From NCBI RefSeq assembly GCF_009617755.1, contig NZ_BGZH01000001.1:2232001-2296000 (forward strand): a stretch of DNA of 64,000 nt, in the 5' to 3' direction. Position 1 is the stretch's first letter, and each line of letters opens with the position of its first letter. A program made the translations under genes and the position numbers. This document shows, one piece after another, positions 1 through 64,000 of this stretch. Under the pieces are notes generated by a model. That model ran no database searches. It was given only the letters and a program-made list of their open reading frames with translations, and was not told the origin of the DNA. This DNA is from Marinobacter salsuginis (GTDB lineage Bacteria; Pseudomonadota; Gammaproteobacteria; Pseudomonadales; Oleiphilaceae).

Positions 1-2
1 TG

Positions 3-149
3 CAATTTGCAGGTGCGAGTAGACGCCGTCGTCTGAATGAATCTGTCGCTGTGAGCAGAACCGACATTGGTTCCGCTAACCGAGTGGGTGCAGAGACTGT
101 GCCAGCTTGGCGGTCTGCCGGGGAAAACGGATGTAAATCAAAAGGGTAA
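3..149 (+). other. Open reading frame entering from the left edge, possibly the 3' end of a gene
   Basis: One plus-strand frame is open from base 3 to a TAA at 147-149, about 48 codons, starting with a basic RRRR stretch. It has no start inside the window and no domain I recognise. It could be the tail of a gene lying to the left or chance. A hairpin (ACGCACC / GGTGCGT, 202-208 and 214-220) follows but has no T-run. Nothing else is evident between 150 and 263. Confidence 0.2.
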
Positions 150-263
150 CGTTCTGAGAGGGATGTCGCGCGAAGCGGGTGAAGACGCGATTGCTGATCC
201 GACGCACCCGATCGGTGCGTGAATGGTTAAGGCTGCTGCAACCTGGCGCAGCCATGGCGAGGC

Positions 264-1028
264 TCAGCGAAGGCTGAAGCGCACTGGCAAGGCGTAGCGG
301 AATTTTTGTCCGGCAATCTCGTCGGGTACCTCAGGCAGGGGTGCTGCCTGCTCCAGCATGGCCAGTGCCGACTCGTCCAGAAGCTGGTGTCCGGAGCTGG
401 TTCTCAGGCTGTGGGCGATCAGCGAGCCATCCCTCTGGAATTCGAACACTATGACAGGAGTGCCTTCCTGACCCAGGCGCCTTGCCCGTCGGGGATATTC
501 ATAATACCGGGCAAGGTGGCGGCTGAGCCTGGACAGGTAATTGTCCACTTCTGATTTGACGCCAGCGTTCTGCAATGGAACGGTCGCCTGCGATTGTTGC
601 TCCGTTGCGGTTTCTGCCGGCTCACCGCTCGGTGCTTGCGCTTCGGCGGTCTCTGGCTCGGGCGTGGGTTCCGCTACCGGCTGAGGTTCCGGCGCTGGCT
701 CAGGTTTCGGCTCAGGTTCAGGTTCAGGTTCAGGTTCAGGTTCTGGCTCTGGCTCTGGCTCCAGCTCTGGTTTTGGTTCTGGTTCTGGTTCTGGTACTGG
801 TTTGGGTTCCGGTTGGGGTTCGGGTTCTGCCTTTGGCGCAGCCTCGGGTTTCGGCGCGGTTTCACCGGCCAGCTTTATGCGAATAGCGGGCGCCGTATTG
901 ACCGCGGATTCGCCCAAAGTGTTGAGCTCCACCGTCTTTTCGGGAGACGCGAACACCAGGGCGACAAGAGTGATCATGAATGCCAGCAGCAAGAGTGCCC
1001 ACCGGAAGGGCGGTTGTTGCGGCATCAT
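264..1028 (-). CDS. tonB: TonB family energy transducer
   Basis: Periplasm-spanning TonB-type protein, 254 aa, expected to pass energy from an ExbB/ExbD proton channel to outer-membrane TonB-dependent receptors. It has one N-terminal membrane anchor (about residues 9-27), a Pro/Glu/Lys-rich spacer (about 58-130) made largely of PE dipeptides, and a C-terminal TonB domain (about 165-254) with the YPRRAR and DESAL segments usual in the family. Its start overlaps the stop of the upstream ExbD-like gene by 4 bases (ATGA), so it closes a four-gene leftward operon. A Fur-like site in front of the operon suggests iron control. The spacer is encoded by near-perfect hexanucleotide repeats, so its length may vary between strains. 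The substrate receptor is not adjacent. Confidence 0.93.
711..803. repeat. In-frame hexanucleotide repeat tract inside tonB
   Basis: On the plus strand the tract reads as successive GGTTCA units followed by GGTTCT and GGCTCT variants. Each unit encodes a Pro-Glu pair on the coding strand. Because the unit is two codons, slippage would change spacer length without breaking the frame. Confidence 0.8.
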
Positions 1029-1435
1029 TGGCCAGGCTCCGTCAACAACAGAATATCCTTGTATCCGGCTTCCTCAAGCAACCGGAACAGTGTCTCCAGG
1101 TCCGCCATGGTGATTCGTTCTGCAGCGGCGATTTTCAGGGGCTGCTCTTCGCCAGGTTTTGGCAGTCTGGCAACCAGGGAGTCCCTGTCGAGTAGCTCGC
1201 CGTTCACTTTCCACTCGCCCTCGGCACTGACAATCATGTCTGCGTGGGGCGACTGCCGGTCCTCCGCCTGCTGCGTGGCAGGTAATTCCGGAAGTGGGTC
1301 ATCGGTCAGTTGGCCGGCAACAATGAAAAACATGAGCAGCAGAAACACAAGGTTGATCAACGGCAGAAGTGCATCTTCCACACGTTCCATCAAGGTTTTG
1401 CCGGAGGTAAACGGAGGTGGAACCAGATCGCTCAT
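1025..1435 (-). CDS. exbD: ExbD/TolR-like protein lacking the channel aspartate
   Basis: Second ExbD/TolR family member of the operon, 136 aa: a short cytoplasmic N-terminus, one membrane helix (about residues 23-41) and a periplasmic domain ending near a [11 protein letters not shown] segment. In ExbD and TolR the helix carries a protonatable Asp in PLIDVVF; here the matching segment is PLINLVF, with Asn28 in place of Asp. The neighbouring ExbD (1432-1827) keeps the Asp. It overlaps both neighbours by 4 bases and is surely co-translated. I infer it works as a partner subunit of the canonical ExbD and not as a proton carrier itself; alone it should be inactive in proton transfer. Confidence 0.85.
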
Positions 1436-1827
1436 GGTGTTGTTGCGTTCGTCCGCTTCCAGTGGCTGTCGATACCCTGGTCAACCAGGCTGCTGAGCAC
1501 CCGGGTGAAGGCTCCCAGCGGTGTGTCGCCGGTTGTTGCGAGGTTTACTTCGGTAATACCGGCGTTGCCCAGCTCGGTCATGAGCTGGTCGAGGGCCATG
1601 GCCTGTCCCTGCCACTGCACCTTGCCATTGGCAGTCACTGTCAGCTCGGGCAGCGGCTCGCCAGTGATCGGGCTGCGGTTCGAGGTGTTGTTGGCCAGCT
1701 CCAGGTAATCCACGGGCAGTAGCCGGGTGGTCAGCATAAAGAACACCAGAAGTATGAACACCACATCAATCAGAGGCGTAATCCGGATCGGAATCGGACG
1801 ACTTGGTCTCGGTTCAACCAGTTGCAT
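1432..1827 (-). CDS. exbD: Biopolymer transport protein ExbD
   Basis: Canonical ExbD, 131 aa, part of the inner-membrane ExbB-ExbD proton channel that energises TonB. One transmembrane helix (about residues 17-37) contains PLIDVVF with the essential Asp (Asp21), followed by a periplasmic domain. The frame stays open 75 codons further upstream, but that part lies inside exbB and has no ExbD character; the ATG at 1825-1827 gives the normal family length and a 14-base overlap with exbB. The family cannot be separated from TolR by sequence alone, but the adjacent tonB favours ExbD. Confidence 0.9.
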   Translation of the reverse strand: MQLVEPRPSRPIPIRITPLIDVVFILLVFFMLTTRLLPVDYLELANNTSNRSPITGEPLPELTVTANGKVQWQGQAMALDQLMTELGNAGITEVNLATTGDTPLGAFTRVLSSLVDQGIDSHWKRTNATTP

Positions 1828-2602
1828 GGGCGAATCGCTGACCCCGGACGGTTGAATAGCGATCAGGCTCCTCGCTGGTTGTCTCTGTATCAAGCTGTTG
1901 CGCCGGAGACTGGTACGACGTGTCTGCGGCCTCCAGAGTCTGCTCCGGCACGATATGCAGAACTGAAACCAGGGTGCTGTTGATGGTCTTGTGGATGCGG
2001 CGCAGACGGAACTCGATCCAGGCAGCCAGGGCGGCAAAGGGTATGGCGACAACCAGGCCCGCCGCCGTGGTGGTCAGCGCCTCATAGATGCCGCCACTGA
2101 GTTGAGTGGCGTTGGCCCGGCCTTCGGTAGCCGCCATGGCGCTGAAAGCTTCCATCATGCCGAGCACGGTTCCCAGCAGACCGAGCAGTGGCGCCAGGGC
2201 TGCGATGACTTCAATAATCTTGAGGGGTGCCTCGAACGGCTCGAGAGAATGTTGCGCATCCCGCGCGGCGGTTTCCCGAATCTGGCGATCATCCTGGCCG
2301 TTCTGAATGGCCTCAATCGTATCGGTGACAAGCCGCTGCAGCGGATTCATCTGCCCCCATCGTCCAGCCTGATGTCGAACCTCGGACGGTCGGACTGACG
2401 CCGGATCCTTCTGCCAGTTCATTACGGTTTGTTTAAGCCGGCCAGACAAACGCGGTGCATAGAGGGCCCCGAGAAGCATCAGATACACGAAGGTAACGAA
2501 GCCAATGACGGCAAGCACCACCAGAACAATCATGACAGGGCCACCCATATCAATAAGTTGGGTGATCGGGCCGGCATTCAGGGGCAGAGTTAGGTCCGTC
2601 AT
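1814..2602 (-). CDS. exbB: MotA/TolQ/ExbB proton channel family protein
   Basis: ExbB-type channel subunit, 262 aa, first gene of the leftward TonB operon. It has a membrane helix near residues 15-40, a cytoplasmic region, and a helix pair (about 125-200) with the typical LLGLLGTVLGMMEAF and YEALTTTAAGL segments that line the channel. I chose the ATG at 2600-2602; a TTG five codons upstream (2617) is also possible. The cytoplasmic tail extends about 40 residues beyond the last helix. A Fur-like site lies about 37 bases upstream of the start. Confidence 0.92.
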   Translation of the reverse strand: MTDLTLPLNAGPITQLIDMGGPVMIVLVVLAVIGFVTFVYLMLLGALYAPRLSGRLKQTVMNWQKDPASVRPSEVRHQAGRWGQMNPLQRLVTDTIEAIQNGQDDRQIRETAARDAQHSLEPFEAPLKIIEVIAALAPLLGLLGTVLGMMEAFSAMAATEGRANATQLSGGIYEALTTTAAGLVVAIPFAALAAWIEFRLRRIHKTINSTLVSVLHIVPEQTLEAADTSYQSPAQQLDTETTSEEPDRYSTVRGQRFAHATG

Positions 2603-2638
2603 GCGAAGAGTTCTCAATGTGCAAAAATGGAACTAAAT

Positions 2639-2657
2639 AATAACGATTATCATTGAA
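2639..2657 (-). promoter_or_regulatory. Fur-box-like operator before the exbB-exbD-exbD-tonB operon
   Basis: Read on the minus strand, this 19-mer matches the classical Fur box at about 14 of 19 positions, including the central ATGATAATC. It sits between exbB and the divergent diguanylate cyclase gene, within 40 bases of the exbB start, where bound Fur would block leftward transcription. Iron control of TonB systems is well known; binding here is inferred from sequence. Confidence 0.75.
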
Positions 2658-2789
2658 TTTGCAAGCGTGTAACCTGACTTCACAAAGCCCTCTGTTAGAA
2701 TTGAGTTAAATGTAAGAGTTGCAAAAAGAAAGAAAAAACGGAGGTCAGATCATTACCGGTTGTCTAACCCGCTGCGGGGCCTGGAAGTC

Positions 2790-5132
2790 ATGATGATCAG
2801 GAGATGGTTGGGTAGCCTGGCGAATCGGGCAGTGGCCCTGGTGGTTGTTGCGATCATCCTGACGGCCCTGCTGGTAACCGTTGCCGGTTTCCTGCTGAGC
2901 CGCTCCGAGCTGGAGCAGCAGGCCCGTAACCAGGTGGAAACGATTGCCACGCTTATTGCGGGGGAGCTGGACGACAAGCTGGCCCTGCGACTGGAGGCAC
3001 TCAACCACGTAGCCCAGAATCTCACCATGTCCGGTGATGTTCTCAACACCAGGGCCCGGATCCTGATCCGCCGCCAAACAGCCCTGGAGCATCTGTTCGA
3101 TGCGGTTTACCTGATCGATGAAAACGGTCTGGTCATAGCCGAGAATCCCGAAGATTACCGGCAGGCGGGACTGGATGTCAGTAACCGGGAGTATTTTCAG
3201 CGGATTTCCTCCACGCTCACCCCGGTGATCAGCGAGCCTTACATCTCTCACTATCAGGAAAAGCCGGCCATCATGGTGGCTGCGCCGATTTTCGACCACC
3301 GCCAGCGTTTCATTGGTGTGATTGGTGGTGCCATCGCGCTGGATGGCAACAATTTTCTGGATCAGTTCATTAACATCCGTATAGGAACGACCGGCTATCT
3401 CGGTGTGGCAACCCGCAGTGGTTTTGTGGTGGTTGACCAGCGGGACCACCAGCCCATGGCGCCGGTGCGGGTCGCGAATCCTGTACTCCGGGATGCGATG
3501 GAGGGGTTCGAGGGCACCTTGGAGACCCGCAACAGTAATGGTGAAAAGACCATCATGTCGGTGCAGCAGCTGACCCAGGTGCCCTGGTTTGTTTCCGCCT
3601 CCTGGCCTGCCCGGGAAGCCCTTGCACCAATTACACGCACGGTGGATGCCTTCGTTTGGATCCTGCTGCTGGTCATCCTCTTGATTGCGCCCGTGGCACT
3701 GTGGCGTTTCCGGCGGCTGATGGCGCCGCTTAAGACATTGGGCATCCAGATCCGTGAGCGCCACCTGGGTATGCGTTCCGATCCGGTGGATGTCGCCGGG
3801 GGTAAGGAAATCCGCCAGGTTGCCGAGATCTTTAACACGGTGACCGATGAGCGTGATGAAGTTCTGGTGTCTCTGGCAGAAAGAGAGGCATTTTTCCGTT
3901 CCCTTACCCAGAGTGCGCCCATCGGTATTGTCCAGACCGACGTCCTGGGCCGTATCGAGTTTGCCAACCCGGCTTTCGAGGCGATCGTCGGCAAACCGGC
4001 GGAAGATCTCACATACAGTTACCTGGCCGATCGTGTGGACAGTGCCGACCGGCAGGAGGCGATTGCCGGTTGGAAGAATGCGATCAGGAGCCAGAGCGTT
4101 TTCCGGGGCCGGTTGAGACTGGCGGCTCCGGATCGGGTGATCTGGGCCGATGTGATGACGGCGGCAATCCAGACGCCTGAAAAGGCTCTCGGCACCATCA
4201 CGGTCGTTCGCGATATATCCCATGAGCTGGAAGTGGAAGAGGCACTCAAGACCGAGCAGCAGCGCGCGGAAACCATACTCCGCGTTCTTCAGGAAGGCGT
4301 CCTGATGGTCGATGTCGAGGGGGTTATCCGGTTTGCCAACGATGCTGCCTGCCGCCTGCTGGGCATTGAGGGCGAGTGCGTGCTTAGAAACTTCTTCCAG
4401 TTGGTTACCATCGAGACGGAAGAGCGGGAACTGACGGCACAGGAGTTCCTGTCCGGGGATGACCTGGACAGCCTTTACGTCACCTTGCGGAACTCATTGG
4501 GCGTTCCCTTCCCCATAGACCTCACCATGCTGCACATTCGCCAGGGGCGAGAGGATGAGCGTCTGGTTTTCGTGCTGAGGGACGACAGCGATCGCCGTCG
4601 TCAGGAAGAACGGCTGTCCTGGGAGGCGACCCACGACAGCCTGACCCATTTGCTGAATCGGCGCGCGTTCAATGCGTCGCTGGTCCGTTGCCTGGGCGAG
4701 GCCGGGCGCCAGGAAGCACGTTCGGTGTTGATGCTCATTGACCTGGACTACTTCAAACCGGTCAATGATGAGGGCGGCCACCTGCTCGGCGATGATCTGC
4801 TTAAACGGCTCGCCGAACTGTTCAAGGAATCGGTTCGCCAGTCCGATACCGTGGCCAGACTGGGTGGGGATGAGTTCGGTATTATTCTACCGGCTTGTGG
4901 CATGGCCAGGGCCCAGGCACTGGCGGAACGGATTCGCGCCGATGTTGAAGCGCTTCGGATCGAACATGACGGCCGGTCCTTCGGTGTCACCACGAGCATT
5001 GGCCTCACGGAACTGACACCGGAAGATAGCGGCCCGAGAGAGGTCATGGCACGGGCCGATGAGGGTAGCTACATCGCCAAATCCCGGGGGCGCAATACGG
5101 TTGTCGTCGTCCCGTCACCACCAGCCGGCTGA
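2790..5132 (+). CDS. Membrane diguanylate cyclase with periplasmic sensor, HAMP and two PAS domains
   Basis: Predicted c-di-GMP synthase, about 780 aa. Order: membrane helix (about 8-28), periplasmic Cache-type sensor (about 35-280), second helix (about 290-312), HAMP-like linker, two PAS domains (about 370-490 and 495-605) and a GGDEF domain. The active-site GGDEF is intact at residues 692-696, with an RQSD inhibitory-site motif five residues before it, so product inhibition is likely. I chose the ATG pair at 2790/2793; the frame is open from a TTG at 2760, and the strongest ribosome-site-like sequence (about 2740) fits neither well, so the start is uncertain. The 3' end overlaps the convergent permease gene by 18 bases. 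The ligand of the sensor is unknown. Confidence 0.9.
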   Translation: MMIRRWLGSLANRAVALVVVAIILTALLVTVAGFLLSRSELEQQARNQVETIATLIAGELDDKLALRLEALNHVAQNLTMSGDVLNTRARILIRRQTALEHLFDAVYLIDENGLVIAENPEDYRQAGLDVSNREYFQRISSTLTPVISEPYISHYQEKPAIMVAAPIFDHRQRFIGVIGGAIALDGNNFLDQFINIRIGTTGYLGVATRSGFVVVDQRDHQPMAPVRVANPVLRDAMEGFEGTLETRNSNGEKTIMSVQQLTQVPWFVSASWPAREALAPITRTVDAFVWILLLVILLIAPVALWRFRRLMAPLKTLGIQIRERHLGMRSDPVDVAGGKEIRQVAEIFNTVTDERDEVLVSLAEREAFFRSLTQSAPIGIVQTDVLGRIEFANPAFEAIVGKPAEDLTYSYLADRVDSADRQEAIAGWKNAIRSQSVFRGRLRLAAPDRVIWADVMTAAIQTPEKALGTITVVRDISHELEVEEALKTEQQRAETILRVLQEGVLMVDVEGVIRFANDAACRLLGIEGECVLRNFFQLVTIETEERELTAQEFLSGDDLDSLYVTLRNSLGVPFPIDLTMLHIRQGREDERLVFVLRDDSDRRRQEERLSWEATHDSLTHLLNRRAFNASLVRCLGEAGRQEARSVLMLIDLDYFKPVNDEGGHLLGDDLLKRLAELFKESVRQSDTVARLGGDEFGIILPACGMARAQALAERIRADVEALRIEHDGRSFGVTTSIGLTELTPEDSGPREVMARADEGSYIAKSRGRNTVVVVPSPPAG

Positions 5133-5885
5133 GACAATGGCCTGCCACAGCAGACGAATGGCCAGCGCGGTCAGCACGAGATTAAAGATCAGTGTGAACT
5201 TATGGTTGCTCAGGGACTTCAGTACATGGAGTCCGAGCCAGGTGCCGGCAAAGCCGCAGATGATCATGGCAATTATGAATGGCAGCCATTCGAAGAAGAT
5301 GAATCCGGCGGCTCCGAATACGAGCGCCTTGGGGGCGTGCTGCAGCGTCATGGCCGTGGCGAAGGTGGCCACCGTTTTGAATCTGTCGTTATGGATCTGC
5401 TTGATGAACGCAGCGACCAGAGGCCCGGTGGCGCCCACGAACAGGCTGACAAAACTGGTCAAGGCCGACGCCACAAACACGCCCGGAGCCCCGAACGCGC
5501 CTTTTGGCAGAGCCGGCCCCCAGCAAAGGTAGAGAACGAACAGGGCGATGGTCAGCTGCCAGATATGGGCCGGAAGATTCACCAGCAACCAGGCGCCCAG
5601 GGCCGCGCCTACCATGACGCCGGGCAGGAAAGCGGCAATGACTCGCCAGTCCACGTGTCGCCAGGTCAGTGCTGCCCGACCAACATTGGAGCCCAGCTGG
5701 ATCATGCCGTGAACCGGAATAATGGCGGCGGGCGGCATCCAGCTGGCCATAAGTACCAGCAGCAGAACCCCGCCACCCGCGCCGAGACTGGCAGTGATCA
5801 TCGAGGTGATGGTGGAACTGGCTAGCAGGAAAACGGCGACTGGAAGGCTCAGGCTTTCGGGTATCAGTTGGTGGAGTACTTCCAT
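5115..5885 (-). CDS. TauE/SafE (TSUP) family membrane permease
   Basis: Polytopic inner-membrane protein, 256 aa, with about eight hydrophobic helices, of the TauE/SafE family that exports or imports small sulfur-containing or organic anions. Family traits include the repeated Gly-rich helices (ITASLGAGGGVLLLVLM near the N-terminus and GFAGTWLGLHVL near the C-terminus). I chose the ATG at 5883-5885; the longer frame to 5924 lies inside the upstream gene and reads hydrophilic. Its start overlaps the stop of the transglycosylase-like gene by 22 bases, suggesting co-transcription. The substrate cannot be told from sequence. Confidence 0.85.
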   Translation of the reverse strand: MEVLHQLIPESLSLPVAVFLLASSTITSMITASLGAGGGVLLLVLMASWMPPAAIIPVHGMIQLGSNVGRAALTWRHVDWRVIAAFLPGVMVGAALGAWLLVNLPAHIWQLTIALFVLYLCWGPALPKGAFGAPGVFVASALTSFVSLFVGATGPLVAAFIKQIHNDRFKTVATFATAMTLQHAPKALVFGAAGFIFFEWLPFIIAMIICGFAGTWLGLHVLKSLSNHKFTLIFNLVLTALAIRLLWQAIVSAGWW

Positions 5886-7003
5886 TCGCAGAATTCCGTT
5901 GATTTCAGTTTGGCCGTGCGACACAGGGCCTCGGTTGCCAGTTGAACGTCGGCCACATAGTAGAGCGACGCAAGACCGAGGCGGTCCCGCCCCAGATTGT
6001 GAAAAATCAGGCCGAAGGCAATATCGCCGGCGGTAAAGCGTTCATGGTTGGCGGCAAAATACTCTGCTGGTTGCGACAGCACTGGATCGTCCAACAACGC
6101 CTGAACCCGTCCGGCGCCGCCATGATACGCCTGAACCAATAGAAGGGTGAACAGACGGTCCCTCTTGGCTTCTGGCAGATGACCAAACCGTTGCTCGAAA
6201 ACCGGAGCCAGATTGCGGGCATTCTGGTTCATCAGCCGCAGGGCGCAGTCGATCTGTGCCAGCCGATGCCAGAAATTGTTGGGGGCAATCTGGCAGTCGG
6301 ACAGAGCCGCAGGTGACAGCTGCAGGATGCCCCTGGCGTTTGCCCGGGAATGGGCTCTTGCCTGTGCGCCACTCTCAATCAGGATCTGGCCCGCCAGGTA
6401 GCGGGGCAAGGCTTGTGGCAGAGTCAGGCGGTTCTGACTGCTGCGGTGCTCGTACACGTAGATCAGTGCATCATGAAGGCTTTCCGGAGCACTGCTGTCG
6501 GCAAAATTGAGGTCGTCCCAGGCGCCCCAGATCCGGTCCGCCGGCAGGGTGCCAAGATACCGCGCAACGGCCTCGTCGACGTTCACATGGGGTTGGTCGC
6601 AGGAAAGGGCGAACGGATAGCCGGTCTGGCCGGTCTCGCCGGCAACCCAGTCTTCCACCTTGCCATTCTCATACAGTGATTTTCGGGTGGTGTTCAGCAG
6701 GCGCTGGGTGGCCTCGCGGTCTTCGCCATCACTGATCCAGGCCAGAAAGCGCCCCCGCATATCGTAGAGGACGTGGCGCTGGGCACTGGCGCAATAGCCG
6801 GATTCTTTTAATACCCAGCGCCGGATCGTGAGGATGTTTTCAAATACCCCCTGGCTGACCCAGTAGGGCGAGGACCGGACCACGCGGGTCCAGTCGCTGT
6901 CTTCACTGGCCGCTGGCGGCGGGTCCTGGGCGGCAACGGCAACCGGCGCTGCCAGGATGAAAATCACGGCAAGCTGGCGTAAGCTCTTGAGAATTCTGAC
7001 CAT
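5864..7003 (-). CDS. Lytic transglycosylase-like (SLT domain) periplasmic protein
   Basis: About 379 aa with a signal peptide (hydrophobic stretch ending AVAAQD). The C-terminal half carries an SLT/lysozyme-like fold: IESGAQ with the likely catalytic Glu (about residue 210), then ANARGILQLSPAA, the segment that follows the catalytic Glu in soluble lytic transglycosylases, and YHGGAGRV near residue 300. Such enzymes cleave peptidoglycan glycan strands. The N-terminal 180 residues resemble nothing I recognise. The start was set at the ATG at 7001-7003 because it gives a clean signal peptide; the frame runs on to 7057, overlapping the divergent amidase start. It is followed by the overlapping permease gene. 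Confidence 0.75.
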   Translation of the reverse strand: MVRILKSLRQLAVIFILAAPVAVAAQDPPPAASEDSDWTRVVRSSPYWVSQGVFENILTIRRWVLKESGYCASAQRHVLYDMRGRFLAWISDGEDREATQRLLNTTRKSLYENGKVEDWVAGETGQTGYPFALSCDQPHVNVDEAVARYLGTLPADRIWGAWDDLNFADSSAPESLHDALIYVYEHRSSQNRLTLPQALPRYLAGQILIESGAQARAHSRANARGILQLSPAALSDCQIAPNNFWHRLAQIDCALRLMNQNARNLAPVFEQRFGHLPEAKRDRLFTLLLVQAYHGGAGRVQALLDDPVLSQPAEYFAANHERFTAGDIAFGLIFHNLGRDRLGLASLYYVADVQLATEALCRTAKLKSTEFCEWKYSTN

Positions 7004-7055
7004 AGACGATATACCCGTGACCTTCCTCAAAACAGAATAACAAAGGGAACCTGCC

Positions 7056-8543
7056 ATGAAGCAATCTGAATATCTTCGTTACGATGCTACCGCACTCGCT
7101 GATCTTGTCCGTCGGGGTGAGGTCACTTCAAGGGAAGTATGCGAGGCAGCGGTTGAGCGGGCAACCCGCGTGAACAGCACACTTAATGCGATCTGCTATC
7201 CGCAGTTCTCCGAGGCGCCAGCACAGCACTTCCCCGAGCAGGCGGTTTTTGCCGGCGTGCCCCTGCTGCTCAAGGACCTCGCCCAGGAGCAGTCGGGTCA
7301 CCCGTGTACCTACGGCAGCCGGGGGCTGATAAAGAATATTGCGCCCCAGGATTCGGAATTTGTCCGCCGGGCACGGGACGGTGGGCTGGTTTTCCTGGGG
7401 CGAACCGCCACGCCGGAGTTTGGTCTGAAAGCGGTGACCGAGTCTGAGCTCTGGGGGCCAACCCGCAACCCCTGGAACACGGAGCTGACCCCGGGTGGCT
7501 CAAGTGGCGGCTCCGGCGTGGCCGTGGCGGCCGGCATTGTACCCATGGCCGGCGCCAACGATGGCGGCGGCTCCATCCGCATTCCCGCAGCCTACAATGG
7601 CCTGTTTGGCCTCAAGCCGTCCCGGGGACGCATTTCCTCGGGTCCCTTTATGGGTGAAGCCTGGACCGGTGCGTCTACCGACCATGTGGTCAGCCGGACG
7701 GTGAGAGACAGTGCGGCGATGCTGGATGTGCTCAGTGGGCCGGCTCCGGGCGACCCGTTCGAGATTCCCGGGCCGTCTGCGGCCTACTCCGAGCTCATGC
7801 AGCGGTCTCCGGGCGAGCTAAGAATCGGCGTGTTCACGTCTTCACCCTACAATACGGAGGTAGCACCGGAGTGCGTTGCAGCCGTGGAGGAAACGGCCCG
7901 GGTTCTCGAGAATCTGGGTCACAGGGTTGAGTATGCTGCGCCGGAATTCGACGGCATGGCCCTGGCCCGCTGCTACCTCGGCCTGTATTTCGGTGAAGTG
8001 TCGGCGCTGATGGCGAAGGCGAAAGAGCAGTTCGGCGCCACCGACAGCGATTTCGAGCTGGATACCCGGCTGATCGGCATGCTTGGTGAGACGATGCCGC
8101 TGTCCGACTATGTCCGGCGGCGCCAGCAGTGGAACGAGTTTGCCAGGGCGCTGGGTGCATTTTTCGGGAGTTACGATCTCTACCTCAGCCCGACCACCGG
8201 GCAGTTGCCGGCCGCCATCGGCGAACTGGAAACGCCGGCCCACCTCAAGTTCGCTGCCCGCCTGATGCTGAAATTGAAGGCCGGCAAACTGGTTCATCGT
8301 ACTGGCCAGGTGGATCAGATGGCCCTGGAAAGCCTGGCCCGGACGCCGTTTACCCAGTTGGCAAACCTGACCGGGACACCTGCCATGTCGGTACCGATGC
8401 ACTGGACTGCCGAAGGTTTACCGGTCGGGGTCCAGTTTGGCGGTCCCCACGGCGCCGAAGCGACCCTGCTTCAGCTGGCGGGCCAACTGGAAGAGGCCAA
8501 TCCCTGGTTCAGCAACTACGAAAGGCTTGAGGACGCGTTCTGA
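7056..8543 (+). CDS. Amidase (amidase signature family)
   Basis: Amidase signature enzyme, 495 aa, hydrolysing a carboxamide to acid and ammonia. The Ser-cisSer-Lys triad is visible: Lys73 in LLLKDL, the Gly/Ser-rich TPGGSSGGSG with cis-Ser about 149-150, and nucleophile Ser173 in GGGSIRIPA. Length is normal for stand-alone amidases. It stands alone, divergent from the transglycosylase-like gene with only about 50 bases between starts, and has no gatB or gatC next to it, so GatA is unlikely. The substrate is unknown. Confidence 0.9.
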   Translation: MKQSEYLRYDATALADLVRRGEVTSREVCEAAVERATRVNSTLNAICYPQFSEAPAQHFPEQAVFAGVPLLLKDLAQEQSGHPCTYGSRGLIKNIAPQDSEFVRRARDGGLVFLGRTATPEFGLKAVTESELWGPTRNPWNTELTPGGSSGGSGVAVAAGIVPMAGANDGGGSIRIPAAYNGLFGLKPSRGRISSGPFMGEAWTGASTDHVVSRTVRDSAAMLDVLSGPAPGDPFEIPGPSAAYSELMQRSPGELRIGVFTSSPYNTEVAPECVAAVEETARVLENLGHRVEYAAPEFDGMALARCYLGLYFGEVSALMAKAKEQFGATDSDFELDTRLIGMLGETMPLSDYVRRRQQWNEFARALGAFFGSYDLYLSPTTGQLPAAIGELETPAHLKFAARLMLKLKAGKLVHRTGQVDQMALESLARTPFTQLANLTGTPAMSVPMHWTAEGLPVGVQFGGPHGAEATLLQLAGQLEEANPWFSNYERLEDAF

Positions 8544-8616
8544 GGTATCCGGGGTTGTGATCCGGCTGGGGAAACTCCACGTTTATCTTTGTAGCCGGAA
8601 CAGGCTATGCTGTTAG

Positions 8617-8639
8617 TCAGGAAGACCCCTTCTTCCTGA
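8617..8639. other. Perfect 9-bp hairpin in the leader of the hypothetical gene
   Basis: TCAGGAAGA (8617-8625) and TCTTCCTGA (8631-8639) flank a 5-base loop. There is no T-run, so a terminator for the amidase is unlikely. It lies 35 bases before the ATG at 8674, in what is probably the 5' untranslated region. Confidence 0.5.
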
Positions 8640-8673
8640 ACGACCCTGATGGCATCGAGGAGGCGAGCGTATT

Positions 8674-9291
8674 ATGAACCAACCGATGGCAATCGACGAA
8701 CTGGTATCAGTAGCACAGGCCGAGGCCATGGGGGAGTTAGACGCCCCCATGATGGCCATCGTCCTGTCCAGCGAACAAAGCTATGACTTGCCCATCAATT
8801 CCCTTGAAACCGATGCCGACAAGGCCCGCTGGGGGTTGATCCTCCGCGCCGCCCGCGAGCATGTTGAAGCGGATGCCGTGGCCGTGCTGTACCCGGCCTG
8901 GACCACCATCCGTCACAAGAAACCCGAAGTGGAAGCCGAAGCGGCCCAGGAAGCCATTGAGGAAGAAGCCGAGGGTGCCGACGATTCAGACGGCCCCATC
9001 GACACCCTGTTCGTGCAGCTGCACACCAGGGATCACGTCTACTGGCGGGGTTTTGAACAGATTCGGGATCCCAAACATCAGCGTATCATCGGCTTCCGCC
9101 GGATCAAGGCGCTGTCCACCGATTACAAACGGGACGAAGCACCCTCCGTAGCCTCCTGGCTGAGCACCCTGTTCGAGCCGTTGCCGGAAGAAGGCGAAGA
9201 GACTAACGTAGATCGCGAGCTGGCCGACCTGCTGGAAGAGCCGGAAGTCAGCGCCGCACTTTACCCGCGCCAGATGCGGGCCCTGCACTGA
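8674..9291 (+). CDS. Hypothetical acidic cytoplasmic protein
   Basis: 205 aa, not assigned to a family. No signal peptide or membrane helix. It has an N-terminal region (1-80), a strongly acidic low-complexity linker (about 90-110, rich in Glu, Ala and Asp) and a second folded-looking region (110-165) with TLFVQLHTRDHVYWRGFEQI, then an acidic tail. A good ribosome site (GGAGG) precedes the ATG at 8674. The gene is monocistronic, bounded by a 12-bp hairpin shared with the convergent HDOD gene. Confidence 0.8.
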   Translation: MNQPMAIDELVSVAQAEAMGELDAPMMAIVLSSEQSYDLPINSLETDADKARWGLILRAAREHVEADAVAVLYPAWTTIRHKKPEVEAEAAQEAIEEEAEGADDSDGPIDTLFVQLHTRDHVYWRGFEQIRDPKHQRIIGFRRIKALSTDYKRDEAPSVASWLSTLFEPLPEEGEETNVDRELADLLEEPEVSAALYPRQMRALH

Positions 9292-9298
9292 AGAAGAA

Positions 9299-9331
9299 CT
9301 GACAGCCGGAACCAGTGGCTCCGGCTGTCAG
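9299..9331. terminator. Shared 12-bp hairpin between convergent genes
   Basis: CTGACAGCCGGA (9299-9310) pairs perfectly with TCCGGCTGTCAG (9320-9331) around a 9-base loop. It sits between two convergent genes, and the right arm contains the stop codon of the HDOD gene (9328-9330). No clear T-run follows, so it may act as an RNA 3'-end stabiliser more than as an intrinsic terminator. Confidence 0.5.
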
Positions 9332-10749
9332 TGGGTGGACATCAGGGTCAGGCACAGCTGCGCGTTTTGAATAAAGTGGCCGAATGCTGACAGCTGCTCT
9401 TTCGAGGGCGTGTAGGTCCCGGCTGCATTGTCGGCGTAAAACAGACCGATAAGGCGTCCATTGGCCTTGATCGGGCCGATCAAGGCCGGCACTTTGCCGA
9501 GCCAGCGATCGTAGGGCACTCCCTCGGCGTTCGGTTTGGGCTCGAAGATGCTGCAGTGTGCATGGGGCAGAAGCGAACCCAATGGTCCGGTGCCGTCCTT
9601 CCGAATCACAAAGTGCTGGCGCCATTCCTCCGTGCCGCGACCGCCGAGTTTCCGGGGCACCAGTTCGTTGCCAGTGCGGTCACTCATTAACAGGGCGACC
9701 CGCTGCATACCAATTGCCCGGTGTATTCCTTCGATGACCAGCTGACAGACTTCGTTGATGTCCGGTTTCTCCGCCAGGCACTGGCTCAGTTCACGCAGGA
9801 TTTCCAACTGAAGTTCCGGATCCATGTCCGGAGCCTGTGCTCCGGCGTCGCCTGATTTGCCGTCGGCGCCAGGCATCATGGCGGTGACCTGAGGGATGCC
9901 GAGAGAAACGGCCACCCGGGTGGCTTCCGAGGCGTTCACCTTGAGTTGATCGCGGACCACGGCCGGGCTCTCACCGATGTCCTTGCCCAGACGCTCCAAT
10001 ACCTTGTCCATGTCCGGGCCGCTCCAGCCCTGTTCGGACAACCGGGCCATCTCCACGGAATTCCGCACCAGGCTTGAGGCCGTGGAATTGGCCTGCCCCG
10101 GCGAGACAACATCCTTGATAAAGGGCCCCAGGGACCAGGCATCCACAAGCCCCCGGGTGATTTCCGTAAAGGTTGAGTGCAGCACGGCCTTCTGCGCCTC
10201 AACCGGTGGCTCATCAAGGCGCAGGCGTTCCTCCAGTTCTGTAGCCTGGTCGGTCTCGCAGGACCAGAACGCCAGCTCGCCAATGTTCATCAACAATGCC
10301 CCGATAAATACTTCCTCAAGCGCAGTTTCGTTGCGTCTGGGCATCAGGCACCGGGCCTGAACCGCGGCGTGGATCGCCCGGGCCAGGCAGCGCAACAGGT
10401 GGGGGCGGTCGTTGCGTTTCAGCAGGGCATCGACGATCAGTGAGGAGATGGCCATGGATTTCACCGCGTCAAAGCCGATCAGGGTGATCGCGCGGCTTAC
10501 CGTGCTGACCTGGGTCCGGGTCTGGTTATAGAACACGGTATTGGACAGCCGTAGCACCTGGGAGGTGAGCTGGGCATCGTTGAGAATGACGTTGGCAAGC
10601 TCATTAACCGTGCTGTTCTTGCTGTCGGTCAGCTCATTGATTCGCCGAAGCGTATTGGCCAGTACCGGCAACTCGACTTTGCTGAGGTAGGTAACCCATG
10701 CCTGGGTAGAGTTCATCCTTGAGGGCGTTGGTTGTTTTTCGTTGGTCAC
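9328..10749 (-). CDS. HDOD domain plus GAF domain protein
   Basis: 473 aa with an N-terminal HDOD domain (about 20-230; starts LPVLANTLRRINEL and contains RAITLIGFDAVKSMA) and a C-terminal GAF-like domain (about 300-470). HDOD proteins are HD-related but lack phosphohydrolase activity and act in signalling, often with c-di-GMP networks; the GAF domain would bind a small ligand. Several c-di-GMP proteins lie within 10 kb. The gene stands alone and converges on the hypothetical gene, with the upstream region shared with metN. Confidence 0.88.
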   Translation of the reverse strand: MTNEKQPTPSRMNSTQAWVTYLSKVELPVLANTLRRINELTDSKNSTVNELANVILNDAQLTSQVLRLSNTVFYNQTRTQVSTVSRAITLIGFDAVKSMAISSLIVDALLKRNDRPHLLRCLARAIHAAVQARCLMPRRNETALEEVFIGALLMNIGELAFWSCETDQATELEERLRLDEPPVEAQKAVLHSTFTEITRGLVDAWSLGPFIKDVVSPGQANSTASSLVRNSVEMARLSEQGWSGPDMDKVLERLGKDIGESPAVVRDQLKVNASEATRVAVSLGIPQVTAMMPGADGKSGDAGAQAPDMDPELQLEILRELSQCLAEKPDINEVCQLVIEGIHRAIGMQRVALLMSDRTGNELVPRKLGGRGTEEWRQHFVIRKDGTGPLGSLLPHAHCSIFEPKPNAEGVPYDRWLGKVPALIGPIKANGRLIGLFYADNAAGTYTPSKEQLSAFGHFIQNAQLCLTLMSTH

Positions 10750-10921
10750 GTTGGAGAGTCTCTGGGCAGCGCGTCTCTGGAAGAGCTCCGGGGAAATGTG
10801 AGGTTCTTTTGTTTTCCAAGTTTAGTTCACCAGGCTGCGCGGTGTCAGGTAACCGTTTGTGTAAGGATATCTACCCACACTGAGAATCATTCCGGAATTC
10901 GGGTTTGCCGACCGTTTGGGC

Positions 10922-10927
10922 TATAAT
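10922..10927 (+). promoter_or_regulatory. Consensus -10 hexamer before metN
   Basis: A perfect TATAAT lies 37 bases before the GTG start of metN. No convincing -35 is seen at normal spacing, so the promoter may need an activator. I see no recognisable methionine-specific operator. Confidence 0.45.
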
Positions 10928-10963
10928 CGCCGGTTTTAACGCTGCACCCACAAGGCGCTGACC

Positions 10964-11971
10964 GTGATTGTATTTGACCAGGTACAGAAGTCGTATCAGG
11001 TAGGCGGCCGGGCGATCCCCGCGCTGCATCCCACCAATATGACCATTCAAACCGGCGAGGTGTTCGGCATTGTTGGCCATTCCGGCGCCGGTAAATCGAC
11101 GCTGGTGCGTCTGATCAACCTGCTGGAACCGCCCACCGGCGGCCGGATTCTGATCGACGACGAGAACATCACCGACTACGACGCTGCCGAACTTCGCGCC
11201 TTTCGCCGCAAAGTGGGCATGATCTTCCAGCACTTCAACCTGCTGTCGTCCAAGACCGTGGCGGACAACATCGCCTTCCCCATGAAGCTGGCGGGCATTT
11301 ACTCGAAAGCCGAGATCCGCGACCGCGTTGAAGAACTGTTGGCCCGGGTCAGCCTCACCGACCATGCCAACAAATATCCGTCGCAGCTCTCCGGTGGCCA
11401 GAAACAGCGAGTGGGCATTGCCCGTGCCCTGGCGTGCCGGCCCACCATCCTGCTCTGCGACGAAGCCACCAGCGCCCTCGACCCGCAAACCACCCAGTCG
11501 GTGCTGAAGCTGCTGGCGGATATCAACCGGGAACTGGGACTGACCATCGTCCTGATCACCCACGAAATGGACGTGGTGCGCCGCGTCTGCGACCGGGTGG
11601 CGGTGATGGACGCCGGTGAAGTGGTGGAAATGGGGCCGGTCAGCGAGGTGTTCCTGCACCCGAAGCACCCGACCACCCGCGACTTCGTGTTCGAGAGCGA
11701 AAGCATCGACCGGGAGGAGCTTCAGGAAGACCTCAGCAAGGCCGACGGCCGCATCTTGCGCCTGACCTTCAAGGGCGAATCCACCTACAAGCCGCTGCTG
11801 GGCAGCGTCGCCCGGGAGTCTGGCGTGGATTTCAGCATCCTTTCCGGCCGTATCGACCACATTAAGGACACCCCCTACGGCCAGCTGACCCTGTCACTGG
11901 TGGGCGGTGATCTCGAGGTGGCCATGGAGGCGCTGAAAGCTGCCGACGTTCACGTGGAGGTACTGCGCTGA
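10964..11971 (+). CDS. metN: Methionine ABC transporter ATP-binding protein MetN
   Basis: ATPase of the MetNIQ D/L-methionine importer, 335 aa. Walker [10 protein letters not shown], signature LSGGQKQR and Walker [14 protein letters not shown] are intact. The C-terminal 80-90 residues form the NIL domain that in E. coli MetN binds methionine and inhibits transport. Start is a GTG at 10964 behind an AAGG. It overlaps metI by one base (TGATG), so the two are translationally coupled. Confidence 0.95.
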
Positions 11972-12636
11972 TGGAAGCCCTGTTAAGCAATGTAGACTGG
12001 ACCGAAATCGGCTGGGCCAGCTGGGATACCCTGGTGATGGTGGGCATGTCCCTGCTGTTCAGCGTCCTGATCGGCCTGCCCATCGGTGTCCTGCTGTTCC
12101 TGTTCGGCAAACGCCAGCTGCTGGAACAGCCGGTGGCCTATGCGGTGCTGTCGTTCGTGGTGAACGTACTCCGTTCCGTGCCGTTCATCATCCTGCTGAT
12201 CGTTATGATTCCCTTCACCGTAATGCTGATCGGCACGTCCCTGGGCGTAGCCGGAGCGATTCCGCCGCTGGTGGCTGGCGGTGCACCGTTCTTTGCGAGA
12301 CTGGTCGAAACCTCTCTGCGGGAAGTGGACCGCGGCATCATCGAGGCCACACAGGCGATGGGTGCCAGCGTTAAACAGATCATCTTTGGTGCACTGTTAC
12401 CGGAAGCTCTGCCAGGCATCATCGCGGGTATCACCGTTACCGCGATCACTCTGGTTTCCTACGCGGCCATGTCCGGCGTTATTGGTGGCGGTGGTCTTGG
12501 TGACCTGGCCATCCGCTTCGGCTATCAACGATTCCAGACCGACGTAATGGTTATTACAGTCGCCCTACTGGTTATTTTCGTACAGGTGCTGCAGATGGTC
12601 GGCGACCGTCTGGTTCTGTATTTCAGCCGCAAATAG
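11971..12636 (+). CDS. metI: Methionine ABC transporter permease MetI
   Basis: Inner-membrane permease, 221 aa, with five or six helices and the BPD permease coupling loop (EATQAMGASVKQIIFGALLPEALPG, here given as positions about 112-136) that docks on MetN. Length is typical. It follows metN with a one-base overlap; metQ comes 184 bases later, beyond a large hairpin repeat. Confidence 0.95.
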   Translation: MEALLSNVDWTEIGWASWDTLVMVGMSLLFSVLIGLPIGVLLFLFGKRQLLEQPVAYAVLSFVVNVLRSVPFIILLIVMIPFTVMLIGTSLGVAGAIPPLVAGGAPFFARLVETSLREVDRGIIEATQAMGASVKQIIFGALLPEALPGIIAGITVTAITLVSYAAMSGVIGGGGLGDLAIRFGYQRFQTDVMVITVALLVIFVQVLQMVGDRLVLYFSRK

Positions 12637-12652
12637 GCATGCCTTGGTGCAA

Positions 12653-12763
12653 GCCGCTGGCTGGGAAGCCCTTCGAAAAAACGCCCGTAAATACGTCCCT
12701 GTAGGGCTCGGTCGCGCCATCCTTGGCGCTCCACGTTTTCCGAAGGGCTTCCCCGCCAGCGGC
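12653..12763. repeat. Long imperfect inverted repeat with conserved core, family A copy 1
   Basis: Left arm 12653-12683 and right arm 12734-12763 are complementary at about 28 of 30 positions. The 50-base core between them, read on the minus strand, matches the core of a second element at 47804-47912: shared blocks are GGATGGCG, CCGAGC, TACAGGGA and GTATT. The arms of the two copies differ in sequence while each stays self-complementary. The element fills most of the metI-metQ gap and encodes nothing. Confidence 0.8.
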
Positions 12764-12820
12764 CCGGGCTTTTCAGGTAAGCCATAACGTTTTTTTAACT
12801 GATAACAGGAGTATCGATTT

Positions 12821-13603
12821 ATGAATCTGAAGAAAACATTTGTGGCACTGGCTGCCGCAGCTACTTTCTCAGGTGCCGTTGCTGCGGAAGAACTCTCTGT
12901 AGCAGCCACACCGGTTCCCCACGCAGAAATCCTGGAATTCGTGAAGCCACAGTTGGCTGAGCAGGGCGTGGAGTTGGATGTGAAAGTTTTTACCGATTAC
13001 ATCCAGCCAAACATCCAGGTTGACCAGAAGCGAATGGATGCGAACTTCTTCCAGCACCAGCCGTACCTGGATGAATTCAACGAAGGCCGTGGCACCAACC
13101 TAGTGACCGTGACCGGCGTTCATGTTGAGCCGTTTGGCGCTTACTCCAGCAAGATTGATTCCCTGGACGAGCTGGAGGAAGGTGCCGTGGTTGCCATTCC
13201 GAACGACCCCACCAACGGTGGCCGTGCACTGCTGCTCCTGCAGAAGGCCGGCGTGATTACCCTGAAGGATGAAAGCAAGATCACAGCGACTCCCCGTGAC
13301 ATTGCCGAGAACCCGAAAGATCTGGACTTCAAGGAGCTGGAAGCTGCCACCCTGCCCCGCATCCTGAATCAGGTGGATCTGGCGCTGATTAACACCAACT
13401 ATGCGCTGGAAGCCGGTCTGAACCCGTCTGAAGATGCGCTGGTGATTGAGGGCTCCGAGTCCCCCTATGTGAACATCCTGGTAGCCCGTCCGGACAACAA
13501 GGACAGCGAAGCCATGCAGAAGCTGGCCGAGGCCCTGAAGTCTGATGCGGTTCGCGACTTCATCATGGAGAAGTATGAGGGTGCCGTTGTTCCGGCATTC
13601 TGA
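12821..13603 (+). CDS. metQ: Methionine-binding periplasmic protein MetQ (NlpA family), without lipobox
   Basis: Substrate-binding protein of the MetNIQ importer, 260 aa, with the NlpA-family pattern: VAATPVPHAEILEFV after the signal, ITDYIQPN-type segment and VIPNDPTNGGRALLLLQ-like core (seen as AIPNDPTNGGRALLLL). The signal peptide ends GAVAAEE and contains no cysteine, so unlike E. coli MetQ it is predicted to be a soluble periplasmic protein and not a lipoprotein. The ribosome site AGGAG precedes the ATG. Expression relative to metNI may be set by the hairpin repeat just upstream. Confidence 0.93.
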   Translation: MNLKKTFVALAAAATFSGAVAAEELSVAATPVPHAEILEFVKPQLAEQGVELDVKVFTDYIQPNIQVDQKRMDANFFQHQPYLDEFNEGRGTNLVTVTGVHVEPFGAYSSKIDSLDELEEGAVVAIPNDPTNGGRALLLLQKAGVITLKDESKITATPRDIAENPKDLDFKELEAATLPRILNQVDLALINTNYALEAGLNPSEDALVIEGSESPYVNILVARPDNKDSEAMQKLAEALKSDAVRDFIMEKYEGAVVPAF

Positions 13604-13616
13604 TTACTGAGGTATC

Positions 13617-13646
13617 GGGGCCGGGTGAAAGCATTCATCTGACCCC
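13617..13646. repeat. Hairpin of family C, copy 1, after metQ
   Basis: Left arm 13617-13629 (starts GGGGCC) pairs with 13634-13646 (ends CTGACCCC) at 12 of 13 positions if wobbles are counted, around a 4-base AGCA loop. A very similar element with the same preceding ATC lies at 51537-51565. It starts 14 bases after the metQ stop. Confidence 0.6.
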
Positions 13647-13654
13647 AGTTCCAC

Positions 13655-13691
13655 AAAAAAGGCCGGACAGCGTCAGCTGCCCGGCCTTTTT
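13655..13691. terminator. Bidirectional intrinsic terminator between metQ and the peroxiredoxin gene
   Basis: A-run, GC-rich stem (GGCCGG.CAG / CTGCCCGGCC) and T-run on both strands, placed between convergent genes. Confidence 0.85.
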
Positions 13692-13712
13692 GTTTGCACT
13701 GGAAATTGGTGA

Positions 13713-14366
13713 TCAGTCACCGCTCCAGTTGGCTTTCGGGTCCGGTGTCATCCGCAGGTAGGATTTCACCGCCTTGTAGCCCTTCGGGAAGCGTTGCTTG
13801 ATTTCTTCCTCGTCCTGCAGGGACGGGACGATAACCACGTCGCCGCCACGCTCCCAGTTGCCCGGTGTGGCGACCTTGTGTTCGTCGGTCAGCTGCAGCG
13901 AATCGATCACCCGCAGAACTTCGTTGAAGTTACGACCGGTGCTGGCCGGGTAGGTAATCATCAGGCGCACTTTCTTGTTCGGATCAATCACGAACAGCGA
14001 ACGCACCGTGAGGCTGCTGTCGGCATTGGGGTGGATCATGTCGTACAGCTGCGACACTTTGCGATCATGGTCCGCGATGATCGGGAAGTTCACCGAGCAA
14101 CCCTGGGTTTCGTTGATGTCCTTGATCCACTCGTGGTGGGAGTCAACGGGATCGACACTCAGGGCGATGGCCTTCACACCGCGCTTGGCGAACTCATCCT
14201 TCAGCTTGGCGGTCAGGCCCAGTTCCGTGGTGCAGACCGGGGTAAAATCCGCCGGGTGTGAAAACAGCACGCCCCAGCTGTCTCCCAGCCAGTCGTAAAA
14301 CGAAATCTTCCCTTCACTGGAGTCCTGCTCAAAATCGGGTGCGGTATCTCCGAGACGTAAAGTCAT
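13713..14366 (-). CDS. 1-Cys peroxiredoxin (Prx6/AhpC-TSA family)
   Basis: Thiol peroxidase, 217 aa, reducing H2O2 and alkyl hydroperoxides. The peroxidatic Cys is in FTPVCTTELG, characteristic of the Prx6 group; the long C-terminal domain (after about residue 160) and the total length also fit that group. The ATG at 14366 is preceded by GGAGAG at good spacing; an open frame runs 37 codons further but reads as non-coding. It stands alone, with the alanine symporter gene ending upstream on the same strand. Confidence 0.93.
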   Translation of the reverse strand: MTLRLGDTAPDFEQDSSEGKISFYDWLGDSWGVLFSHPADFTPVCTTELGLTAKLKDEFAKRGVKAIALSVDPVDSHHEWIKDINETQGCSVNFPIIADHDRKVSQLYDMIHPNADSSLTVRSLFVIDPNKKVRLMITYPASTGRNFNEVLRVIDSLQLTDEHKVATPGNWERGGDVVIVPSLQDEEEIKQRFPKGYKAVKSYLRMTPDPKANWSGD

Positions 14367-14488
14367 GTGTACTCTCCTTCGATCATGGTAGTGACAATTT
14401 CGTTTGTTATATCGGCAAGAAAGCTGCCGGGTTGTATTCTGCCTGTATACGTCAAACCTTGGTGCCATATGAGGCAATTACAAGGGGC

Positions 14489-15850
14489 TCAAACCCCCAA
14501 TGCCTTCTCTTTTTCAAAGTGCTCCCGGGTAAGCTTGAACACGACCGGGCTCAGCATCAGCAGGGCGATCAGGTTTGGCAGCGCCATCATGGCATTCAGG
14601 GTGTCTGCCACCAGCCAGACGAAGCCCAGGTTGAGGGTGGCGCCAACGGGGATGGCCAGAATCCATGCAACGCGGTAAGGCACAATCGCCTTTACGCCGA
14701 ACAGGAACTCGATACAGCGTTCGCCGTAGAACGACCAGCCAAGAATGGTTGTAAAGGCAAAAACTGCCAGGGCGATAGCTACAAGATAGTTGCCAACGCC
14801 GGGTAGCGCCTCCTGAAACGCCATGGATGTCAGGGCAGCGCCGGATTCCCCGGAGGTCCAGGTGCCGGAGGTAATAATCACCAGGCCGGTGATGGTGCAG
14901 ATAATAATGGTGTCAATGAAGGTGCCAAGCATGGCCACCATACCCTGGTTGATCGGGTTACGGGTTTGCGCCGCGGCGTGGGCAATGGGCGCGGAGCCGA
15001 GGCCCGCTTCATTGGAAAAGATGCCTCGCGCCACACCGAAACGGATTGCGGCCCACACGGCTGCACCGGCAAATCCACCCTCGGCGGCGATGGGGCTAAA
15101 GGCGTGCTTGATCACCAGGGAAAAGGCGGCGGGAATGTCGGCGGCGTTAATCGCCAGCACCACCAGCCCGGCAATCAGATAGGAAACCGCCATCAACGGC
15201 ACCAGGGCACTGGCAACATGGCCGATCCTGCGGATGCCACCAATCAGGACCATGCCCACCAGGACCATGAGCACCAGGCCAGTCAGCCAGTGTGGCAGTC
15301 CGAAGTTGGTTTCCATGACATCCGCCACCGAATTGGCCTGAACCGTGTTGCCGATGCCGAAGCCGGCAATGGCGGCAAATACGGCGAACAGGACACCAAG
15401 CCAGGCCCACTTGCGGCCCAGCCCGTTGCGGATGTAGTACATGGGGCCACCAACGTGATCACCGCGCTCGTCCACCTCCCGGTAGCGCACAGCCAGCACT
15501 GCTTCGGAGTACTTGGTGGCCATGCCCACCAGGGCCGTGAGCCACATCCAGAAGAGGGCCCCGGGGCCGCCGAGGAACACCGCGGTTGCAACACCGGCAA
15601 TGTTGCCGGTGCCCACAGTGGCAGAAAGGGCTGTCATCAACGCCTGGAACGGCGGGATTTCACCCTCGGATTCGGCTCCGGCGGCAGTACGACCTTTCCA
15701 CATCAGCCGGAAGCCGGCGCCCAGCTTCAGCACCGGCATCAACTTGAGGCCGAGACTGAGGAACAGCCCGACGCCCAGTATCAGAACCAGCATGGGTGGG
15801 CCCCAGACCAGTCCGTTTATCTGTCCTACAAATTCAGAAATAGCTTCCAT
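14489..15850 (-). CDS. Sodium:alanine symporter (AGCS family)
   Basis: Na+-coupled amino-acid permease, 453 aa, with about 10-11 helices. The family signature appears in the N-terminal third (TALSATVGTGNIAGVATAV), followed by GGPGALFWMW and GGPMYYIRNG. Such proteins take up alanine or glycine with Na+. It is monocistronic and divergent from the CBS gene. Confidence 0.93.
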   Translation of the reverse strand: MEAISEFVGQINGLVWGPPMLVLILGVGLFLSLGLKLMPVLKLGAGFRLMWKGRTAAGAESEGEIPPFQALMTALSATVGTGNIAGVATAVFLGGPGALFWMWLTALVGMATKYSEAVLAVRYREVDERGDHVGGPMYYIRNGLGRKWAWLGVLFAVFAAIAGFGIGNTVQANSVADVMETNFGLPHWLTGLVLMVLVGMVLIGGIRRIGHVASALVPLMAVSYLIAGLVVLAINAADIPAAFSLVIKHAFSPIAAEGGFAGAAVWAAIRFGVARGIFSNEAGLGSAPIAHAAAQTRNPINQGMVAMLGTFIDTIIICTITGLVIITSGTWTSGESGAALTSMAFQEALPGVGNYLVAIALAVFAFTTILGWSFYGERCIEFLFGVKAIVPYRVAWILAIPVGATLNLGFVWLVADTLNAMMALPNLIALLMLSPVVFKLTREHFEKEKALGV

Positions 15851-16032
15851 GGGATCTCCCTCTGTATGCCATGGATTGGTATGGATTTTTGACCCGGGTT
15901 GGGTATAACCGGTTGAGTTTAGTCAGATATCTTTCCGTGTAAACCGACGGCCCGGGAAAATTGGTGGATTCGGGTGTGATTGCCTATGCTCATAGCAATG
16001 GCGACTATCCAACAAGGGGAGGGAATCTGCCC

Positions 16033-16464
16033 ATGCGTTCACTGAAAGTGTCAGATGTCATGTGGAACCACATCGAGCCGGTCCGCTGTGGCACGCAGCT
16101 CACCAAGGTGGTGAAGACGCTGCTCCACAATCACGTAACCGGCCTTCCGGTTGTTGATGACCAGCGCCATGTTATCGGATTCATCTCCGAGCAGGACTGT
16201 ATCCATGCCCTGCTGGTCAGCGGCTATCACCGTGAGGGCGATCCACTTGTTGACGACGTCATGTTCCGGAAACCGGTGACGATTTCGGCAGAGATGGCCG
16301 TAGTGGATCTTGCCCAGAACCTCGGTGCGGGCAAGCCAAAGGTGTACCCTGTTGTGGATCACGGCAAACTGATTGGTATTGTCACCCGTACTGCTATCCT
16401 GGCCGAGCTGGCGCGCACCGGTTTCGGTCTCGAGCCGCCAAAGCACGCCAGTGCCCTGGACTGA
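16033..16464 (+). CDS. Two-CBS-domain protein
   Basis: 143 aa consisting of two CBS motifs (about 8-65 and 72-130; LPVVDDQRHVIGFISEQD and YPVVDHGKLIGIVTR). CBS pairs usually bind adenosine nucleotides and regulate partners. The ATG at 16033 follows GGGGAGGG at good spacing; the frame is open from 15961 but without family sequence. It lies 30 bases before fghA, possibly in one transcript. Confidence 0.88.
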   Translation: MRSLKVSDVMWNHIEPVRCGTQLTKVVKTLLHNHVTGLPVVDDQRHVIGFISEQDCIHALLVSGYHREGDPLVDDVMFRKPVTISAEMAVVDLAQNLGAGKPKVYPVVDHGKLIGIVTRTAILAELARTGFGLEPPKHASALD

Positions 16465-16494
16465 AACACACCTATTTTCTGAATTGAGGACACT

Positions 16495-17337
16495 ATGGAA
16501 CTCCTATCCACGAACGTCTGTTTCGAAGGCGAGCACCGCCGCTACCGGCATACTTCCGCTACCCTCGAATGCGACATGGAGTTTGCGGTGTACCTGCCGC
16601 CCGTGGCTGTGGGCTCCAACCCGAAGAAGGTGCCGGTTCTCTACTGGCTATCAGGGCTGACCTGCACCGACCAGAATTTCATGCAAAAGGCGGGTGCCCA
16701 GAAACGGGCTGCACAGCTCGGCATGGCGATTGTGTGCCCGGACACCAGCCCCCGTGGGGTAAACCTGCCGGGCGAGGACGACAGTTACGATTTTGGCTCC
16801 GGAGCCGGTTTCTACATCAACGCCACCGAGCAACCCTGGGCACCCCATTACCGGATGTATGACTATGTGGTGAAGGAATTGCCGCAGTTGATCGAGAACG
16901 AGTTGCCGGTTACGGACAAACGTTCAATCAGCGGCCATTCCATGGGCGGCCATGGTGCCTTGATCTGTGCCCTGAAAAACCCCGGTCGATATGCTTCGGT
17001 GTCTGCCTTTGCGCCCATTGCCAATCCCACCGAATGTCCCTGGGGCCAGAAAGCTTTCAGAGGCTATCTGGGGGATGATCCGCGCAGCTGGGAAGAGTGG
17101 GACGCCACCCTGCTGATCCCGACCGCCCGCGAACGATTGCCGCTACTGGTGGATCAGGGCACGGCGGATGAGTTCCTGGACAGTCAATTGAACCCGGATG
17201 TTCTGGCAGATACCTGTGAGAAGTTCCACCATCACATCAACCTGCGCATGCATCGGGGCTATGACCACAGCTATTTCTTCATTGCCTCGTTTATTGATGA
17301 TCACCTGGATCATCATGCCGAAGCACTGGGTCTTTGA
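16495..17337 (+). CDS. fghA: S-formylglutathione hydrolase
   Basis: Serine hydrolase, 280 aa, that splits S-formylglutathione into formate and glutathione in formaldehyde detoxification. The nucleophile elbow is SGHSMGGHGAL (Ser149), the family segment WLSGLTCTDQNFMQKAGAQ lies near residues 50-69, and the His is in HRGYDHSYFF near the C-terminus. Its usual partner, glutathione-dependent formaldehyde dehydrogenase, is not next to it; the Zn-ADH at 51.6 kb does not look like that enzyme. Confidence 0.95.
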   Translation: MELLSTNVCFEGEHRRYRHTSATLECDMEFAVYLPPVAVGSNPKKVPVLYWLSGLTCTDQNFMQKAGAQKRAAQLGMAIVCPDTSPRGVNLPGEDDSYDFGSGAGFYINATEQPWAPHYRMYDYVVKELPQLIENELPVTDKRSISGHSMGGHGALICALKNPGRYASVSAFAPIANPTECPWGQKAFRGYLGDDPRSWEEWDATLLIPTARERLPLLVDQGTADEFLDSQLNPDVLADTCEKFHHHINLRMHRGYDHSYFFIASFIDDHLDHHAEALGL

Positions 17338-17364
17338 GCAGGCTCTATCGGAGGATGAAGCAGG

Positions 17365-18489
17365 TCAGGAGCGGAAGCCCCAGACCAGGCTGAAGTCCAT
17401 GGAGGGCATGATTTCGGGCTCCTCGAGAGCCTGGATACCAAAGTCAGGCTCGCTGGTATCCCGCTCGAAAGTGCCGGAATAACGGTTGCCGCGAGGGCCG
17501 AAAATGGCTTTAACGAATGGCCCCCGGGCCCGCACTGGCCGGCGGGTGACCACGCCCACTTCGTTGTTTTCCAGCCGAACCAGAATGCCGGGCGGGAACT
17601 CGCCCAGAACCTGCAGCAGGGCCTTGGGTATGGCCGGGCGATACTTGCCGTCTGCAAGATTGGCAATCAACTTGCGGGCGTTGGCCACGTTCATGCGCTG
17701 CCGGTAGGCCCGTTTGGTGATCATGGCCACGTAGCGCTCTGCCAGTGCCAGAATTTCCGCTTCTGGCCGTATTTCGGTACCACTGAGGCCTTTTGGATAG
17801 CCGCTGCCATCAGCCTGTTCGTGGTGTTGGGCGATGATGGTGAGCAGTAGCTTGTTGTCGATGCCTGCGGCCCTGAGGGCCTGGATGCTGCGTTGCGGGT
17901 GCTTGCGAATAACGCTCCGTTGCTCGTCGTTGAGGACCGTATTGGACGCATTCAGCTTGTCGGCAATGGGCACCAGTGCAAGATTGGCCGTCAGGGCCGC
18001 GGCAGTCAGTACGGCAACCCGGCTCTCCTCAAGACCGAACTGACGGCCGATGAACTGGCACAAAATGGCGTAGAACAGGATTTGCTCGTGAATGACCGGA
18101 CCGATCGAGTAAAGATGAACCAGCGCCAGGGTTGCGTCGGGTGACTCGGTGCAGGTGCGCTCAATCATCCGGGCCAGGCCCAGCAGGCGTTTCTGTGCCG
18201 AGGGGTCGGATTCGGTGATGGCGTTCAGGGTTGCTTCAAGGGAATGCAGCAGATCCGGGTAATCGGCAAACGGGTTGCGATCCCGTGTATCCTCGAAGAC
18301 CTCTTCCTGGGGACGCTCTATCTTGCGGGGTTTGAACCGGCCCCGTTCGAACAACTGTTCCAGCTGGGAGTTGGTCTGAATCACGTAGCCCTGGCGCAAC
18401 AGGATATTCCCGTCGGTGTCATAGACATCCCAGGGCAGGGGGCGGCCGATGGTCAGCGCGCCGGGAGCGATTCGAACAAGTTCGGTCAA
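17365..18489 (-). CDS. HD-GYP-type protein with a degenerate HD metal site
   Basis: 374 aa. The C-terminal half aligns with HD-GYP c-di-GMP phosphodiesterases: KHP (His197), HHEQADGSGYPKGL (about 222-235) and a following ILALAERY. But where the HD pair is expected (ALLHDIG) the protein reads ALTANLAL, so His-Asp is replaced by Ala168-Asn169, and the later AD.YDA motif reads AERYVA. At least two metal ligands are therefore missing or changed. The N-terminal 130 residues include a PilZ-like or other small domain I cannot assign. I infer a binding or regulatory protein, not an active phosphodiesterase. Confidence 0.82.
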   Translation of the reverse strand: MTELVRIAPGALTIGRPLPWDVYDTDGNILLRQGYVIQTNSQLEQLFERGRFKPRKIERPQEEVFEDTRDRNPFADYPDLLHSLEATLNAITESDPSAQKRLLGLARMIERTCTESPDATLALVHLYSIGPVIHEQILFYAILCQFIGRQFGLEESRVAVLTAAALTANLALVPIADKLNASNTVLNDEQRSVIRKHPQRSIQALRAAGIDNKLLLTIIAQHHEQADGSGYPKGLSGTEIRPEAEILALAERYVAMITKRAYRQRMNVANARKLIANLADGKYRPAIPKALLQVLGEFPPGILVRLENNEVGVVTRRPVRARGPFVKAIFGPRGNRYSGTFERDTSEPDFGIQALEEPEIMPSMDFSLVWGFRS

Positions 18490-18724
18490 AACAGGTGTCT
18501 CGGGTACAGGTTAGTTATGTAGCTTTGCAAGTGTAACCCCGAATGCCCATGGCCCTCCACTGAAGCCGCAATTCTGTGAGCATGGGGCGGTATGGTTTTA
18601 CCTGATTTTACGGCTGCTACTGTTTTCTGATGCAAAAAAATGAGCATGCGTTCACACTTTGTCTTTTTTGAAGGACAATGTGTAAAGAATCGTTGCTTCG
18701 TAACGATCATTCAAATTGATTGCG

Positions 18725-18753
18725 CTATTCTGGGATACAGAATAGTTTTTTTT
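18725..18753 (+). terminator. Terminator-like hairpin in the leader of a diguanylate cyclase gene
   Basis: CTATTCTG (18725-18732) pairs perfectly with CAGAATAG (18738-18745) around GGATA, followed directly by eight T residues. It ends 17 bases before the ATG at 18771 and faces the gene, so readthrough would be needed for expression. The rest of the 281-base gap from 18490 shows nothing I can name. Confidence 0.65.
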
Positions 18754-18770
18754 ATGGAAATTAACGCTGA

Positions 18771-19781
18771 ATGCTTCATCGCCTTAAGACCGATTTCAGG
18801 TTGTCGATCATTACTTTGTTGGGCGCTAGCGCGATTTTGGGCATTACGCCTTTCGCTGCCATGCGCTTTATGCAGGGCAATACCCTTGCGGGTTCTGTCG
18901 ACACGGCAATTCTTGTCGGCATTCTTATCACGCTGATATACGCGTGGGCCAGTGGGGATACCCGTCGAAGCGGCCTGGTGCTTGCGGTTATTGCCTGCAG
19001 CGGCGCGGTAACGGTTGGTGCCGTGGTGGGCGAACCCGGGCTTTTTTGGCTTTATCCCTGTCTTGTAACTACTTTCTTTCTCGCCAACCCTCGTATCGCG
19101 GTGTTTTTGAACGTCGCTTCCGTCGTCGTACTCATGATTCATGGCGGTGCCTTCCGCTCTGATGTCCAGATGTGGTCCTTTGCCTCAACGGCGTTTGTGG
19201 TCAGCGCCTGTGCCTATGTGTTTGCTCACAGGAATCATGATCAGCGGGAGCGTCTGGAGCATCTGGCAACGATTGATCCGCTTACCGGTATCAAGAACCG
19301 GCGCTCCATGGATCAGGAACTGGATCTGGCTGCAGCGAATGCCGAGCGCACCGGGCTGCCCTATGCCCTGGTTCTGCTGGATATCGATCATTTCAAGAGA
19401 ATCAACGATGAGCATGGGCATGGTGTCGGCGATGACGTGCTGACTGATCTGGTGGCCCTGCTGAAACAGAACACGCGCAAATCAGACCAGTTGTTCCGGT
19501 ACGGCGGCGAGGAGTTTGTGCTGCTTTTGCCGGGGGTGGATGGTATTGGCCTCAAGGCGGTAATGAATAACTTGCAGCAGGTGCTGCGCAAGTATATGAA
19601 ACACCCCGGTGGGGCCGTCACCGCGTCGTTTGGCGTGGCGCTGCTGCGCCATGGCGAGGGCGTCGACAGCTGGCTGGCCCGGGCTGATGCAGCACTGTAT
19701 GAAGCCAAGGAAACCGGTCGGGACCGGATCGTATTTGCGGATCTTCATGAGGCGCCGGAACCGGCAGCCGATGCCGTCTGA
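18771..19781 (+). CDS. Membrane-bound diguanylate cyclase (GGDEF)
   Basis: 336 aa with about five or six N-terminal membrane helices (residues 10-150) and no long periplasmic loop, then a cytoplasmic GGDEF domain (about 165-325). The active site is GGEEF (245-249) with an RKSD inhibitory site five residues before it, so it should make c-di-GMP with product inhibition. No good ribosome site precedes the ATG, and a terminator-like hairpin sits just upstream, suggesting tight control. Its last 37 bases overlap the end of the convergent MATE gene. Confidence 0.92.
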   Translation: MLHRLKTDFRLSIITLLGASAILGITPFAAMRFMQGNTLAGSVDTAILVGILITLIYAWASGDTRRSGLVLAVIACSGAVTVGAVVGEPGLFWLYPCLVTTFFLANPRIAVFLNVASVVVLMIHGGAFRSDVQMWSFASTAFVVSACAYVFAHRNHDQRERLEHLATIDPLTGIKNRRSMDQELDLAAANAERTGLPYALVLLDIDHFKRINDEHGHGVGDDVLTDLVALLKQNTRKSDQLFRYGGEEFVLLLPGVDGIGLKAVMNNLQQVLRKYMKHPGGAVTASFGVALLRHGEGVDSWLARADAALYEAKETGRDRIVFADLHEAPEPAADAV

Positions 19782-21166
19782 CTGTTATCAGGCGCATACA
19801 GGAACAGTCTCCAGCCCAACAGAATGCTGGCAGATGCCAGTCCACCAGTCAGGCCCACCCAGAAACCGGCAGCGCCCATGGCCGGCACCAACCAGTCTGT
19901 GAACGTCAGCAGATATCCCAGTGGCAGGCCTACACCCCAGAATGAAAACAGCATGATGAACATCGGAATACGGGTGTCCTTGTAGCCACGCAATGCACTG
20001 ATGCAGGTTACCTGGATAACATCGGCAATCTGGAACAGGGCAGCGAACATCAGAAGCCTCACGGTCACCGCCTGAACCTCTGAATCACTGGTGTAGAGTG
20101 CTGCGATTTCCCGTGAAAACACAAACAGCAGTATTGCAAAAACCAGCGCCGTGGCGGCGGCGAGAATCAGGGAACTGCGGGAGATCAGCCTTGCAGTGGC
20201 AGGCGCCCGTGCACCCATCAGGAAGCTGACTCGCAGCGTCAATGCCATGCCTATGCTCAATGGCAGCATGAACAGCAAAGACACCACATTCAGCGCTATC
20301 TGATGGCCGGCTACCACCACCGGGCCAAGGGGAGCCAGAAACAGGGCGATCACCGAGAACAGACTGGCCTCAACGAAAATGGTAAAGCCGATGGGCACGC
20401 CGACGCCGAGGATATAGCGCATGCCTGCCAGATCCGGCTTGACCCAATCGGCAATCAGGTGGAACTGGCGGTACACCCGGCTGCGGTTCAGATACACCAG
20501 CAAGGCTACTGCCGCGACGCCGTTGGAAATGGAAGTGGCCCATCCGCAGCCAATCCCGCCCATTGCTGGCAGCCCCAGCTTGCCGTAGATGAAGATGTAG
20601 TTCATCGGCAGGTTGATCAGTGTGCTGAGCACGGAGAAGGCCATGATCACGCGGGTGTGCCCGAGGCCATCGGTCAGGCCCCGAAGTGCTGTCAGTAACA
20701 GCAGGGCAGGAATACCCCAGGCGAAGGCATTGAGGTAGCCCTGGGTAATGCGTGCGGTGTTGGCCTCCAGGTTCAGAAGCGCCAGTACCGGATGCACATG
20801 GGTCAGCAGCCCGATCATGATCACGGATCCGGCGGCGGCAAGATACAGCCCCTGCCAGGTGGCGGGCATGATTTTCCCAACCTCCCCGGCGCCGTTGTAG
20901 CCGGAAATGATGGGTTGCAGGGCTCCCAGCATGCCCATGAAAAACAGGAACAGGGGCATCCACAGGCTACTGCCAATACCCACCGCAGCCAGGTCCTCGG
21001 CACTGGCGTGGCCGGCCATGATGGTATCGATCACGCCGTTGGCCATCTGGGCGACCTGCGCAATCAGGATCGGCCCGCCCAGAATGGCGAGGGTTCGCCA
21101 CTCGGTGAGGGTTCGGGCCACCAGAGGCTGCCTGGGTTCCGGTAATGGCTGGTGGATTTCATCCAT
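19745..21166 (-). CDS. MATE family multidrug efflux transporter
   Basis: 473 aa with about 12 helices in two similar halves, typical of NorM-type Na+ or H+ antiporters that export cationic drugs. Visible family features: GGPILIAQVAQMANGVIDTIMAGHASAEDLAAV near the N-terminus (described by position, about 29-60) and VVVAGHQIALNVVSLLFMLP near the middle. It overlaps the diguanylate cyclase gene tail-to-tail and is divergent from the EamA gene. Confidence 0.94.
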   Translation of the reverse strand: MDEIHQPLPEPRQPLVARTLTEWRTLAILGGPILIAQVAQMANGVIDTIMAGHASAEDLAAVGIGSSLWMPLFLFFMGMLGALQPIISGYNGAGEVGKIMPATWQGLYLAAAGSVIMIGLLTHVHPVLALLNLEANTARITQGYLNAFAWGIPALLLLTALRGLTDGLGHTRVIMAFSVLSTLINLPMNYIFIYGKLGLPAMGGIGCGWATSISNGVAAVALLVYLNRSRVYRQFHLIADWVKPDLAGMRYILGVGVPIGFTIFVEASLFSVIALFLAPLGPVVVAGHQIALNVVSLLFMLPLSIGMALTLRVSFLMGARAPATARLISRSSLILAAATALVFAILLFVFSREIAALYTSDSEVQAVTVRLLMFAALFQIADVIQVTCISALRGYKDTRIPMFIMLFSFWGVGLPLGYLLTFTDWLVPAMGAAGFWVGLTGGLASASILLGWRLFLYAPDNSQTASAAGSGAS

Positions 21167-21239
21167 TGGGTGCTATCCGGTGCTTCTGCACTGCAAGTTT
21201 CTCCCAAAACCGTTAAAGTACGCGCCTCGATCACAACAG

Positions 21240-22124
21240 ATGGCAGTGGCGATGGGACTTCTGGTTTTTGTTACCGTTCTGTGGGCGTTTTCTTTCAGTC
21301 TGATCGGCGAATTTCTGGCCGGCCAGGTAGACAGCGATTTTGCGGTGCTCAGCCGTGTTCTGCTCGGTGCTCTGGTGTTTTTGCCGTTCACCCGCTGGCG
21401 TGGCGTGGCTCCGGGACAGAAGCTGGGCATCCTGGTAACCGGCATGTTGCAGTTCGGTATTACCTACCTGTGTCTTTACCGGTCTTTCAGCTACCTGACT
21501 GTTCCGGAAGTGCTGCTGTTCACGATTTTCACCCCGCTGTATGTGACCCTGCTGGATGACGCGCTGTTTCGCCGGTTTTCACCGGTGGCGCTCCTCGCGG
21601 CGGCCATCGCAACTGTTGGCGCGGGTATCATACGCTACGATGGGCTCAGTGAGGACTTTATCACTGGCTTCCTGTTGCTGCAGGTGGCGAATTTTACGTT
21701 TGCCGCCGGCCAGGTGGGATACAAGCATGTCATGCAGCATTACCCTACCGGCATGCCTGCTTACCGCACCTTCGGCTATTTTTTCTTCGGCGCCCTGATC
21801 ATTGCGCTGCCATCCTTCCTCATTTTCGGTAACGCCGAGAAACTGCCCACCACCCCGGTGCAGTGGGGCATCCTGGCGTGGCTGGGGCTTGCTGCCTCGG
21901 GCCTCGGTCTTTTCCTCTGGAACCGCGGTGCCTGCGTGGTGGATGCCGGTACTCTGGCAATCATGAACAATGCCCTGGTGCCTGCGGGCCTGGTGGTCAA
22001 TCTGCTGATCTGGAACCGTGATGCCGACCTGCTGAGGCTGGCGGTCGGTGGCGGGGTTATCGTCTTCTCCCTGTGGGTAAACGCCCGTTTCCATCCCCGG
22101 GCACGGCTGGCTGTTTCGACATAA
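21240..22124 (+). CDS. EamA/DMT family transporter
   Basis: Drug/metabolite transporter superfamily, 294 aa, with about ten helices in two EamA repeats (residues about 5-130 and 145-285). The ATG at 21240 was chosen because it begins the first helix and gives the usual length; the open frame from 20907 runs inside the MATE gene. No clear ribosome site is present, and an ATG at 21252 is also possible. The substrate is unknown. Confidence 0.88.
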   Translation: MAVAMGLLVFVTVLWAFSFSLIGEFLAGQVDSDFAVLSRVLLGALVFLPFTRWRGVAPGQKLGILVTGMLQFGITYLCLYRSFSYLTVPEVLLFTIFTPLYVTLLDDALFRRFSPVALLAAAIATVGAGIIRYDGLSEDFITGFLLLQVANFTFAAGQVGYKHVMQHYPTGMPAYRTFGYFFFGALIIALPSFLIFGNAEKLPTTPVQWGILAWLGLAASGLGLFLWNRGACVVDAGTLAIMNNALVPAGLVVNLLIWNRDADLLRLAVGGGVIVFSLWVNARFHPRARLAVST

Positions 22125-22275
22125 GTAACTGCACGCACTAAGGTTCCGTCACCCTCTGCCGTTAAACTCCCATACGCAGGGTAACTTTTGATGAATATCA
22201 ATGGTGTTCATCAGGGGCTACTCTTTTGCGCCTGTTTCATTTTCCTTGGTCAGCTTCGAGTCAGAAGGTCCGTTT

Positions 22276-23850
22276 ATGCGTAAGAATCTCCCGGTAACCC
22301 AGCGTGAAATCAAGATGCGAAAAGGCGGGCGGTTGATCAGCACCACGGATTTGAAGGGCGTTATCACCTACTGCAATGACGAGTTTGAGGAAATCAGCGG
22401 TTTCTCAAGGGAGGAGCTGATCGGTCAGGCCCACAACATCATCCGTCATCCTGACATGCCCCAGGCTGTGTTCAAGGACATGTGGGATTACCTCAAGGCC
22501 GGCAAGGCCTGGATGGGTGTGGTCAAGAACCGGGCAAAGAGTGGTGACCACTACTGGGTCAGCGCTTACGTTACGCCGATCCGTGAGAACGGCCAGATGG
22601 TGGGCTACGAATCCGTGCGGGTCGAGCCCACCCGCGATCAGATTGCCCGTGCCGAGCGGCTGTATGCCAAGATCTCTGCCGGAAAGATGACCTCATCGTT
22701 CAGCAACCGTGCCTTGTCCATGCTTCGCTCCGGCTGGCCATTCCTGGTTTCTCTGGTTTTGAGCCTGGGAGCGCTTCAGCTCAACCAGCCCTGGCTGGCA
22801 GCGGGTTTGATTGTGATCGGTCATGGCCTTGGATTTGGCCTGGTGTTCAGTTCCCTGGCTGCCCGTTTACGCAGGCTACTGGATCTTCGCCCCGATGCCT
22901 TCCGCGATCCCATTGTCGCCCGCACCTACAGTGACGAGCGGGGGCTGTTCTCACAGGTGTCGCTGATGCTGGTCAGTGAGGAGGCCAGGGTTCGTACTGC
23001 ACTGGCACGGATTGATGATCAGGCAGAACTGCTCTACGAGCAGGCACGTGCTTCCCACGGATATATCAGCGATGGGGCGGCGGCGATCGCCCGGCAGCGG
23101 GCTGAAACTGACCAGACCGCTTCGGCCATCAATGAGATGACCGCCTCGATCCAGGAAGTGGCGGAGTCGGTAACCAGCAACGCCCGTGAAGCCGAGGAGG
23201 CTAATCGCCTGGCGGGTGTGGGCAGCGACCGGAGCGCCGAGGCACTGGTGGCTATTGAGGAGCTGGTCACCCGCGTAAATGGCATTGGTTCGACAATCAG
23301 CAAGCTGGGTGAGTCCACCAACAGCATCGGTGAGGCCGCCAACCTGATTTCCGAGATTGCCGAGCAGACCAACCTTCTGGCACTGAACGCGGCTATCGAA
23401 GCGGCGCGTGCCGGTGAACAGGGCCGCGGTTTTGCGGTGGTCGCGGATGAAGTGCGCTCCCTGGCCCGTCGGACCCGGGAATCCACTGTACGGATCCAGA
23501 ATGTGATCGACGACTTCCGCCAGCAGGTGGATTCCGCGGTCCAGGCAACCCGCGACGGCGAAGCCGTGGCAGGTCAGGGGCTTGAGAAAGTGCGGGAGGC
23601 GGAGAGCTCCCTGAAGGATATCGTGACCTCGATCGAGACCATTTCCGACAGCTTTATCAGTATGTCTGCGGCCTTTGAAGAGCAGAGTCAGGTGTCGGAC
23701 GAGATCAATCGCCAGATCACCAACATTGCCGAGTTGGCCGATCACAGTGACGCCCAGGCCGACTCTGCCAAGCAGAGCAGTGACCGGCTCAGCACTATGT
23801 CCCGTGGCCTGAAAGACCTGATTAGCAGGTTTATCAGCAAAAACGGCTAG
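22276..23850 (+). CDS. Aer-like PAS-containing methyl-accepting chemotaxis protein
   Basis: 524 aa energy/redox taxis receptor. N-terminal PAS domain (about 10-115, with [20 protein letters not shown] and [10 protein letters not shown] as in Aer), a short membrane hairpin (about 155-195), a HAMP-like linker, and an MCP signalling domain whose tip [20 protein letters not shown] contacts CheA/CheW. There is no periplasmic domain, so it senses from the cytoplasm, in Aer through FAD. The ATG at 22276 has AAGG upstream; the frame is open from 22201. No che genes are nearby. Confidence 0.93.
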
Positions 23851-23901
23851 TTAGCTTTATCTTCCTTGCCCCACGCCGGAACCCAGCCGGCTCGGGAGCT
23901 C

Positions 23902-23933
23902 GCCAGCACTGGCATCACAGCGTCAGTGCTGGC
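23902..23933. other. 10-bp inverted repeat after the chemoreceptor gene
   Basis: GCCAGCACTG (23902-23911) and CAGTGCTGGC (23924-23933) flank a 12-base loop, without a T-run. It could be an RNA 3'-end hairpin for the chemoreceptor gene or an operator for the following transporter gene. Confidence 0.4.
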
Positions 23934-24016
23934 AGAATCCCGCCCCAATTGCCGCGGCAAGTCCGTGGCTCGCCCTTTTTAAAGCCATTCCTCAGCTGAA
24001 AGCACAGGAACACAAC

Positions 24017-25414
24017 ATGACTCAGTCCAACTCGGTTTCGGGCAACGGTTCAGGGGCCACCCGCGGTCTCTGGTCCTCCCGGTTGGCGTTTATTCTGGCG
24101 GCAACCGGTTCGGCCGTTGGTCTCGGTAATATCTGGAAGTTTCCCTACGTTACCGGCGAAAACGGTGGTGGCGCCTTTGTACTGGTTTACCTGCTGTGTA
24201 TCGCCGTAATCGGTATTCCCATCATGATGGCGGAAGTGTTTATCGGCCGGAATGGCCGCCATAACCCCATCACCAGTATGCGTCTGGTGGCCGAGCGCAA
24301 TCTCAGCGCCCCGGGCTGGCGGATTTCGGCCATCATCGGGATGATTGCGGCCTTCGTGATCCTCTCCTTTTATTCGGTGATTGGTGGCTGGGCTGCGTCC
24401 TACGTGGGGCATGCCGCCATGGGTGACTTCACCGGCGGTACCGCAGATTCCATTGGTGAGTTGTTCGGTGGCCTGCTGGCCAGCCCGGGTCAGTTGCTGC
24501 TCTGGCACACCGTCTTTATGGCGCTGGTGATCCTTGTGGTTTCCCAGGGGCTGAAAGGCGGTCTTGAGCGGGCCGTTACCATCCTCATGCCGGCCCTGTT
24601 TATTCTCCTTCTGTTAGCCGTTGGCTATGCCACCACGACGGGTCATTTTGGCGAGGCCGTCAGCTTCCTGTTCACACCAAATTTTGGCGCCCTGACCTTC
24701 AACGGGGTGTTGATTGCCCTTGGCCACGCCTTCTTCACCCTCAGCCTGGGTATGGCCATCATGATGGCCTACGGTTCCTATCTGGGCCGGGACGTCTCCA
24801 TCGGTCGCACCGCGGTGAGCGTGGCCATCATGGATACCGTCGTCGCGCTCCTGGCCGGCCTGGCCATTTTCCCTGTGGTGTTTGCCAATGGCCTGGAAGC
24901 CGGTGCCGGCCCTGGGCTGATCTTCCAGACCCTGCCGCTGGCCTTCGGAAACATGCCGATGGGTGGTCTGTTTGGTACCCTGTTCTTCATTCTGCTGCTG
25001 TTCGCCGCCTGGACTTCCGGTATTTCCCTGCTGGAGCCGGTGGTTGAGTGGGTTGAGGAAAAGACCAGCCTGGCCCGCACGGGCAGCGCCGTTCTGGTTG
25101 GGGTGCTTTGCTGGGCGCTGGGTATCGCCTCGATTCTGTCGCTCAACGTCTGGTCCGATGTGGCCCCGCTGGCCATGTTCGAGCGCTTTGAAGGCAAGAC
25201 CATCTTTGACCTGCTGGACTTCTTCACCGCGAACGTGCTGCTGCCGCTCTCTGGTCTGCTGACGGCGGTGTTTGTGGGCTGGTTCGTGGCGAAGGAGTCT
25301 CTGAAAACGGATCTGGCCCTGGAGGGTGGCGCCTTTACCCTCTGGTACAACCTTATCCGGTTTGTCACGCCCCTCGCCGTTGCCATCGTGTTTGTCTACA
25401 ACCTGATGTCCTGA
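24017..25414 (+). CDS. Sodium-dependent transporter (NSS/SNF family)
   Basis: Neurotransmitter:sodium symporter family, 465 aa, with about 11-12 helices. The family signature GSAVGLGNIWKFPY (helix 1, Na+ and substrate site) is intact at residues about 33-46, followed by NGGGAFVLVYLL. Bacterial members import amino acids with Na+. The specific substrate is not visible. It ends before a strong bidirectional terminator. Confidence 0.94.
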   Translation: MTQSNSVSGNGSGATRGLWSSRLAFILAATGSAVGLGNIWKFPYVTGENGGGAFVLVYLLCIAVIGIPIMMAEVFIGRNGRHNPITSMRLVAERNLSAPGWRISAIIGMIAAFVILSFYSVIGGWAASYVGHAAMGDFTGGTADSIGELFGGLLASPGQLLLWHTVFMALVILVVSQGLKGGLERAVTILMPALFILLLLAVGYATTTGHFGEAVSFLFTPNFGALTFNGVLIALGHAFFTLSLGMAIMMAYGSYLGRDVSIGRTAVSVAIMDTVVALLAGLAIFPVVFANGLEAGAGPGLIFQTLPLAFGNMPMGGLFGTLFFILLLFAAWTSGISLLEPVVEWVEEKTSLARTGSAVLVGVLCWALGIASILSLNVWSDVAPLAMFERFEGKTIFDLLDFFTANVLLPLSGLLTAVFVGWFVAKESLKTDLALEGGAFTLWYNLIRFVTPLAVAIVFVYNLMS

Positions 25415-25454
25415 CCCGAGGGATCAGCTTTACGGTTTAATGCAACATGGCAAT

Positions 25455-25490
25455 GAAAAAGCCCGGCAGTGTGACTTGCCGGGCTTTTTG
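25455..25490. terminator. Bidirectional intrinsic terminator
   Basis: A-run, stem AGCCCGGCA. / .TGCCGGGCT and T-run on both strands, between the convergent NSS transporter and secreted hypothetical genes. Confidence 0.88.
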
Positions 25491-25506
25491 TTTTCAGGGG
25501 AGCTTT

Positions 25507-26100
25507 TTACTCTTCGCCTAACTGTCTGAGTGCCTCCACGTGGGGGCGCACCGCCTCGATATCTTCCGCCGGAGCATTGCTCGCGCTCTGCATGGCACCC
25601 ATCGCACTCTCCATCATGGCGCGCATCTGGGCTTTCTGTTCGGCCGTCATGTGCGGGCTGTTTTCCATCTCGGCCAGCGCGGCCTCCATCTCTCGTCTCG
25701 CTGCAGGATTCTGCTCTGCCATTTCGATGGCCATCCAGGCCTGGAAAACACGGTCGCCCGTGGCACCCCAGGATTCCAGGCTGTCGAAGCCGTGATCCTG
25801 CACCACGTCTTCCAGGCGGCCATAGGCTTCATGGCCTTTCATCTGCTCCAGGGAGTCCGACACGATCCGGGAGAAATCCGGCATGGTGCTCTCGTTCTGG
25901 TTGTCCATCTGACGCTCCAGCTCCTCAAACTCCGGAGCCAGTGTTTGTGCTGCCCGAACGCTTTCGATAAACGAAGCCACTTTCTGGTCGGACAGGGTGT
26001 CGGCGTGGCTTTCGGTAGGGAGTAGTGGAAGCAGAAAAAAAACGGCTGTGAGGATAATGCTGTTCAACACCAGCATCGGCTGTCGTTGCGGGTTATGCAT
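25507..26100 (-). CDS. Hypothetical secreted protein
   Basis: 197 aa with a hydrophobic N-terminal segment (about 10-30) ending SHADTLSD, probably a signal peptide. The mature part is mainly helical and rich in Glu, Ala and Met (AEMENSPHMTAEQKAQM, about 148-164), without cysteines or catalytic motifs. I do not recognise a family. It is 100 bases downstream of the TRAP dctM gene on the same strand. Confidence 0.75.
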   Translation of the reverse strand: MHNPQRQPMLVLNSIILTAVFFLLPLLPTESHADTLSDQKVASFIESVRAAQTLAPEFEELERQMDNQNESTMPDFSRIVSDSLEQMKGHEAYGRLEDVVQDHGFDSLESWGATGDRVFQAWMAIEMAEQNPAARREMEAALAEMENSPHMTAEQKAQMRAMMESAMGAMQSASNAPAEDIEAVRPHVEALRQLGEE

Positions 26101-26199
26101 GGCTGTTCTCCTTGTGTGGGCTTCCGGTTCCTTTGTCCGGAAGTCCCACGAGATTAGCGCTTACCCGCTTTGTCTGGCAACTGTGCTGTTATGTCAGCT

Positions 26200-27510
26200 T
26201 CAGAACAACAACTCCGGCAGCCAGGTGGCAATTTCCGGGAAGATCATGATCAGGATGATGCCGATGATTTCCACAATCACGAAGGGAATGATCGACTTGT
26301 AGATATCCTTCATGGTGATCGACGGCGGCACGATGCCCTTGAGATAGAACAGGTTGAAGCCGAAGGGTGGCGTCATGTAGCCGATTTCCATGTTGATCAC
26401 GAACAGGATGCCGAACCAGATCGGATCGAAACCGAGGGATTCCACGATCGGCATGAACACCGGCAGGGTGATCAGCATAATACCCACGGGGTCCAGCACC
26501 ATGGCCAGCAGGAACACAATTACCATCATGGCGATGATGATGCCCCAGGGCCCGCCGGGCACCATGTTCATCAGGCCTTCGATCAGTTCCTGGGCGCCCA
26601 TGCTCTGGTAGGCTGCGCTGAAGGCATGGGCGGCAAACAGGATCCACATGATCATGCCGGTGAGCTTGAAGGTGCGGATAGCCGCCTCCTTCAGGATGCT
26701 CCACTTGAACTGTTTGTAGACGGCCGCTGAGATGAGCGCGCCCAGAACGCCCATGGCAGCGGCTTCGGTCGGGGTGGTGATACCGCCGATAATCGAGCCC
26801 AGAACCATGACGACAACGCCGATAGGTAGCAGCACGGCTCGCAGAGCCCGCAATTTCTCTGGCCAGGTGCCTCGCTCTTCCTTGGGCAGCGCCGGCGCCA
26901 GGTCCGGCTGCAGGTGGCAACGCACAAGGATGTAGATGGCGGTCAGCACCATCAGCAGAATGCCCGGCATAATGCCGGCAGCAAACATCTGGCCGACGGA
27001 AACGCCGGTGATCAGCGCGTACAGGATCATCAGGATACTGGGCGGAATCAATATGCCCCAGCCACCGCCGGTATTGATCACGCCCAGGGCCATGTTTTTG
27101 TCATAGCCCCGTTCCAGCATCGACGGCAGGGCGATGGTGCCCATGGCCACCACTGCAGCACCGCTGATGCCCACCATGGCAGCAAACACCGCACAGATCC
27201 CAAGAGTGCCCAGAGCCAATCCGCCTCTAAGGCCACCGCACCAGAGATGCATCATCCGGTAAAGATCCCGGGCGACACCGGTACGCTCCAGAATCATGGC
27301 CATGAAGACGAACAGAGGGATGGCAACCAGGGTGAAGCTTTCCATGGTGCCCCAGATCTGCGAGGCCACCATATAGAAAGAGTCGAAGCCCCAGGTGAAA
27401 TACAAGAACACCACCGATACGCCACCGAGAACAAATGCCAGCGGCAGGCCTAGCAGCAGGAAAAACAGCAGCGAACCGAAAAACAGGAGAGTCAGGGCTT
27501 CAATGCTCAC
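26200..27510 (-). CDS. dctM: TRAP transporter large permease (DctM)
   Basis: Large membrane subunit of a tripartite ATP-independent periplasmic importer, 436 aa, about 12 helices. Family segments include IPLFVFMAMILERTGVA and GGWGILIPPSILMILYA. With DctQ it imports an organic acid using a Na+ gradient. Its start overlaps the dctQ stop by 4 bases. Confidence 0.94.
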   Translation of the reverse strand: MSIEALTLLFFGSLLFFLLLGLPLAFVLGGVSVVFLYFTWGFDSFYMVASQIWGTMESFTLVAIPLFVFMAMILERTGVARDLYRMMHLWCGGLRGGLALGTLGICAVFAAMVGISGAAVVAMGTIALPSMLERGYDKNMALGVINTGGGWGILIPPSILMILYALITGVSVGQMFAAGIMPGILLMVLTAIYILVRCHLQPDLAPALPKEERGTWPEKLRALRAVLLPIGVVVMVLGSIIGGITTPTEAAAMGVLGALISAAVYKQFKWSILKEAAIRTFKLTGMIMWILFAAHAFSAAYQSMGAQELIEGLMNMVPGGPWGIIIAMMVIVFLLAMVLDPVGIMLITLPVFMPIVESLGFDPIWFGILFVINMEIGYMTPPFGFNLFYLKGIVPPSITMKDIYKSIIPFVIVEIIGIILIMIFPEIATWLPELLF

Positions 27511-28055
27511 AGCTGATCTCCTTCAGACTCGGCTTCTTCGGGCGTGTAGTAATCCAGGTTAAAGGCCACGGCGATGTCTTCAAGCAGTTTGACCAGTCCC
27601 TGCAGAACCAGCAGAGCGGTGCCGACGGGAATGGCCAGCTTCACCGGCCAGATGGGGGGATTCCACGCCGAATAGGAGGTTTCCCAGCTGGACATGGATT
27701 CCTGCGCCATGTCGATCCCGAACCACAGCAGGGCAAGCGTGAAAATGAAAAAGACCAGGGAGGTAACGATGTCCAGGGCCGCGCGCTTGCGGGGCTTCAG
27801 GTGCGAATGCAACAGATCCACATTTACGTGGCCCCGATGGGCCATGATGTAGCCGCCAGACATCACCGCGTAGATGCCGAAAAGCATCTGGGTCAGCTCG
27901 TTGGTCCAGACCGTGGGGGAGTTGAGCAGATAACGGAAGCCAACTTCCAGAAGCAGGAACACGAACATCGCGAAAATGAGGAGGGCCACCCACCGGCCGA
28001 TAAAATCATTGAGACGGGTAACCCCCCTCATGAATGCGGCGATCATCACACTCAC
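27507..28055 (-). CDS. dctQ: TRAP transporter small permease (DctQ)
   Basis: Small TRAP membrane subunit, 182 aa, with four helices and the family signature in WTNELTQMLFGIYAV; it scaffolds DctM and docks the loaded DctP. The length is at the long end, as in systems with TakP-like binding proteins. It is separated from dctP by a terminator-like hairpin and overlaps dctM by 4 bases. Confidence 0.92.
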   Translation of the reverse strand: MSVMIAAFMRGVTRLNDFIGRWVALLIFAMFVFLLLEVGFRYLLNSPTVWTNELTQMLFGIYAVMSGGYIMAHRGHVNVDLLHSHLKPRKRAALDIVTSLVFFIFTLALLWFGIDMAQESMSSWETSYSAWNPPIWPVKLAIPVGTALLVLQGLVKLLEDIAVAFNLDYYTPEEAESEGDQL

Positions 28056-28090
28056 GGCAATCTCCCACGGGATGCTGGTTTGGTTCGGGG

Positions 28091-28120
28091 AAAGAAAGGC
28101 CGGAGTCGAAGACCCCGGCC
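28091..28120 (-). terminator. Terminator-like hairpin between dctP and dctQM
   Basis: On the minus strand GGCCGGGGTC and GACTCCGGCC (one G-U wobble) flank a 3-base TTC loop and are followed by TTTCTTT. It lies in the 85-base gap after dctP and would let the binding protein be made in excess over the permeases. Confidence 0.75.
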
Positions 28121-28140
28121 CTGGTCAGAACACTGGTCGA

Positions 28141-29187
28141 TCAGAGATAGCCGAGGTCGGCCAGGTAACCTTTCAGCATGTCGAGTGCCTTCTTGGCGTT
28201 CTCGCTGCGCTTGCCTTCCTCATCCCACATGGCCTGGGCGGTGGCGACCAGTTTGTCCTGGACTTCGTCCGGCAGAACATTCAGTTGCACACCCTGCTCT
28301 TCGATAGCCTTGGCCAGGGTGATGCGCTCTTTGTACTGGTATTCGTTGGTGCGGATCCAGAACTGTTCGTTGAGGGCGTCCTTGACGATCTTCTGCATGT
28401 CTTCCGGCAGCTTGTCCAGAGCCTTCTGGCTGACGATGATCACGTCGGTGCCGGCAATGTTCAGGGCAGGCTGAACGTGGTGTTTGGCCACTTCATACAG
28501 GCCCATGCTATAGGCGCCCTGGGCCGCACCCCAGTGGGCACCGTCGACAATGCCGGAATCCAGTGCCGAGTAGAGTTCACTGCCGGGAATGTAGGATGCC
28601 GCGGCGCCAGCCTCGGTCAGGAAGGTTTGCAGGGCGCCGGAGGAGCGGATCTTCAGGCTGTTGAAGTCTTCCACGCTTTCAATGGGTTCCTTGACCACCA
28701 TTTCGGTCGGGTAGACCTTGTCGGTCGCCCAGTAAACGCCGTGCTCTGCGGCTTCGTCACGGAGCATCTGCTCGAACCCCAGGTTCTGGTGGAAATAGGC
28801 GGCTTCCCAGACATTACGGAACGCGAACGGCAGACCGGAGGCAATGCCCGCGAGTGAGACCTTGTCCTGGGCATAGGCCGGGGAAATGGTGCCCATTTCC
28901 AGGATGCCACGACTCACCGCGTTGAAGGTGTCCGTGGCCTTGAACAGTGCGCCGGCCTCGTAAAGTTGCAGTTTCAGGCGGCCATCGGTGCGCTCTTCGA
29001 GCACTCGTTTGATGCGGCCAAGGCTGTCAGTGTAGGAGCTGCTGGATCCGGGCCAGTGGGACTGAACCTTCCAGGTGAAGGTGTCCTGGGCCGCAGCGGG
29101 TGCTGCCGAGAGCGCGGCGGTAATACCGAGGGTAAAGGCTGACGCATACACCGTCAGAGTCTTGCGAGCAGTAGCAAAGAGTTTCAT
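28141..29187 (-). CDS. dctP: TRAP transporter substrate-binding protein (DctP)
   Basis: Periplasmic binding protein, 348 aa, with a signal peptide ending AAPAAAQD. The Arg that usually pairs with a substrate carboxylate is probably in LKIRSSGALQ (about 163-172). Segments such as SALDSGIVDGAHWGAAQGAY resemble the TakP-like branch that binds 2-oxo acids and other carboxylates. The ATG is preceded by GAGG at good spacing. Substrate identity is inferred only to the level of an organic acid. Confidence 0.92.
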   Translation of the reverse strand: MKLFATARKTLTVYASAFTLGITAALSAAPAAAQDTFTWKVQSHWPGSSSSYTDSLGRIKRVLEERTDGRLKLQLYEAGALFKATDTFNAVSRGILEMGTISPAYAQDKVSLAGIASGLPFAFRNVWEAAYFHQNLGFEQMLRDEAAEHGVYWATDKVYPTEMVVKEPIESVEDFNSLKIRSSGALQTFLTEAGAAASYIPGSELYSALDSGIVDGAHWGAAQGAYSMGLYEVAKHHVQPALNIAGTDVIIVSQKALDKLPEDMQKIVKDALNEQFWIRTNEYQYKERITLAKAIEEQGVQLNVLPDEVQDKLVATAQAMWDEEGKRSENAKKALDMLKGYLADLGYL

Positions 29188-29617
29188 GAGCTTGCCTCGT
29201 TGATTGTTGTAGTGGCTTTGCCTTGTTTCACTGTGCAGAACTCACAACTGCAGGGTGAATTGTATTCTCTGAATCTATCACATCATTCGGGCTTTGCAAT
29301 AGGATGTTTGTCGTTCCGATTTGCAGCTGCGCGTGGTCGAAGAGTAGCTCAAAAGAACCGTTTTCACCGTCGCGGACCTGCGACATCAGCGCCTGACGCC
29401 TGATCATGGAAGGCTGTAAGCGGCTTTGATAGCCAAAAAGTTCCGCCCGCTACTCGTTGCACTTTTCATTTTTCGTCGATCTTTCTCTATTGTGTTTTGC
29501 TAGATGAAACAACCTTTCAAATATATTGACTCAAAACCGTAAGGCGTGACAAATTACAAAAACAACAGAACTACAAAGACAACATTAGCCGCCTGGCCCA
29601 TCTGGAATGAATGTCTG
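29188..29617. other. AT-rich divergent intergenic region with a candidate promoter
   Basis: 430 bases between dctP (leftward) and the thioesterase gene (rightward). A candidate rightward promoter has TTGACT at 29526-29531, a 17-base spacer and a weak -10 (ACAAAT, 29549-29554). I see no gene, repeat or known operator in the rest. Confidence 0.45.
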
Positions 29618-30058
29618 ATGAATGAGGAAAGCCGCCACATTACCCACGGGCAGGATCTGCCCGGTTTTCACAGTCTGCTTGGCTACCGTCAGGCGTCCTG
29701 GGAGGAAAATGAAGCGGTCATCGAGCTTGAGCTTCGGCCCGTGCATCTGAATCTTGGCGGCGTTATCCATGGTGGTGTGCTGACGTCGCTGTTGGACATA
29801 GCCATGGCACAGGCCGGAACCTACTGTCCCTTTCCTGGCCGGATGCGCAAGGCAGTCACCCTGTCGCTTACCACCACGTTTACCGGCCAGTGTTCCGAGG
29901 GAGTGATTCGGGTAACCGGCAGAAAACGCGCCGGGGGGCGCCGGATCTTCAACAGCACCGGCGAAGTGCATGACGACAAAGGCAACCTGCTGGCCATTGG
30001 CGAGGGCACCTTTCGTATCCGCTCTGGCAGCGACAAGCCAGAGGGTGTTCCGATCTAA
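29618..30058 (+). CDS. Hotdog-fold thioesterase (PaaI family)
   Basis: About 146 aa, a 4HBT/PaaI-type acyl-CoA thioesterase. The core motif [20 protein letters not shown] carries the GG.HGG..... D pattern of the family. The start is uncertain: the ATG at 29618 gives the usual length, while the frame runs from a GTG at 29546. It precedes the ACAD11-type dehydrogenase gene by 57 bases and could release CoA from dead-end intermediates of that pathway. Confidence 0.82.
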
Positions 30059-30114
30059 CGGCCGGCCTGGCAGTTCGATGGCCGAAGAACCAATACCAAC
30101 AAGAGGAAGCGGAC

Positions 30115-31317
30115 ATGTTCGATCTGTCTGATAAAGCGAAAGCGCTTCAATCGAAGCTCAGGGCCTTCATGGATGAGCACATCTATCCCAACGAGCACCT
30201 GCATCACGAGCAGATCGCGCAGGCCGAGAACCGCTGGGCTCCGGTTCCGATCATCGAAGAACTGAAAGCGAAAGCAAAGGCCGAGGGCCTCTGGAACCTC
30301 TTTCTTCCCGAGAGCGACTACGGTGCCGGGCTGAGTAATTACGAATACGCACACCTGTGCGAAATCATGGGGCGCTCGGAGATGGCACCGGAAGTGTTCA
30401 ACTGTTCCGCACCCGATACCGGCAACATGGAAACCATTGCCCGCTTTGGCAACGCCGAACAGCAGGAACAGTGGCTCAAGCCGCTGTTGGCCGGGGAAAT
30501 CCGTTCCTGCTTCTCGATGACCGAGCCCGATGTGGCTTCGTCCGATGCTACCAACATCGCCTGTGAAATCCGCCGCGAGGGTGATGAGTATGTGATCAAT
30601 GGCCGGAAGTGGTGGTCCTCCGGCGCCATGACTACGACATCGAAAATTGCCATTGTCATGGGCAAAACCGACCCTACCGCCGAGAAACACAAGCAGCAGT
30701 CGATGATTCTGGTGCCCCTGGATACGCCGGGTGTGAAGATGATCCGACCGCTGACCGTGTTTGGCTACGACCACGCGCCCCATGGCCACGCCGAGATTCA
30801 CTACGACAACGTGCGGGTACCGGCCAGCAATATCCTGCTCGGCGAGGGCCGGGGTTTTGAGATTGCACAGGGCCGGCTCGGGCCGGGCCGGATCCATCAC
30901 TGTATGCGCACCATCGGTGTTGCCGAACGGGCCCTGGAGTTGATGTGTCGGCGTGCCGGCGAGCGAGAGGCCTTCGGCAAGCCGCTGTCGAGTTTCGATT
31001 CCATCCGCAAGGACATCGCCCGCAGCCGCATCGAAATCGAGCAGGCGCGCCTGATGACTCTTAAGGCGGCGCACATGATGGACACCGTGGGCAACAAGGT
31101 GGCGCGCCAGGAGATTGCCATGATCAAGGTGATCGCACCGAGTATGGCGCTGAAGGTACTCGACCGGGCCATCCAGGTTCACGGCGGTGCCGGTGTCAGC
31201 CAGGACACCTTCCTGGCGTCAGCCTGGGCCAAGGTACGGACGCTGCGGCTGGCGGACGGTCCGGATGAGGTGCATTTGGACTCCGTGGCCAAGATGGAAC
31301 TCCGGCAGTACCGCTGA
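30115..31317 (+). CDS. ACAD11-type acyl-CoA dehydrogenase family protein
   Basis: Flavoprotein of the acyl-CoA dehydrogenase fold, 400 aa, first gene of a tight set. It matches the dehydrogenase half of eukaryotic ACAD11 in long stretches I recognise: [56 protein letters not shown] and [11 protein letters not shown]. In the related bacterial levulinate pathway (LvaC) and in ACAD10/11 this domain acts on 4-phospho-acyl-CoA, removing phosphate to give an enoyl-CoA, and is not a simple oxidation. The matching kinase is a separate gene at 32128. A good ribosome site precedes the ATG. Confidence 0.92.
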
Positions 31318-31340
31318 TTCACCGGCATGAGGATCGAACC

Positions 31341-32108
31341 ATGACCAATTCGTTGTTTGATATGACCGGCAAGGTCGCTGTCATTACCGGCTCAACCAAG
31401 GGCATTGGCCGCGCTATCGCCGAGGAAATGGCCCGTCTTGGCGCCCGGGTGGTGATTTCCAGCCGCAAGGCGGACGCCTGCGAGCAGGTGGCTGCCGAAC
31501 TGAAAGCGCAGGGCTTCGAAGCCATGGCCGTGCCCTGCCATGTGGGCCGGAAAGACGATTTGCAGAATCTGGTCGACCGGACCAACGAAGCCTGGGGCCC
31601 GATCGACGTGCTGGTGTGCAACGCGGCCACGAACCCCGTTTACGGCACCACGGCGGAGATGACCGATGAGGCCTGGGACAAGATCATGGACACCAACGTG
31701 AAGGGCACCTTCTGGCTCACCAACATGGTCCTGCCCCAGATGGCGGAGAAGGGTGAAGGGGCGGTGGTTCTGCTGTCCAGCATTGCCGGCCTTCGGGGAA
31801 ACACCACCATCGGAACCTACGGGGTGTCGAAAGCCGCCGAGGCGGCCCTGGCCCGCAACCTGGCGGTGGAGTGGGGGCCAAAAGGGATCCGCGTTAACAG
31901 CATCGCCCCGGGCCTGATCAAGACCGACTTCGCCAAGGCCCTCTGGGAAGATCCGGTTCGGGTGAAGCGGGCGGAGGACAAGACCCCGCTGCGCCGGATC
32001 GGTGATCCGGTCGATATCGCCGGCCTGGCCGTGTTCCTGTCCACCAGGGCGAGTGCGTACATCACCGGACAGGTCATCGTTGCCGATGGTGGCGAGACCA
32101 TTTGTTAA
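31341..32108 (+). CDS. SDR family oxidoreductase
   Basis: Short-chain dehydrogenase, 255 aa. Cofactor motif TGSTKGIG, NAA motif (CNAATNP), Ser in LSSIAG and catalytic Tyr/Lys in YGVSKAA are all present. The C-terminus ends TGQVIVADGGETIC. It lies 23 bases after the dehydrogenase gene and 19 bases before the kinase gene. In the comparable levulinate operon an SDR (LvaD) occupies this functional slot, oxidising a 3-hydroxyacyl product; that role here is inferred from context. Confidence 0.93.
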   Translation: MTNSLFDMTGKVAVITGSTKGIGRAIAEEMARLGARVVISSRKADACEQVAAELKAQGFEAMAVPCHVGRKDDLQNLVDRTNEAWGPIDVLVCNAATNPVYGTTAEMTDEAWDKIMDTNVKGTFWLTNMVLPQMAEKGEGAVVLLSSIAGLRGNTTIGTYGVSKAAEAALARNLAVEWGPKGIRVNSIAPGLIKTDFAKALWEDPVRVKRAEDKTPLRRIGDPVDIAGLAVFLSTRASAYITGQVIVADGGETIC

Positions 32109-32127
32109 CGGACTCTATAGAGACGCT

Positions 32128-33186
32128 ATGACAACAGCACCAGAGCTGGTAGACGTTTTACCGGCACACAGGTTTGACGAGGAGCGGCTGCTGGCCTGGC
32201 TTCAGGCAGAACTGCCCGAGGTGGGTGAGCGACTGGACGTTCGGCAGTTCCAGGGTGGACAGTCCAACCCGACGTTCCTGCTGGATACCGATGGCGGGCA
32301 ATACGTCCTGCGCAAGAAGCCGCCCGGGAAAACCCTTCCCTCGGCCCATATGGTGGAGCGCGAATACCGGGTTATGAAGGCCTTGGCAGACCACACCGGG
32401 GTCCCGGTTCCCAGGGTGAGGGTGCTGTGCGAAGACAGCGCCGTTGTCGGGACACCGTTCTATGTCATGGACTTTCTGCAGGGCCGGATCATCAGTCATT
32501 CGGCATTGCCTGACCTGGTCCGGGAGGACCGCCTGCTGGCCCACCGCTCGGCCGTCGATACGCTGGCGACCCTGCACTCGGTGGACGTGAACGCGATCGG
32601 CCTCGGAGATTACGGCCGTCCGGAAGGTTACGTGGCACGACAGGTAGCCCGGTGGAGCAAGCAGTATCTGGCTTCGAAGACGGACGAGCTGCCCGCCATG
32701 GACAAGCTCATGGCCTGGTTGCCGGAGAATATTCCGGCCGCGGACGAAACCGCCATCGCCCACGGCGACTACCGGTTCGGCAACCTCATGCTGGCGCCGG
32801 ACAAGCCCGAGGTGATCGGGATCCTCGATTGGGAGCTGTCGACGCTGGGCCATCCGCTGGCGGATCTGGCCTACTTCTGCCTGCCGTACTATCTGCCCTC
32901 CGATATGGAAGGCATGCGCGGTTTGCAGGGAGAGGATCTGGAGGCATTGGGTATTCCCGATGAACAGACGACGATCGCCCGCTACTGCGCGCAGACCGGG
33001 CGCGACGGTATTGATGACTGGCACGTGTTCCTGGCGTTTTCCCTGTTTCGGCTGGCTGCGATCCTGCAGGGGGTCTACAAGCGGGCGCTGGACGGTAACG
33101 CCGCCAATGCCAACGCGCTGAATGTCGGCAGGCGGGCCAGCCTGTTGGCGGACATCGGCTGGCAGATTGCCAGCGAGCACCAATGA
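32128..33186 (+). CDS. ACAD11-type acyl-CoA kinase (aminoglycoside phosphotransferase fold)
   Basis: 352 aa, APH-fold kinase. It corresponds to the N-terminal kinase half of ACAD10/11 and to bacterial LvaA: FQGGQSNPTFLL, YVLRKKPPGKTLPSAH, TPFYVMDFLQGRI, the catalytic HGDYRFGNLM (Asp as base) and ILDWELSTLGHPLADLA (Mg-binding Asp). Predicted to phosphorylate the 4-hydroxyl of a 4-hydroxyacyl-CoA. The ATG at 32128 gives the family N-terminus; the open frame from 32002 lies in the SDR gene. Despite the fold there is no reason to expect antibiotic resistance. Confidence 0.92.
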   Translation: MTTAPELVDVLPAHRFDEERLLAWLQAELPEVGERLDVRQFQGGQSNPTFLLDTDGGQYVLRKKPPGKTLPSAHMVEREYRVMKALADHTGVPVPRVRVLCEDSAVVGTPFYVMDFLQGRIISHSALPDLVREDRLLAHRSAVDTLATLHSVDVNAIGLGDYGRPEGYVARQVARWSKQYLASKTDELPAMDKLMAWLPENIPAADETAIAHGDYRFGNLMLAPDKPEVIGILDWELSTLGHPLADLAYFCLPYYLPSDMEGMRGLQGEDLEALGIPDEQTTIARYCAQTGRDGIDDWHVFLAFSLFRLAAILQGVYKRALDGNAANANALNVGRRASLLADIGWQIASEHQ

Positions 33187-33240
33187 ATAATAGCTGGCTG
33201 CACCTGTGGCCGACTGACTGAACCCTGGAGAGCAACACGC

Positions 33241-34905
33241 ATGTTCACACGCCATTTCAAGGTCTGGCCCCGAGAACTGCCCAAGACCATGACCCTGCCG
33301 GAAACCAGTGTTTTCAGGAACCTGGAAATATCTGCGCTCCGCTACCCGGACCATAACGCGATCATCTTCTACGATGCGCCCCTTACCTACCGACGTCTTC
33401 TGTCGGAAGTGGAAACCATGGCGGGCTACCTGCAGTCACAGGGCGTCGGGAAGGGGGATCGGGTGCTGCTCTACATGCAGAACTCGCCGCAGTACGTGAT
33501 CGCCTACTACGCCATCCTGAGGGCAGACGCCGTGGTGATTCCGGTCAATCCGATGAACCGTGCCGCCGAGCTCGAGCATTTTATTGCCGACACGGGAGCC
33601 TCAATCTGCCTGGCCGGCCAGGAGCTGGCGGACTTCATCATTCCTCTGTTGCCGGAAACGGATCTGAAGCAGGTTGTGGTGGCCTCCTACAGCAGCTACA
33701 TCAAACCGGATACCGATCTCGATCTTCCGGCGGAAGTTGCGGCCCCGGTCTGGTCCCGGGGTGTACGGGGTGTGGTGACCTGGGAGGCTGCCCTGGCGGC
33801 CGGGTACGAGCCGTCAGCCCACACGGCTGGACCTGCCGATCTGGCCGTCATCCCCTACAGCTCGGGTACGACCGGTGCGCCCAAGGGCTGTATGCATACC
33901 CATCGCTCGGTCATGGCAACGGCGATGCACCGTGCCTTCTGGAACCTGAGCACACCGGATACGGTGCAACTGTCCACGCTCCCGTTCTTTCATGTAACCG
34001 GCATGACCGGCTCAATGAACAGTCCCATTTACAGCGGTTCGACGTCGGTGATCATGACACGCTGGGACCGCACCACGGCGGCCCGGCTGATCGAGCGCTA
34101 CCGGGTCACGGGCTGGACCAACATCGTGACCATGGCGGTGGACTTCCTGTCGAATCCGGACATCGGCCAGTACGACCTCAGCAGCCTGAATACCATCGGC
34201 GGTGGAGGGGCCGCGATGCCGGCGGCGGTGGCGGAAAAACTGAAAACCATGACGGGTCTCGATTATATCGAGGGCTATGGCTTGTCCGAGACCATGGCCG
34301 CCACGCACATTAACCCGGTGAAGCAACCCAAGGCCCAGTGCCTGGGTATCCCTGTTTTCGATGTGGACAGCCGGATCATCGATGTGGATACCCTGGAGGA
34401 AAAGGGCCCCGGTGAAACCGGTGAAATTGTATCGTCTGGCCCGCAGGTCACCATCGGGTACTGGAACCGGCCGGCGGAAACCGAAGCCGCGTTCGTGGAG
34501 ATCGACGGCAAGCGTTTCTTCCGTACCGGGGATCTCGGCTACTACGACGAGGACGGCTATTTCTTCATGGTGGATCGGGTCAAGCGCATGATCAACGCGT
34601 CCGGTTTCAAGGTCTGGCCCTCCGAGGTGGAGGGTCTGATGTACCGGCACCCGGCCATCCACGAAGTCTGCATCATCTCTGCACCAGACCCGAAACGGGG
34701 TGAAACGGTCAAGGCCTGCATTGTCCTGACATCCGAGGCGGAGGGAAAAACCTCGGCAGAAGACATCATCAACTGGTGCCGTGAGCAGATGGCGGCCTAC
34801 AAGATACCGACCATTGTGGAGTTTGTGGAGGCACTGCCGAAATCCCCTACTGGCAAGCTGATGTGGCGGGCCCTGCAGGAAGAGGAATGGAAGCAGAATG
34901 CCTGA
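33241..34905 (+). CDS. Long-chain acyl-CoA synthetase (AMP-forming)
   Basis: 554 aa, activates a carboxylic acid to acyl-AMP and then acyl-CoA. ATP-binding loop YSSGTTGAPKGCMHTH, adenylation motif EGYGLSET, hinge region DRVKRMINASGFKVWP and the catalytic Lys in PKSPTGKLM are intact. It starts at the ATG at 33241 behind GGAGAG. It closes the operon, 54 bases after the kinase gene, and by context supplies the acyl-CoA that the kinase acts on, like LvaE. Confidence 0.94.
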   Translation: MFTRHFKVWPRELPKTMTLPETSVFRNLEISALRYPDHNAIIFYDAPLTYRRLLSEVETMAGYLQSQGVGKGDRVLLYMQNSPQYVIAYYAILRADAVVIPVNPMNRAAELEHFIADTGASICLAGQELADFIIPLLPETDLKQVVVASYSSYIKPDTDLDLPAEVAAPVWSRGVRGVVTWEAALAAGYEPSAHTAGPADLAVIPYSSGTTGAPKGCMHTHRSVMATAMHRAFWNLSTPDTVQLSTLPFFHVTGMTGSMNSPIYSGSTSVIMTRWDRTTAARLIERYRVTGWTNIVTMAVDFLSNPDIGQYDLSSLNTIGGGGAAMPAAVAEKLKTMTGLDYIEGYGLSETMAATHINPVKQPKAQCLGIPVFDVDSRIIDVDTLEEKGPGETGEIVSSGPQVTIGYWNRPAETEAAFVEIDGKRFFRTGDLGYYDEDGYFFMVDRVKRMINASGFKVWPSEVEGLMYRHPAIHEVCIISAPDPKRGETVKACIVLTSEAEGKTSAEDIINWCREQMAAYKIPTIVEFVEALPKSPTGKLMWRALQEEEWKQNA

Positions 34906-34953
34906 ACAGGCGGAGAGTCGAGCCTCGTTCGGGCTCCCGCCGATCCGGGCCCG

Positions 34954-35409
34954 TCAGGCAACATACATCATCAGAGTCTCTGCCACACAGGCAGGCCTGT
35001 CTTCACCCCGGATCTCAATAGTGGTCTTGTAGGTGGCTAGCTGGCGCTGATCATCCACCTGATCAACAGAGAGTAGTTCCACGCGGGTACGAATGTCCGA
35101 GCCGACTTTCACCGCCGATGGGAAGCGCAGCCGGTTCAATCCGTAATTGATGGTGGCGGACGGCCCGATCACTCGTATTGCCTGGGGGTTCAGTTTCGAG
35201 ATGAGCGAGACCGTGAGATACCCATGGGCGATGGGGCTTTTCCAGGGTGATTCGCGCCTGGCCCGCTCAACATCAATGTGAATCCACTGGTGATCACCGG
35301 TCACATCGGCAAAGGCATCGACCATCTCCTGGGTGATGGTGAGCCAGGGGCTGTGGCTCTCCAGTTGCCCCGCCAGACCTGCCAGTTCCGTAAGATGTAT
35401 CTCTTTCAT
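34954..35409 (-). CDS. MaoC family enoyl-CoA hydratase
   Basis: Hotdog-fold (R)-specific hydratase/dehydratase, 151 aa. The hydratase motif is seen in AFADVTGDHQWIHID (catalytic Asp and His), followed by SPIAHGYLTVSLISKL. It would hydrate enoyl-CoA to 3-hydroxyacyl-CoA. It lies downstream of a terminator that ends the two dehydrogenase genes, so it may have its own promoter. Convergent to the synthetase gene. Confidence 0.92.
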   Translation of the reverse strand: MKEIHLTELAGLAGQLESHSPWLTITQEMVDAFADVTGDHQWIHIDVERARRESPWKSPIAHGYLTVSLISKLNPQAIRVIGPSATINYGLNRLRFPSAVKVGSDIRTRVELLSVDQVDDQRQLATYKTTIEIRGEDRPACVAETLMMYVA

Positions 35410-35446
35410 GAGCGCTCCCTGGTGATAACCGTTGTCCGCCTCCGGA

Positions 35447-35476
35447 TTAAAAAAGGGGTGGTCTGGCGACCACCCC
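35447..35476 (-). terminator. Intrinsic terminator after the paired acyl-CoA dehydrogenase genes
   Basis: On the minus strand a perfect 9-bp stem GGGGTGGTC / GACCACCCC with a 4-base loop is followed by a T-run. It separates the dehydrogenase pair from the downstream MaoC gene. Confidence 0.85.
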
Positions 35477-35526
35477 TCAAAAAGGCCTCAAAATGACAAG
35501 GCCCCAGGCTCACTGATGAGGGGATT

Positions 35527-36669
35527 CTAGCTTGCCTGTAAAAGAGTGGCGTAAGCCTCCAGGTGGAAATCGTCATCGCCGAGCTGATGATTGATCATCA
35601 CCAGGCGCTTGGCGTAGTGGGCGAAGTTGTACTCCCAGGTCATGCCGATACCGCCGTGGGATTGGACGCCCTGTTCGGAGATGAACTGGCCGCTGCGGCC
35701 GATCACGTTCTTGGCGGCGGCCAGGATTCGACGGCGTTCGTCGCTCTGGGGCTCGTCGGCGACGCTAGCCGCCAGGATGGCCATGGAGCGGGCCTGTTCC
35801 AGCTCGGACATCATGTCCACCATCCGATGCTGAAGCACCTGGAATTTGCCGATGGGCACGCCGAACTGCTTGCGCTGCTTGAGATACTCCAGAGTCAGGT
35901 CACAGGCCACTTCCATGGCGCCTACGGCTTCACCGCACAGGGCGGAAATGGCGCGTCCGGTCTGGTATTCAATCACTTCGGCAGCTTTGCCTTCCTCGCC
36001 GAGCAGGGCTTCGGGACCCAGCTGAACGTTGTTCAGGAACAGGTCACAGCCTTTGGAACCGTCAATCGTCGGATAAGTCCGGCGCTCGAGGCCTTCGGCG
36101 TCAGCCGGAATCAGGAACAGGCTGATGCCATCGGCATCGCGGCTGTCACCGGAAGTTCGGGCAGATACCACCAGCACGTCGGCACAATGCCCGCCGATCA
36201 CGACCGCCTTGCGACCATTCAGCAGGTAACCGTCACCGGACTTCTCGGCGCGGGTTTCCACATCGTTCAGGTTGTAAAAGCTCTGGGCCTCCTGAAGTCC
36301 AACAGCAGCGCGAAGCTCACCGCTGGCAATGCCGCCAAGCCACCGTTCCTGTTGTTCGCTGTTGCCGGCCTGGCTGATCAGCCCGCCGCCCAGAACCACC
36401 GATTGTAGATAGGGCTCAACGCAAAGGCCGCGGCCCAACTCGGTCATCACGCTCTGTACTTCAACACCGGTTCCGCCAAAGCCCCCCAGCTCTTCCGGGA
36501 AGGGCACGGCGGTCAGGCCCAGCTCACCCAGCTGTTTCCAGAAATCGGCGCTGAAGCCCAGCTCCGATTCGCTGAACTCAAGGCGCTTTTCAAAACTGTA
36601 TTCACCGCGTACCAGGCGGGCCACGGTGTCCTGCAGCATCTGCTGCTCTTCATTCAGTCGGAAATCCAT
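35527..36669 (-). CDS. Acyl-CoA dehydrogenase, subunit with the catalytic Glu
   Basis: 380 aa acyl-CoA dehydrogenase fold. The C-terminal HGGIGMTWEYN keeps the Glu found at the base position in this family, and KQRKQFGVPIGKFQVLQH is the FAD-contact segment. It sits 10 bases after another dehydrogenase gene (36680-37876). Adjacent pairs of about 400 and 380 residues are known to form heterotetramers, for example pimeloyl-CoA dehydrogenase PimC/PimD and the steroid side-chain enzymes of actinobacteria; I infer the same here. Confidence 0.9.
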   Translation of the reverse strand: MDFRLNEEQQMLQDTVARLVRGEYSFEKRLEFSESELGFSADFWKQLGELGLTAVPFPEELGGFGGTGVEVQSVMTELGRGLCVEPYLQSVVLGGGLISQAGNSEQQERWLGGIASGELRAAVGLQEAQSFYNLNDVETRAEKSGDGYLLNGRKAVVIGGHCADVLVVSARTSGDSRDADGISLFLIPADAEGLERRTYPTIDGSKGCDLFLNNVQLGPEALLGEEGKAAEVIEYQTGRAISALCGEAVGAMEVACDLTLEYLKQRKQFGVPIGKFQVLQHRMVDMMSELEQARSMAILAASVADEPQSDERRRILAAAKNVIGRSGQFISEQGVQSHGGIGMTWEYNFAHYAKRLVMINHQLGDDDFHLEAYATLLQAS

Positions 36670-36679
36670 GGTCGCCTCC

Positions 36680-37876
36680 TTAAAGCCCGAGAATCATTTT
36701 CGACACGATGTTCTTCTGGATCTCGTTGGACCCGCCGAAAATCGACAGCTTGCGGTTGTTAAAGTACTGGGGAGTAACCGGCGCGGCGTTTTCGTCCGAC
36801 AGGAAGTCGCCCTCGTAATCCAGGTTCAGTTCCTCTTCCACGAAGGGAATGGCGTAAGGGCCAATGGCCCGGCGAGCCAGATCGTTGATGGTCTGGCGAA
36901 TCTCGGTGCCGCGGACTTTCAGCATGGAGCTTTCCGCTCCCGGCATGCCGCCGCCCTCCACGGACGCGATGATCCGCAGGTTGCTGATTCCCGCAGCCAT
37001 CAGGTCAATCTCAACCTGGGCAATGCGCTGGCTGAATGAAGGATCCTCAATCAGCGGGCGACCATTTTTGATCCTGCGGGTTGCCAGCTCCTTCAGGTGC
37101 TGCAGCGCAGCCTTGGAAATGCCAATGCCGGCCAGGCCGGTTCGCTCGTATGTGAGCAGGTACTTGGCGTAGGTCCAGCCCTTGTCTTCCTCGCCCACCA
37201 GGTTTTCTACAGGAACCTTCACGTCCTCGAAGAACACTTCGTTGACTTCGTGCTCGCCGTCCAGAGTGATGATCGGGCGCACGGTAATGCCCGGGGTGTT
37301 CATGTCGATCAGCAGGAAGGAGATGCCCTCCTGGGCCTTCACTTCGGTGTTTGTGCGAACGAGGCAGAAAATCATGTTGGCGTGCTGGCCCAGGGTGGTC
37401 CAGGTTTTCTGGCCATTCACAATGTAGTGGTCGCCCTCGCGCACGGCCCGGGTCTTGAGTGAGGCCAGGTCCGAACCGGCGCCCGGCTCGGAGTAGCCCT
37501 GACACCACCAGTCTTCGCCGCTGAGGATTCTTGGCAGGTACCTCTGCTTCTGTTCTTCGGTTCCAAACTTGATAATCACCGGCGCCACCATGTTGACGCC
37601 GAAAGGCACGGAACGGGGCGCCCCATAACGAGAGGATTCCTCATCCCAGATGTGCTTCTGAACCGGGCTCCAATTTACACCGCCGTATTCTTCCGGCCAG
37701 TGAGTGGCGTACCAGCCCTGCTCGCTGAGTATTTTCTGCCAGCGCTGGTGGTCCTCCTTGGACAGCCGGCGGAACCCTTTTACCTTGGCGGAGATATCCC
37801 CCGGCAGCTTTTCATCCAGGAACGCGCGGACCTCATCACGGAAGGCGAGCTCCTCGGTAGTGTAATTCAAGTTCAT
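36680..37876 (-). CDS. Acyl-CoA dehydrogenase, large partner subunit without the usual Glu
   Basis: 398 aa acyl-CoA dehydrogenase fold. It has the N-terminal helical region, GYSEPGAGSDLASLKTRA and GQKTWTTLGQHA typical of the family, but its C-terminus reads NRKLSIFGGSNEIQKNI without the GG.G...E segment seen in the neighbour, as in large subunits of heteromeric dehydrogenases. The ATG at 37876 has GAGG at good spacing; the TTG at 37897 is less likely. First gene of a two-gene transcript, with repeated TACCGC sites in its promoter region. Confidence 0.9.
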   Translation of the reverse strand: MNLNYTTEELAFRDEVRAFLDEKLPGDISAKVKGFRRLSKEDHQRWQKILSEQGWYATHWPEEYGGVNWSPVQKHIWDEESSRYGAPRSVPFGVNMVAPVIIKFGTEEQKQRYLPRILSGEDWWCQGYSEPGAGSDLASLKTRAVREGDHYIVNGQKTWTTLGQHANMIFCLVRTNTEVKAQEGISFLLIDMNTPGITVRPIITLDGEHEVNEVFFEDVKVPVENLVGEEDKGWTYAKYLLTYERTGLAGIGISKAALQHLKELATRRIKNGRPLIEDPSFSQRIAQVEIDLMAAGISNLRIIASVEGGGMPGAESSMLKVRGTEIRQTINDLARRAIGPYAIPFVEEELNLDYEGDFLSDENAAPVTPQYFNNRKLSIFGGSNEIQKNIVSKMILGL

Positions 37877-37909
37877 GAATAGCCTCTCTTGCTTCAAAGC
37901 GAAAACATA

Positions 37910-37985
37910 TACCGCGTGGCAGAATATCTACATATTCGGAGATAAGAGCGGTACATGTCAATATAAATGCAAAAGTGTGTACCGC
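37910..37985. promoter_or_regulatory. Repeated TACCGC/GCGGTA sites before the dehydrogenase pair
   Basis: Three copies of the hexamer lie at 37910-37915, 37948-37953 (inverted) and 37980-37985. The last two extend to a perfect 8-bp inverted repeat GCGGTACA / TGTACCGC, centres about three helical turns apart. A CGAAACA half-site follows at 37990-37996. They sit 34-110 bases upstream of the leftward gene. The rest of the gap up to 38173 shows no other clear element. Confidence 0.5.
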
Positions 37986-38173
37986 TAGGCGAAACATGGT
38001 ATTCGGTGAGGAAGTAAAATCCAGGGCTTACCGAAAAGTCTTTCGCTGTCCATGCACTCTGAACCCCGTATTACATTGCGGAGTTTTAACCCGGAGTTGA
38101 GCTTGCATCCGGCCTGAAAGGCTATATGTTTGTATGAGCAAGTGCCTTTCCGCTATCAGCGCAGACACCAATT

Positions 38174-38500
38174 ATGGCGAGTTGTTCCGTTAACAGAAGC
38201 ACCCTGAAGTTCAGCCTGCTGGCATTGCTGGTGACAGGCCTGCTTGTGGTGTTTCTCAATGGAACGTCGCATCCGGCACTGGATCCCCAACTGGACGATC
38301 ACTTTGCCCCCACGCTGATTTCAGTGGATGGGACAAGCGACCCTTCGTCGCCAGATGCATCTTTCTCGATCACCTCGCCCCTTCTGTTCCCTGCAGGGGA
38401 CAGAAGGGCCGTCTACTCGGCCAGCCTCGACTTTATCCAGCCACCGTTCCGGCTGCTGAGCTATCCGGCGCTACCTCAGGGCCCTCCCAGTCTCGTTTAA
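38174..38500 (+). CDS. Small hypothetical secreted or membrane-anchored protein
   Basis: 108 aa. A hydrophobic segment at about 12-28 could be a signal or anchor. The remainder is Pro/Ser/Asp-rich and ends YPALPQGPPSLV. A second small gene 1.1 kb downstream (39330-39641) ends FPVLPQAPPAT, so the two may be distant relatives. No family recognised. It precedes the CBS-like gene by 72 bases. Confidence 0.55.
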   Translation: MASCSVNRSTLKFSLLALLVTGLLVVFLNGTSHPALDPQLDDHFAPTLISVDGTSDPSSPDASFSITSPLLFPAGDRRAVYSASLDFIQPPFRLLSYPALPQGPPSLV

Positions 38501-38572
38501 CTCTGACCATTGCGGATTTGTCCCTGCAGACGCAGGGGTCTCCAACCTGAATTCAGATTCACGAGGTTTGTC

Positions 38573-39172
38573 ATGAACAGTGTATTCAACGCATTGCCAG
38601 TTCAGGATCTGGCGCGGACCGGCGCGCTGCCTACCGCAAAACCCCAGTCCCACATCGGAAGCGACGATTCGGCCGTTCACCTGCTGAGGGATTTCGCTGA
38701 GCATAGATTGTCCGTCTTGAGTTCCGATATGTCCGTGTCCGAGGCGAGGCTGTGGATGAGGCTCGCCGACACGTCCTTTAAAGTAGTGGAAAACCAGGCG
38801 GGCGATTGCCTGGGGATTCTGGCCATCGAGGATGTGAATGGAGAGAAGGCCATGAGTGTCGCCAATCGACAAGGCGTCCCCCTGAAGGACGTTCGAGTGC
38901 GGGATATCATGCGCCCGATAAGTGAGTTGCCGGCTATTCATTATCGGGATTTGCGCGCGGCAACCGTGGGAGATCTGGTGAGCACATTCCGTGAAGTCCA
39001 TGAGGGGTATCTGCTTGTGCTGGATGACGACAGGCGTCAGCCTTCACGTTCCTTTCTGCGCGGGCTGGTTTGTGCAGAGGAGCTGTTGCAGCGACTGGAT
39101 CTCGCCATCGACCTGGATCACCGGGCAACCAAGTTCTATGAGATTGTCCATGTGGTGAAAGGCGGCTTCTGA
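38573..39172 (+). CDS. CBS-domain-like protein
   Basis: 199 aa. Two weak CBS-like repeats are suggested, the second clearer: VRDIMRPISELPAI, then VGDLVSTFREVHEGYLLVLDDD (positions about 112-160). No transporter or enzyme domain is attached. The ATG at 38573 has GAGG six bases upstream; the frame from 38510 includes no family sequence. It is flanked on both sides by small secreted-protein genes and followed by an 11-bp hairpin. Confidence 0.72.
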   Translation: MNSVFNALPVQDLARTGALPTAKPQSHIGSDDSAVHLLRDFAEHRLSVLSSDMSVSEARLWMRLADTSFKVVENQAGDCLGILAIEDVNGEKAMSVANRQGVPLKDVRVRDIMRPISELPAIHYRDLRAATVGDLVSTFREVHEGYLLVLDDDRRQPSRSFLRGLVCAEELLQRLDLAIDLDHRATKFYEIVHVVKGGF

Positions 39173-39182
39173 CCTGGTTGAT

Positions 39183-39211
39183 GTCTCCGGCGCAAATGAG
39201 GCGCCGGAGAC
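39183..39211 (+). terminator. Hairpin after the CBS-like gene
   Basis: GTCTCCGGCGC (39183-39193) pairs perfectly with GCGCCGGAGAC (39201-39211). Only a short T-rich stretch follows (GTTGTTTT), so termination strength is uncertain. Confidence 0.55.
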
Positions 39212-39329
39212 ACGTTGTTTTCAGCAATAGCATCGAAAAAATCGATGTTTCTGGCCCAGAAAACCGTATTGAACCGATGCGGTAATCACGTGACACTCTC
39301 TACGACTTTAGTCACACCAAAGGACGCCC

Positions 39330-39641
39330 ATGCAGGACGCCCAACAAAAATGCCGGATGCGAGTTCTAAGCCTCTTGATGATTCTGGCATTGGGCCTGAT
39401 TTCACTGCCTGCCTATGCCTCTGACGCCAACCCTGCTCCCCTGTTCTGTGAGTCGGGTTTGTGCCCGCTATTGTCGGATGTCACAAGCGACGGAGGTCTG
39501 GAGGGCGGGCTCTCTGATGGCAACCACTCACAGGGTTTCAGTCTTCACCAGAACGGCATTCTTTCAGGTATCAAAGGCTTCTCGGGACTGGTCCATTGCG
39601 CCAGTTTTCCGGTCTTGCCGCAGGCGCCACCTGCTACCTGA
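39330..39641 (+). CDS. Small hypothetical secreted protein
   Basis: 103 aa with a clear signal peptide (hydrophobic core MRVLSLLMILALGL, then ending AYASDANP). The mature part is about 70 residues with three cysteines, including FCESGLC. It ends FPVLPQAPPAT, like the gene at 38174. AAAGGA precedes the ATG at 39330. The stop lies 80 bases before pycA. Function unknown. Confidence 0.65.
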   Translation: MQDAQQKCRMRVLSLLMILALGLISLPAYASDANPAPLFCESGLCPLLSDVTSDGGLEGGLSDGNHSQGFSLHQNGILSGIKGFSGLVHCASFPVLPQAPPAT

Positions 39642-39721
39642 GCCCCCAAGTCCAGAGGGCATTCCTGCCCTTAGCAACAACCTTTCGACTTAAACGACTT
39701 CCATCACCTGGAGGATTTTCC

Positions 39722-41143
39722 ATGGCTATACGGAAGCTGCTGATCGCCAATCGCGGAGAGATTGCGGTCAGGATTGCCCGGGCCTGCAGTGAACTGGGTA
39801 TACGCTCAGTTGCCATTCATTCGGAGGCCGACGAGTACTCCCTGCACGTCAAGAAAGCCGACGAAGCCTATCAGATCAGCAAGGACCCTCTGTCGGGTTA
39901 CCTGAACCCCCACCATATTGTGAATATGGCAGTGGAAACCGGCTGCGATGCCCTGCATCCCGGTTACGGATTTCTGTCCGAGAATGCCGAGCTTGCAGCT
40001 ATCTGCGAGCAGCGGGGCATCACCTTTGTGGGGCCTTCTGCGAACGCGATTTCATCCATGGGTGACAAGACTCAGGCGCGCCAGACCGCCGTTGCTGCGG
40101 GCGTGCCGGTGACTCCCGGATCGGAAGGCAATCTTGAAGATGTGGAAGATGCCGTAGCCCAGGCCGAGGAGATCGGCTACCCGGTGATGCTGAAGGCCAC
40201 CTCCGGCGGGGGCGGCCGGGGTATCCGCCGCTGCGACAACGAAAAGGAGCTTCGGCAGAACTACGAGCGGGTAATCTCCGAGGCCACCAAAGCGTTTGGT
40301 AGTGCCGAGGTGTTTCTCGAGAAATGCATCATCGAGCCCCGTCACATCGAGGTACAGATTCTGGCCGATACCCACGGCAACGTTGTCCACCTGTACGAGC
40401 GGGATTGCTCCATTCAGCGCCGCAACCAGAAACTGATTGAGCTGGCGCCGTCGCCGCAACTGGAGGAAAGCCAGCGCGAATACATCGGTGATCTGGCCAA
40501 GCGGGTGGCGAAGCAGTGCGGGTATGTGAATGCCGGCACCGTTGAGTTCCTGCTGGACCATGACGGCAGTTTCTACTTCATGGAAATGAACACCCGGGTG
40601 CAGGTGGAACACACCATCACCGAGGAAATCACCGGGGTGGATATCATCAAGGCCCAGATCCGGATCGCGGCCGGAGAACCGCTGGGCCTCAGGCAGGAAG
40701 ACATCTCCTACCGGGGATTCGCGGCCCAGTTCCGTATCAACGCCGAGGATCCGAAGAACGGCTTTCTGCCGAGTTTTGGCCGCATCAGCCGCTACTATTC
40801 AGCCGGCGGCCCGGGCGTGCGTACCGATGCCAATATGTACACCGGTTACGAGATTCCTCCTTATTACGACTCCATGTGCGCCAAGCTGATTGTCTGGGCC
40901 ATGGATTGGGACGAGCTGATTGCCCGCTCCCGACGTGCCCTCGGGGATATGGGCATCTATGGCGTCCAGACCACCATTCCTTATTACAAACAGATTCTCG
41001 AGCATCCGGATTTCCAGGCCGCCGACTTCAATACCGGCTTTGTTGAACGCAACCCCCAGTTGCTTGAGTACAGCAGCAAAACCCGCCCGGAATCCATCGC
41101 CACAGCCATTGCCGCAGCCATCGCGGCGCAGGCGGGCCTGTAA
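39722..41143 (+). CDS. pycA: Pyruvate carboxylase subunit A (biotin carboxylase)
   Basis: 473 aa ATP-grasp biotin carboxylase. It begins MAIRKLLIANRGEIAVRIAR, with the glycine-rich ATP loop KATSGGGGRGIRR and catalytic EMNTRVQVEHTITE. It carboxylates biotin on the partner subunit 41165-42964, so together they make a two-subunit (alpha4beta4 type) pyruvate carboxylase, as in Pseudomonas, forming oxaloacetate to refill the TCA cycle. The partner shows this is not the acetyl-CoA carboxylase AccC. The open frame to 39596 overlaps the small gene and is not used. No divergent LysR regulator is present here. Confidence 0.93.
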   Translation: MAIRKLLIANRGEIAVRIARACSELGIRSVAIHSEADEYSLHVKKADEAYQISKDPLSGYLNPHHIVNMAVETGCDALHPGYGFLSENAELAAICEQRGITFVGPSANAISSMGDKTQARQTAVAAGVPVTPGSEGNLEDVEDAVAQAEEIGYPVMLKATSGGGGRGIRRCDNEKELRQNYERVISEATKAFGSAEVFLEKCIIEPRHIEVQILADTHGNVVHLYERDCSIQRRNQKLIELAPSPQLEESQREYIGDLAKRVAKQCGYVNAGTVEFLLDHDGSFYFMEMNTRVQVEHTITEEITGVDIIKAQIRIAAGEPLGLRQEDISYRGFAAQFRINAEDPKNGFLPSFGRISRYYSAGGPGVRTDANMYTGYEIPPYYDSMCAKLIVWAMDWDELIARSRRALGDMGIYGVQTTIPYYKQILEHPDFQAADFNTGFVERNPQLLEYSSKTRPESIATAIAAAIAAQAGL

Positions 41144-41164
41144 AAGAACATCGGAGAGATCCCA

Positions 41165-42964
41165 ATGACCAAGCGCAAGATTCATATTACCGACGTTATT
41201 CTCAGGGACGCCCACCAGTCTCTGATAGCCACCCGCATGCGTACCGAAGACATGCTCCCGGCCTGCGAGTGGCTGGACCAGGCTGGTTACTGGTCCCTGG
41301 AGTGCTGGGGCGGCGCCACGTTCGACGCCTGTGTACGTTTTCTGAAGGAAGATCCCTGGGAGCGCCTGCGGACTTTGAGAAAGGCCCTGCCCAACACCCG
41401 CCTGCAGATGTTGCTGCGCGGCCAGAACCTGCTTGGGTATCGCCATTATGGTGACGACGTGGTCGAGGCGTTCGTGGCCAAGGCCGCCGAAAATGGCATG
41501 GATGTGTTCCGCGTTTTTGATGCCCTGAACGATGTGCGCAATCTGGAGACCAGCATCAAGGCGGTCAAGAAGGCCGGAAAGCACGCCCAGGGCACCATCT
41601 GCTACACCGTCAGCCCGGTGCACAGCACCGATGCCTATCTGGATCAGGCCAAGGCCATGGCCGACATGGGTGCGGACAGTATCGCGATCAAGGACATGGC
41701 AGGGCTCCTGACGCCGGCGGTAACCGCCGAGCTGGTCGGAAAACTGAAGCAGACCCTGGATTTACCGGTATTCCTGCACTCCCACGCTACTTCGGGCATG
41801 GCGCCCATGTGCCAGTGGGCGGCCATGGAAGCCGGCGTTGACCATATTGATACCGCCCTGTCGGCCTTTGCCGGCGGCACCAGCCATCCGCCCACGGAAT
41901 CCCTGGTGGCGGCACTGCACGATGCCGGCCTGGAAACCGGCCTGAACCTGGAGCTTCTGGACAAGGCCACACGCCACTTCCGGGAAGTGCGCAAGAAATA
42001 CCACCAGTTCGAGAGCGCCTATAACGGTGTTGATACCTCGGTGCTCCTGTCCCAGGTACCTGGCGGAATGATGTCCAACCTGGCTAACCAGCTGAAGGAA
42101 CAGGGTGCGCTGGATCGTATCCAGGACGTCTTCGAGGAAATTCCACGGGTACGCAAGGACCTCGGTTACCCGCCCCTGGTCACACCCACCTCCCAGATTG
42201 TGGGTACCCAGGCGGTGATCAACGTGCTGGCGGGCAAGCGCTACGAGTCCATCACCAACGAGGTGAAGAAATACCTCCAGGGCTGGTACGGCCAGGCGCC
42301 GGCGCCGGTCGACAAATCGCTCCAGCAGCGCGCCGTGGGCAAGGAAGAGCTGATCGAAGAGCGCCCTGCCAACCTGATTCCCCGGGAGCTGGACGAGCTG
42401 CGCAAACAGGTGGGCGATCTGGCCACCAGCGAGGAGGATGTCCTTACCTACGCCATGTTCCCGGATCAGGCCAAGGCGTATCTTGAACAACGCCGGAACG
42501 GTACGCTGCAGCCGGAACCCCTGGAACCGATCTCCACCGGTTCATCAGGCGGTGCTGTCTCCAGCAAATTCAAGATCACGGTTCATGGCGAGAGCTACGA
42601 TATCCACGTCACCGGCGCCAACCCCTCCGGAGAGAATGAGCGTCGTTTCTACATGACCGTTGATGGCGTGCCGGAGGAAATTCACCTTGCGTCATTGGGA
42701 GAAGATGGCGAGGGCGCCCGCTCCAGCGGTGGCCGGGCGACCGCCACCAAGGAAGGTCACGTGACCACGAGCATGCCGGGCAACATCGTGGATGTGCTGG
42801 TGAAGGAGGGCGACGAGGTTCAGGCTGGCGACCCGGTGCTGATCATCGAGGCCATGAAGATGGAAACCGAGGTGAAGGCTACCATCTCTGGCGCCGTGCA
42901 GAGCGTCGCCATCAAGAAGGGAGACCGGGTTGTTCCCGGCGAAGTGCTGGTGGATATCGAATAA
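41165..42964 (+). CDS. pycB: Pyruvate carboxylase subunit B (carboxyltransferase plus biotin carrier)
   Basis: 599 aa. N-terminal carboxyltransferase TIM barrel (about 1-300) with ILRDAHQSLIATRMR, CWGGATFDACVRFL and the carboxylatable Lys in IAIKDMAGLLTP; a middle PycB/OadA domain (about 310-450); a Pro/Gly linker; and a C-terminal biotinyl domain with EAMKMETEV as biotin site. Sequence alone also fits oxaloacetate decarboxylase alpha, but the adjacent biotin carboxylase and the lack of oadB/oadG favour pyruvate carboxylase. It starts 21 bases after pycA and ends before a strong terminator. Confidence 0.93.
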   Translation: MTKRKIHITDVILRDAHQSLIATRMRTEDMLPACEWLDQAGYWSLECWGGATFDACVRFLKEDPWERLRTLRKALPNTRLQMLLRGQNLLGYRHYGDDVVEAFVAKAAENGMDVFRVFDALNDVRNLETSIKAVKKAGKHAQGTICYTVSPVHSTDAYLDQAKAMADMGADSIAIKDMAGLLTPAVTAELVGKLKQTLDLPVFLHSHATSGMAPMCQWAAMEAGVDHIDTALSAFAGGTSHPPTESLVAALHDAGLETGLNLELLDKATRHFREVRKKYHQFESAYNGVDTSVLLSQVPGGMMSNLANQLKEQGALDRIQDVFEEIPRVRKDLGYPPLVTPTSQIVGTQAVINVLAGKRYESITNEVKKYLQGWYGQAPAPVDKSLQQRAVGKEELIEERPANLIPRELDELRKQVGDLATSEEDVLTYAMFPDQAKAYLEQRRNGTLQPEPLEPISTGSSGGAVSSKFKITVHGESYDIHVTGANPSGENERRFYMTVDGVPEEIHLASLGEDGEGARSSGGRATATKEGHVTTSMPGNIVDVLVKEGDEVQAGDPVLIIEAMKMETEVKATISGAVQSVAIKKGDRVVPGEVLVDIE

Positions 42965-42984
42965 GGAACAACGTCTGCCGAACC

Positions 42985-43016
42985 CAAAAAAGCCCCTCAT
43001 GATGAGGGGCTTTTTT
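42985..43016. terminator. Perfectly palindromic bidirectional terminator
   Basis: AAAAAAGCCCCTCAT followed by its exact complement, with T-runs on both strands, between the convergent pycB and gcdH genes. Confidence 0.9.
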
Positions 43017-43044
43017 ATTGCGTGTCAGTCGGCTGGAGCAGGAA

Positions 43045-44214
43045 TCAGCTGAACGCTGCGATACCGGTCTGGCCACGGCCCAGGATAAGCGCGTGGACAT
43101 CGTGAGTGCCTTCATAGGTGTTCACGGCTTCCAGGTTCATCACATGGCGAATCACGTGGTACTCGTCGGAAATGCCGTTGCCGCCATGCATGTCGCGGGC
43201 AACGCGGGCAATATCCAGCGCCTTGCCACAGTTGTTGCGCTTGAGCAGCGAGATGGCATCCGGCGTCACGGTGCCGGCATCCATCATGCGGCCCAGTTGC
43301 AGTGCGGCCTGCAGGCCAATGGTGATTTCGGTCTGCATATCTACCAGCTTCTTCTGTATCAGCTGGTTGGCGGCCAGGGGTTTGCCGAACTGCACCCGCT
43401 CCAGGGTGTAGTTCCGGGCCGCGTGCCAGCAGAATTCAGCCGCGCCCAGTGAACCCCAGCTAATGCCGAAACGGGCCTTGTTAAGGCAACTGAACGGGCC
43501 TTTCAGGCCTTCCACCTCGAGGTGGTTCTCCTCCGGAACGAACACCTCGTCCATAAAGATGGAGCCGGTTTCCGAGGCCCGCAGGGAAAACTTGCCTTCA
43601 ATCTTCGGGGTGTCGAGGCCCTTGGCGCCCTCACGCTCGATCACAAACCCGTTTACCTTGCCGTCCAGCTTGGCCCAGACCACGCAGACATCGGCAATCG
43701 GGGAGTTGGTGATCCAGGTTTTGGAACCGCTCAGCAGGTAGCCGCCGTCCACTTTCTTGGCCCGGGTTTCCATGCCGCCGGGGTCGGACCCGTGATTGGG
43801 CTCGGTCAGGCCGAAACAGCCGACGTACTCGCCGGAAGCCAGCTTGGGCAGGATGCGCTTTTTCATCGCTTCCTTGCCGTAGGAATAGATCGGATACATG
43901 ACCAGAGAGGATTGAACGCTCAGGGCCGAGCGGTAGGCTGAATCCACCCGTTCCACTTCCCGCGCGATCAGGCCGTAGCAGACATGGTTCAGCCCCGGGC
44001 CACCGTACTCTTCAGGCAGGGTCGCGCCCAGCATGCCGAGTTCCCCCATCTGGTTGAAGATGGAGCGGTCGAACTTTTCGTGCCGGTTGGCCTCGGTGAT
44101 ACCGGGCATCAGTTGCTCATCACAGAAGCTGCGGATGCTGTCTCGGACCTGACGCTCCGTTTCGTCCAGTTGACCGTCGAAATCGAGCAAATCATTCCAG
44201 GGTGCGGAAGCCAT
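43045..44214 (-). CDS. gcdH: Glutaryl-CoA dehydrogenase
   Basis: 389 aa acyl-CoA dehydrogenase that oxidises and decarboxylates glutaryl-CoA to crotonyl-CoA in lysine and aromatic catabolism. GcdH traits: [39 protein letters not shown] and the catalytic Glu in [16 protein letters not shown]. The gcdR regulator and CoA-transferase that often accompany it are not here. A TGTTTC...GGAACA palindrome lies about 80 bases upstream. Confidence 0.94.
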
Positions 44215-44294
44215 TGTGTACTCTCCTGAAAGCGAATATCGAAAGTCCGACGCTAGGGGCGAGGGACCAATCTGTGCTATCTTTGTGTTACCCG

Positions 44295-44313
44295 TGTTTC
44301 ATTAAGCGGAACA
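44295..44313. promoter_or_regulatory. Candidate operator before gcdH
   Basis: TGTTTC, 7 bases, GGAACA: an imperfect palindrome in the gap between gcdH and the divergent membrane protein gene. Similar TGTTTC half-sites occur before the IclR, FadB-like and paired dehydrogenase genes. The regulator is unknown. Confidence 0.4.
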
Positions 44314-44394
44314 TAGTTTTGTAATTTGATTCTGAAAGACTAATCCGGGTGTTATGGAAATGCAAGCAGTGTTCAAGGCTGACCAGGTGCCTCT

Positions 44395-45756
44395 GTGCTG
44401 AACGGCATGCTGCAGTGGTTGGTATCCCTGGCTGTTGTTACAGAGCTGGTGGCCATCTGTCTCGATAGCCGCGAGCTCAGTGCTGTGGCGGGCGTGGCGT
44501 TCGTTACTGCCTTTCTGGCAGGGGCCGGGCGCCTGCAGGGGTACGCCCGTATGTTACTGGTTATCGCCCTTCTGATTCTGGGAGGGCTTGCCTGGCGCGG
44601 GTCGCTGAACAGCGGGCAGGTGTTGAAGGCGGCATCTGACGCCGCGTTCTATTCCGCGTTTCTGGGCAGCCTGGGCCTGATGCAGTGCCTGGTGCGCCGG
44701 TTCGAAGTGTTGCGCCGGATTCACGATGTTCTGCTGGGCGGAAGGCCCATGCTGCTCTATCCCAAGTACGCCCTGGTCAGCTGTGGTGTTGCCACGGTTT
44801 TGAGTTTCGGCATGATGAACCTGCTGTGCGGAAGCCTTTCCGACACCCTCCGGGAGCGTGGTATCTTCGGTGAATCCCGCCTGCAGTGGTTGCGCAGTGT
44901 TCTGATCAGTGCCCTCAGGGGCTTTGCCCTGGTGCCGCTGGTAGCACCCACCAGTGTGGCCGTGGCCATTCTTACCCGGGAGTTGCCGCAGCTGAGCTGG
45001 TCGCAACTGTTACCCTTCGGTGTGGTCGCGGCGCTGGTTATGGTGTTGATTGGCTGGGTGCTGGAGCAGCGCCGGTTCCGCAAGGTCAGCAGCGAGCGTG
45101 TTGCTGTTGACGGTTGGCTCCCCGGTACCGGTCGCCTCCTGTTTCTCATCCTGCTGGTATTCACGGTGATGGCGGGCCTGGTGGCCATAACCGGTTTCAA
45201 GGTGTCGGTGGCGGCCATGTTGTCGGTGCCGACCGTGACGCTGCTCTACATGTTCTGGCAGGAACGGGGGCTGATGCCGGTTCTCAAGGAGGGTGCCGGC
45301 CAGGTTTGGGCCATGCAGAATGAAATGGCCATCTTCGCCGCGTCCGCCATCCTCGGTGTTGCCCTGTCTGCGGTCATTCCGGCGGATGCTTTGGCCGGTC
45401 TGGTCGCCACTGGTGGCGGCGTTTTCCTGGTCGCGATGGTTGGCATGCTGATGCTGCCCATGTTCTCCATGGTCGGAATCATCCCCATCACGGTCCTGAG
45501 TGTTCAGGCCGGTTTGTTGCCCCAGCTGGTGGCGGAAGGGATGGATTTGCTGCCGGTTGCCGTGGCTCTGGTGATTGGCTTCTCCCTGGCCATGATGCTG
45601 TCGCCTTTTGGTCCATCGGTCATGCTGCTGTCCCGGTTCGGGCAGATCTCCCGCTGGGTCGTGGCGTTTCGGTGGAATGGTTTGTTTGCATTGATAGCGC
45701 TGCCGGCTCTCCTGGTGCTGACAGCGCTGGTCGCCTGGCTGATACCTGGTCAGTAA
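44395..45756 (+). CDS. Uncharacterised polytopic membrane protein, ion-transporter-like
   Basis: 453 aa with about 12 hydrophobic segments and little between them. Two related re-entrant-hairpin-like motifs occur in the two halves: VPLVAPTSVAVAIL (about 180-193) and MLSPFGPSVMLL (about 402-413), a pattern like that of ion transporter superfamily permeases with two inverted repeats. I cannot assign a family or substrate. The start is a GTG at 44395 behind AGGTG; an ATG four codons later (44407) is an alternative. It overlaps the convergent ghrA gene by 7 bases. Confidence 0.78.
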   Translation: MLNGMLQWLVSLAVVTELVAICLDSRELSAVAGVAFVTAFLAGAGRLQGYARMLLVIALLILGGLAWRGSLNSGQVLKAASDAAFYSAFLGSLGLMQCLVRRFEVLRRIHDVLLGGRPMLLYPKYALVSCGVATVLSFGMMNLLCGSLSDTLRERGIFGESRLQWLRSVLISALRGFALVPLVAPTSVAVAILTRELPQLSWSQLLPFGVVAALVMVLIGWVLEQRRFRKVSSERVAVDGWLPGTGRLLFLILLVFTVMAGLVAITGFKVSVAAMLSVPTVTLLYMFWQERGLMPVLKEGAGQVWAMQNEMAIFAASAILGVALSAVIPADALAGLVATGGGVFLVAMVGMLMLPMFSMVGIIPITVLSVQAGLLPQLVAEGMDLLPVAVALVIGFSLAMMLSPFGPSVMLLSRFGQISRWVVAFRWNGLFALIALPALLVLTALVAWLIPGQ

Positions 45757-46679
45757 CCCCGGTCGGTATCCACAATCCCCGAAATGGCGCGCCCGGCGGC
45801 GTGATCCCGGATCTTGCCGGTGATCTGTTCAAGGGTGGCATCCCGAAGGGTTCGGGCTGAGATGTGTGGGGTAATGGTGATTTCTTTCCGCTGCCAGAAT
45901 GGATGGCCTTCGGGCAGTGGCTCCTTCCGGAACACATCGAGCGAGGCACGAAGCAGTTTGCCCTCGTCCAGGGCCCGAAGCAGGTCCTCTTCCACCAGAT
46001 GTTCACCCCGGCCAACGTTGATCAGCACGGCGCCAGGCTGGAGCTGGCTCAGCAGATCATAGTTGATGATGTTACGGGTCTCGTCGGTCAGGGGGAGGGT
46101 GTTGACCAGAACCCGGGTGGCTTTCAGGAAGTCGCCAAGCTGGTCCGGGCCGGCAAAAGTATTCACGCCTTCAAGGCTATGCTCCCCACGTGCCCAGCCA
46201 CTCACCTGATAGTCCAGGTTGGCCAGAGTGCGGGCCACTCGCTTGCCGATATGGCCCAGCCCCATGACACCCACTGGCCACTCGCTGCGTTTGATCGGGC
46301 GATGAATCTTCCAGAGACTTTGGCGCTGCTGCTCCCGGTAGGTTTCCATCCCGCGACTGGCTTCCAGCAGCTGGTGCAGCACGTACTCCGCCATTTGCAC
46401 CGACATGCCTGCGTCTTCCAGGCGCACGACCGTTAGGGCTTCAGGCAGGTTGGCAACCTTGAGCAGCCCATCAATCCCGGCACCCAGATTGAATACGGCT
46501 TTCAGGTGCGTTTCCCGCTCGAACAGGGCCTCGGGTGGCTGCCACACGATGGCATAATCCGCGCCAACGGCGGGCCCTTCAGGATCCCAGACGTAAACCT
46601 CGGCTTCCGGCAGCAGTTCCTTGATAGGCACTGTCCAGCGCTCGGGTTTCGGGTCGCCTGCCACAAAAAGAATCTTCAT
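45750..46679 (-). CDS. ghrA: Glyoxylate/hydroxypyruvate reductase A
   Basis: D-2-hydroxyacid dehydrogenase, 309 aa, NAD(P)H-dependent, reducing glyoxylate or hydroxypyruvate. The nucleotide motif is GVMGLGHIGKRVA, the active-site Arg is in INVGRGEHLVEEDLL and the His in TITPHISA. The short N-terminal catalytic domain and the VFNLGAGIDGLL segment fit the GhrA subgroup. Confidence 0.9.
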   Translation of the reverse strand: MKILFVAGDPKPERWTVPIKELLPEAEVYVWDPEGPAVGADYAIVWQPPEALFERETHLKAVFNLGAGIDGLLKVANLPEALTVVRLEDAGMSVQMAEYVLHQLLEASRGMETYREQQRQSLWKIHRPIKRSEWPVGVMGLGHIGKRVARTLANLDYQVSGWARGEHSLEGVNTFAGPDQLGDFLKATRVLVNTLPLTDETRNIINYDLLSQLQPGAVLINVGRGEHLVEEDLLRALDEGKLLRASLDVFRKEPLPEGHPFWQRKEITITPHISARTLRDATLEQITGKIRDHAAGRAISGIVDTDRGY

Positions 46680-46798
46680 TTTGCCTCCAGGGGGTCGCCA
46701 CAGGGTTTGATGGCTGCTAGTTTGTTTTGCAATGCAGAATTCAGAAACGGCAAAATCTGAAAAACACGGTATAAGATACCGCCATGCGGTTCCTGATT

Positions 46799-46823
46799 TG
46801 AAACATAAGTGCCAAGTGTTTCA
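46799..46823. promoter_or_regulatory. TGAAACA/TGTTTCA inverted repeat before the IclR gene
   Basis: Perfect 7-bp arms at 46799-46805 and 46817-46823, 134 bases upstream of the IclR-family gene, in the gap shared with ghrA. A GTACGAAT follows, and a similar GTACGAATGTTTCG occurs at 48015-48028 before the FadB-like gene. Autoregulation by the IclR protein is plausible, not shown. Nothing else is evident in this 277-base gap. Confidence 0.45.
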
Positions 46824-46956
46824 TATTTGGTACGAATTTTGAAAAGAGTTTCTGGTACTTGATTTCTGCAGCGATTAAAATGATGGATTCGCAACTATTC
46901 ACCATATTAATACACCGGTTACCGGAGCGGGCGACGCGGTTGGAGGACGTCCCATT

Positions 46957-47781
46957 ATGGCAGGAAAAAAGCAGATCTCACCCGAACTGAAAGTGGCATC
47001 CACTGACGGTGAGCCCGTGAAGCCGGAAAAAGACCGCAAGTTTGTCGAGGCCCTTTCTCGTGGTCTGGACGTGCTCCGCGCCTTCAGCCAGGGGCCTGTC
47101 ATCCTGGGGAACCAGGACATCGCTCGCATCACCGGGCTGCCCAAGCCAACCGTGTCGAGGATGACCTACACCCTCACCAAACTGGGCTACCTCAGCTACA
47201 ACACCCAGTTGGAGAAATACCAGCTCAGTTCCGGCGTTCTGGCACTGGGTTACGCCTATGTCTCCAACCTCAAGGTTCGCCAACTGGCCAAGCCCTACAT
47301 GGACGAATTTGCCCGCCAGACCAATATGTCCGTGGGGCTGACCTGCCGGGACCGGCTGCACATGATCTACGTGGAAAACCGCCTGCCACCGGAGGCCTCA
47401 CTGCTGCGGATGGACATCGGCCTGAAACTCCCCATGGCCACCACCTCGGCCGGCCGCGCCTACTACTGTGCCATCAGCGACAAGGCCCGCCTGGTCATCG
47501 ACGACGCCATGGCTGCCAAATTCGGAGACGACTGGCCCGAGAAAAAGGCCGGCCTCGACCAGGCCATGAAGGATTACAAGGAGCACGGCTTTTGTCTTTC
47601 CATTGGCGAGTGGGACCGCAACATCAACTCCGCCGGCGTGCCCATCCACCTGCAGGACGGCACCATCATGGCCCTGACCTGTGCCGCACCTTCTTACCTG
47701 GTACCGGCTGAAAAGCTTCGTGGTTCTATAGCGCACCAGTTGGCGATGTTGGCTGGCGATATAGAATCCTTGGGCGTCTGA
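46957..47781 (+). CDS. IclR family transcriptional regulator
   Basis: 274 aa. A hydrophilic N-terminal extension (about 1-28), winged helix-turn-helix (about 30-90; IARITGLPKPTVSRMTYTLTKLGYL by position 52-76) and a C-terminal effector domain (about 105-270). IclR regulators bind aromatic acids, glyoxylate or related metabolites and often control adjacent catabolic genes. It reads toward the FadB-like gene but is separated from it by a large hairpin element and a terminator. The inducer is unknown. Confidence 0.93.
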   Translation: MAGKKQISPELKVASTDGEPVKPEKDRKFVEALSRGLDVLRAFSQGPVILGNQDIARITGLPKPTVSRMTYTLTKLGYLSYNTQLEKYQLSSGVLALGYAYVSNLKVRQLAKPYMDEFARQTNMSVGLTCRDRLHMIYVENRLPPEASLLRMDIGLKLPMATTSAGRAYYCAISDKARLVIDDAMAAKFGDDWPEKKAGLDQAMKDYKEHGFCLSIGEWDRNINSAGVPIHLQDGTIMALTCAAPSYLVPAEKLRGSIAHQLAMLAGDIESLGV

Positions 47782-47803
47782 GAATAACTGCTAAGTAGAG
47801 AAG

Positions 47804-47912
47804 GAAGGCGGTGGGAAGGTTCTTCCGAAACCGTGCGGAGCCATGGATGGCGGAGCCGAGCGTACAGGGAAGTATTCACAGCGTGTTTCGGAAGAACCTT
47901 CCCGCTGCCTTC
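47804..47912. repeat. Long imperfect inverted repeat with conserved core, family A copy 2
   Basis: Arms 47804-47834 and 47882-47912 match each other at about 26 of 31 positions, including a run of about 17 identical positions (GGGAAGGTTCTTCCGAA). The core, read on the plus strand, carries GGATGGCG, CCGAGC, TACAGGGA and GTATT in the same order as copy 1 at 12653-12763. It lies between the IclR stop and its terminator. Confidence 0.8.
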
Positions 47913-47932
47913 CGACGGACTCAACAGCAGAA

Positions 47933-47962
47933 AACCGCAGAGGAACCCCCTGCGGTTTTTTT
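47933..47962 (+). terminator. Intrinsic terminator after the IclR gene
   Basis: AACCGCAG / CTGCGGTT stem around a 9-base loop followed by a T-run. The remaining gap to 48069 holds the promoter of the FadB-like gene, including a TGTTTCG half-site at 48022-48028. Confidence 0.85.
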
Positions 47963-48069
47963 GTGCCTGTAGTTTAATGGTAGGTTGAAACCACCAACGA
48001 ACTTCTATTAAATCGTACGAATGTTTCGCTAGTTAAAACCATATTTCAGAAAGAATGCGAGGAGAAAAC

Positions 48070-50163
48070 ATGTCTGAGGTCGTTAGCTATAACCGGGAAG
48101 GCAACATCGGCGTTATTACCGTGAACTACCCGCCGGTCAATGCCCTCGGCCAGGCTGTTCGTTCCGGTCTGCTCGCAGCCCTGGAACAGGGCCAGAAAGA
48201 TACCGAGGCCAAGGGACTGCTGCTAGTTTGCGAAGGGCGCACCTTTATCGCCGGCGCCGACATTCGCGAATTTGGCAAACCCATGCAGGAGCCCACCCTG
48301 CCGACGCTCGTCAACACCTTTGAAAACAGCGACAAGCCGCTGGTTGCAGCGATCCACGGCACGGCACTGGGCGGTGGTCTGGAAACCGCATTGAGTTGCC
48401 ACTACCGGGTTGCCGTCAGCAGCGCCAAAGTGGGTCTGCCGGAAGTGAAGCTGGGCCTGCTGCCCGGTGCAGGCGGCACCCAGCGGCTGCCGCGCCTGAC
48501 CGGTGCCCAAAAAGCGCTGGAAATGATCACCACCGGTGAATTTGTCGGCGCCAACGACGCGCTGGCTCTCGGCATTCTTGATGCTGTGGAAGATGGCGAC
48601 GATATTCGCGCTGTCGGCATGGCCTATGCGCAGAAAGTGGTCGATGAGGGCAAGCCTGTGCGTCGTGTTCGCGATATCACCGACAAGATCGAGGCGGACA
48701 AAGGCAGCGATGTCTTTGACCAGTTCCGTGACGAACTGAAGAAAAAGGCCCGAGGCCTTTTCTCACCGTTCAAGTGCGTTGATGCCGTGGAAGCGGCCTT
48801 CAACCTGCCGTTTGACGAAGGCATGAAGCGCGAGCGGGAATTGTTCATGGAGTGCATGGAATCACCCCAACGCGCCGGTCTGATTCACTCGTTCTTCGGC
48901 GAGCGTGAGGTTTCCAAGGTCAAGGGACTGCCCAAGGATACGCCGGTTCGTGACGTGAAGAGCGTGGGCATTATTGGTGCCGGCACCATGGGTGGCGGTA
49001 TCGCCATGAACTTCGTCAACGTGGGCATTCCGGTCACCATCGTCGAGGTAAAACAGGAGGCTCTCGACAAGGGCCTGGCGATTATCCGCCGTAACTACGA
49101 GAACTCCGCGAAGAAGGGCAAGCTGACCCAGGAACAGGTGGAGCAGCGCATGGCGCTGATCACCCCGAGCCTGACCTACGACGATTTCCGGGACGTTGAT
49201 CTGGTGATCGAGGCGGTGTTCGAGAACATGGCTATCAAGAAGGAAATCTTTGCCAAGCTCGACGAGGTGTGCAAGCCGGGTGCGATTCTGGCGTCCAATA
49301 CCTCAACCCTGGATATCGACGAGATTGCGTCCGCCACCAAACGCCCGGAAGACGTAGTGGGTATGCACTTCTTCAGCCCGGCCAACGTGATGAAGCTGCT
49401 GGAGAACGTGCGTGGCAGCAAGACCTCCGATGAGGTCAAAGCCACGGTGATGGCGGTTGCCAAGAAGATCAAGAAAGTGGGCGTCATGGTGGGCAACTGT
49501 TACGGCTTTGTCGGCAACCGGATGCTCCACAAGCGCGGCACCGAGGCCATGTCCCTGGTGGACGAGGGCGCCACTCCGCAGCAGGTCGACAAGGTGCTGA
49601 CGGATCTGGGCTTCCCCATGGGGCAGTTCGCCATGTCCGATCTGGCCGGGATTGATGTTGGGTACCGCATTCGCGAAGAGCGTCGCAAGTCGGGCGAGAA
49701 CATTCCTGCAAGTTGGATGGACAAACTCGCCGAACAGGGCCGTCTTGGTCAGAAGACCCAGGCAGGTGTATACAAGTATGAGGAAGGCAGCCGCAAGCCG
49801 ATCCCGGATCCGGAGGTGGAGCAGCTGATCGAGGAGTTCCGCAAGGAGCAGGGAATCACGCCGCGGGAGATCACCGACCAGGAAATCCTGGAGCGCTGCA
49901 TGTATGTGATGATCAACGAAGGCGCCAAGATCCTGGAGGAAGGCATTGCCGATCGTCCGCTGGATATCGACATCGTCTGGATCTACGGCTACGGCTTCCC
50001 GGCCTATCGCGGTGGTCCCATGTTCTGGGCCGATCAGGAAGGTCTGGACTCCATTCTTTCGGCGGTGAAGAAGTACCAGGATACCGTTGGTGGCGAGCAG
50101 TGGGAGCCGGCGGCTCTGCTCGAGAAGCTGGTTGCTGACGGCCGTAAATTTGCTGACTTGTAA
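48070..50163 (+). CDS. Bifunctional enoyl-CoA hydratase / 3-hydroxyacyl-CoA dehydrogenase (FadB/FadJ-like)
   Basis: 697 aa beta-oxidation enzyme. Crotonase domain (about 1-190) with both catalytic Glu in GGGLETAL and [24 protein letters not shown]-binding dehydrogenase domain from about 295 with [14 protein letters not shown] and the catalytic His in [13 protein letters not shown]; two C-terminal dehydrogenase domains ending about 690. It is shorter than E. coli FadB and resembles peroxisomal-type multifunctional enzymes. The ATG at 48070 has GAGGAG at good spacing. It is followed by a family B hairpin and a thiolase gene. Confidence 0.93.
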
Positions 50164-50180
50164 CATCTGGCATAGGGGCT

Positions 50181-50273
50181 GGTCTGGGGGCGGGGTGCCT
50201 TTTCCTCTGGGAAAAGCAACTCGCTTCGCTCAGACATCTTTTCCCGGCGGAAAAGGCACCCCGCCCCCAGACC
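50181..50273. repeat. Long hairpin element, family B copy 1
   Basis: Perfect 25-bp arms at 50181-50205 and 50249-50273, with an inner GGGAAAAG / CTTTTCCC pair. The loop contains CAACTCGCTTCGCTCAGAC, nearly identical to that of copy 2 at 54163-54238. It lies between the FadB-like and thiolase genes, 18 bases after the stop. Confidence 0.85.
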
Positions 50274-50332
50274 GGCTTAGCTGAGTGCTTGGCCTGATCT
50301 CAACTACAATTTCTCAAATCGAGGGCATTATC

Positions 50333-51517
50333 ATGTCTGAAGCCGTTATCGTTTCCACCGCCCGCACCGGCCTTGCCAAATCCTACCGGGGCTCTTTGAA
50401 CAACACTCACAGCGTGGATATGGCAGGTCACGTTATCAAACACGCTGTTGAACGCGCGGGCATTGATCCGGCCATCGTGGAAGATGTGATCATGGGGGCA
50501 GCCTTCCAGGAAGGCGCCCAGGGCCGGAATATTGCCCGTCTGGCGGCCATTCGCGCCGGTCTACCGGTGACCACCGCCGGGTTCTCCATCAACCGGTTCT
50601 GCAGCTCGGGTTTGCAGTCCATTGCCCTGGCGGCGCAGCGGGTGGTGTCCGAAAAAGTACCGGCCATGGTAGCTGGTGGCGTTGAATCCATTTCCCTGGT
50701 GCAGAACGAGAAGATTAACAGTTTCCACGCTACCAACGAGTGGCTGATGAAGAACAAGCCGGAACTGTACCTTTCCATGATCGAAACGGCGGATATTGTG
50801 GCCAAACGCTACAACGTCAGCCGTGAAGCCCAGGATGAGTATTCGCTGATTTCCCAGCAGCGCACGGCGGCGGCCCAGCAGGCTGGCAAGTTTGACGATG
50901 AGATTGTGCCTTTCGATGCCACCATGCTGGTGAAGGACAAGGAAACCGGTGAGGTCAGTGAAAAGCAGGTGACCCTGACCAGGGACGAATGCAATCGCCC
51001 GAGCACCACGCTTGAGGGCTTGGCGGGTCTGGAGCCGGTGCGCGGCCCGGAGCAGTTCATCACGGCGGGCAATGCCAGCCAGCTGTCGGACGGCGCCTCG
51101 GTATGCACCGTAATGAACAGCACCTACGCCGAGAAGCACAACATCGAACCCATGGGGATTTTCCGGGGCTTTGCTGTTGCAGGCTGCGAGCCGGATGAGA
51201 TGGGCATCGGCCCGGTGTATGCGATCCCGCGCCTGCTCGAGCGCAACGGTCTGACCATGGACGACATCGATCTGTGGGAGCTGAACGAAGCCTTCGCGTC
51301 CCAGGTGATTTACTGCCGTGACCGCCTGGGCATTCCCATGGAGAAGCTGAACGTAAACGGTGGTTCGATCTCTATCGGTCATCCCTTCGGTGTCACCGGC
51401 GCCCGCCAAACAGGCCACGCGCTGATTGAAGGCAAGCGCCGGGGCGCGAAATACGTGGTGATTACCATGTGCATCGGCGGCGGTCAGGGTGCTGCCGGCT
51501 TGTTCGAAGTGGTTTGA
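50333..51517 (+). CDS. Acetyl-CoA C-acyltransferase (thiolase)
   Basis: 394 aa thiolase, cleaving 3-oxoacyl-CoA to acetyl-CoA and a shortened acyl-CoA. The nucleophilic Cys is in [12 protein letters not shown], the His in [16 protein letters not shown] and the second Cys in [16 protein letters not shown]. Start: ATG at 50333 behind GAGGG; the TTG at 50285 is not needed. It works naturally with the FadB-like enzyme upstream; the hairpin between them may adjust relative expression. Confidence 0.94.
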
Positions 51518-51536
51518 AGCCGACCTGTATGAAATC

Positions 51537-51565
51537 GGGGCCAGAAAAAGCGATTTTCTGACCCC
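51537..51565. repeat. Hairpin of family C, copy 2, after the thiolase gene
   Basis: GGGGCCAGAAAA (51537-51548) pairs with TTTTCTGACCCC (51554-51565) with one mismatch, around AGCGA. It resembles the hairpin after metQ (13617-13646), including the preceding ATC and the position within 20 bases of a stop codon. Confidence 0.6.
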
Positions 51566-51588
51566 TTGTTCACCTAAAGGGGAGAAAC

Positions 51589-52695
51589 ATGGACAGACAA
51601 GCAAAAGCCGTCGTCTGCCGGGAATGGGGCCAGCCTGTTCAGGTGGAGACGATTACGGTGGAAGGCCCCAAGCGGGATGAAATCACCATCAAGATCGCGG
51701 CCTGCGGCGTCTGCCACAGCGATCTGTCTGCCACGACGGGCAAGATTCCCTACCCGCCTCCCCTGGTATTAGGGCACGAAGCCGCCGGTGTGGTTGTCGA
51801 AGTCGGTGAGGGCGTCACGGCCTTCAAGGAAGGCGACCATGTGGTGAGCACTTTCATCTCCATGTGCGGCAAATGCAGCCAGTGTGCCCGTGGCCGCCCG
51901 GTTCTCTGCGAAAACGCCCGCAAGGCCATGTTCAACCTGCCGGATGGGACGGTGCGAACCAAAGGCGCGGACGGCGAGCCCCTGAACGTCTTTGGCGCCT
52001 GCGGCGTGATGGCGGAGTTCGCCACCATGCACGTGGACAACTGCGTCAAAGTGGATGAAACCGTGCCGATGCAGAACGCCGCCCTGGTAGGCTGTGCCGT
52101 GATGACCGGTGTCGGTGCTGTTTTCAACACCGCAAAACTGGAACCTGGTTCCCGGGCGGCTGTGTTTGGCATCGGCGGCGTTGGCCTTAACGCCATTCAG
52201 GGCTGCGTGACCGCTGGCGCCGAGATGATCGTGGCGGTAGACAGCAACCCCGCCAAGCTGGCGATGGCCAAAGAGTTCGGCGCCACCCACACCGTGAATA
52301 TCAACGAGGTGGAAGACGCCGCCAAGGCCGTGAAAAAAATGACTGGTGGCGTCGACTACGCCTTCGAATGCGTCGGTGCCGGGCCAGTGGTGGAACAGGC
52401 GTACAAGAGTCTCGGCCGTGGTGGTACCGCCGTGGTGGTGGGCGTAGCAGATCCGAAGGACAAGACCTCGCTGACCACGCTCACTCTGCCCGCCGATGAG
52501 CGCACCCTGAAAGGCAGCTGGCTGGGTTCGGCCCGTCCACAGCACGATTTCCCCAGAATCCTGGGTCTTTACAAGGCTGGTAAACTCAAGCTGGACGAAC
52601 TGGTTACCCGAACCTACCCCATAGAGGACGCCGTGCAGGCGTTCGATGATATGGTGGCAGGAAAGAACGCCCGAGGCGTTATCGTATTTGAATGA
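51589..52695 (+). CDS. Zinc-dependent alcohol dehydrogenase
   Basis: 368 aa medium-chain alcohol dehydrogenase. Catalytic zinc ligands: CGVCHSD and GHEAAGVV; structural zinc loop CGKCSQCARGRPVLC; nucleotide motif GIGGVGLNAIQG. It oxidises an alcohol to an aldehyde with NAD+. The aldehyde dehydrogenase gene follows after 10 bases, so together they give alcohol to acid. The chain-length or substrate class is not visible. Confidence 0.93.
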   Translation: MDRQAKAVVCREWGQPVQVETITVEGPKRDEITIKIAACGVCHSDLSATTGKIPYPPPLVLGHEAAGVVVEVGEGVTAFKEGDHVVSTFISMCGKCSQCARGRPVLCENARKAMFNLPDGTVRTKGADGEPLNVFGACGVMAEFATMHVDNCVKVDETVPMQNAALVGCAVMTGVGAVFNTAKLEPGSRAAVFGIGGVGLNAIQGCVTAGAEMIVAVDSNPAKLAMAKEFGATHTVNINEVEDAAKAVKKMTGGVDYAFECVGAGPVVEQAYKSLGRGGTAVVVGVADPKDKTSLTTLTLPADERTLKGSWLGSARPQHDFPRILGLYKAGKLKLDELVTRTYPIEDAVQAFDDMVAGKNARGVIVFE

Positions 52696-52705
52696 AGGGG
52701 GAAGC

Positions 52706-54121
52706 ATGAACGAGCTGAACAGGAACTACATCAACGGCCAATGGGTGAGCTGGGCCGGTGACATGATCGACGTTCACGAAGCGGGCACAGGCGACGTGAT
52801 TGCTCGCGTTCCCGCCGCTGGCGCGGATGAAATGGAACAGGCCATTGCCGCCGCGGATGCCGCTTTCGAAAGCTGGTCGGAAAGCTCCCTGGACGAGCGG
52901 ATCAAGGTGCTGGAGCAGCTGCACGCGGGCCTGAAAGAGCGCGCGCCGGAAATTGCCGAGACCGTCTGCCGGGAAGTGGGCATGCCCATCAAACTGGCCA
53001 CGCCGATCCAGGCCGGCATGCCGGCTGCAGTGACCAAGAGCTACCTGAAACTGCTGCCCGACTACCCGTTTACCGAACAGTCCGGCAACTCCGAGGTGCA
53101 GTACACCCCGGTGGGTGTGGTTGGCTGCATTACCCCCTGGAACTACCCGCTGCACCAGGTGATCCTGAAAATCGTCCCGGCGATTGCCGCCGGTTGCACC
53201 GTAGTGCTCAAGCCTTCCGAGATCGCTCCCCAGACGGCGTTTATCCTCGCCGAGATCCTCGATGGCACCGACTTGCCCAAGGGCGTCTTCAACATGGTGT
53301 GCGGCTATGGCCACACCGCGGGCGATACCCTGATCAAACACCCGGATGTGCGCATGGTGTCCTTCACTGGTTCCACACGCACCGGCAACCTGATTGCCCA
53401 TGCCGCTGCCGATGACTTCAAGCGTTATGCCCTGGAAATGGGTGGTAAATCGGCCTCTGTGATCCTCCCGGACGCGGACCTCGCGGCAGCCGTCAAAGGC
53501 ACCATCAACAACTGCCTGCTGAATTCCGGTCAGACCTGCACCGCACTCACCCGCATGCTGGTTCCGGCCGACAAGCACGACGAGGCCTGCGAACTGGCCG
53601 CCGCGGCTGTGGCCAAAATGACGCCGGGTAATCCGCTGGAAGAAACCACCCGCTTGGGCCCGCTGTCCTCTGCCCAGCAGCGTGACAAGGTGATCGATTA
53701 CATCAAGCTGGGTATCGAGGAGGGCGCCAAGCTGGTCGCCGGTGGCCCGGAAGCGCCCGAGGGATGCGAGAAAGGTTACTTCGTCAAGGCGACCGTCTTT
53801 GGTAACGTCAAGCCGGACAGCCGCATCGCCCAGGAGGAAATCTTCGGGCCGGTGCTGTGCGTTATTCCCTACAACGATGAAGCCGAAGCGGTGAAAATTG
53901 CCAACGGCACCCAGTACGGGCTGTCCGGTGCAGTCTGGTCCGGAGACGACGCCAAGGCCAAGAAAATCGCCAGCAAGCTGCGCACTGGTCAGGTATTCGT
54001 CAATGGTGGCGCGTTCAACCCGGTGGCACCGTTCGGCGGCTTCGGTCACTCCGGTATCGGCCGCGAATTCGGCAAGTGGGGTCTGGAGGAGTTTCTGGAA
54101 GTTCGCTCGCTTCAGCTTTAA
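52706..54121 (+). CDS. Aldehyde dehydrogenase family protein
   Basis: 471 aa NAD(P)-dependent aldehyde dehydrogenase. The catalytic Cys is in LNSGQTCTAL, the general-base Glu in LEMGGKSAS and the cofactor loop in FTGSTRTGNLI. Start: ATG at 52706 behind GGGGGAAG. It pairs with the alcohol dehydrogenase upstream and is followed by the second family B hairpin and a convergent TetR gene. Confidence 0.94.
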   Translation: MNELNRNYINGQWVSWAGDMIDVHEAGTGDVIARVPAAGADEMEQAIAAADAAFESWSESSLDERIKVLEQLHAGLKERAPEIAETVCREVGMPIKLATPIQAGMPAAVTKSYLKLLPDYPFTEQSGNSEVQYTPVGVVGCITPWNYPLHQVILKIVPAIAAGCTVVLKPSEIAPQTAFILAEILDGTDLPKGVFNMVCGYGHTAGDTLIKHPDVRMVSFTGSTRTGNLIAHAAADDFKRYALEMGGKSASVILPDADLAAAVKGTINNCLLNSGQTCTALTRMLVPADKHDEACELAAAAVAKMTPGNPLEETTRLGPLSSAQQRDKVIDYIKLGIEEGAKLVAGGPEAPEGCEKGYFVKATVFGNVKPDSRIAQEEIFGPVLCVIPYNDEAEAVKIANGTQYGLSGAVWSGDDAKAKKIASKLRTGQVFVNGGAFNPVAPFGGFGHSGIGREFGKWGLEEFLEVRSLQL

Positions 54122-54162
54122 ACGCTAAGTGCCTGGCCTGCTGAGATGCGGGCTGGGCCCGA

Positions 54163-54238
54163 GGTGGGGTACCTTTTCTTCTGGGAAAAACAACTCGCTG
54201 CGCTCAGACTTTTTTCCCGCCAGAAAAGGTACCCCACC
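54163..54238. repeat. Long hairpin element, family B copy 2
   Basis: Perfect 17-bp arms at 54163-54179 and 54222-54238, inner GGGAAAAA / TTTTTCCC pair, and a loop with CAACTCGCTGCGCTCAGAC as in copy 1 (50181-50273). It lies between the aldehyde dehydrogenase and TetR genes, which converge on it. Confidence 0.85.
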
Positions 54239-54269
54239 CCGGACCTGAGCGAGTTCTGAGTGATCCGCT

Positions 54270-54851
54270 CTATGCTTTTCCTCCCAGTAGAATCCGCACA
54301 GCCGTGCAGGCATCCTCCAGTTCTGCCTCCCTGGGTTCCCGCCCGGCGATTATGTCGCTGTACAGGCAGGACTCCGCCAATCGGATCATGAAGTAGGACA
54401 AACTGAAAATGTTCATCGGCGGCTTAATATGTCCGGCCGCAACTTGGTCTTTCAACATGCGCGTGTTGGTCTCCACTGTGCGCGTGTGCAGGATCGACTG
54501 AGATGAGGTGAGGATCTTGAGGGCGTATTCCGGGTCCTGGTTGATGAAGCGACGCAGGGGTTCAAAGTTGAGGATGGTGGAATTAGTGCGCCGGTACACT
54601 CCGACGATGTAATCCACGCCTACGCCGGGGGTTTCTGCCATGGCCTGGCGCCAGAGGGGTTCATAGAGGGACCAGAGAATCTCGCCGATTAGCAGATCCT
54701 TGTTGCCTACCCAGCGAAACAGGGTGGCCCGGCCAATTCCGAGCTCATCAGCCAGCGGCGCCAGGTGAATGCGTTCACCCTTGAGCCACATGCGACGTGC
54801 CCGCTTGAACGCCTCGGCCGGTGTTGCCCTGGTTACGGTTTTGTCTGCCAC
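54270..54851 (-). CDS. TetR family transcriptional regulator
   Basis: 193 aa repressor-type protein. N-terminal helix-turn-helix (about 25-65; LGIGRATLFRWVGNKDLL) and an all-helical ligand domain. It converges on the aldehyde dehydrogenase gene and is divergent from the two-component system, so either could be a target; the alcohol/aldehyde oxidation set is a reasonable guess. Ligand unknown. Confidence 0.9.
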   Translation of the reverse strand: MADKTVTRATPAEAFKRARRMWLKGERIHLAPLADELGIGRATLFRWVGNKDLLIGEILWSLYEPLWRQAMAETPGVGVDYIVGVYRRTNSTILNFEPLRRFINQDPEYALKILTSSQSILHTRTVETNTRMLKDQVAAGHIKPPMNIFSLSYFMIRLAESCLYSDIIAGREPREAELEDACTAVRILLGGKA

Positions 54852-54929
54852 TGAAACCTCATGCCCGAATTTGGATTCATTTTAACGGCTAAACCCGGAG
54901 CCGGCTATGTGGGCGGTTTCCAAAGGTCG

Positions 54930-54961
54930 TGATGGTTTTGTGAACTTTTCCGCCTACACTC
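54930..54961 (+). promoter_or_regulatory. Candidate response-regulator site and -10 before the response regulator gene
   Basis: TGATG, GTTTTGTGAA and, about ten bases on, TACACT (54955-54960) as a likely -10. The same order TGATG...GTTTTCGTGAA...TACGCT occurs before msrAB (57205-57242). The GTTTT.GTGAA block lies where an activator overlapping the -35 would bind. Confidence 0.45.
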
Positions 54962-55009
54962 TGCTCTGAACGCAACGAACGATACAGGGAAGGCAGTGAG
55001 CCCCTTACG

Positions 55010-55711
55010 ATGACACGAACGGTACTGATTATCGAAGACAATCCCGGCATCGGTGAGCTGGTGCGTATGCAGGTGTCGGATCTGGGTATGAAGGCGGTTC
55101 TGATGGACCGGGGTGATACCGGTCTGGAGCGGTTCCGTGAGGGTGGCATCGATCTGGTGATCCTGGATTTGATGCTGCCCGGCCTGGATGGTCTCGCCGT
55201 GTGCCGGGAGATTCGTGCCTGCCCGGGCTATGTGCCTGTTCTGATGCTGACGGCAAAAAGCACGGAACTGGATCGGGTTCTGGGCCTGGAAATGGGCGCG
55301 GACGATTACCTGACGAAACCTTTCAGCGTGGCGGAGCTGGCAGCCCGCATCAAAGCGCTTTTCCGACGGGTGGACGCACTCTCTCAGGGCTCGTCCGCAA
55401 GCAAGGAAGTTGAAGAGATTCAGGTGGATGGGCTAAAAATCGACCCGGTTCGCCGGCGGGTCTTTGTCGATGAGAAGGAGGTGGACCTGACCGCCCGCGA
55501 GTTCGACCTGCTCTGGCACTTTGCCTCCCATCGGGGCCGGGTTTTCAGCCGGGCCCAGTTGCTTGATGCCGTCTGGGGCTACAACCATGAGGGCTACGAG
55601 CACACCGTGAACACCCATATCAACCGCCTTCGCAACAAGATTGAAGCCGACCCCGCCGAGCCCCGATATGTCCAGACGGTCTGGGGCGTTGGCTATCGGT
55701 TCATGGATTGA
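55010..55711 (+). CDS. OmpR-family response regulator
   Basis: 233 aa. Receiver domain (1-120) with phosphoacceptor Asp53 in ILDLMLPG and Lys103 in LTKPF; C-terminal winged helix (about 135-230) with the recognition region EHTVNTHINRLRNKIE. The kinase gene starts 3 bases after its stop. Its promoter shares a motif with that of msrAB downstream, suggesting autoregulation and control of msrAB. Confidence 0.94.
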   Translation: MTRTVLIIEDNPGIGELVRMQVSDLGMKAVLMDRGDTGLERFREGGIDLVILDLMLPGLDGLAVCREIRACPGYVPVLMLTAKSTELDRVLGLEMGADDYLTKPFSVAELAARIKALFRRVDALSQGSSASKEVEEIQVDGLKIDPVRRRVFVDEKEVDLTAREFDLLWHFASHRGRVFSRAQLLDAVWGYNHEGYEHTVNTHINRLRNKIEADPAEPRYVQTVWGVGYRFMD

Positions 55712-55713
55712 TC

Positions 55714-57192
55714 ATGGCCCTGTCTGTCTTCAGAACCCTCTATGCCCGGCTGGCGATTGGTCTGTTCCTGTTGTTGCTGGTGGTAGGAGGCCTCTTCACC
55801 TTTCTGAGCCTGTCTTCGGTGCGGGAATACTCGGCCGCGGTGAACCAGCAACTGAACCGGGATCTTGCCCGTAATCTGGTGTCGGACCGCAACCTGGTCA
55901 CCGACGGCGAGCTCAATCGGGACGCCCTGAAGCAGCTGTTCGAGCTGTACATGACGATCAATCCGAGCATCGAGATCTATCTGCTGGATACCGACGGCAA
56001 CATCCTCTCCTACTCTGCGGATCCGGCCAAGATCAAGCGCAACCGCGTGTCCCTGCAACCAATCCGGACCCTGATCGAAAACCCTAACGCCTATCCACTT
56101 CCCGGTGATGACCCGCGCAGCCACGACCGGCGAAAGGTCTTTTCGGTAACGCCCGTTCCATCGGCTGAAAACCTGTCAGGCTACCTCTATGTGGTTCTGC
56201 GGGGCGAGGAATACGATCTGGCCGAGAGCATGGTGCACAGTAACCGCCTCCTGCAGATGGGCGCAGGCGCGCTGGCGGTGAGCCTGTTCGTCGGTTTGCT
56301 GGCCGGCCTGGTGTTTTTCCGGCTGCTGACGCGTCGGCTGTCTCGGTTGACCGAAAGGGTAGAATCCTTCGAGCGGGAAATGTCTCCAGAGAGCACGTCT
56401 GCGGTTGCTGGCAAGGGCGATGACATTGATTACCTGGCCGCCCGGTTTGATCAGATGGCGCAGCGGATTGTTGCCCAGCTGGATCTACTGAAGCACAAGG
56501 ATGCCCAGCGCCGCCAACTGGTTGCCCAGGTCTCCCATGATTTGCGAACGCCCCTGGCGTCCATTCAGGGTTATATCGAAGCCTTGAGGCTGAAACAGGG
56601 CACGCTTGGCGCCGATGAGCGTGCCCGGTTCCTGGATGTGGCCCTGGCCGAGAGTCACAGGCTCGGTCGCCTGGTGGAGGAACTGTTCGAGCTTGCGGCG
56701 TTGGATGCCCGGGAAAAGCAGCCGAAGACGGAACCGTTTGTGGTTGCCGAACTCCTGCATGATGTGGTGCAGAAACATCAGCCTGAGGCGGAGCGCGCGG
56801 GTGTTGAACTCTCGATTGTCTCCGTGGCGCCGGTCCAGGTGCTGGCGGACATTGCCATGACCGAGCGAGTGTTGGATAACCTGATCAGCAACGCCATCAG
56901 CCATTCGCCAAAGAACTCGGCGATTACGCTGGGCGTTGTCGAAGGGGAGGGCGGTGCCGCGATCACTGTCGCGGACGCCGGACCCGGCATCAATGATGAG
57001 GACCTGGAACACATCTTCGAACCTTTCTATCAGGCTACTGGTGCTTCCCGAACAGGACATGCCGGTCTTGGCCTGGCCATCGCCCAGAGAATGGTGTCAC
57101 TGCAGCAGGGAAAACTCTCTGTTCGCAACGCCGGTGGGGCCGTGTTCACGGTCTGGCTCCCCCTGGCCGCCGAAAAATCCACAACGTTATGA
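55714..57192 (+). CDS. Membrane sensor histidine kinase
   Basis: 492 aa. Membrane helix (about 12-32), periplasmic sensor of about 140 residues, second helix (about 175-200), HAMP (about 200-255), phosphoacceptor His275 in QVSHDLRTPL, N-box DNLISNAISHSP, and ATP-lid motifs DAGPGIND and GHAGLGLAIAQ. I took the ATG at 55714. The sensor domain has no recognised family. The position between a response regulator and a periplasmic methionine sulfoxide reductase suggests it senses oxidative or chlorine stress in the envelope. Confidence 0.93.
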   Translation: MALSVFRTLYARLAIGLFLLLLVVGGLFTFLSLSSVREYSAAVNQQLNRDLARNLVSDRNLVTDGELNRDALKQLFELYMTINPSIEIYLLDTDGNILSYSADPAKIKRNRVSLQPIRTLIENPNAYPLPGDDPRSHDRRKVFSVTPVPSAENLSGYLYVVLRGEEYDLAESMVHSNRLLQMGAGALAVSLFVGLLAGLVFFRLLTRRLSRLTERVESFEREMSPESTSAVAGKGDDIDYLAARFDQMAQRIVAQLDLLKHKDAQRRQLVAQVSHDLRTPLASIQGYIEALRLKQGTLGADERARFLDVALAESHRLGRLVEELFELAALDAREKQPKTEPFVVAELLHDVVQKHQPEAERAGVELSIVSVAPVQVLADIAMTERVLDNLISNAISHSPKNSAITLGVVEGEGGAAITVADAGPGINDEDLEHIFEPFYQATGASRTGHAGLGLAIAQRMVSLQQGKLSVRNAGGAVFTVWLPLAAEKSTTL

Positions 57193-57204
57193 ATTCGTAA
57201 CACC

Positions 57205-57242
57205 TGATGAACGTTTTCGTGAATCCGCGACCTTACGCTTTA
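57205..57242 (+). promoter_or_regulatory. Candidate response-regulator site and -10 before msrAB
   Basis: TGATG, then GTTTTCGTGAA, then TACGCT (57234-57239), in the same order and similar spacing as before the response regulator gene (54930-54961). Lies in the 79-base gap after the kinase gene. Confidence 0.45.
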
Positions 57243-57271
57243 GGAATGGAATCACGTAAAGGAGAAGTCTG

Positions 57272-58489
57272 ATGAAACGCAAAATTGTGGGTATATTTTC
57301 GGCACTGGCGCTGGTCTCTGTCGCCGGGTTGCTCACCACCAACGCGGTTGCCGAAAAGTCGGAGTCGCAGATGAGCAAGTATGCACCGGATCAGCCAGGC
57401 CTGGCGGTGGCAACTTTCGCTGGTGGCTGTTTCTGGTGTGTCGAAGCCGGGTACGAAAAACGGGTGCCGGGCGTGGTGGAAGCTGTCTCCGGCTATGCCG
57501 GCGGGGAAGAGGCAAATCCTTCCTACAAGCAGGTAGCCTCGGGTCAGACTGGCCACACCGAAGCGGTACAGGTCTATTACGACCCGAACGAAATGACCTA
57601 CGAGGGGCTGTTGCAAGCGCTCTGGCGGATGATGGACCCGACCGATAATCAGGGCCAGTTCGTGGACCGAGGCCAGCAGTACCGGCCCGCTATTTTCTAC
57701 CATAACGCCGCGCAGAAGCGCCTGGCCGAGGAAGCCGTTGCAGAGTTGGAGGCTTCCGGCGTCTACGAGAAGCCCGTGGTGATTGAAATCGTGCCATTTG
57801 AGAAGTTCTATGAGGCCGAGGAATACCACCAGGATTACTACGACAAGAACCCGGTGCGCTACAACTTCTACACCTTCAACTCTGGCCGCTACCAGTTTAT
57901 CGAGAAGGTGTATGGCGAAGACTACGAGCTTGATTACACCCGTTTCCAGGAGAACGCCACGGTGGATGCCAGTGACAACCTGGTGGGCAGTGACAGCGGC
58001 AATAAACAATCCGGCCAGATGGGCAGTGGCTTTGACCAGGAAAGCTTTGAAAAGCCGAGCCAGGAGGCGCTGAAACAGCGCCTGACCGATATGCAGTACG
58101 AGGTTACCCAGGAAGACGGCACCGAGCCTGCGTTCAATAACAAGTACTGGGACAACAAGAAGCCAGGGCTTTACGTGGATATTGTCTCGGGCGAACCCCT
58201 GTTCTCATCCCGCGACAAGTACAAATCCGGCACCGGCTGGCCCAGCTTTACCCGGCCAATCACCCCTGATGCTGTAGTGGAACGTGAAGACAATTCGTTC
58301 TTCATGACCCGCACGGAAATCCGCAGCGTTCACGCGGACTCCCATCTTGGACACGTGTTCAATGATGGCCCCGCGCCAACTGGACTGCGCTACTGCATGA
58401 ACTCCGCGGCGATGGACTTTATCCCGCTGGAGCAGATGGCAGAGGCCGGCTATGGCAAGTGGATTGACGACGTCAAACCGGCATCATAG
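57272..58489 (+). CDS. msrAB: Periplasmic MsrA-MsrB fusion methionine sulfoxide reductase
   Basis: 405 aa with a signal peptide (about 1-27, ending NAVAEKS), MsrA domain (about 45-205) with GGCFWC (Cys53, Cys56), a linker and an MsrB domain (about 255-395) with the catalytic Cys375 in RYCMN. Repairs both epimers of methionine sulfoxide in envelope proteins. Only these three cysteines are present: the MsrB zinc Cys pairs are absent and the usual resolving Cys is Thr in SGTGWPSF, so MsrB is a 1-Cys type that needs another reductant. Unlike PilB of Neisseria there is no thioredoxin domain. AAGGAG precedes the ATG. Confidence 0.94.
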
Positions 58490-59212
58490 CCAGAGATCTC
58501 CGATGCGGGTCTCCCGGCTGAAATGGTGCAATACCTGTGCTTGCAGCAATTCGGCGGTGGCAACCGCATCAATCAGGGCGTTATGGGCGGCATAATGGGG
58601 CAGCCCATAACGCAGCCGGCTGTCAGCCAGTCGAATGGACACGGGTTTTTTCCCCAGCAATCGTTGCCAGCGTGACGGATTACGGTCCGGGTGCAGATGC
58701 GCCTCGATAGCCATGGTATCGATCAACGGAAACCGGATGCCTTCCCCCAGTCGCCATTGCAGTGCGACGTCAAAGAACGATCTCTCGATGTTGCGGTAGT
58801 GGACCACGGGAATACGACCGTTCAGGCAGGCAAACAGGTCCTTCAGGATATCTTTCATATCGGGTGCCTGGTCGATATCACTGTGGGTAATGCCGTGAAT
58901 CGTGATTGAGGTCTGGTGCAACGGAAGCTTGGGCCGCACGATCCAGTGGCGGGCCTTTCCCAACTGGATGCCATCGAGGGTGAACGGCACCAGGCCGATA
59001 CTGACAATCGAATGTTGACTGGCGTCCAGGCCGGTCGTCTCGAAATCGAGCGCGACAAAAGGCACGTCGGACATGGGCGTCTCCGGCGACACACATCCGC
59101 TTTCGTAAAAGGCTTTCAGAATCGGTGACTTGCTTTGCTCAGCCAGGGCTTCGAACTGCTCGGGCCATGGCAGGCGTGTAACAGAATTCCCGGCCTGCTC
59201 CTCACTAGACAT
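58484..59212 (-). CDS. DnaQ-like 3'-5' exonuclease (DEDDh)
   Basis: 242 aa. Exo [11 protein letters not shown] (Asp, Glu) and the late motif [15 protein letters not shown] (His, Asp) mark the DEDDh family, as in the polymerase III epsilon subunit, but the length and sequence are of the stand-alone type. It overlaps the upstream cNMP-CBS-DUF294 gene by 8 bases, a pairing seen in other proteobacteria, and the convergent msrAB stop by 6. Substrate (DNA, RNA or small nucleotides) unknown. Confidence 0.88.
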
Positions 59213-61079
59213 TACGAGCCACCGTGGCGTGATACCGGAATTTCAGGAACTTCTGGGCACCGCTGACCACCTGGAAGGCGTCTTTCAGGTGGCTGCGCTC
59301 AAACGGTGAAAGGTCCTCGGGCCGAACGTTGTTGTCCGGCTGTCGGTCCGCCTCGATGGCCAGGGCCTGGTGCCGAATACGCACAATGGAGATGAACTCC
59401 AGAGCGTCCCGAAGGTTGCCCAGATCGTCCTCCAGCAGCAGCTTGGTGTTGCCGATGGCTTTCAGACGCTCGAACGAGTTCTGTGCGCGGGAGCCGCAGG
59501 CCAGGGCGTGAACCCGGATCAGGTCTGACAGGGGCGCCGTACCCCGACGTTTCAGGTTGAAGGTCTTCTGGTGCTTGCCATCTTCTTCCAGCACGAAAGT
59601 CCGGAAAAAGCCGATCGGGGGCGTGCGGTTCAGGGCATTGCGGGCCAGCATTGCCAGGAACCGCTGGCTGTTGCTGGCCTTTTCGGCCACCAGAGTTTTC
59701 AGTTGTTCGGCAAAGTCGGTTTCCCCGTAGATACCGTCCAGATCAAAGAAGATGTTGCTGTTTAACAAGGCTTCGGCCTTGGGGTTATCAATCCAGTCGG
59801 TGAAGTAGTCCTTCCAGACCCGCAGTGGCTGCCGCCATTTCTGGTTGGTGGCCATGATGTCGCCGGTGCAGTAGGTGTAGCCGCACTCCGCAAGGCCATC
59901 GCTGACAAATTTCGCCAGTGCCAGGAAGTACTCATCGTGCTCTTCCGGCACGAAGCTGTCGTCCAGAATCATGGCGTTATCCTGGTCGGTAACAACCAGC
60001 TGTTCGTCCCGCGCCATGGACCCCAGCGCCATAAAACAATAGGGCACGGGTGGCGGCCCGAGTTTCTCCTCGCCCAGGGCCAGCAGGCGCTGGGTAAAGC
60101 TGCGCCCGATCCCGGCCATGGCACTGCCAATCATGTGGGAGTTGGCGTCTTCGTTCACCATGCGTACAAAGCTGTCCCGCACATCCAGACTGATTTTCTT
60201 CAGGCCCTTCACATCCTGCTGGTGGTAGATGTTGCTGACCAGGTAAAGGCTGCTCTGGCTCTCGTACTTCACGATGTCAGACAGCGCAATGACGCCGCGA
60301 ACCTCATCACCATCCATCACCGGCAGGTGGTGCACATTGTTGTGCAGCATGGTGAGCATGGCCTCGAAGATGAATATGTTCGAACGGATGGTGATCAGAT
60401 CCTCCGACATGATCTCGCTGATAGGCGTTTCGGAGGCTAATGCCTCGCTGAGGGCCCGGGTGCGCAGGTCGCGGTCGGTGATGATGCCCTTGAGCAAGGG
60501 CTTGTCGCCCTCCTCGTCCATCAGCAGCAGTGCCGAGACGCCGTGCTCGGTCATAATCCGCGCTGCTTCCTGCAGTCGGACGGTGTGGGGGGCGGACACC
60601 GGCTCCCGGGAAATCAGCCGGGTGACCTTGGAGGTCATGAGCTGGTTGGATTTTTCCCGCCGGGATACAGCGGAGCGCAGGCGGCTTCGGTCCTCAATCT
60701 CAACGAAATCGGCAAAGTTGTCGTCGTTTTCCCAGAGGTACTGGAACGTATCGTAAGGAATCTTGTACAGCAGAACGTCTTCGAGGGCTTTGGCGGGAAA
60801 GCGAACTTTCCGGTTCATCAGCAGGCCAAACTGGCCGAAGACTTCACCCTCGCTGATCCGGTTGTAGAGTTCTCCGGTGCGCCGATAGATCTCTACTGCA
60901 CCACTGCGTACGTAGAACAGCCAGCTGCTGGGATCACCCAGTTCCAGAATCTGGCTCCCGGCCTTGAAGTAAACAACCTCTATGTCGCCAACCACCCGGT
61001 CGAGCAGTTCCTCGGTCATCTCGTCGAACGGCGGGTATTGAGCCATGTGATTGCGGATGTCGACCAGCTCGGCCTGCAT
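59205..61079 (-). CDS. Cyclic-nucleotide-binding, CBS and DUF294 nucleotidyltransferase-like protein
   Basis: 624 aa signalling protein. Domains in order: cyclic-nucleotide-binding (about 15-130), CBS pair (about 155-285), DUF294 nucleotidyltransferase-like domain (about 320-440, with ALGSMARDEQLVVTDQDNA, the GS...D.D core), and the DUF294 C-terminal substrate-binding helical domain (about 470-615). The start at 61079 has GGGAG at good spacing; the open frame to 61175 is not used. It overlaps the exonuclease gene downstream. Biochemical function unknown; the core resembles GlnD-type uridylyltransferases. Confidence 0.92.
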   Translation of the reverse strand: MQAELVDIRNHMAQYPPFDEMTEELLDRVVGDIEVVYFKAGSQILELGDPSSWLFYVRSGAVEIYRRTGELYNRISEGEVFGQFGLLMNRKVRFPAKALEDVLLYKIPYDTFQYLWENDDNFADFVEIEDRSRLRSAVSRREKSNQLMTSKVTRLISREPVSAPHTVRLQEAARIMTEHGVSALLLMDEEGDKPLLKGIITDRDLRTRALSEALASETPISEIMSEDLITIRSNIFIFEAMLTMLHNNVHHLPVMDGDEVRGVIALSDIVKYESQSSLYLVSNIYHQQDVKGLKKISLDVRDSFVRMVNEDANSHMIGSAMAGIGRSFTQRLLALGEEKLGPPPVPYCFMALGSMARDEQLVVTDQDNAMILDDSFVPEEHDEYFLALAKFVSDGLAECGYTYCTGDIMATNQKWRQPLRVWKDYFTDWIDNPKAEALLNSNIFFDLDGIYGETDFAEQLKTLVAEKASNSQRFLAMLARNALNRTPPIGFFRTFVLEEDGKHQKTFNLKRRGTAPLSDLIRVHALACGSRAQNSFERLKAIGNTKLLLEDDLGNLRDALEFISIVRIRHQALAIEADRQPDNNVRPEDLSPFERSHLKDAFQVVSGAQKFLKFRYHATVARNV

Positions 61080-61174
61080 AAAACTCCCTGTTCTGGCGAA
61101 GAAAAAGTGATTGTCAGTCAAGGAATATAGCAGTGGCAGAAGCCTGCGACCATGTCGACCTTTGATGGATTTCA

Positions 61175-61203
61175 TTGACCGGTTACCCCGGTGTTGCTAG
61201 CCT
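61175..61203 (+). promoter_or_regulatory. Candidate promoter of the cobalamin riboswitch transcript
   Basis: TTGACC (61175-61180), 17-base spacer, TAGCCT (61198-61203), ending about 15 bases before the riboswitch. The -10 is weak. Confidence 0.4.
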
Positions 61204-61217
61204 TGCCACACTTTTTT

Positions 61218-61412
61218 CAGGTGTCCGTCGCAAAGCGCGACGGATGAAACGGGAAATCGGTGAGCCTGGCACAGCCAGTGCAAGTCCGATGCTGCCCCCG
61301 CAACGGTAAGCAGGACAACGGCAATCTATGCGCCACTGTGTCGCCACGACATGGGAAGGTGATTGCCCGGGAACCCCAGGTTCCGCCTGCCAGCCCGGAG
61401 ACCGGCCTGGAA
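61218..61412 (+). ncRNA. Cobalamin (B12) riboswitch
   Basis: Conserved pieces in order: GGTGTC start, GGGAAATCGGTGAG-type junction, TCCGATGCTGCCCCCGCAAC, GGTAAGC, GCCACTG, GGGAAGGTG and the B12 box region CAGCCCGGAGACCGGCCTG (61391-61409). It lies 148 bases before the btuB-type start and would turn expression off when cobalamin is bound. I see no clear terminator, so translational control is likely. Confidence 0.93.
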
Positions 61413-61559
61413 AAACACCCGATGTTGCGGTGGGCAACCTGGGTGGGTGATATGCCGGTTCCGCTTTTCTGTTGCCAGTCTACCGCCTGCCCCTACTCCC
61501 TGTTCCGCAACGAAAACCAGATTTCCGTGCGGGTGCGCGCGGAGTGCGGAGCAAGCTCT

Positions 61560-63398
61560 ATGTTCAGAATTCAATGCCCTGTTTTGTTGGCCGGCGTTTC
61601 CCTGGCCGCCCTGCCTCTGGCCGTTTCGGCCCAGTCTTCTCCAGAATCCGATGCCCTGGATCCGATCGTGGTTACCGCGACACTGGGCCCCAAGACCGTT
61701 GGCGAGAGCCTGTCTTCAGTGACGGTCATCGAGAAAGAGGATATTGATCGGCAACAGCCCGCGGAATTCCGCGACCTGTTGCGCGCCCAGCCGGGGATCA
61801 ACGTGGTATCGGACGGCAGCTACGGCAAGACTACCAGCGTATTCCTGCGTGGCGCGGGCAGCTCGGGTACCGTGCTGCTTCTCGATGGTATCCGCCTGCG
61901 CTCTGCCTCCGCGGGTATCCCACCCTGGCAGTTTTTGCCTCCCGAATTGATGGAGCGGGTTGAGCTGGTGCGGGGCGCGAAGAGCTCCCTCTATGGTGCC
62001 GATGCGGTCGGTGGCGTCATCCAGGCGTTCACCCTGGAACCGGAGGCCGGGCGCCAGGGTTGGGGCGAGCTGAAAGGCGGTTCCCATGAAACCCGTGAGG
62101 TAACGGCCGGAATGGCTGGCCGGGAAGGCCGTTCGTCGTTCCTGGCCGGTGGCGTTTATTCGGATACCGATGGCACGAACTTGCGTGCTGGCGGCGAAGA
62201 CAAAGGATTCCGGAACGCTGGGGGCCTGGCCAAATTGAGCCACAGCTTCGACCAGGGCGGCGGCGCAGGGCTGACGGTGTTCCAGTCTGAAGGTAATACC
62301 GAGTTTGAAGGCGGTGATACCGATTTCCTGATCCGTGCCATGGGGCTGCATCTGGAAGCGGTTGCCAGTGACTACTGGCGCACACGGATCCAGTTCTCGG
62401 AAGCCCGCGACGAACAGGATACCTTCGGAGCCAATCCCAGCACGTTCGACACCCTGTCTCGCTCCGCGCGCTGGGAAAACACCCTGACGGCCGGTGTTCA
62501 TGAGCTGGTTCTGGGTACGGAGGTCATGCTTGACGAAGTCGATGGCACCAGCAACTTCACAGAGGACAGTCGGACCAACAGCGCGGTTTTCGGTCAGGGC
62601 CGTTTGAACTTTGATGCCACCGATCTGATGCTCAGTCTGCGTCTGGATGACAACGAGGCCTATGGCAAAGAGGAGACTGGCGGTGTGGCCTTTGGTCACC
62701 AGCTGGACCGCGCCCATCGCTTTCGCCTCAGCTATGCGACATCGTTCCGGGCACCCACCTTTAATGACCTTTACCTGACGGTGCCGTTCTACACCGGTAA
62801 TCCTGAGCTCGATGCGGAAGAGGGGCAGATGGTCGAAGCCGGTTTCTCCGGGCGATATGACCAGTGGTACTGGGACATTGCGCTTTATCAGAACGACGTG
62901 AAAGACCTGATTACCTACGTGTCGGACCCGGTGACCTTTGAGGGCACCATGGAAAACGTCGAGACGGCAAGAATCCGTGGCGTTGAGGTTTCTTCCGGTA
63001 TCGAGACGGCTGACTGGAATCTGGCGGCAGCAGTAACCTACGCGGATACCGAGAACCGCGATACCGGCGCCCGTTTACCACGCCGCGCGGAAAAGAACCT
63101 GCGTCTGGATATCGATCGCCTGTTCTCACAGTGGTCTGTGGGCGCCAGCTTTATTGCTGAGAGTGACCGCTACAATGATGCGGAAAATACCAGTCTGCTA
63201 CCGGGCTATGGCACGGTAGACCTGAGAGCGGCCTGGAACTTCCAGCCTGGCTGGTCGGCCTCGTTCAAGGTTGATAACGTGCTGGATCGTCGCTATGCCA
63301 CCAGCATCGGGTATGACAGTGCGACCTTCGCGCCCTTTGATTATCTGGCCGCCGGACGAACCTTCATGGCCTCGGTGCGCTATGATTTCCAGCAGTAA
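61560..63398 (+). CDS. btuB: TonB-dependent vitamin B12 receptor (BtuB-type)
   Basis: 612 aa outer-membrane receptor. Signal peptide (about 1-25, ending AVSAQSS), TonB box DPIVVTAT (about 33-40), plug domain (about 45-165; GAGSSGTVLLLDGIRLR) and a 22-strand beta-barrel ending VRYDFQQ. The riboswitch in front identifies cobalamin or a cobinamide as the likely ligand. The ATG at 61560 has GGAG eight bases upstream; the frame remains open to 61260 only because it reads through the riboswitch. It depends on a TonB system such as the one at 0.3-2.6 kb. The btuF-type gene follows after 30 bases. Confidence 0.94.
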   Translation: MFRIQCPVLLAGVSLAALPLAVSAQSSPESDALDPIVVTATLGPKTVGESLSSVTVIEKEDIDRQQPAEFRDLLRAQPGINVVSDGSYGKTTSVFLRGAGSSGTVLLLDGIRLRSASAGIPPWQFLPPELMERVELVRGAKSSLYGADAVGGVIQAFTLEPEAGRQGWGELKGGSHETREVTAGMAGREGRSSFLAGGVYSDTDGTNLRAGGEDKGFRNAGGLAKLSHSFDQGGGAGLTVFQSEGNTEFEGGDTDFLIRAMGLHLEAVASDYWRTRIQFSEARDEQDTFGANPSTFDTLSRSARWENTLTAGVHELVLGTEVMLDEVDGTSNFTEDSRTNSAVFGQGRLNFDATDLMLSLRLDDNEAYGKEETGGVAFGHQLDRAHRFRLSYATSFRAPTFNDLYLTVPFYTGNPELDAEEGQMVEAGFSGRYDQWYWDIALYQNDVKDLITYVSDPVTFEGTMENVETARIRGVEVSSGIETADWNLAAAVTYADTENRDTGARLPRRAEKNLRLDIDRLFSQWSVGASFIAESDRYNDAENTSLLPGYGTVDLRAAWNFQPGWSASFKVDNVLDRRYATSIGYDSATFAPFDYLAAGRTFMASVRYDFQQ

Positions 63399-63428
63399 AT
63401 TCATTGATCTGAGAGGCTTCCGCCCTCT

Positions 63429-64000
63429 ATGAGGCACCTCTGGCTCGCTGCACTGTGTGTACTGTCTCTGCTTGCGCCCTCGTTGGCGCAGGCCGAGGGA
63501 CCCTGCGCACGCGATGCACTGAACCAGAAGGTATGCCTGGCCGAGCCAGCGCAGCGTATTGTTTCTCTGTCACCGGGCGCCACGGAGCTGCTGTTCTCCG
63601 CCGGTGCCGGCGAAAAGGTCGTGGCGGCGAGTGCCTGGAGCGACTACCCGCCAGAGGCGGAGAACTTATCGCAGGTGGGTGACAGCAATCGTCTGGACCT
63701 CGAAGCGATCGTTTCGATGGCACCGGATCTGGTGGTGGCCTGGGTGGATGGCAATTCCCGCAGCCAGCTGGCACGGCTTTCGGGTCTTGGTATTCCGGTT
63801 CTCTGGCTTGCTCCGCGAACCTTCGACGACATTGCGATGGCAGTATCGGATCTGGCGTTGCTCACGGGCTCACCGGATCTCGGGAATGATCGGGCCGAAG
63901 CGTTTCGCGCAGAAATGGCCGGGCTGAAAGCCCGGTATGCCGATGCCAGACCGGTCAGGGTGTTCTATCAGATATGGGACCAGCCCCTGATGACCGTGAA
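63429..64000 (+). CDS. btuF: Cobalamin-binding periplasmic protein (BtuF-type), 3' end beyond window
   Basis: Partial gene; 190 codons are visible and the frame is open at the right edge. Signal peptide (hydrophobic core about 4-18, ending AQAEG) then the periplasmic helical-backbone metal-receptor fold: RIVSLSPGATELLFSAGA, AASAWSDYPPEAENLSQVG and EAIVSMAPDLVVAW, as in BtuF. It would hand B12 from the periplasm to a BtuCD-type importer, which should lie further right. The start has a distant GAGAGG, so initiation may be coupled to btuB. Confidence 0.88.
   Translation, partial: MRHLWLAALCVLSLLAPSLAQAEGPCARDALNQKVCLAEPAQRIVSLSPGATELLFSAGAGEKVVAASAWSDYPPEAENLSQVGDSNRLDLEAIVSMAPDLVVAWVDGNSRSQLARLSGLGIPVLWLAPRTFDDIAMAVSDLALLTGSPDLGNDRAEAFRAEMAGLKARYADARPVRVFYQIWDQPLMTV

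Follow-up and report, generated by a model that had tools for sequence, protein, structure and literature searches.

A Marinobacter operon encoding a split counterpart of animal ACAD11, probably for the breakdown of 4-oxo and/or 4-hydroxy acids

The five-gene operon of Marinobacter salsuginis described here is probably a module for the catabolism of 4-oxo and/or 4-hydroxy carboxylic acids, and judging from sequence comparison it would be a split counterpart of animal ACAD11. It lies in a window of 64,000 nucleotides, the whole stretch of DNA that was analysed (contig NZ_BGZH01000001.1, positions 2,232,001 to 2,296,000). The breakdown of 4-hydroxy acids was assigned to ACAD10/11 only in 2024-2025, and with this operon ordinary marine bacteria offer a split form of ACAD11 that is amenable to genetics. 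It also sets the ACAD11-type branch apart from the levulinate (lva) one, and its analysis points to DUF6285 as the probable family of LvaB.

Organisation and conservation of the operon

The features of the operon and of the adjoining transporter genes are collected in Table 1. Genes for a thioesterase, an acyl-CoA dehydrogenase (ACAD), a short-chain dehydrogenase/reductase (SDR), a kinase and an acyl-CoA synthetase follow one another in this order, separated by 56, 23, 19 and 54 bases; there is no lactonase gene among them. The thioesterase could alternatively start at a GTG codon at 29546, and its position in relatives is taken by open frames of 146 aa (L064) and 167 aa (L067). The promoter scan returned no promoter-like match in the divergent intergenic region and one in 29100-35600, where 2.0 were expected, and an Rfam search of the intergenic region gave no match. 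PimD/PimC-like ACADs and a MaoC-like gene adjoin the operon convergently.

Table 1. Operon and transporter features, with positions in the window
Feature	Position	Strand	Basis
DctM, TRAP transporter large membrane subunit; probable substrate importer	26200..27510	-	Pfam DctM 304 bits
DctQ, TRAP transporter small membrane subunit	27507..28055	-	Pfam DctQ 101 bits
DctP, TRAP solute-binding protein	28141..29187	-	Pfam DctP 155 bits
Divergent intergenic region between TRAP genes and operon	29188..29617	.	Promoter scan, Rfam
Hotdog-fold (PaaI-like) thioesterase, 146 aa	29618..30058	+	TIGR00369 48.5 bits (cut-off 36.6); Pfam 4HBT
ACAD10/11-type ACAD, predicted FAD-dependent 4-phosphoacyl-CoA lyase	30115..31317	+	Structure matches, mapped residues
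DHRS4-clade SDR, predicted 4-oxoacyl-CoA reductase	31341..32108	+	Solved relatives, tree
ACAD11-type APH-fold kinase, predicted 4-hydroxyacyl-CoA 4-kinase	32128..33186	+	Structure matches, mapped residues, tree
AMP-forming acyl-CoA synthetase, PRK08314 subfamily (named long-chain-fatty-acid-CoA ligase)	33241..34905	+	NF006181 874 bits (cut-off 705)

The arrangement recurs in relatives. Eighty loci were fetched by the kinase, the best 80 of 133 found, and 49 of them keep the order thioesterase-ACAD-SDR-kinase-synthetase, 47 exactly and two with a gene split into two fragments; the remaining 31 include several that are short contigs or carry a more distant kinase. The 80 A-type kinases used for the linkage counts comprise that of L161 and those of all fetched loci but L097, in which no kinase frame survived the overlap filter (79 of 80), while the 20 B-type kinases comprise the one at a second, different ACAD/kinase cassette of M. 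salsuginis (L003) and 19 of 20 fetched; L161 and L162 fall outside both the A- and the B-type clades in the tree. Of the 33 C-type kinases, 14 belong to the stretches L290-L303 and 19 to the survey, where DUF6285 was the criterion of choice for 18 and the remaining one, in L077, was a chance encounter; their link to DUF6285 thus exists by construction. Since some stretches stop at contig ends the linkage counts are lower bounds: an ACAD10/11-type ACAD was found within 3.5 kb of 47 of the 80 A-type kinases (drawn from the best 80 of 133), with none for 33. MaoC-like and PimD-like genes occur together in 19 of the best 80 of 133 loci, and a PimD-like gene without a MaoC-like one in four.

The TRAP transporter is encoded divergently upstream and recurs in relatives, which suggests that a soluble acid is imported. 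A DctP homologue lies upstream in 22 of the best 80 of 133 loci (cut by the locus edge in 11 of the 22), and divergent DctQ and DctM homologues in the same eight loci of the 80. Among the 49 loci with a thioesterase gene DctP is upstream in 20; it was not seen in 29, all of which have about 1 kb or less of upstream sequence, but 11 loci with equally little show a DctP fragment, so that the transporter may be missing in some of the 29. Hints on chain length conflict, as the synthetase family is named long-chain whereas TRAP importers point to soluble acids. Lactones and chains longer than levulinate, both suggested by the first-pass annotation, are possible substrates.

The ACAD and the kinase are related to the two halves of ACAD11

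Among proteins of solved structure, ACAD11 is the best or nearly the best relative of both enzymes. The ACAD matches ACAD11 with 505 bits and 4hr3, a putative ACAD placed in the ACAD10/11 group because of its score, with 458, the next match reaching 145 bits; it is thus closer to ACAD10/11 than to the other ACADs of solved structure. In global alignment 233 of 391 residues (60%) are identical to mouse ACAD11. The mechanism of ACAD11 and the residues that bind the 4-phosphate or act as base have been described (PMC12440821, section 7), and all those of its catalytic and phosphate-pocket residues that could be mapped are kept in the window ACAD and kinase. In the ACAD R254, R259, H262, R265, D381 and H225 correspond to mouse R626, R631, H634, R637, D753 and H597; the catalytic Asp (D381) thus stands in place of Glu, together with the R254/H262/R265 pocket. 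All 67 ACAD10/11-like ACADs with 380 or more residues that the fetched stretches contain, the window included, have the combination RRHRD (the equivalents of R626, R631, H634, R637 and D753), and the two other ACADs beside the operon are without the phosphate-binding and base residues. A proline motif at human Pro463 is reported to widen the active site of ACAD10/11 (PMC11342911); window and mouse read the same 12 residues in an aligned stretch that may include the column of human Pro463.

The kinase is identical to mouse ACAD11 at 148 of 340 positions (44%) in global alignment. Its solved relatives are 3dxp (363 bits), ACAD11 (289), 9o56 (207), 3ats (66), 9fsg (49) and macrolide kinases (28); the depositors' title of 9o56 is aminoglycoside phosphotransferase, and it is B-type by sequence. 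D214, N219, D234 and R171 correspond to mouse D220, N225, D240 and R176, and the four are kept in all 81 A-type kinases, window included (drawn from the best 80 of 133). Arg176, which contacts CoA, has an equivalent in 101 of 101 A- and B-type kinases examined versus 5 of 33 C-type kinases. The published kinase residue R86 found no match by number, position 86 reading F in the numbering used; an Arg-Glu pair is present at the R86 helix in the mouse, window and second-locus kinases. In the tree the mouse ACAD11 kinase is sister to the A-type clade (support 0.716), and it stands with the window kinase apart from all 33 C-type kinases; this split has support of 0.998 with two odd members on the C side and 0.677 with them on the window side.

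The first-pass annotation had proposed a split ACAD11-type pair in an operon with separate SDR, synthetase and thioesterase genes. The operon is real at the positions it gave, and the identities to mouse ACAD11, found in two separate reading frames, bear out the pair. It had also named a closer kinship with antibiotic or choline kinases as the finding that would speak against it; the kinase is instead nearer to ACAD11 than to the macrolide kinases, and no choline kinase occurs among the eight structure matches at E <= 0.001. The aminoglycoside and macrolide phosphotransferases of resistance were likewise rejected as its identity: it scores 36 bits against NF033068 (cut-off 205), 19-20 bits against the Mph models (cut-offs 500 and 640) and 19 bits against capreomycin Cph (cut-off 390).

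The SDR groups with DHRS4

By its sequence the SDR is a member of the DHRS4 clade, apart from the LvaD-type SDRs. Its best solved relatives are DHRS4 proteins (222, 217 and 173 bits; the next has 155), and the tree places it in a 12-member clade with pig and human DHRS4 and nine other SDRs linked to A-type kinases (support 0.968). In counts that are again lower bounds, 16 of the 80 A-type kinases (drawn from the best 80 of 133), 9 of 20 B-type and 0 of 19 C-type kinases have a DHRS4-like SDR within 3.5 kb. Among the best 8 of 16 SDR matches in the M. salsuginis genome only two have the NAAxNP motif common to DHRS4, and these are at the two ACAD/kinase loci.

A DHRS4-type SDR is thereby a candidate upstream enzyme for ACAD11, open to test in bacteria and in animal cells. 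As a speculation, the dedicated role of DHRS4-type SDRs might be to reduce 4-oxoacyl-CoAs for ACAD11-type kinase/lyase pairs, animal DHRS4 doing likewise for ACAD11, and LvaB might be needed only by the kinases of the lva branch, most of which are without Arg176.

DUF6285 and the relation to the levulinate pathway

Operons of the lva type were found in a Pseudomonas-like genus (L290-L294), and these rather than KT2440 supplied the comparison sequences; statements on KT2440 follow the available parts of PMC6692424, PMC11342911 and PMC12440821. L290 carries a sigma-54/PrpR regulator, DUF6285 at the place of lvaB, DUF485 and an SSF symporter. DUF6285 holds the same place in L291, L293 and L294, and in L292 the family search matched the genome there and the ORF scan was without it. 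Because of this gene order, DUF6285 (PF19802) is probably the family of LvaB. A doubt was raised by survey kinases near ordinary ACADs or near none, and it was lifted by the lva-type operons; both kinds of DUF6285-linked kinase exist. Nine ACADs near survey kinases of this sort read FRQSE instead of RRHRD.

The claim that lvaB is absent holds up: the gaps between the operon genes leave no room for a small gene, and a DUF6285 search of the M. salsuginis genome gave no match, with matches in 2 of 14 control genomes. Nor does any of the 80 A-type kinases (drawn from the best 80 of 133) have a DUF6285 neighbour. The accompanying claim that the set equals most of the lva pathway is right in its reaction logic and fails as to orthology. 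Identity to the L290-L294 counterparts is 29-31% for kinase and synthetase, 36-37% for the ACAD and 33-34% for the SDR, and by these values and the trees kinase, ACAD and SDR are not orthologous to LvaA, LvaC and LvaD; the ACAD tree likewise separates the window from the lva type (support 0.755). By sequence the operon is thus parallel to the lva operon, and not the lva set minus lvaB. The 13 lva-type ACADs of L290-L303, all with RRHRD, are 34-38% identical (54-57% positives) to mouse ACAD11, whereas LvaC is given as 62% and 56% identical to ACAD10 and ACAD11 in the available part of PMC11342911. Second-tier ACAD matches in two Pseudomonas-like genera consist of a B-type cassette (L184) and ACADs with no kinase match nearby, none with lva neighbours.

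Proposed pathway and alternative readings

In the proposed pathway the acid would enter through the TRAP transporter, to judge from its recurring position, and be converted by the synthetase, going by its family, to a CoA ester. By analogy with LvaD, the SDR may reduce a 4-oxoacyl-CoA to the 4-hydroxyacyl-CoA, although it could act elsewhere, as a 3-hydroxyacyl-CoA dehydrogenase or on an unrelated carbonyl. The kinase would phosphorylate the 4-hydroxyl with ATP, and the ACAD, with bound FAD and Asp381 and with the phosphate held by Arg254, His262 and Arg265, would eliminate phosphate to give a 2-enoyl-CoA with no net oxidation. Homology, residues and published assays of split orthologues favour these two steps, and with them the 4-hydroxyacyl-CoA chemistry that the first-pass annotation had predicted for the pair. 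Ordinary beta-oxidation would complete the breakdown, the thioesterase might release CoA from stalled esters, and LvaB would presumably be dispensable.

APH-fold kinases have many substrates and other fatty-acid genes adjoin the operon, so one might take the ACAD for a classical acyl-CoA dehydrogenase that neighbours, by chance, a kinase of some unrelated small molecule. Earlier work suggesting that ACAD11 acts on plain acyl-CoAs, mentioned but not reproduced in the available part of PMC12440821, would agree with this. The reading is hardly credible, however, given the Asp in place of the catalytic Glu, the three phosphate-pocket residues, the proximity of such ACADs to 47 of the 80 A-type kinases (from the best 80 of 133) and the closeness of the kinase to ACAD11 rather than to antibiotic kinases. 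It is also improbable, if less so, that the operon is the lva pathway of Marinobacter, with levulinate (C5) as substrate, orthologous genes and lvaB lost. The two have in common a kinase, an RRHRD ACAD, an SDR, a synthetase and a transporter, and a levulinate cluster without lvaB is described in P. citronellolis (PMC6692424, in part). Against this stand the regulator, DUF6285, DUF485 and SSF symporter of L290, identities of only 29-37%, the kinase and ACAD trees, and the additional DUF6285 operon that three further genomes of this genus (L181-L183) carry.

A third reading keeps the kinase/ACAD chemistry but supposes that the acyl chain bearing the hydroxyl is branched, isoprenoid or ring-derived, and that the SDR is a later, 3-hydroxyacyl-CoA enzyme of beta-oxidation; we regard it as unlikely, though a serious contender. 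DHRS4-type SDRs are broad carbonyl reductases, and the PimD/PimC-like and MaoC-like neighbours recur. Yet they are encoded on the opposite strand and are missing in 54 of the best 80 of 133 loci, and the DHRS4-like SDR accompanies A- and B-type kinases and none of the 19 C-type. A module for 4-oxo and/or 4-hydroxy acids is the preferred reading; against it count the 33 of 80 A-type kinases (from the best 80 of 133) with no ACAD10/11-like ACAD, and the 64 with no DHRS4-like SDR, inside 3.5 kb.

Comparison with known systems

The window version is closer by sequence to animal ACAD11 than to the bacterial levulinate pathway, and its chemistry would be one already known. It resembles animal ACAD11 (and ACAD10) in the identity of both enzymes and in the same mapped catalytic and pocket residues. 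The animal protein, however, fuses kinase and ACAD, whereas the window encodes two proteins, with the ACAD gene first (the reverse order) and the SDR gene between; this makes it a split counterpart, not the ACAD11 protein itself. The operon further has thioesterase and synthetase genes and an adjoining TRAP transporter. DHRS4, for its part, is known from animal proteins with solved structures (2zat, 3o4r, 5ojg), while the window SDR is bacterial and operon-encoded. Split Burkholderia orthologues, a separate kinase and ACAD as in the window, stood in for each ACAD10 domain in vitro, and the available part of that paper mentions no LvaB-like partner for them (PMC11342911). The Pseudomonas lva operon (lvaR-ABCDEFG) shares with the window the reaction logic, the five ACAD residues, an SDR, a synthetase and a transporter. 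It differs in having DUF6285 (LvaB), an adjacent sigma-54 regulator, an SSF symporter instead of a TRAP transporter and an SDR of another clade, and the window has an extra thioesterase. In the P. citronellolis levulinate cluster kinase, ACAD and SDR are present and no lvaB was found, according to the available part of PMC6692424; a histidine phosphatase lies beside its kinase, as at the second M. salsuginis locus (L003) and unlike in the window operon.

The split ACAD11-type pair

The five genes that the first-pass annotation had grouped as an operon lie where it placed them, all on the + strand and separated, in gene order, by 56, 23, 19 and 54 bases.

Genes of the operon, in window coordinates
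Gene	Product	Position	Strand	Remark
1	Hotdog thioesterase	29618-30058	+	
2	Acyl-CoA dehydrogenase (ACAD)	30115-31317	+	
3	Short-chain dehydrogenase/reductase (SDR)	31341-32108	+	
4	APH-fold kinase	32128-33186	+	
5	AMP-forming acyl-CoA synthetase	33241-34905	+	PRK08314 subfamily, score above its cut-off

Among solved structures the nearest to the window ACAD is ACAD11 (505 bits), with the first structure from outside that group at 145 bits. The window kinase scores 363 bits with 3dxp, 289 with ACAD11 and then 207 with 9o56, which is titled an aminoglycoside phosphotransferase and falls among the B-type kinases (the class of the second locus of this genome) in our kinase tree; macrolide kinases reach 28 bits, placing the kinase nearer to ACAD11 than to antibiotic kinases. 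In global alignment with mouse ACAD11, 233 of 391 ACAD residues (60%) and 148 of 340 kinase residues (44%) are identical. The ACAD11 residues serving the 4-phosphate and as base, R626, H634, R637 and D753 (excerpts of PMC12440821), correspond to R254, H262, R265 and D381 of the window ACAD, and R631 and H597 to R259 and H225; neither of the two additional ACADs next to these genes shows this set. D214, N219 and D234 of the kinase match mouse D220, N225 and D240, and R171 matches the CoA-contacting R176; no counterpart of the published kinase residue R86 was mapped in the window kinase. This identity and these retained residues uphold the earlier proposal of an ACAD11-type enzyme divided between two genes. 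The core of that interpretation stands, its equation with the Pseudomonas levulinate (lva) operon does not, and it is extended by a DHRS4-type SDR and a TRAP transporter.

Downstream (34954-37897) lie a convergent MaoC-like gene and two ACADs, whose nearest models, PimD and PimC, score below cut-off; a MaoC-like and PimD-like pair occupies the same side in 19 of 80 relatives. A terminator-like hairpin of 11 pairs (35453-35478, - strand) follows the two convergent ACAD genes, in a scan that returned 7 sites against 5.7 expected.

Conservation, kinase types and a second locus

By kinase, the nearest named relatives are Marinobacter species (89% identity to M. nitratireducens). Among the best 80 of 133 loci, fetched with the kinase, the order thioesterase, ACAD, SDR, kinase, synthetase on one strand is exact in 47, and 2 more keep it with one gene split in two; going by record titles, all of these are Marinobacter except L248 (Stutzerimonas stutzeri) and L247 (a Pseudomonas MAG). 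L208, a Marinobacter-like locus (kinase 83%), sits in a record titled as a Rhodopirellula MAG, a probable mis-binning. The window TRAP genes, DctPQM, diverge from the operon and recur among the relatives: 22 of the 80 loci have DctP on the upstream side, truncated at the end of the fetched locus in 11 of them. The 22 include L243, L245 (Stutzerimonas), L247 and L248; at L243 and L245 the ACAD and the thioesterase are missing. DctP is seen in 20 of 49 thioesterase-bearing loci; for the remaining 29, the upstream flank is occupied by an additional SDR, an additional synthetase or both, leaving at most 1,002 bases. Since some loci with equally little flank do show DctP, it may be missing from some of them.

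Across 299 genomes of the phylum, kinase matches (E <= 1e-20) occur in 113, ACAD matches (E <= 1e-70) in 114 and DUF6285 matches in 31; stretches were fetched around 80 A-type kinases, 20 B-type kinases and 20 DUF6285 places, mostly one per genus. Score and tree separate three types: A (the window type; at least 43% identity), B (32-39% among those fetched) and C, whose link to DUF6285 is by construction (18 of 19 survey kinases were chosen by DUF6285, and 14 come from lva-candidate stretches). The kinases of the window and of mouse ACAD11 group with A and B, to the exclusion of all 33 C-type kinases in the tree; the branch has support 0.998 with the odd members L161 and L162 left on the C side and 0.677 with both included, and A plus mouse ACAD11 has 0.716.

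Within 3.5 kb of the kinase, window excluded, an ACAD10/11-like ACAD accompanies 47/80 A-type and 13/20 B-type kinases, a histidine phosphatase 10/80 and 15/20, and a DHRS4-like SDR 16/80, 9/20 and 0/19 C-type. The five ACAD residues matching mouse R626, R631, H634, R637 and D753 (RRHRD) are conserved in 67/67 ACAD10/11-like ACADs, all of which group with the window ACAD and mouse ACAD11 in the ACAD tree (0.755), nested in a larger group with lva-type ACADs (1.0). Nine DUF6285/C-type loci (L164-L166, L168, L170, L172, L173, L175, L176) have ordinary-type ACADs nearby; nine ACADs at loci of this sort read FRQSE instead of RRHRD (that of L165 also checked singly), and perhaps serve a different kinase-dependent acyl-CoA reaction.

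The 4.15 Mb genome holds one more ACAD/kinase pair (kinase 35%, ACAD 56% to the window proteins), in a second ACAD10/11-type cassette (L003:7395-13324; contig C2 363000-382000) of divergent LysR, ACAD, SDR, B-type kinase, histidine phosphatase and DHRS4-like SDR. As annotated, the first five recur in this order on Ideonella and Pseudoalteromonas plasmids; the final SDR is present on the Pseudoalteromonas one and not on the other. The phosphatase by the kinase is shared with P. citronellolis, where one lies beside the LvaA homologue (excerpts of PMC6692424).

A DHRS4-like reductase

The best solved relatives of the window SDR are three DHRS4 sequences (222, 217 and 173 bits), followed by a 7-alpha-hydroxysteroid dehydrogenase (155 bits). 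A tree was built from 104 SDRs, comprising neighbours of the kinases, nine sequences from lva-type loci and two DHRS4. The two DHRS4 share a 12-member clade (0.968) with the SDR of the window and nine further SDRs linked to A-type kinases; none of the nine lva-type sequences falls in the larger DHRS4-like group (0.859; next deeper node 0.103). Of the best 8 of 16 SDR matches in the genome, only those at the two ACAD/kinase loci carry NAAxNP, scoring 214 and 172 bits with human DHRS4 against at most 138 for the others. DHRS4 is peroxisomal. ACAD11 is too (excerpts of PMC12440821), and because of this common location we would guess that the two share a pathway in animals; among open-licence PMC papers naming DHRS4 together with ACAD11 or with peroxisomal 4-hydroxy reductases, no title concerns such a link.

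Proposed pathway

Most likely, the operon works as follows. The TRAP transporter would import an acid, which would be ligated to CoA, and the SDR would reduce its 4-oxo group. The kinase would then add a 4-phosphate, and FAD-dependent loss of phosphate would yield trans-2-enoyl-CoA for beta-oxidation; these two steps are predicted from close homology, residues and orthologues assayed in print. On chain length, the synthetase family name (long-chain) and the TRAP importer (which favours soluble acids) point in different directions.

Comparison with known systems

ACAD10 phosphorylates 4-hydroxyacyl-CoA and then removes the phosphate, and separate Burkholderia orthologues can stand in for each domain, so a split, functional ACAD10/11 pair is already published; apart from LvaA, kinases from bacteria are up to 51% and 38% identical to the corresponding domains of ACAD10 and ACAD11 (excerpts of PMC11342911). 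In open-licence PMC literature, PMC11342911 and PMC12440821 were the only papers found to mention ACAD10 and ACAD11 along with bacteria and operons, and no paper there names DUF6285.

In a Pseudomonas-like genus of the same order, DUF6285 matches in 17 of 249 genomes gave 14 lva-candidate stretches (L290-L303). In L290-L294 the genes for kinase, ACAD, SDR and synthetase follow the lva order, and in 4/5 the kinase is followed by DUF6285; in L292 the family search gave a match, but the ORF scan listed no such gene. By Pfam, L290 encodes a divergent PrpR_N/sigma-54 regulator, APH, DUF6285 (118 aa), ACAD, SDR, AMP-binding, DUF485 (107 aa) and SSF. Because this content matches lvaR-ABCDEFG, with LvaB of 12 kDa (excerpts of PMC6692424), LvaB is very probably DUF6285. 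The first-pass remark that lvaB is absent extends to the related kinases fetched: DUF6285 lies within 250 bases of 0/80 A-type and 0/20 B-type kinases. At one A-type locus, L077, DUF6285 accompanies a C-type kinase roughly 2 kb away. R176 is kept in 81/81 A (window included) and 20/20 B but only 5/33 C kinases, which suggests that LvaB compensates for an altered CoA site in the C branch.

Same-genus genomes have, at L181-L183, a DUF6285 operon that this genome is without (SDR, divergent ACAD, C-type kinase, DUF6285, synthetase); its ACADs score 211-228 bits with the window ACAD, and that of L181 has all five RRHRD residues. At two lva-type loci (L295:9335-10054 and L296:7731-8492) a histidine phosphatase (His_Phos_1, 132 and 130 bits) adjoins kinase and ACAD, resembling the P. 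citronellolis levulinate cluster (excerpts of PMC6692424).

The operon is not the lva set: identity to L290-L294 is 29-37% (kinase 29-31%, ACAD 36-37%, SDR 33-34%, synthetase 29-31%), and the kinase tree separates the window from C-type. The lva-type ACADs are 34-38% identical to mouse ACAD11 (54-57% positives), which does not fit the 62% and 56% given for LvaC against ACAD10 and ACAD11 (excerpts of PMC11342911); like the window ACAD, they keep all five RRHRD residues (13/13 in L290-L303). The lva transporter is an SSF symporter, whereas the window operon adjoins TRAP; the plan of importer, ligase, reductase, kinase and lyase is thus common to both systems, and the parts are different.
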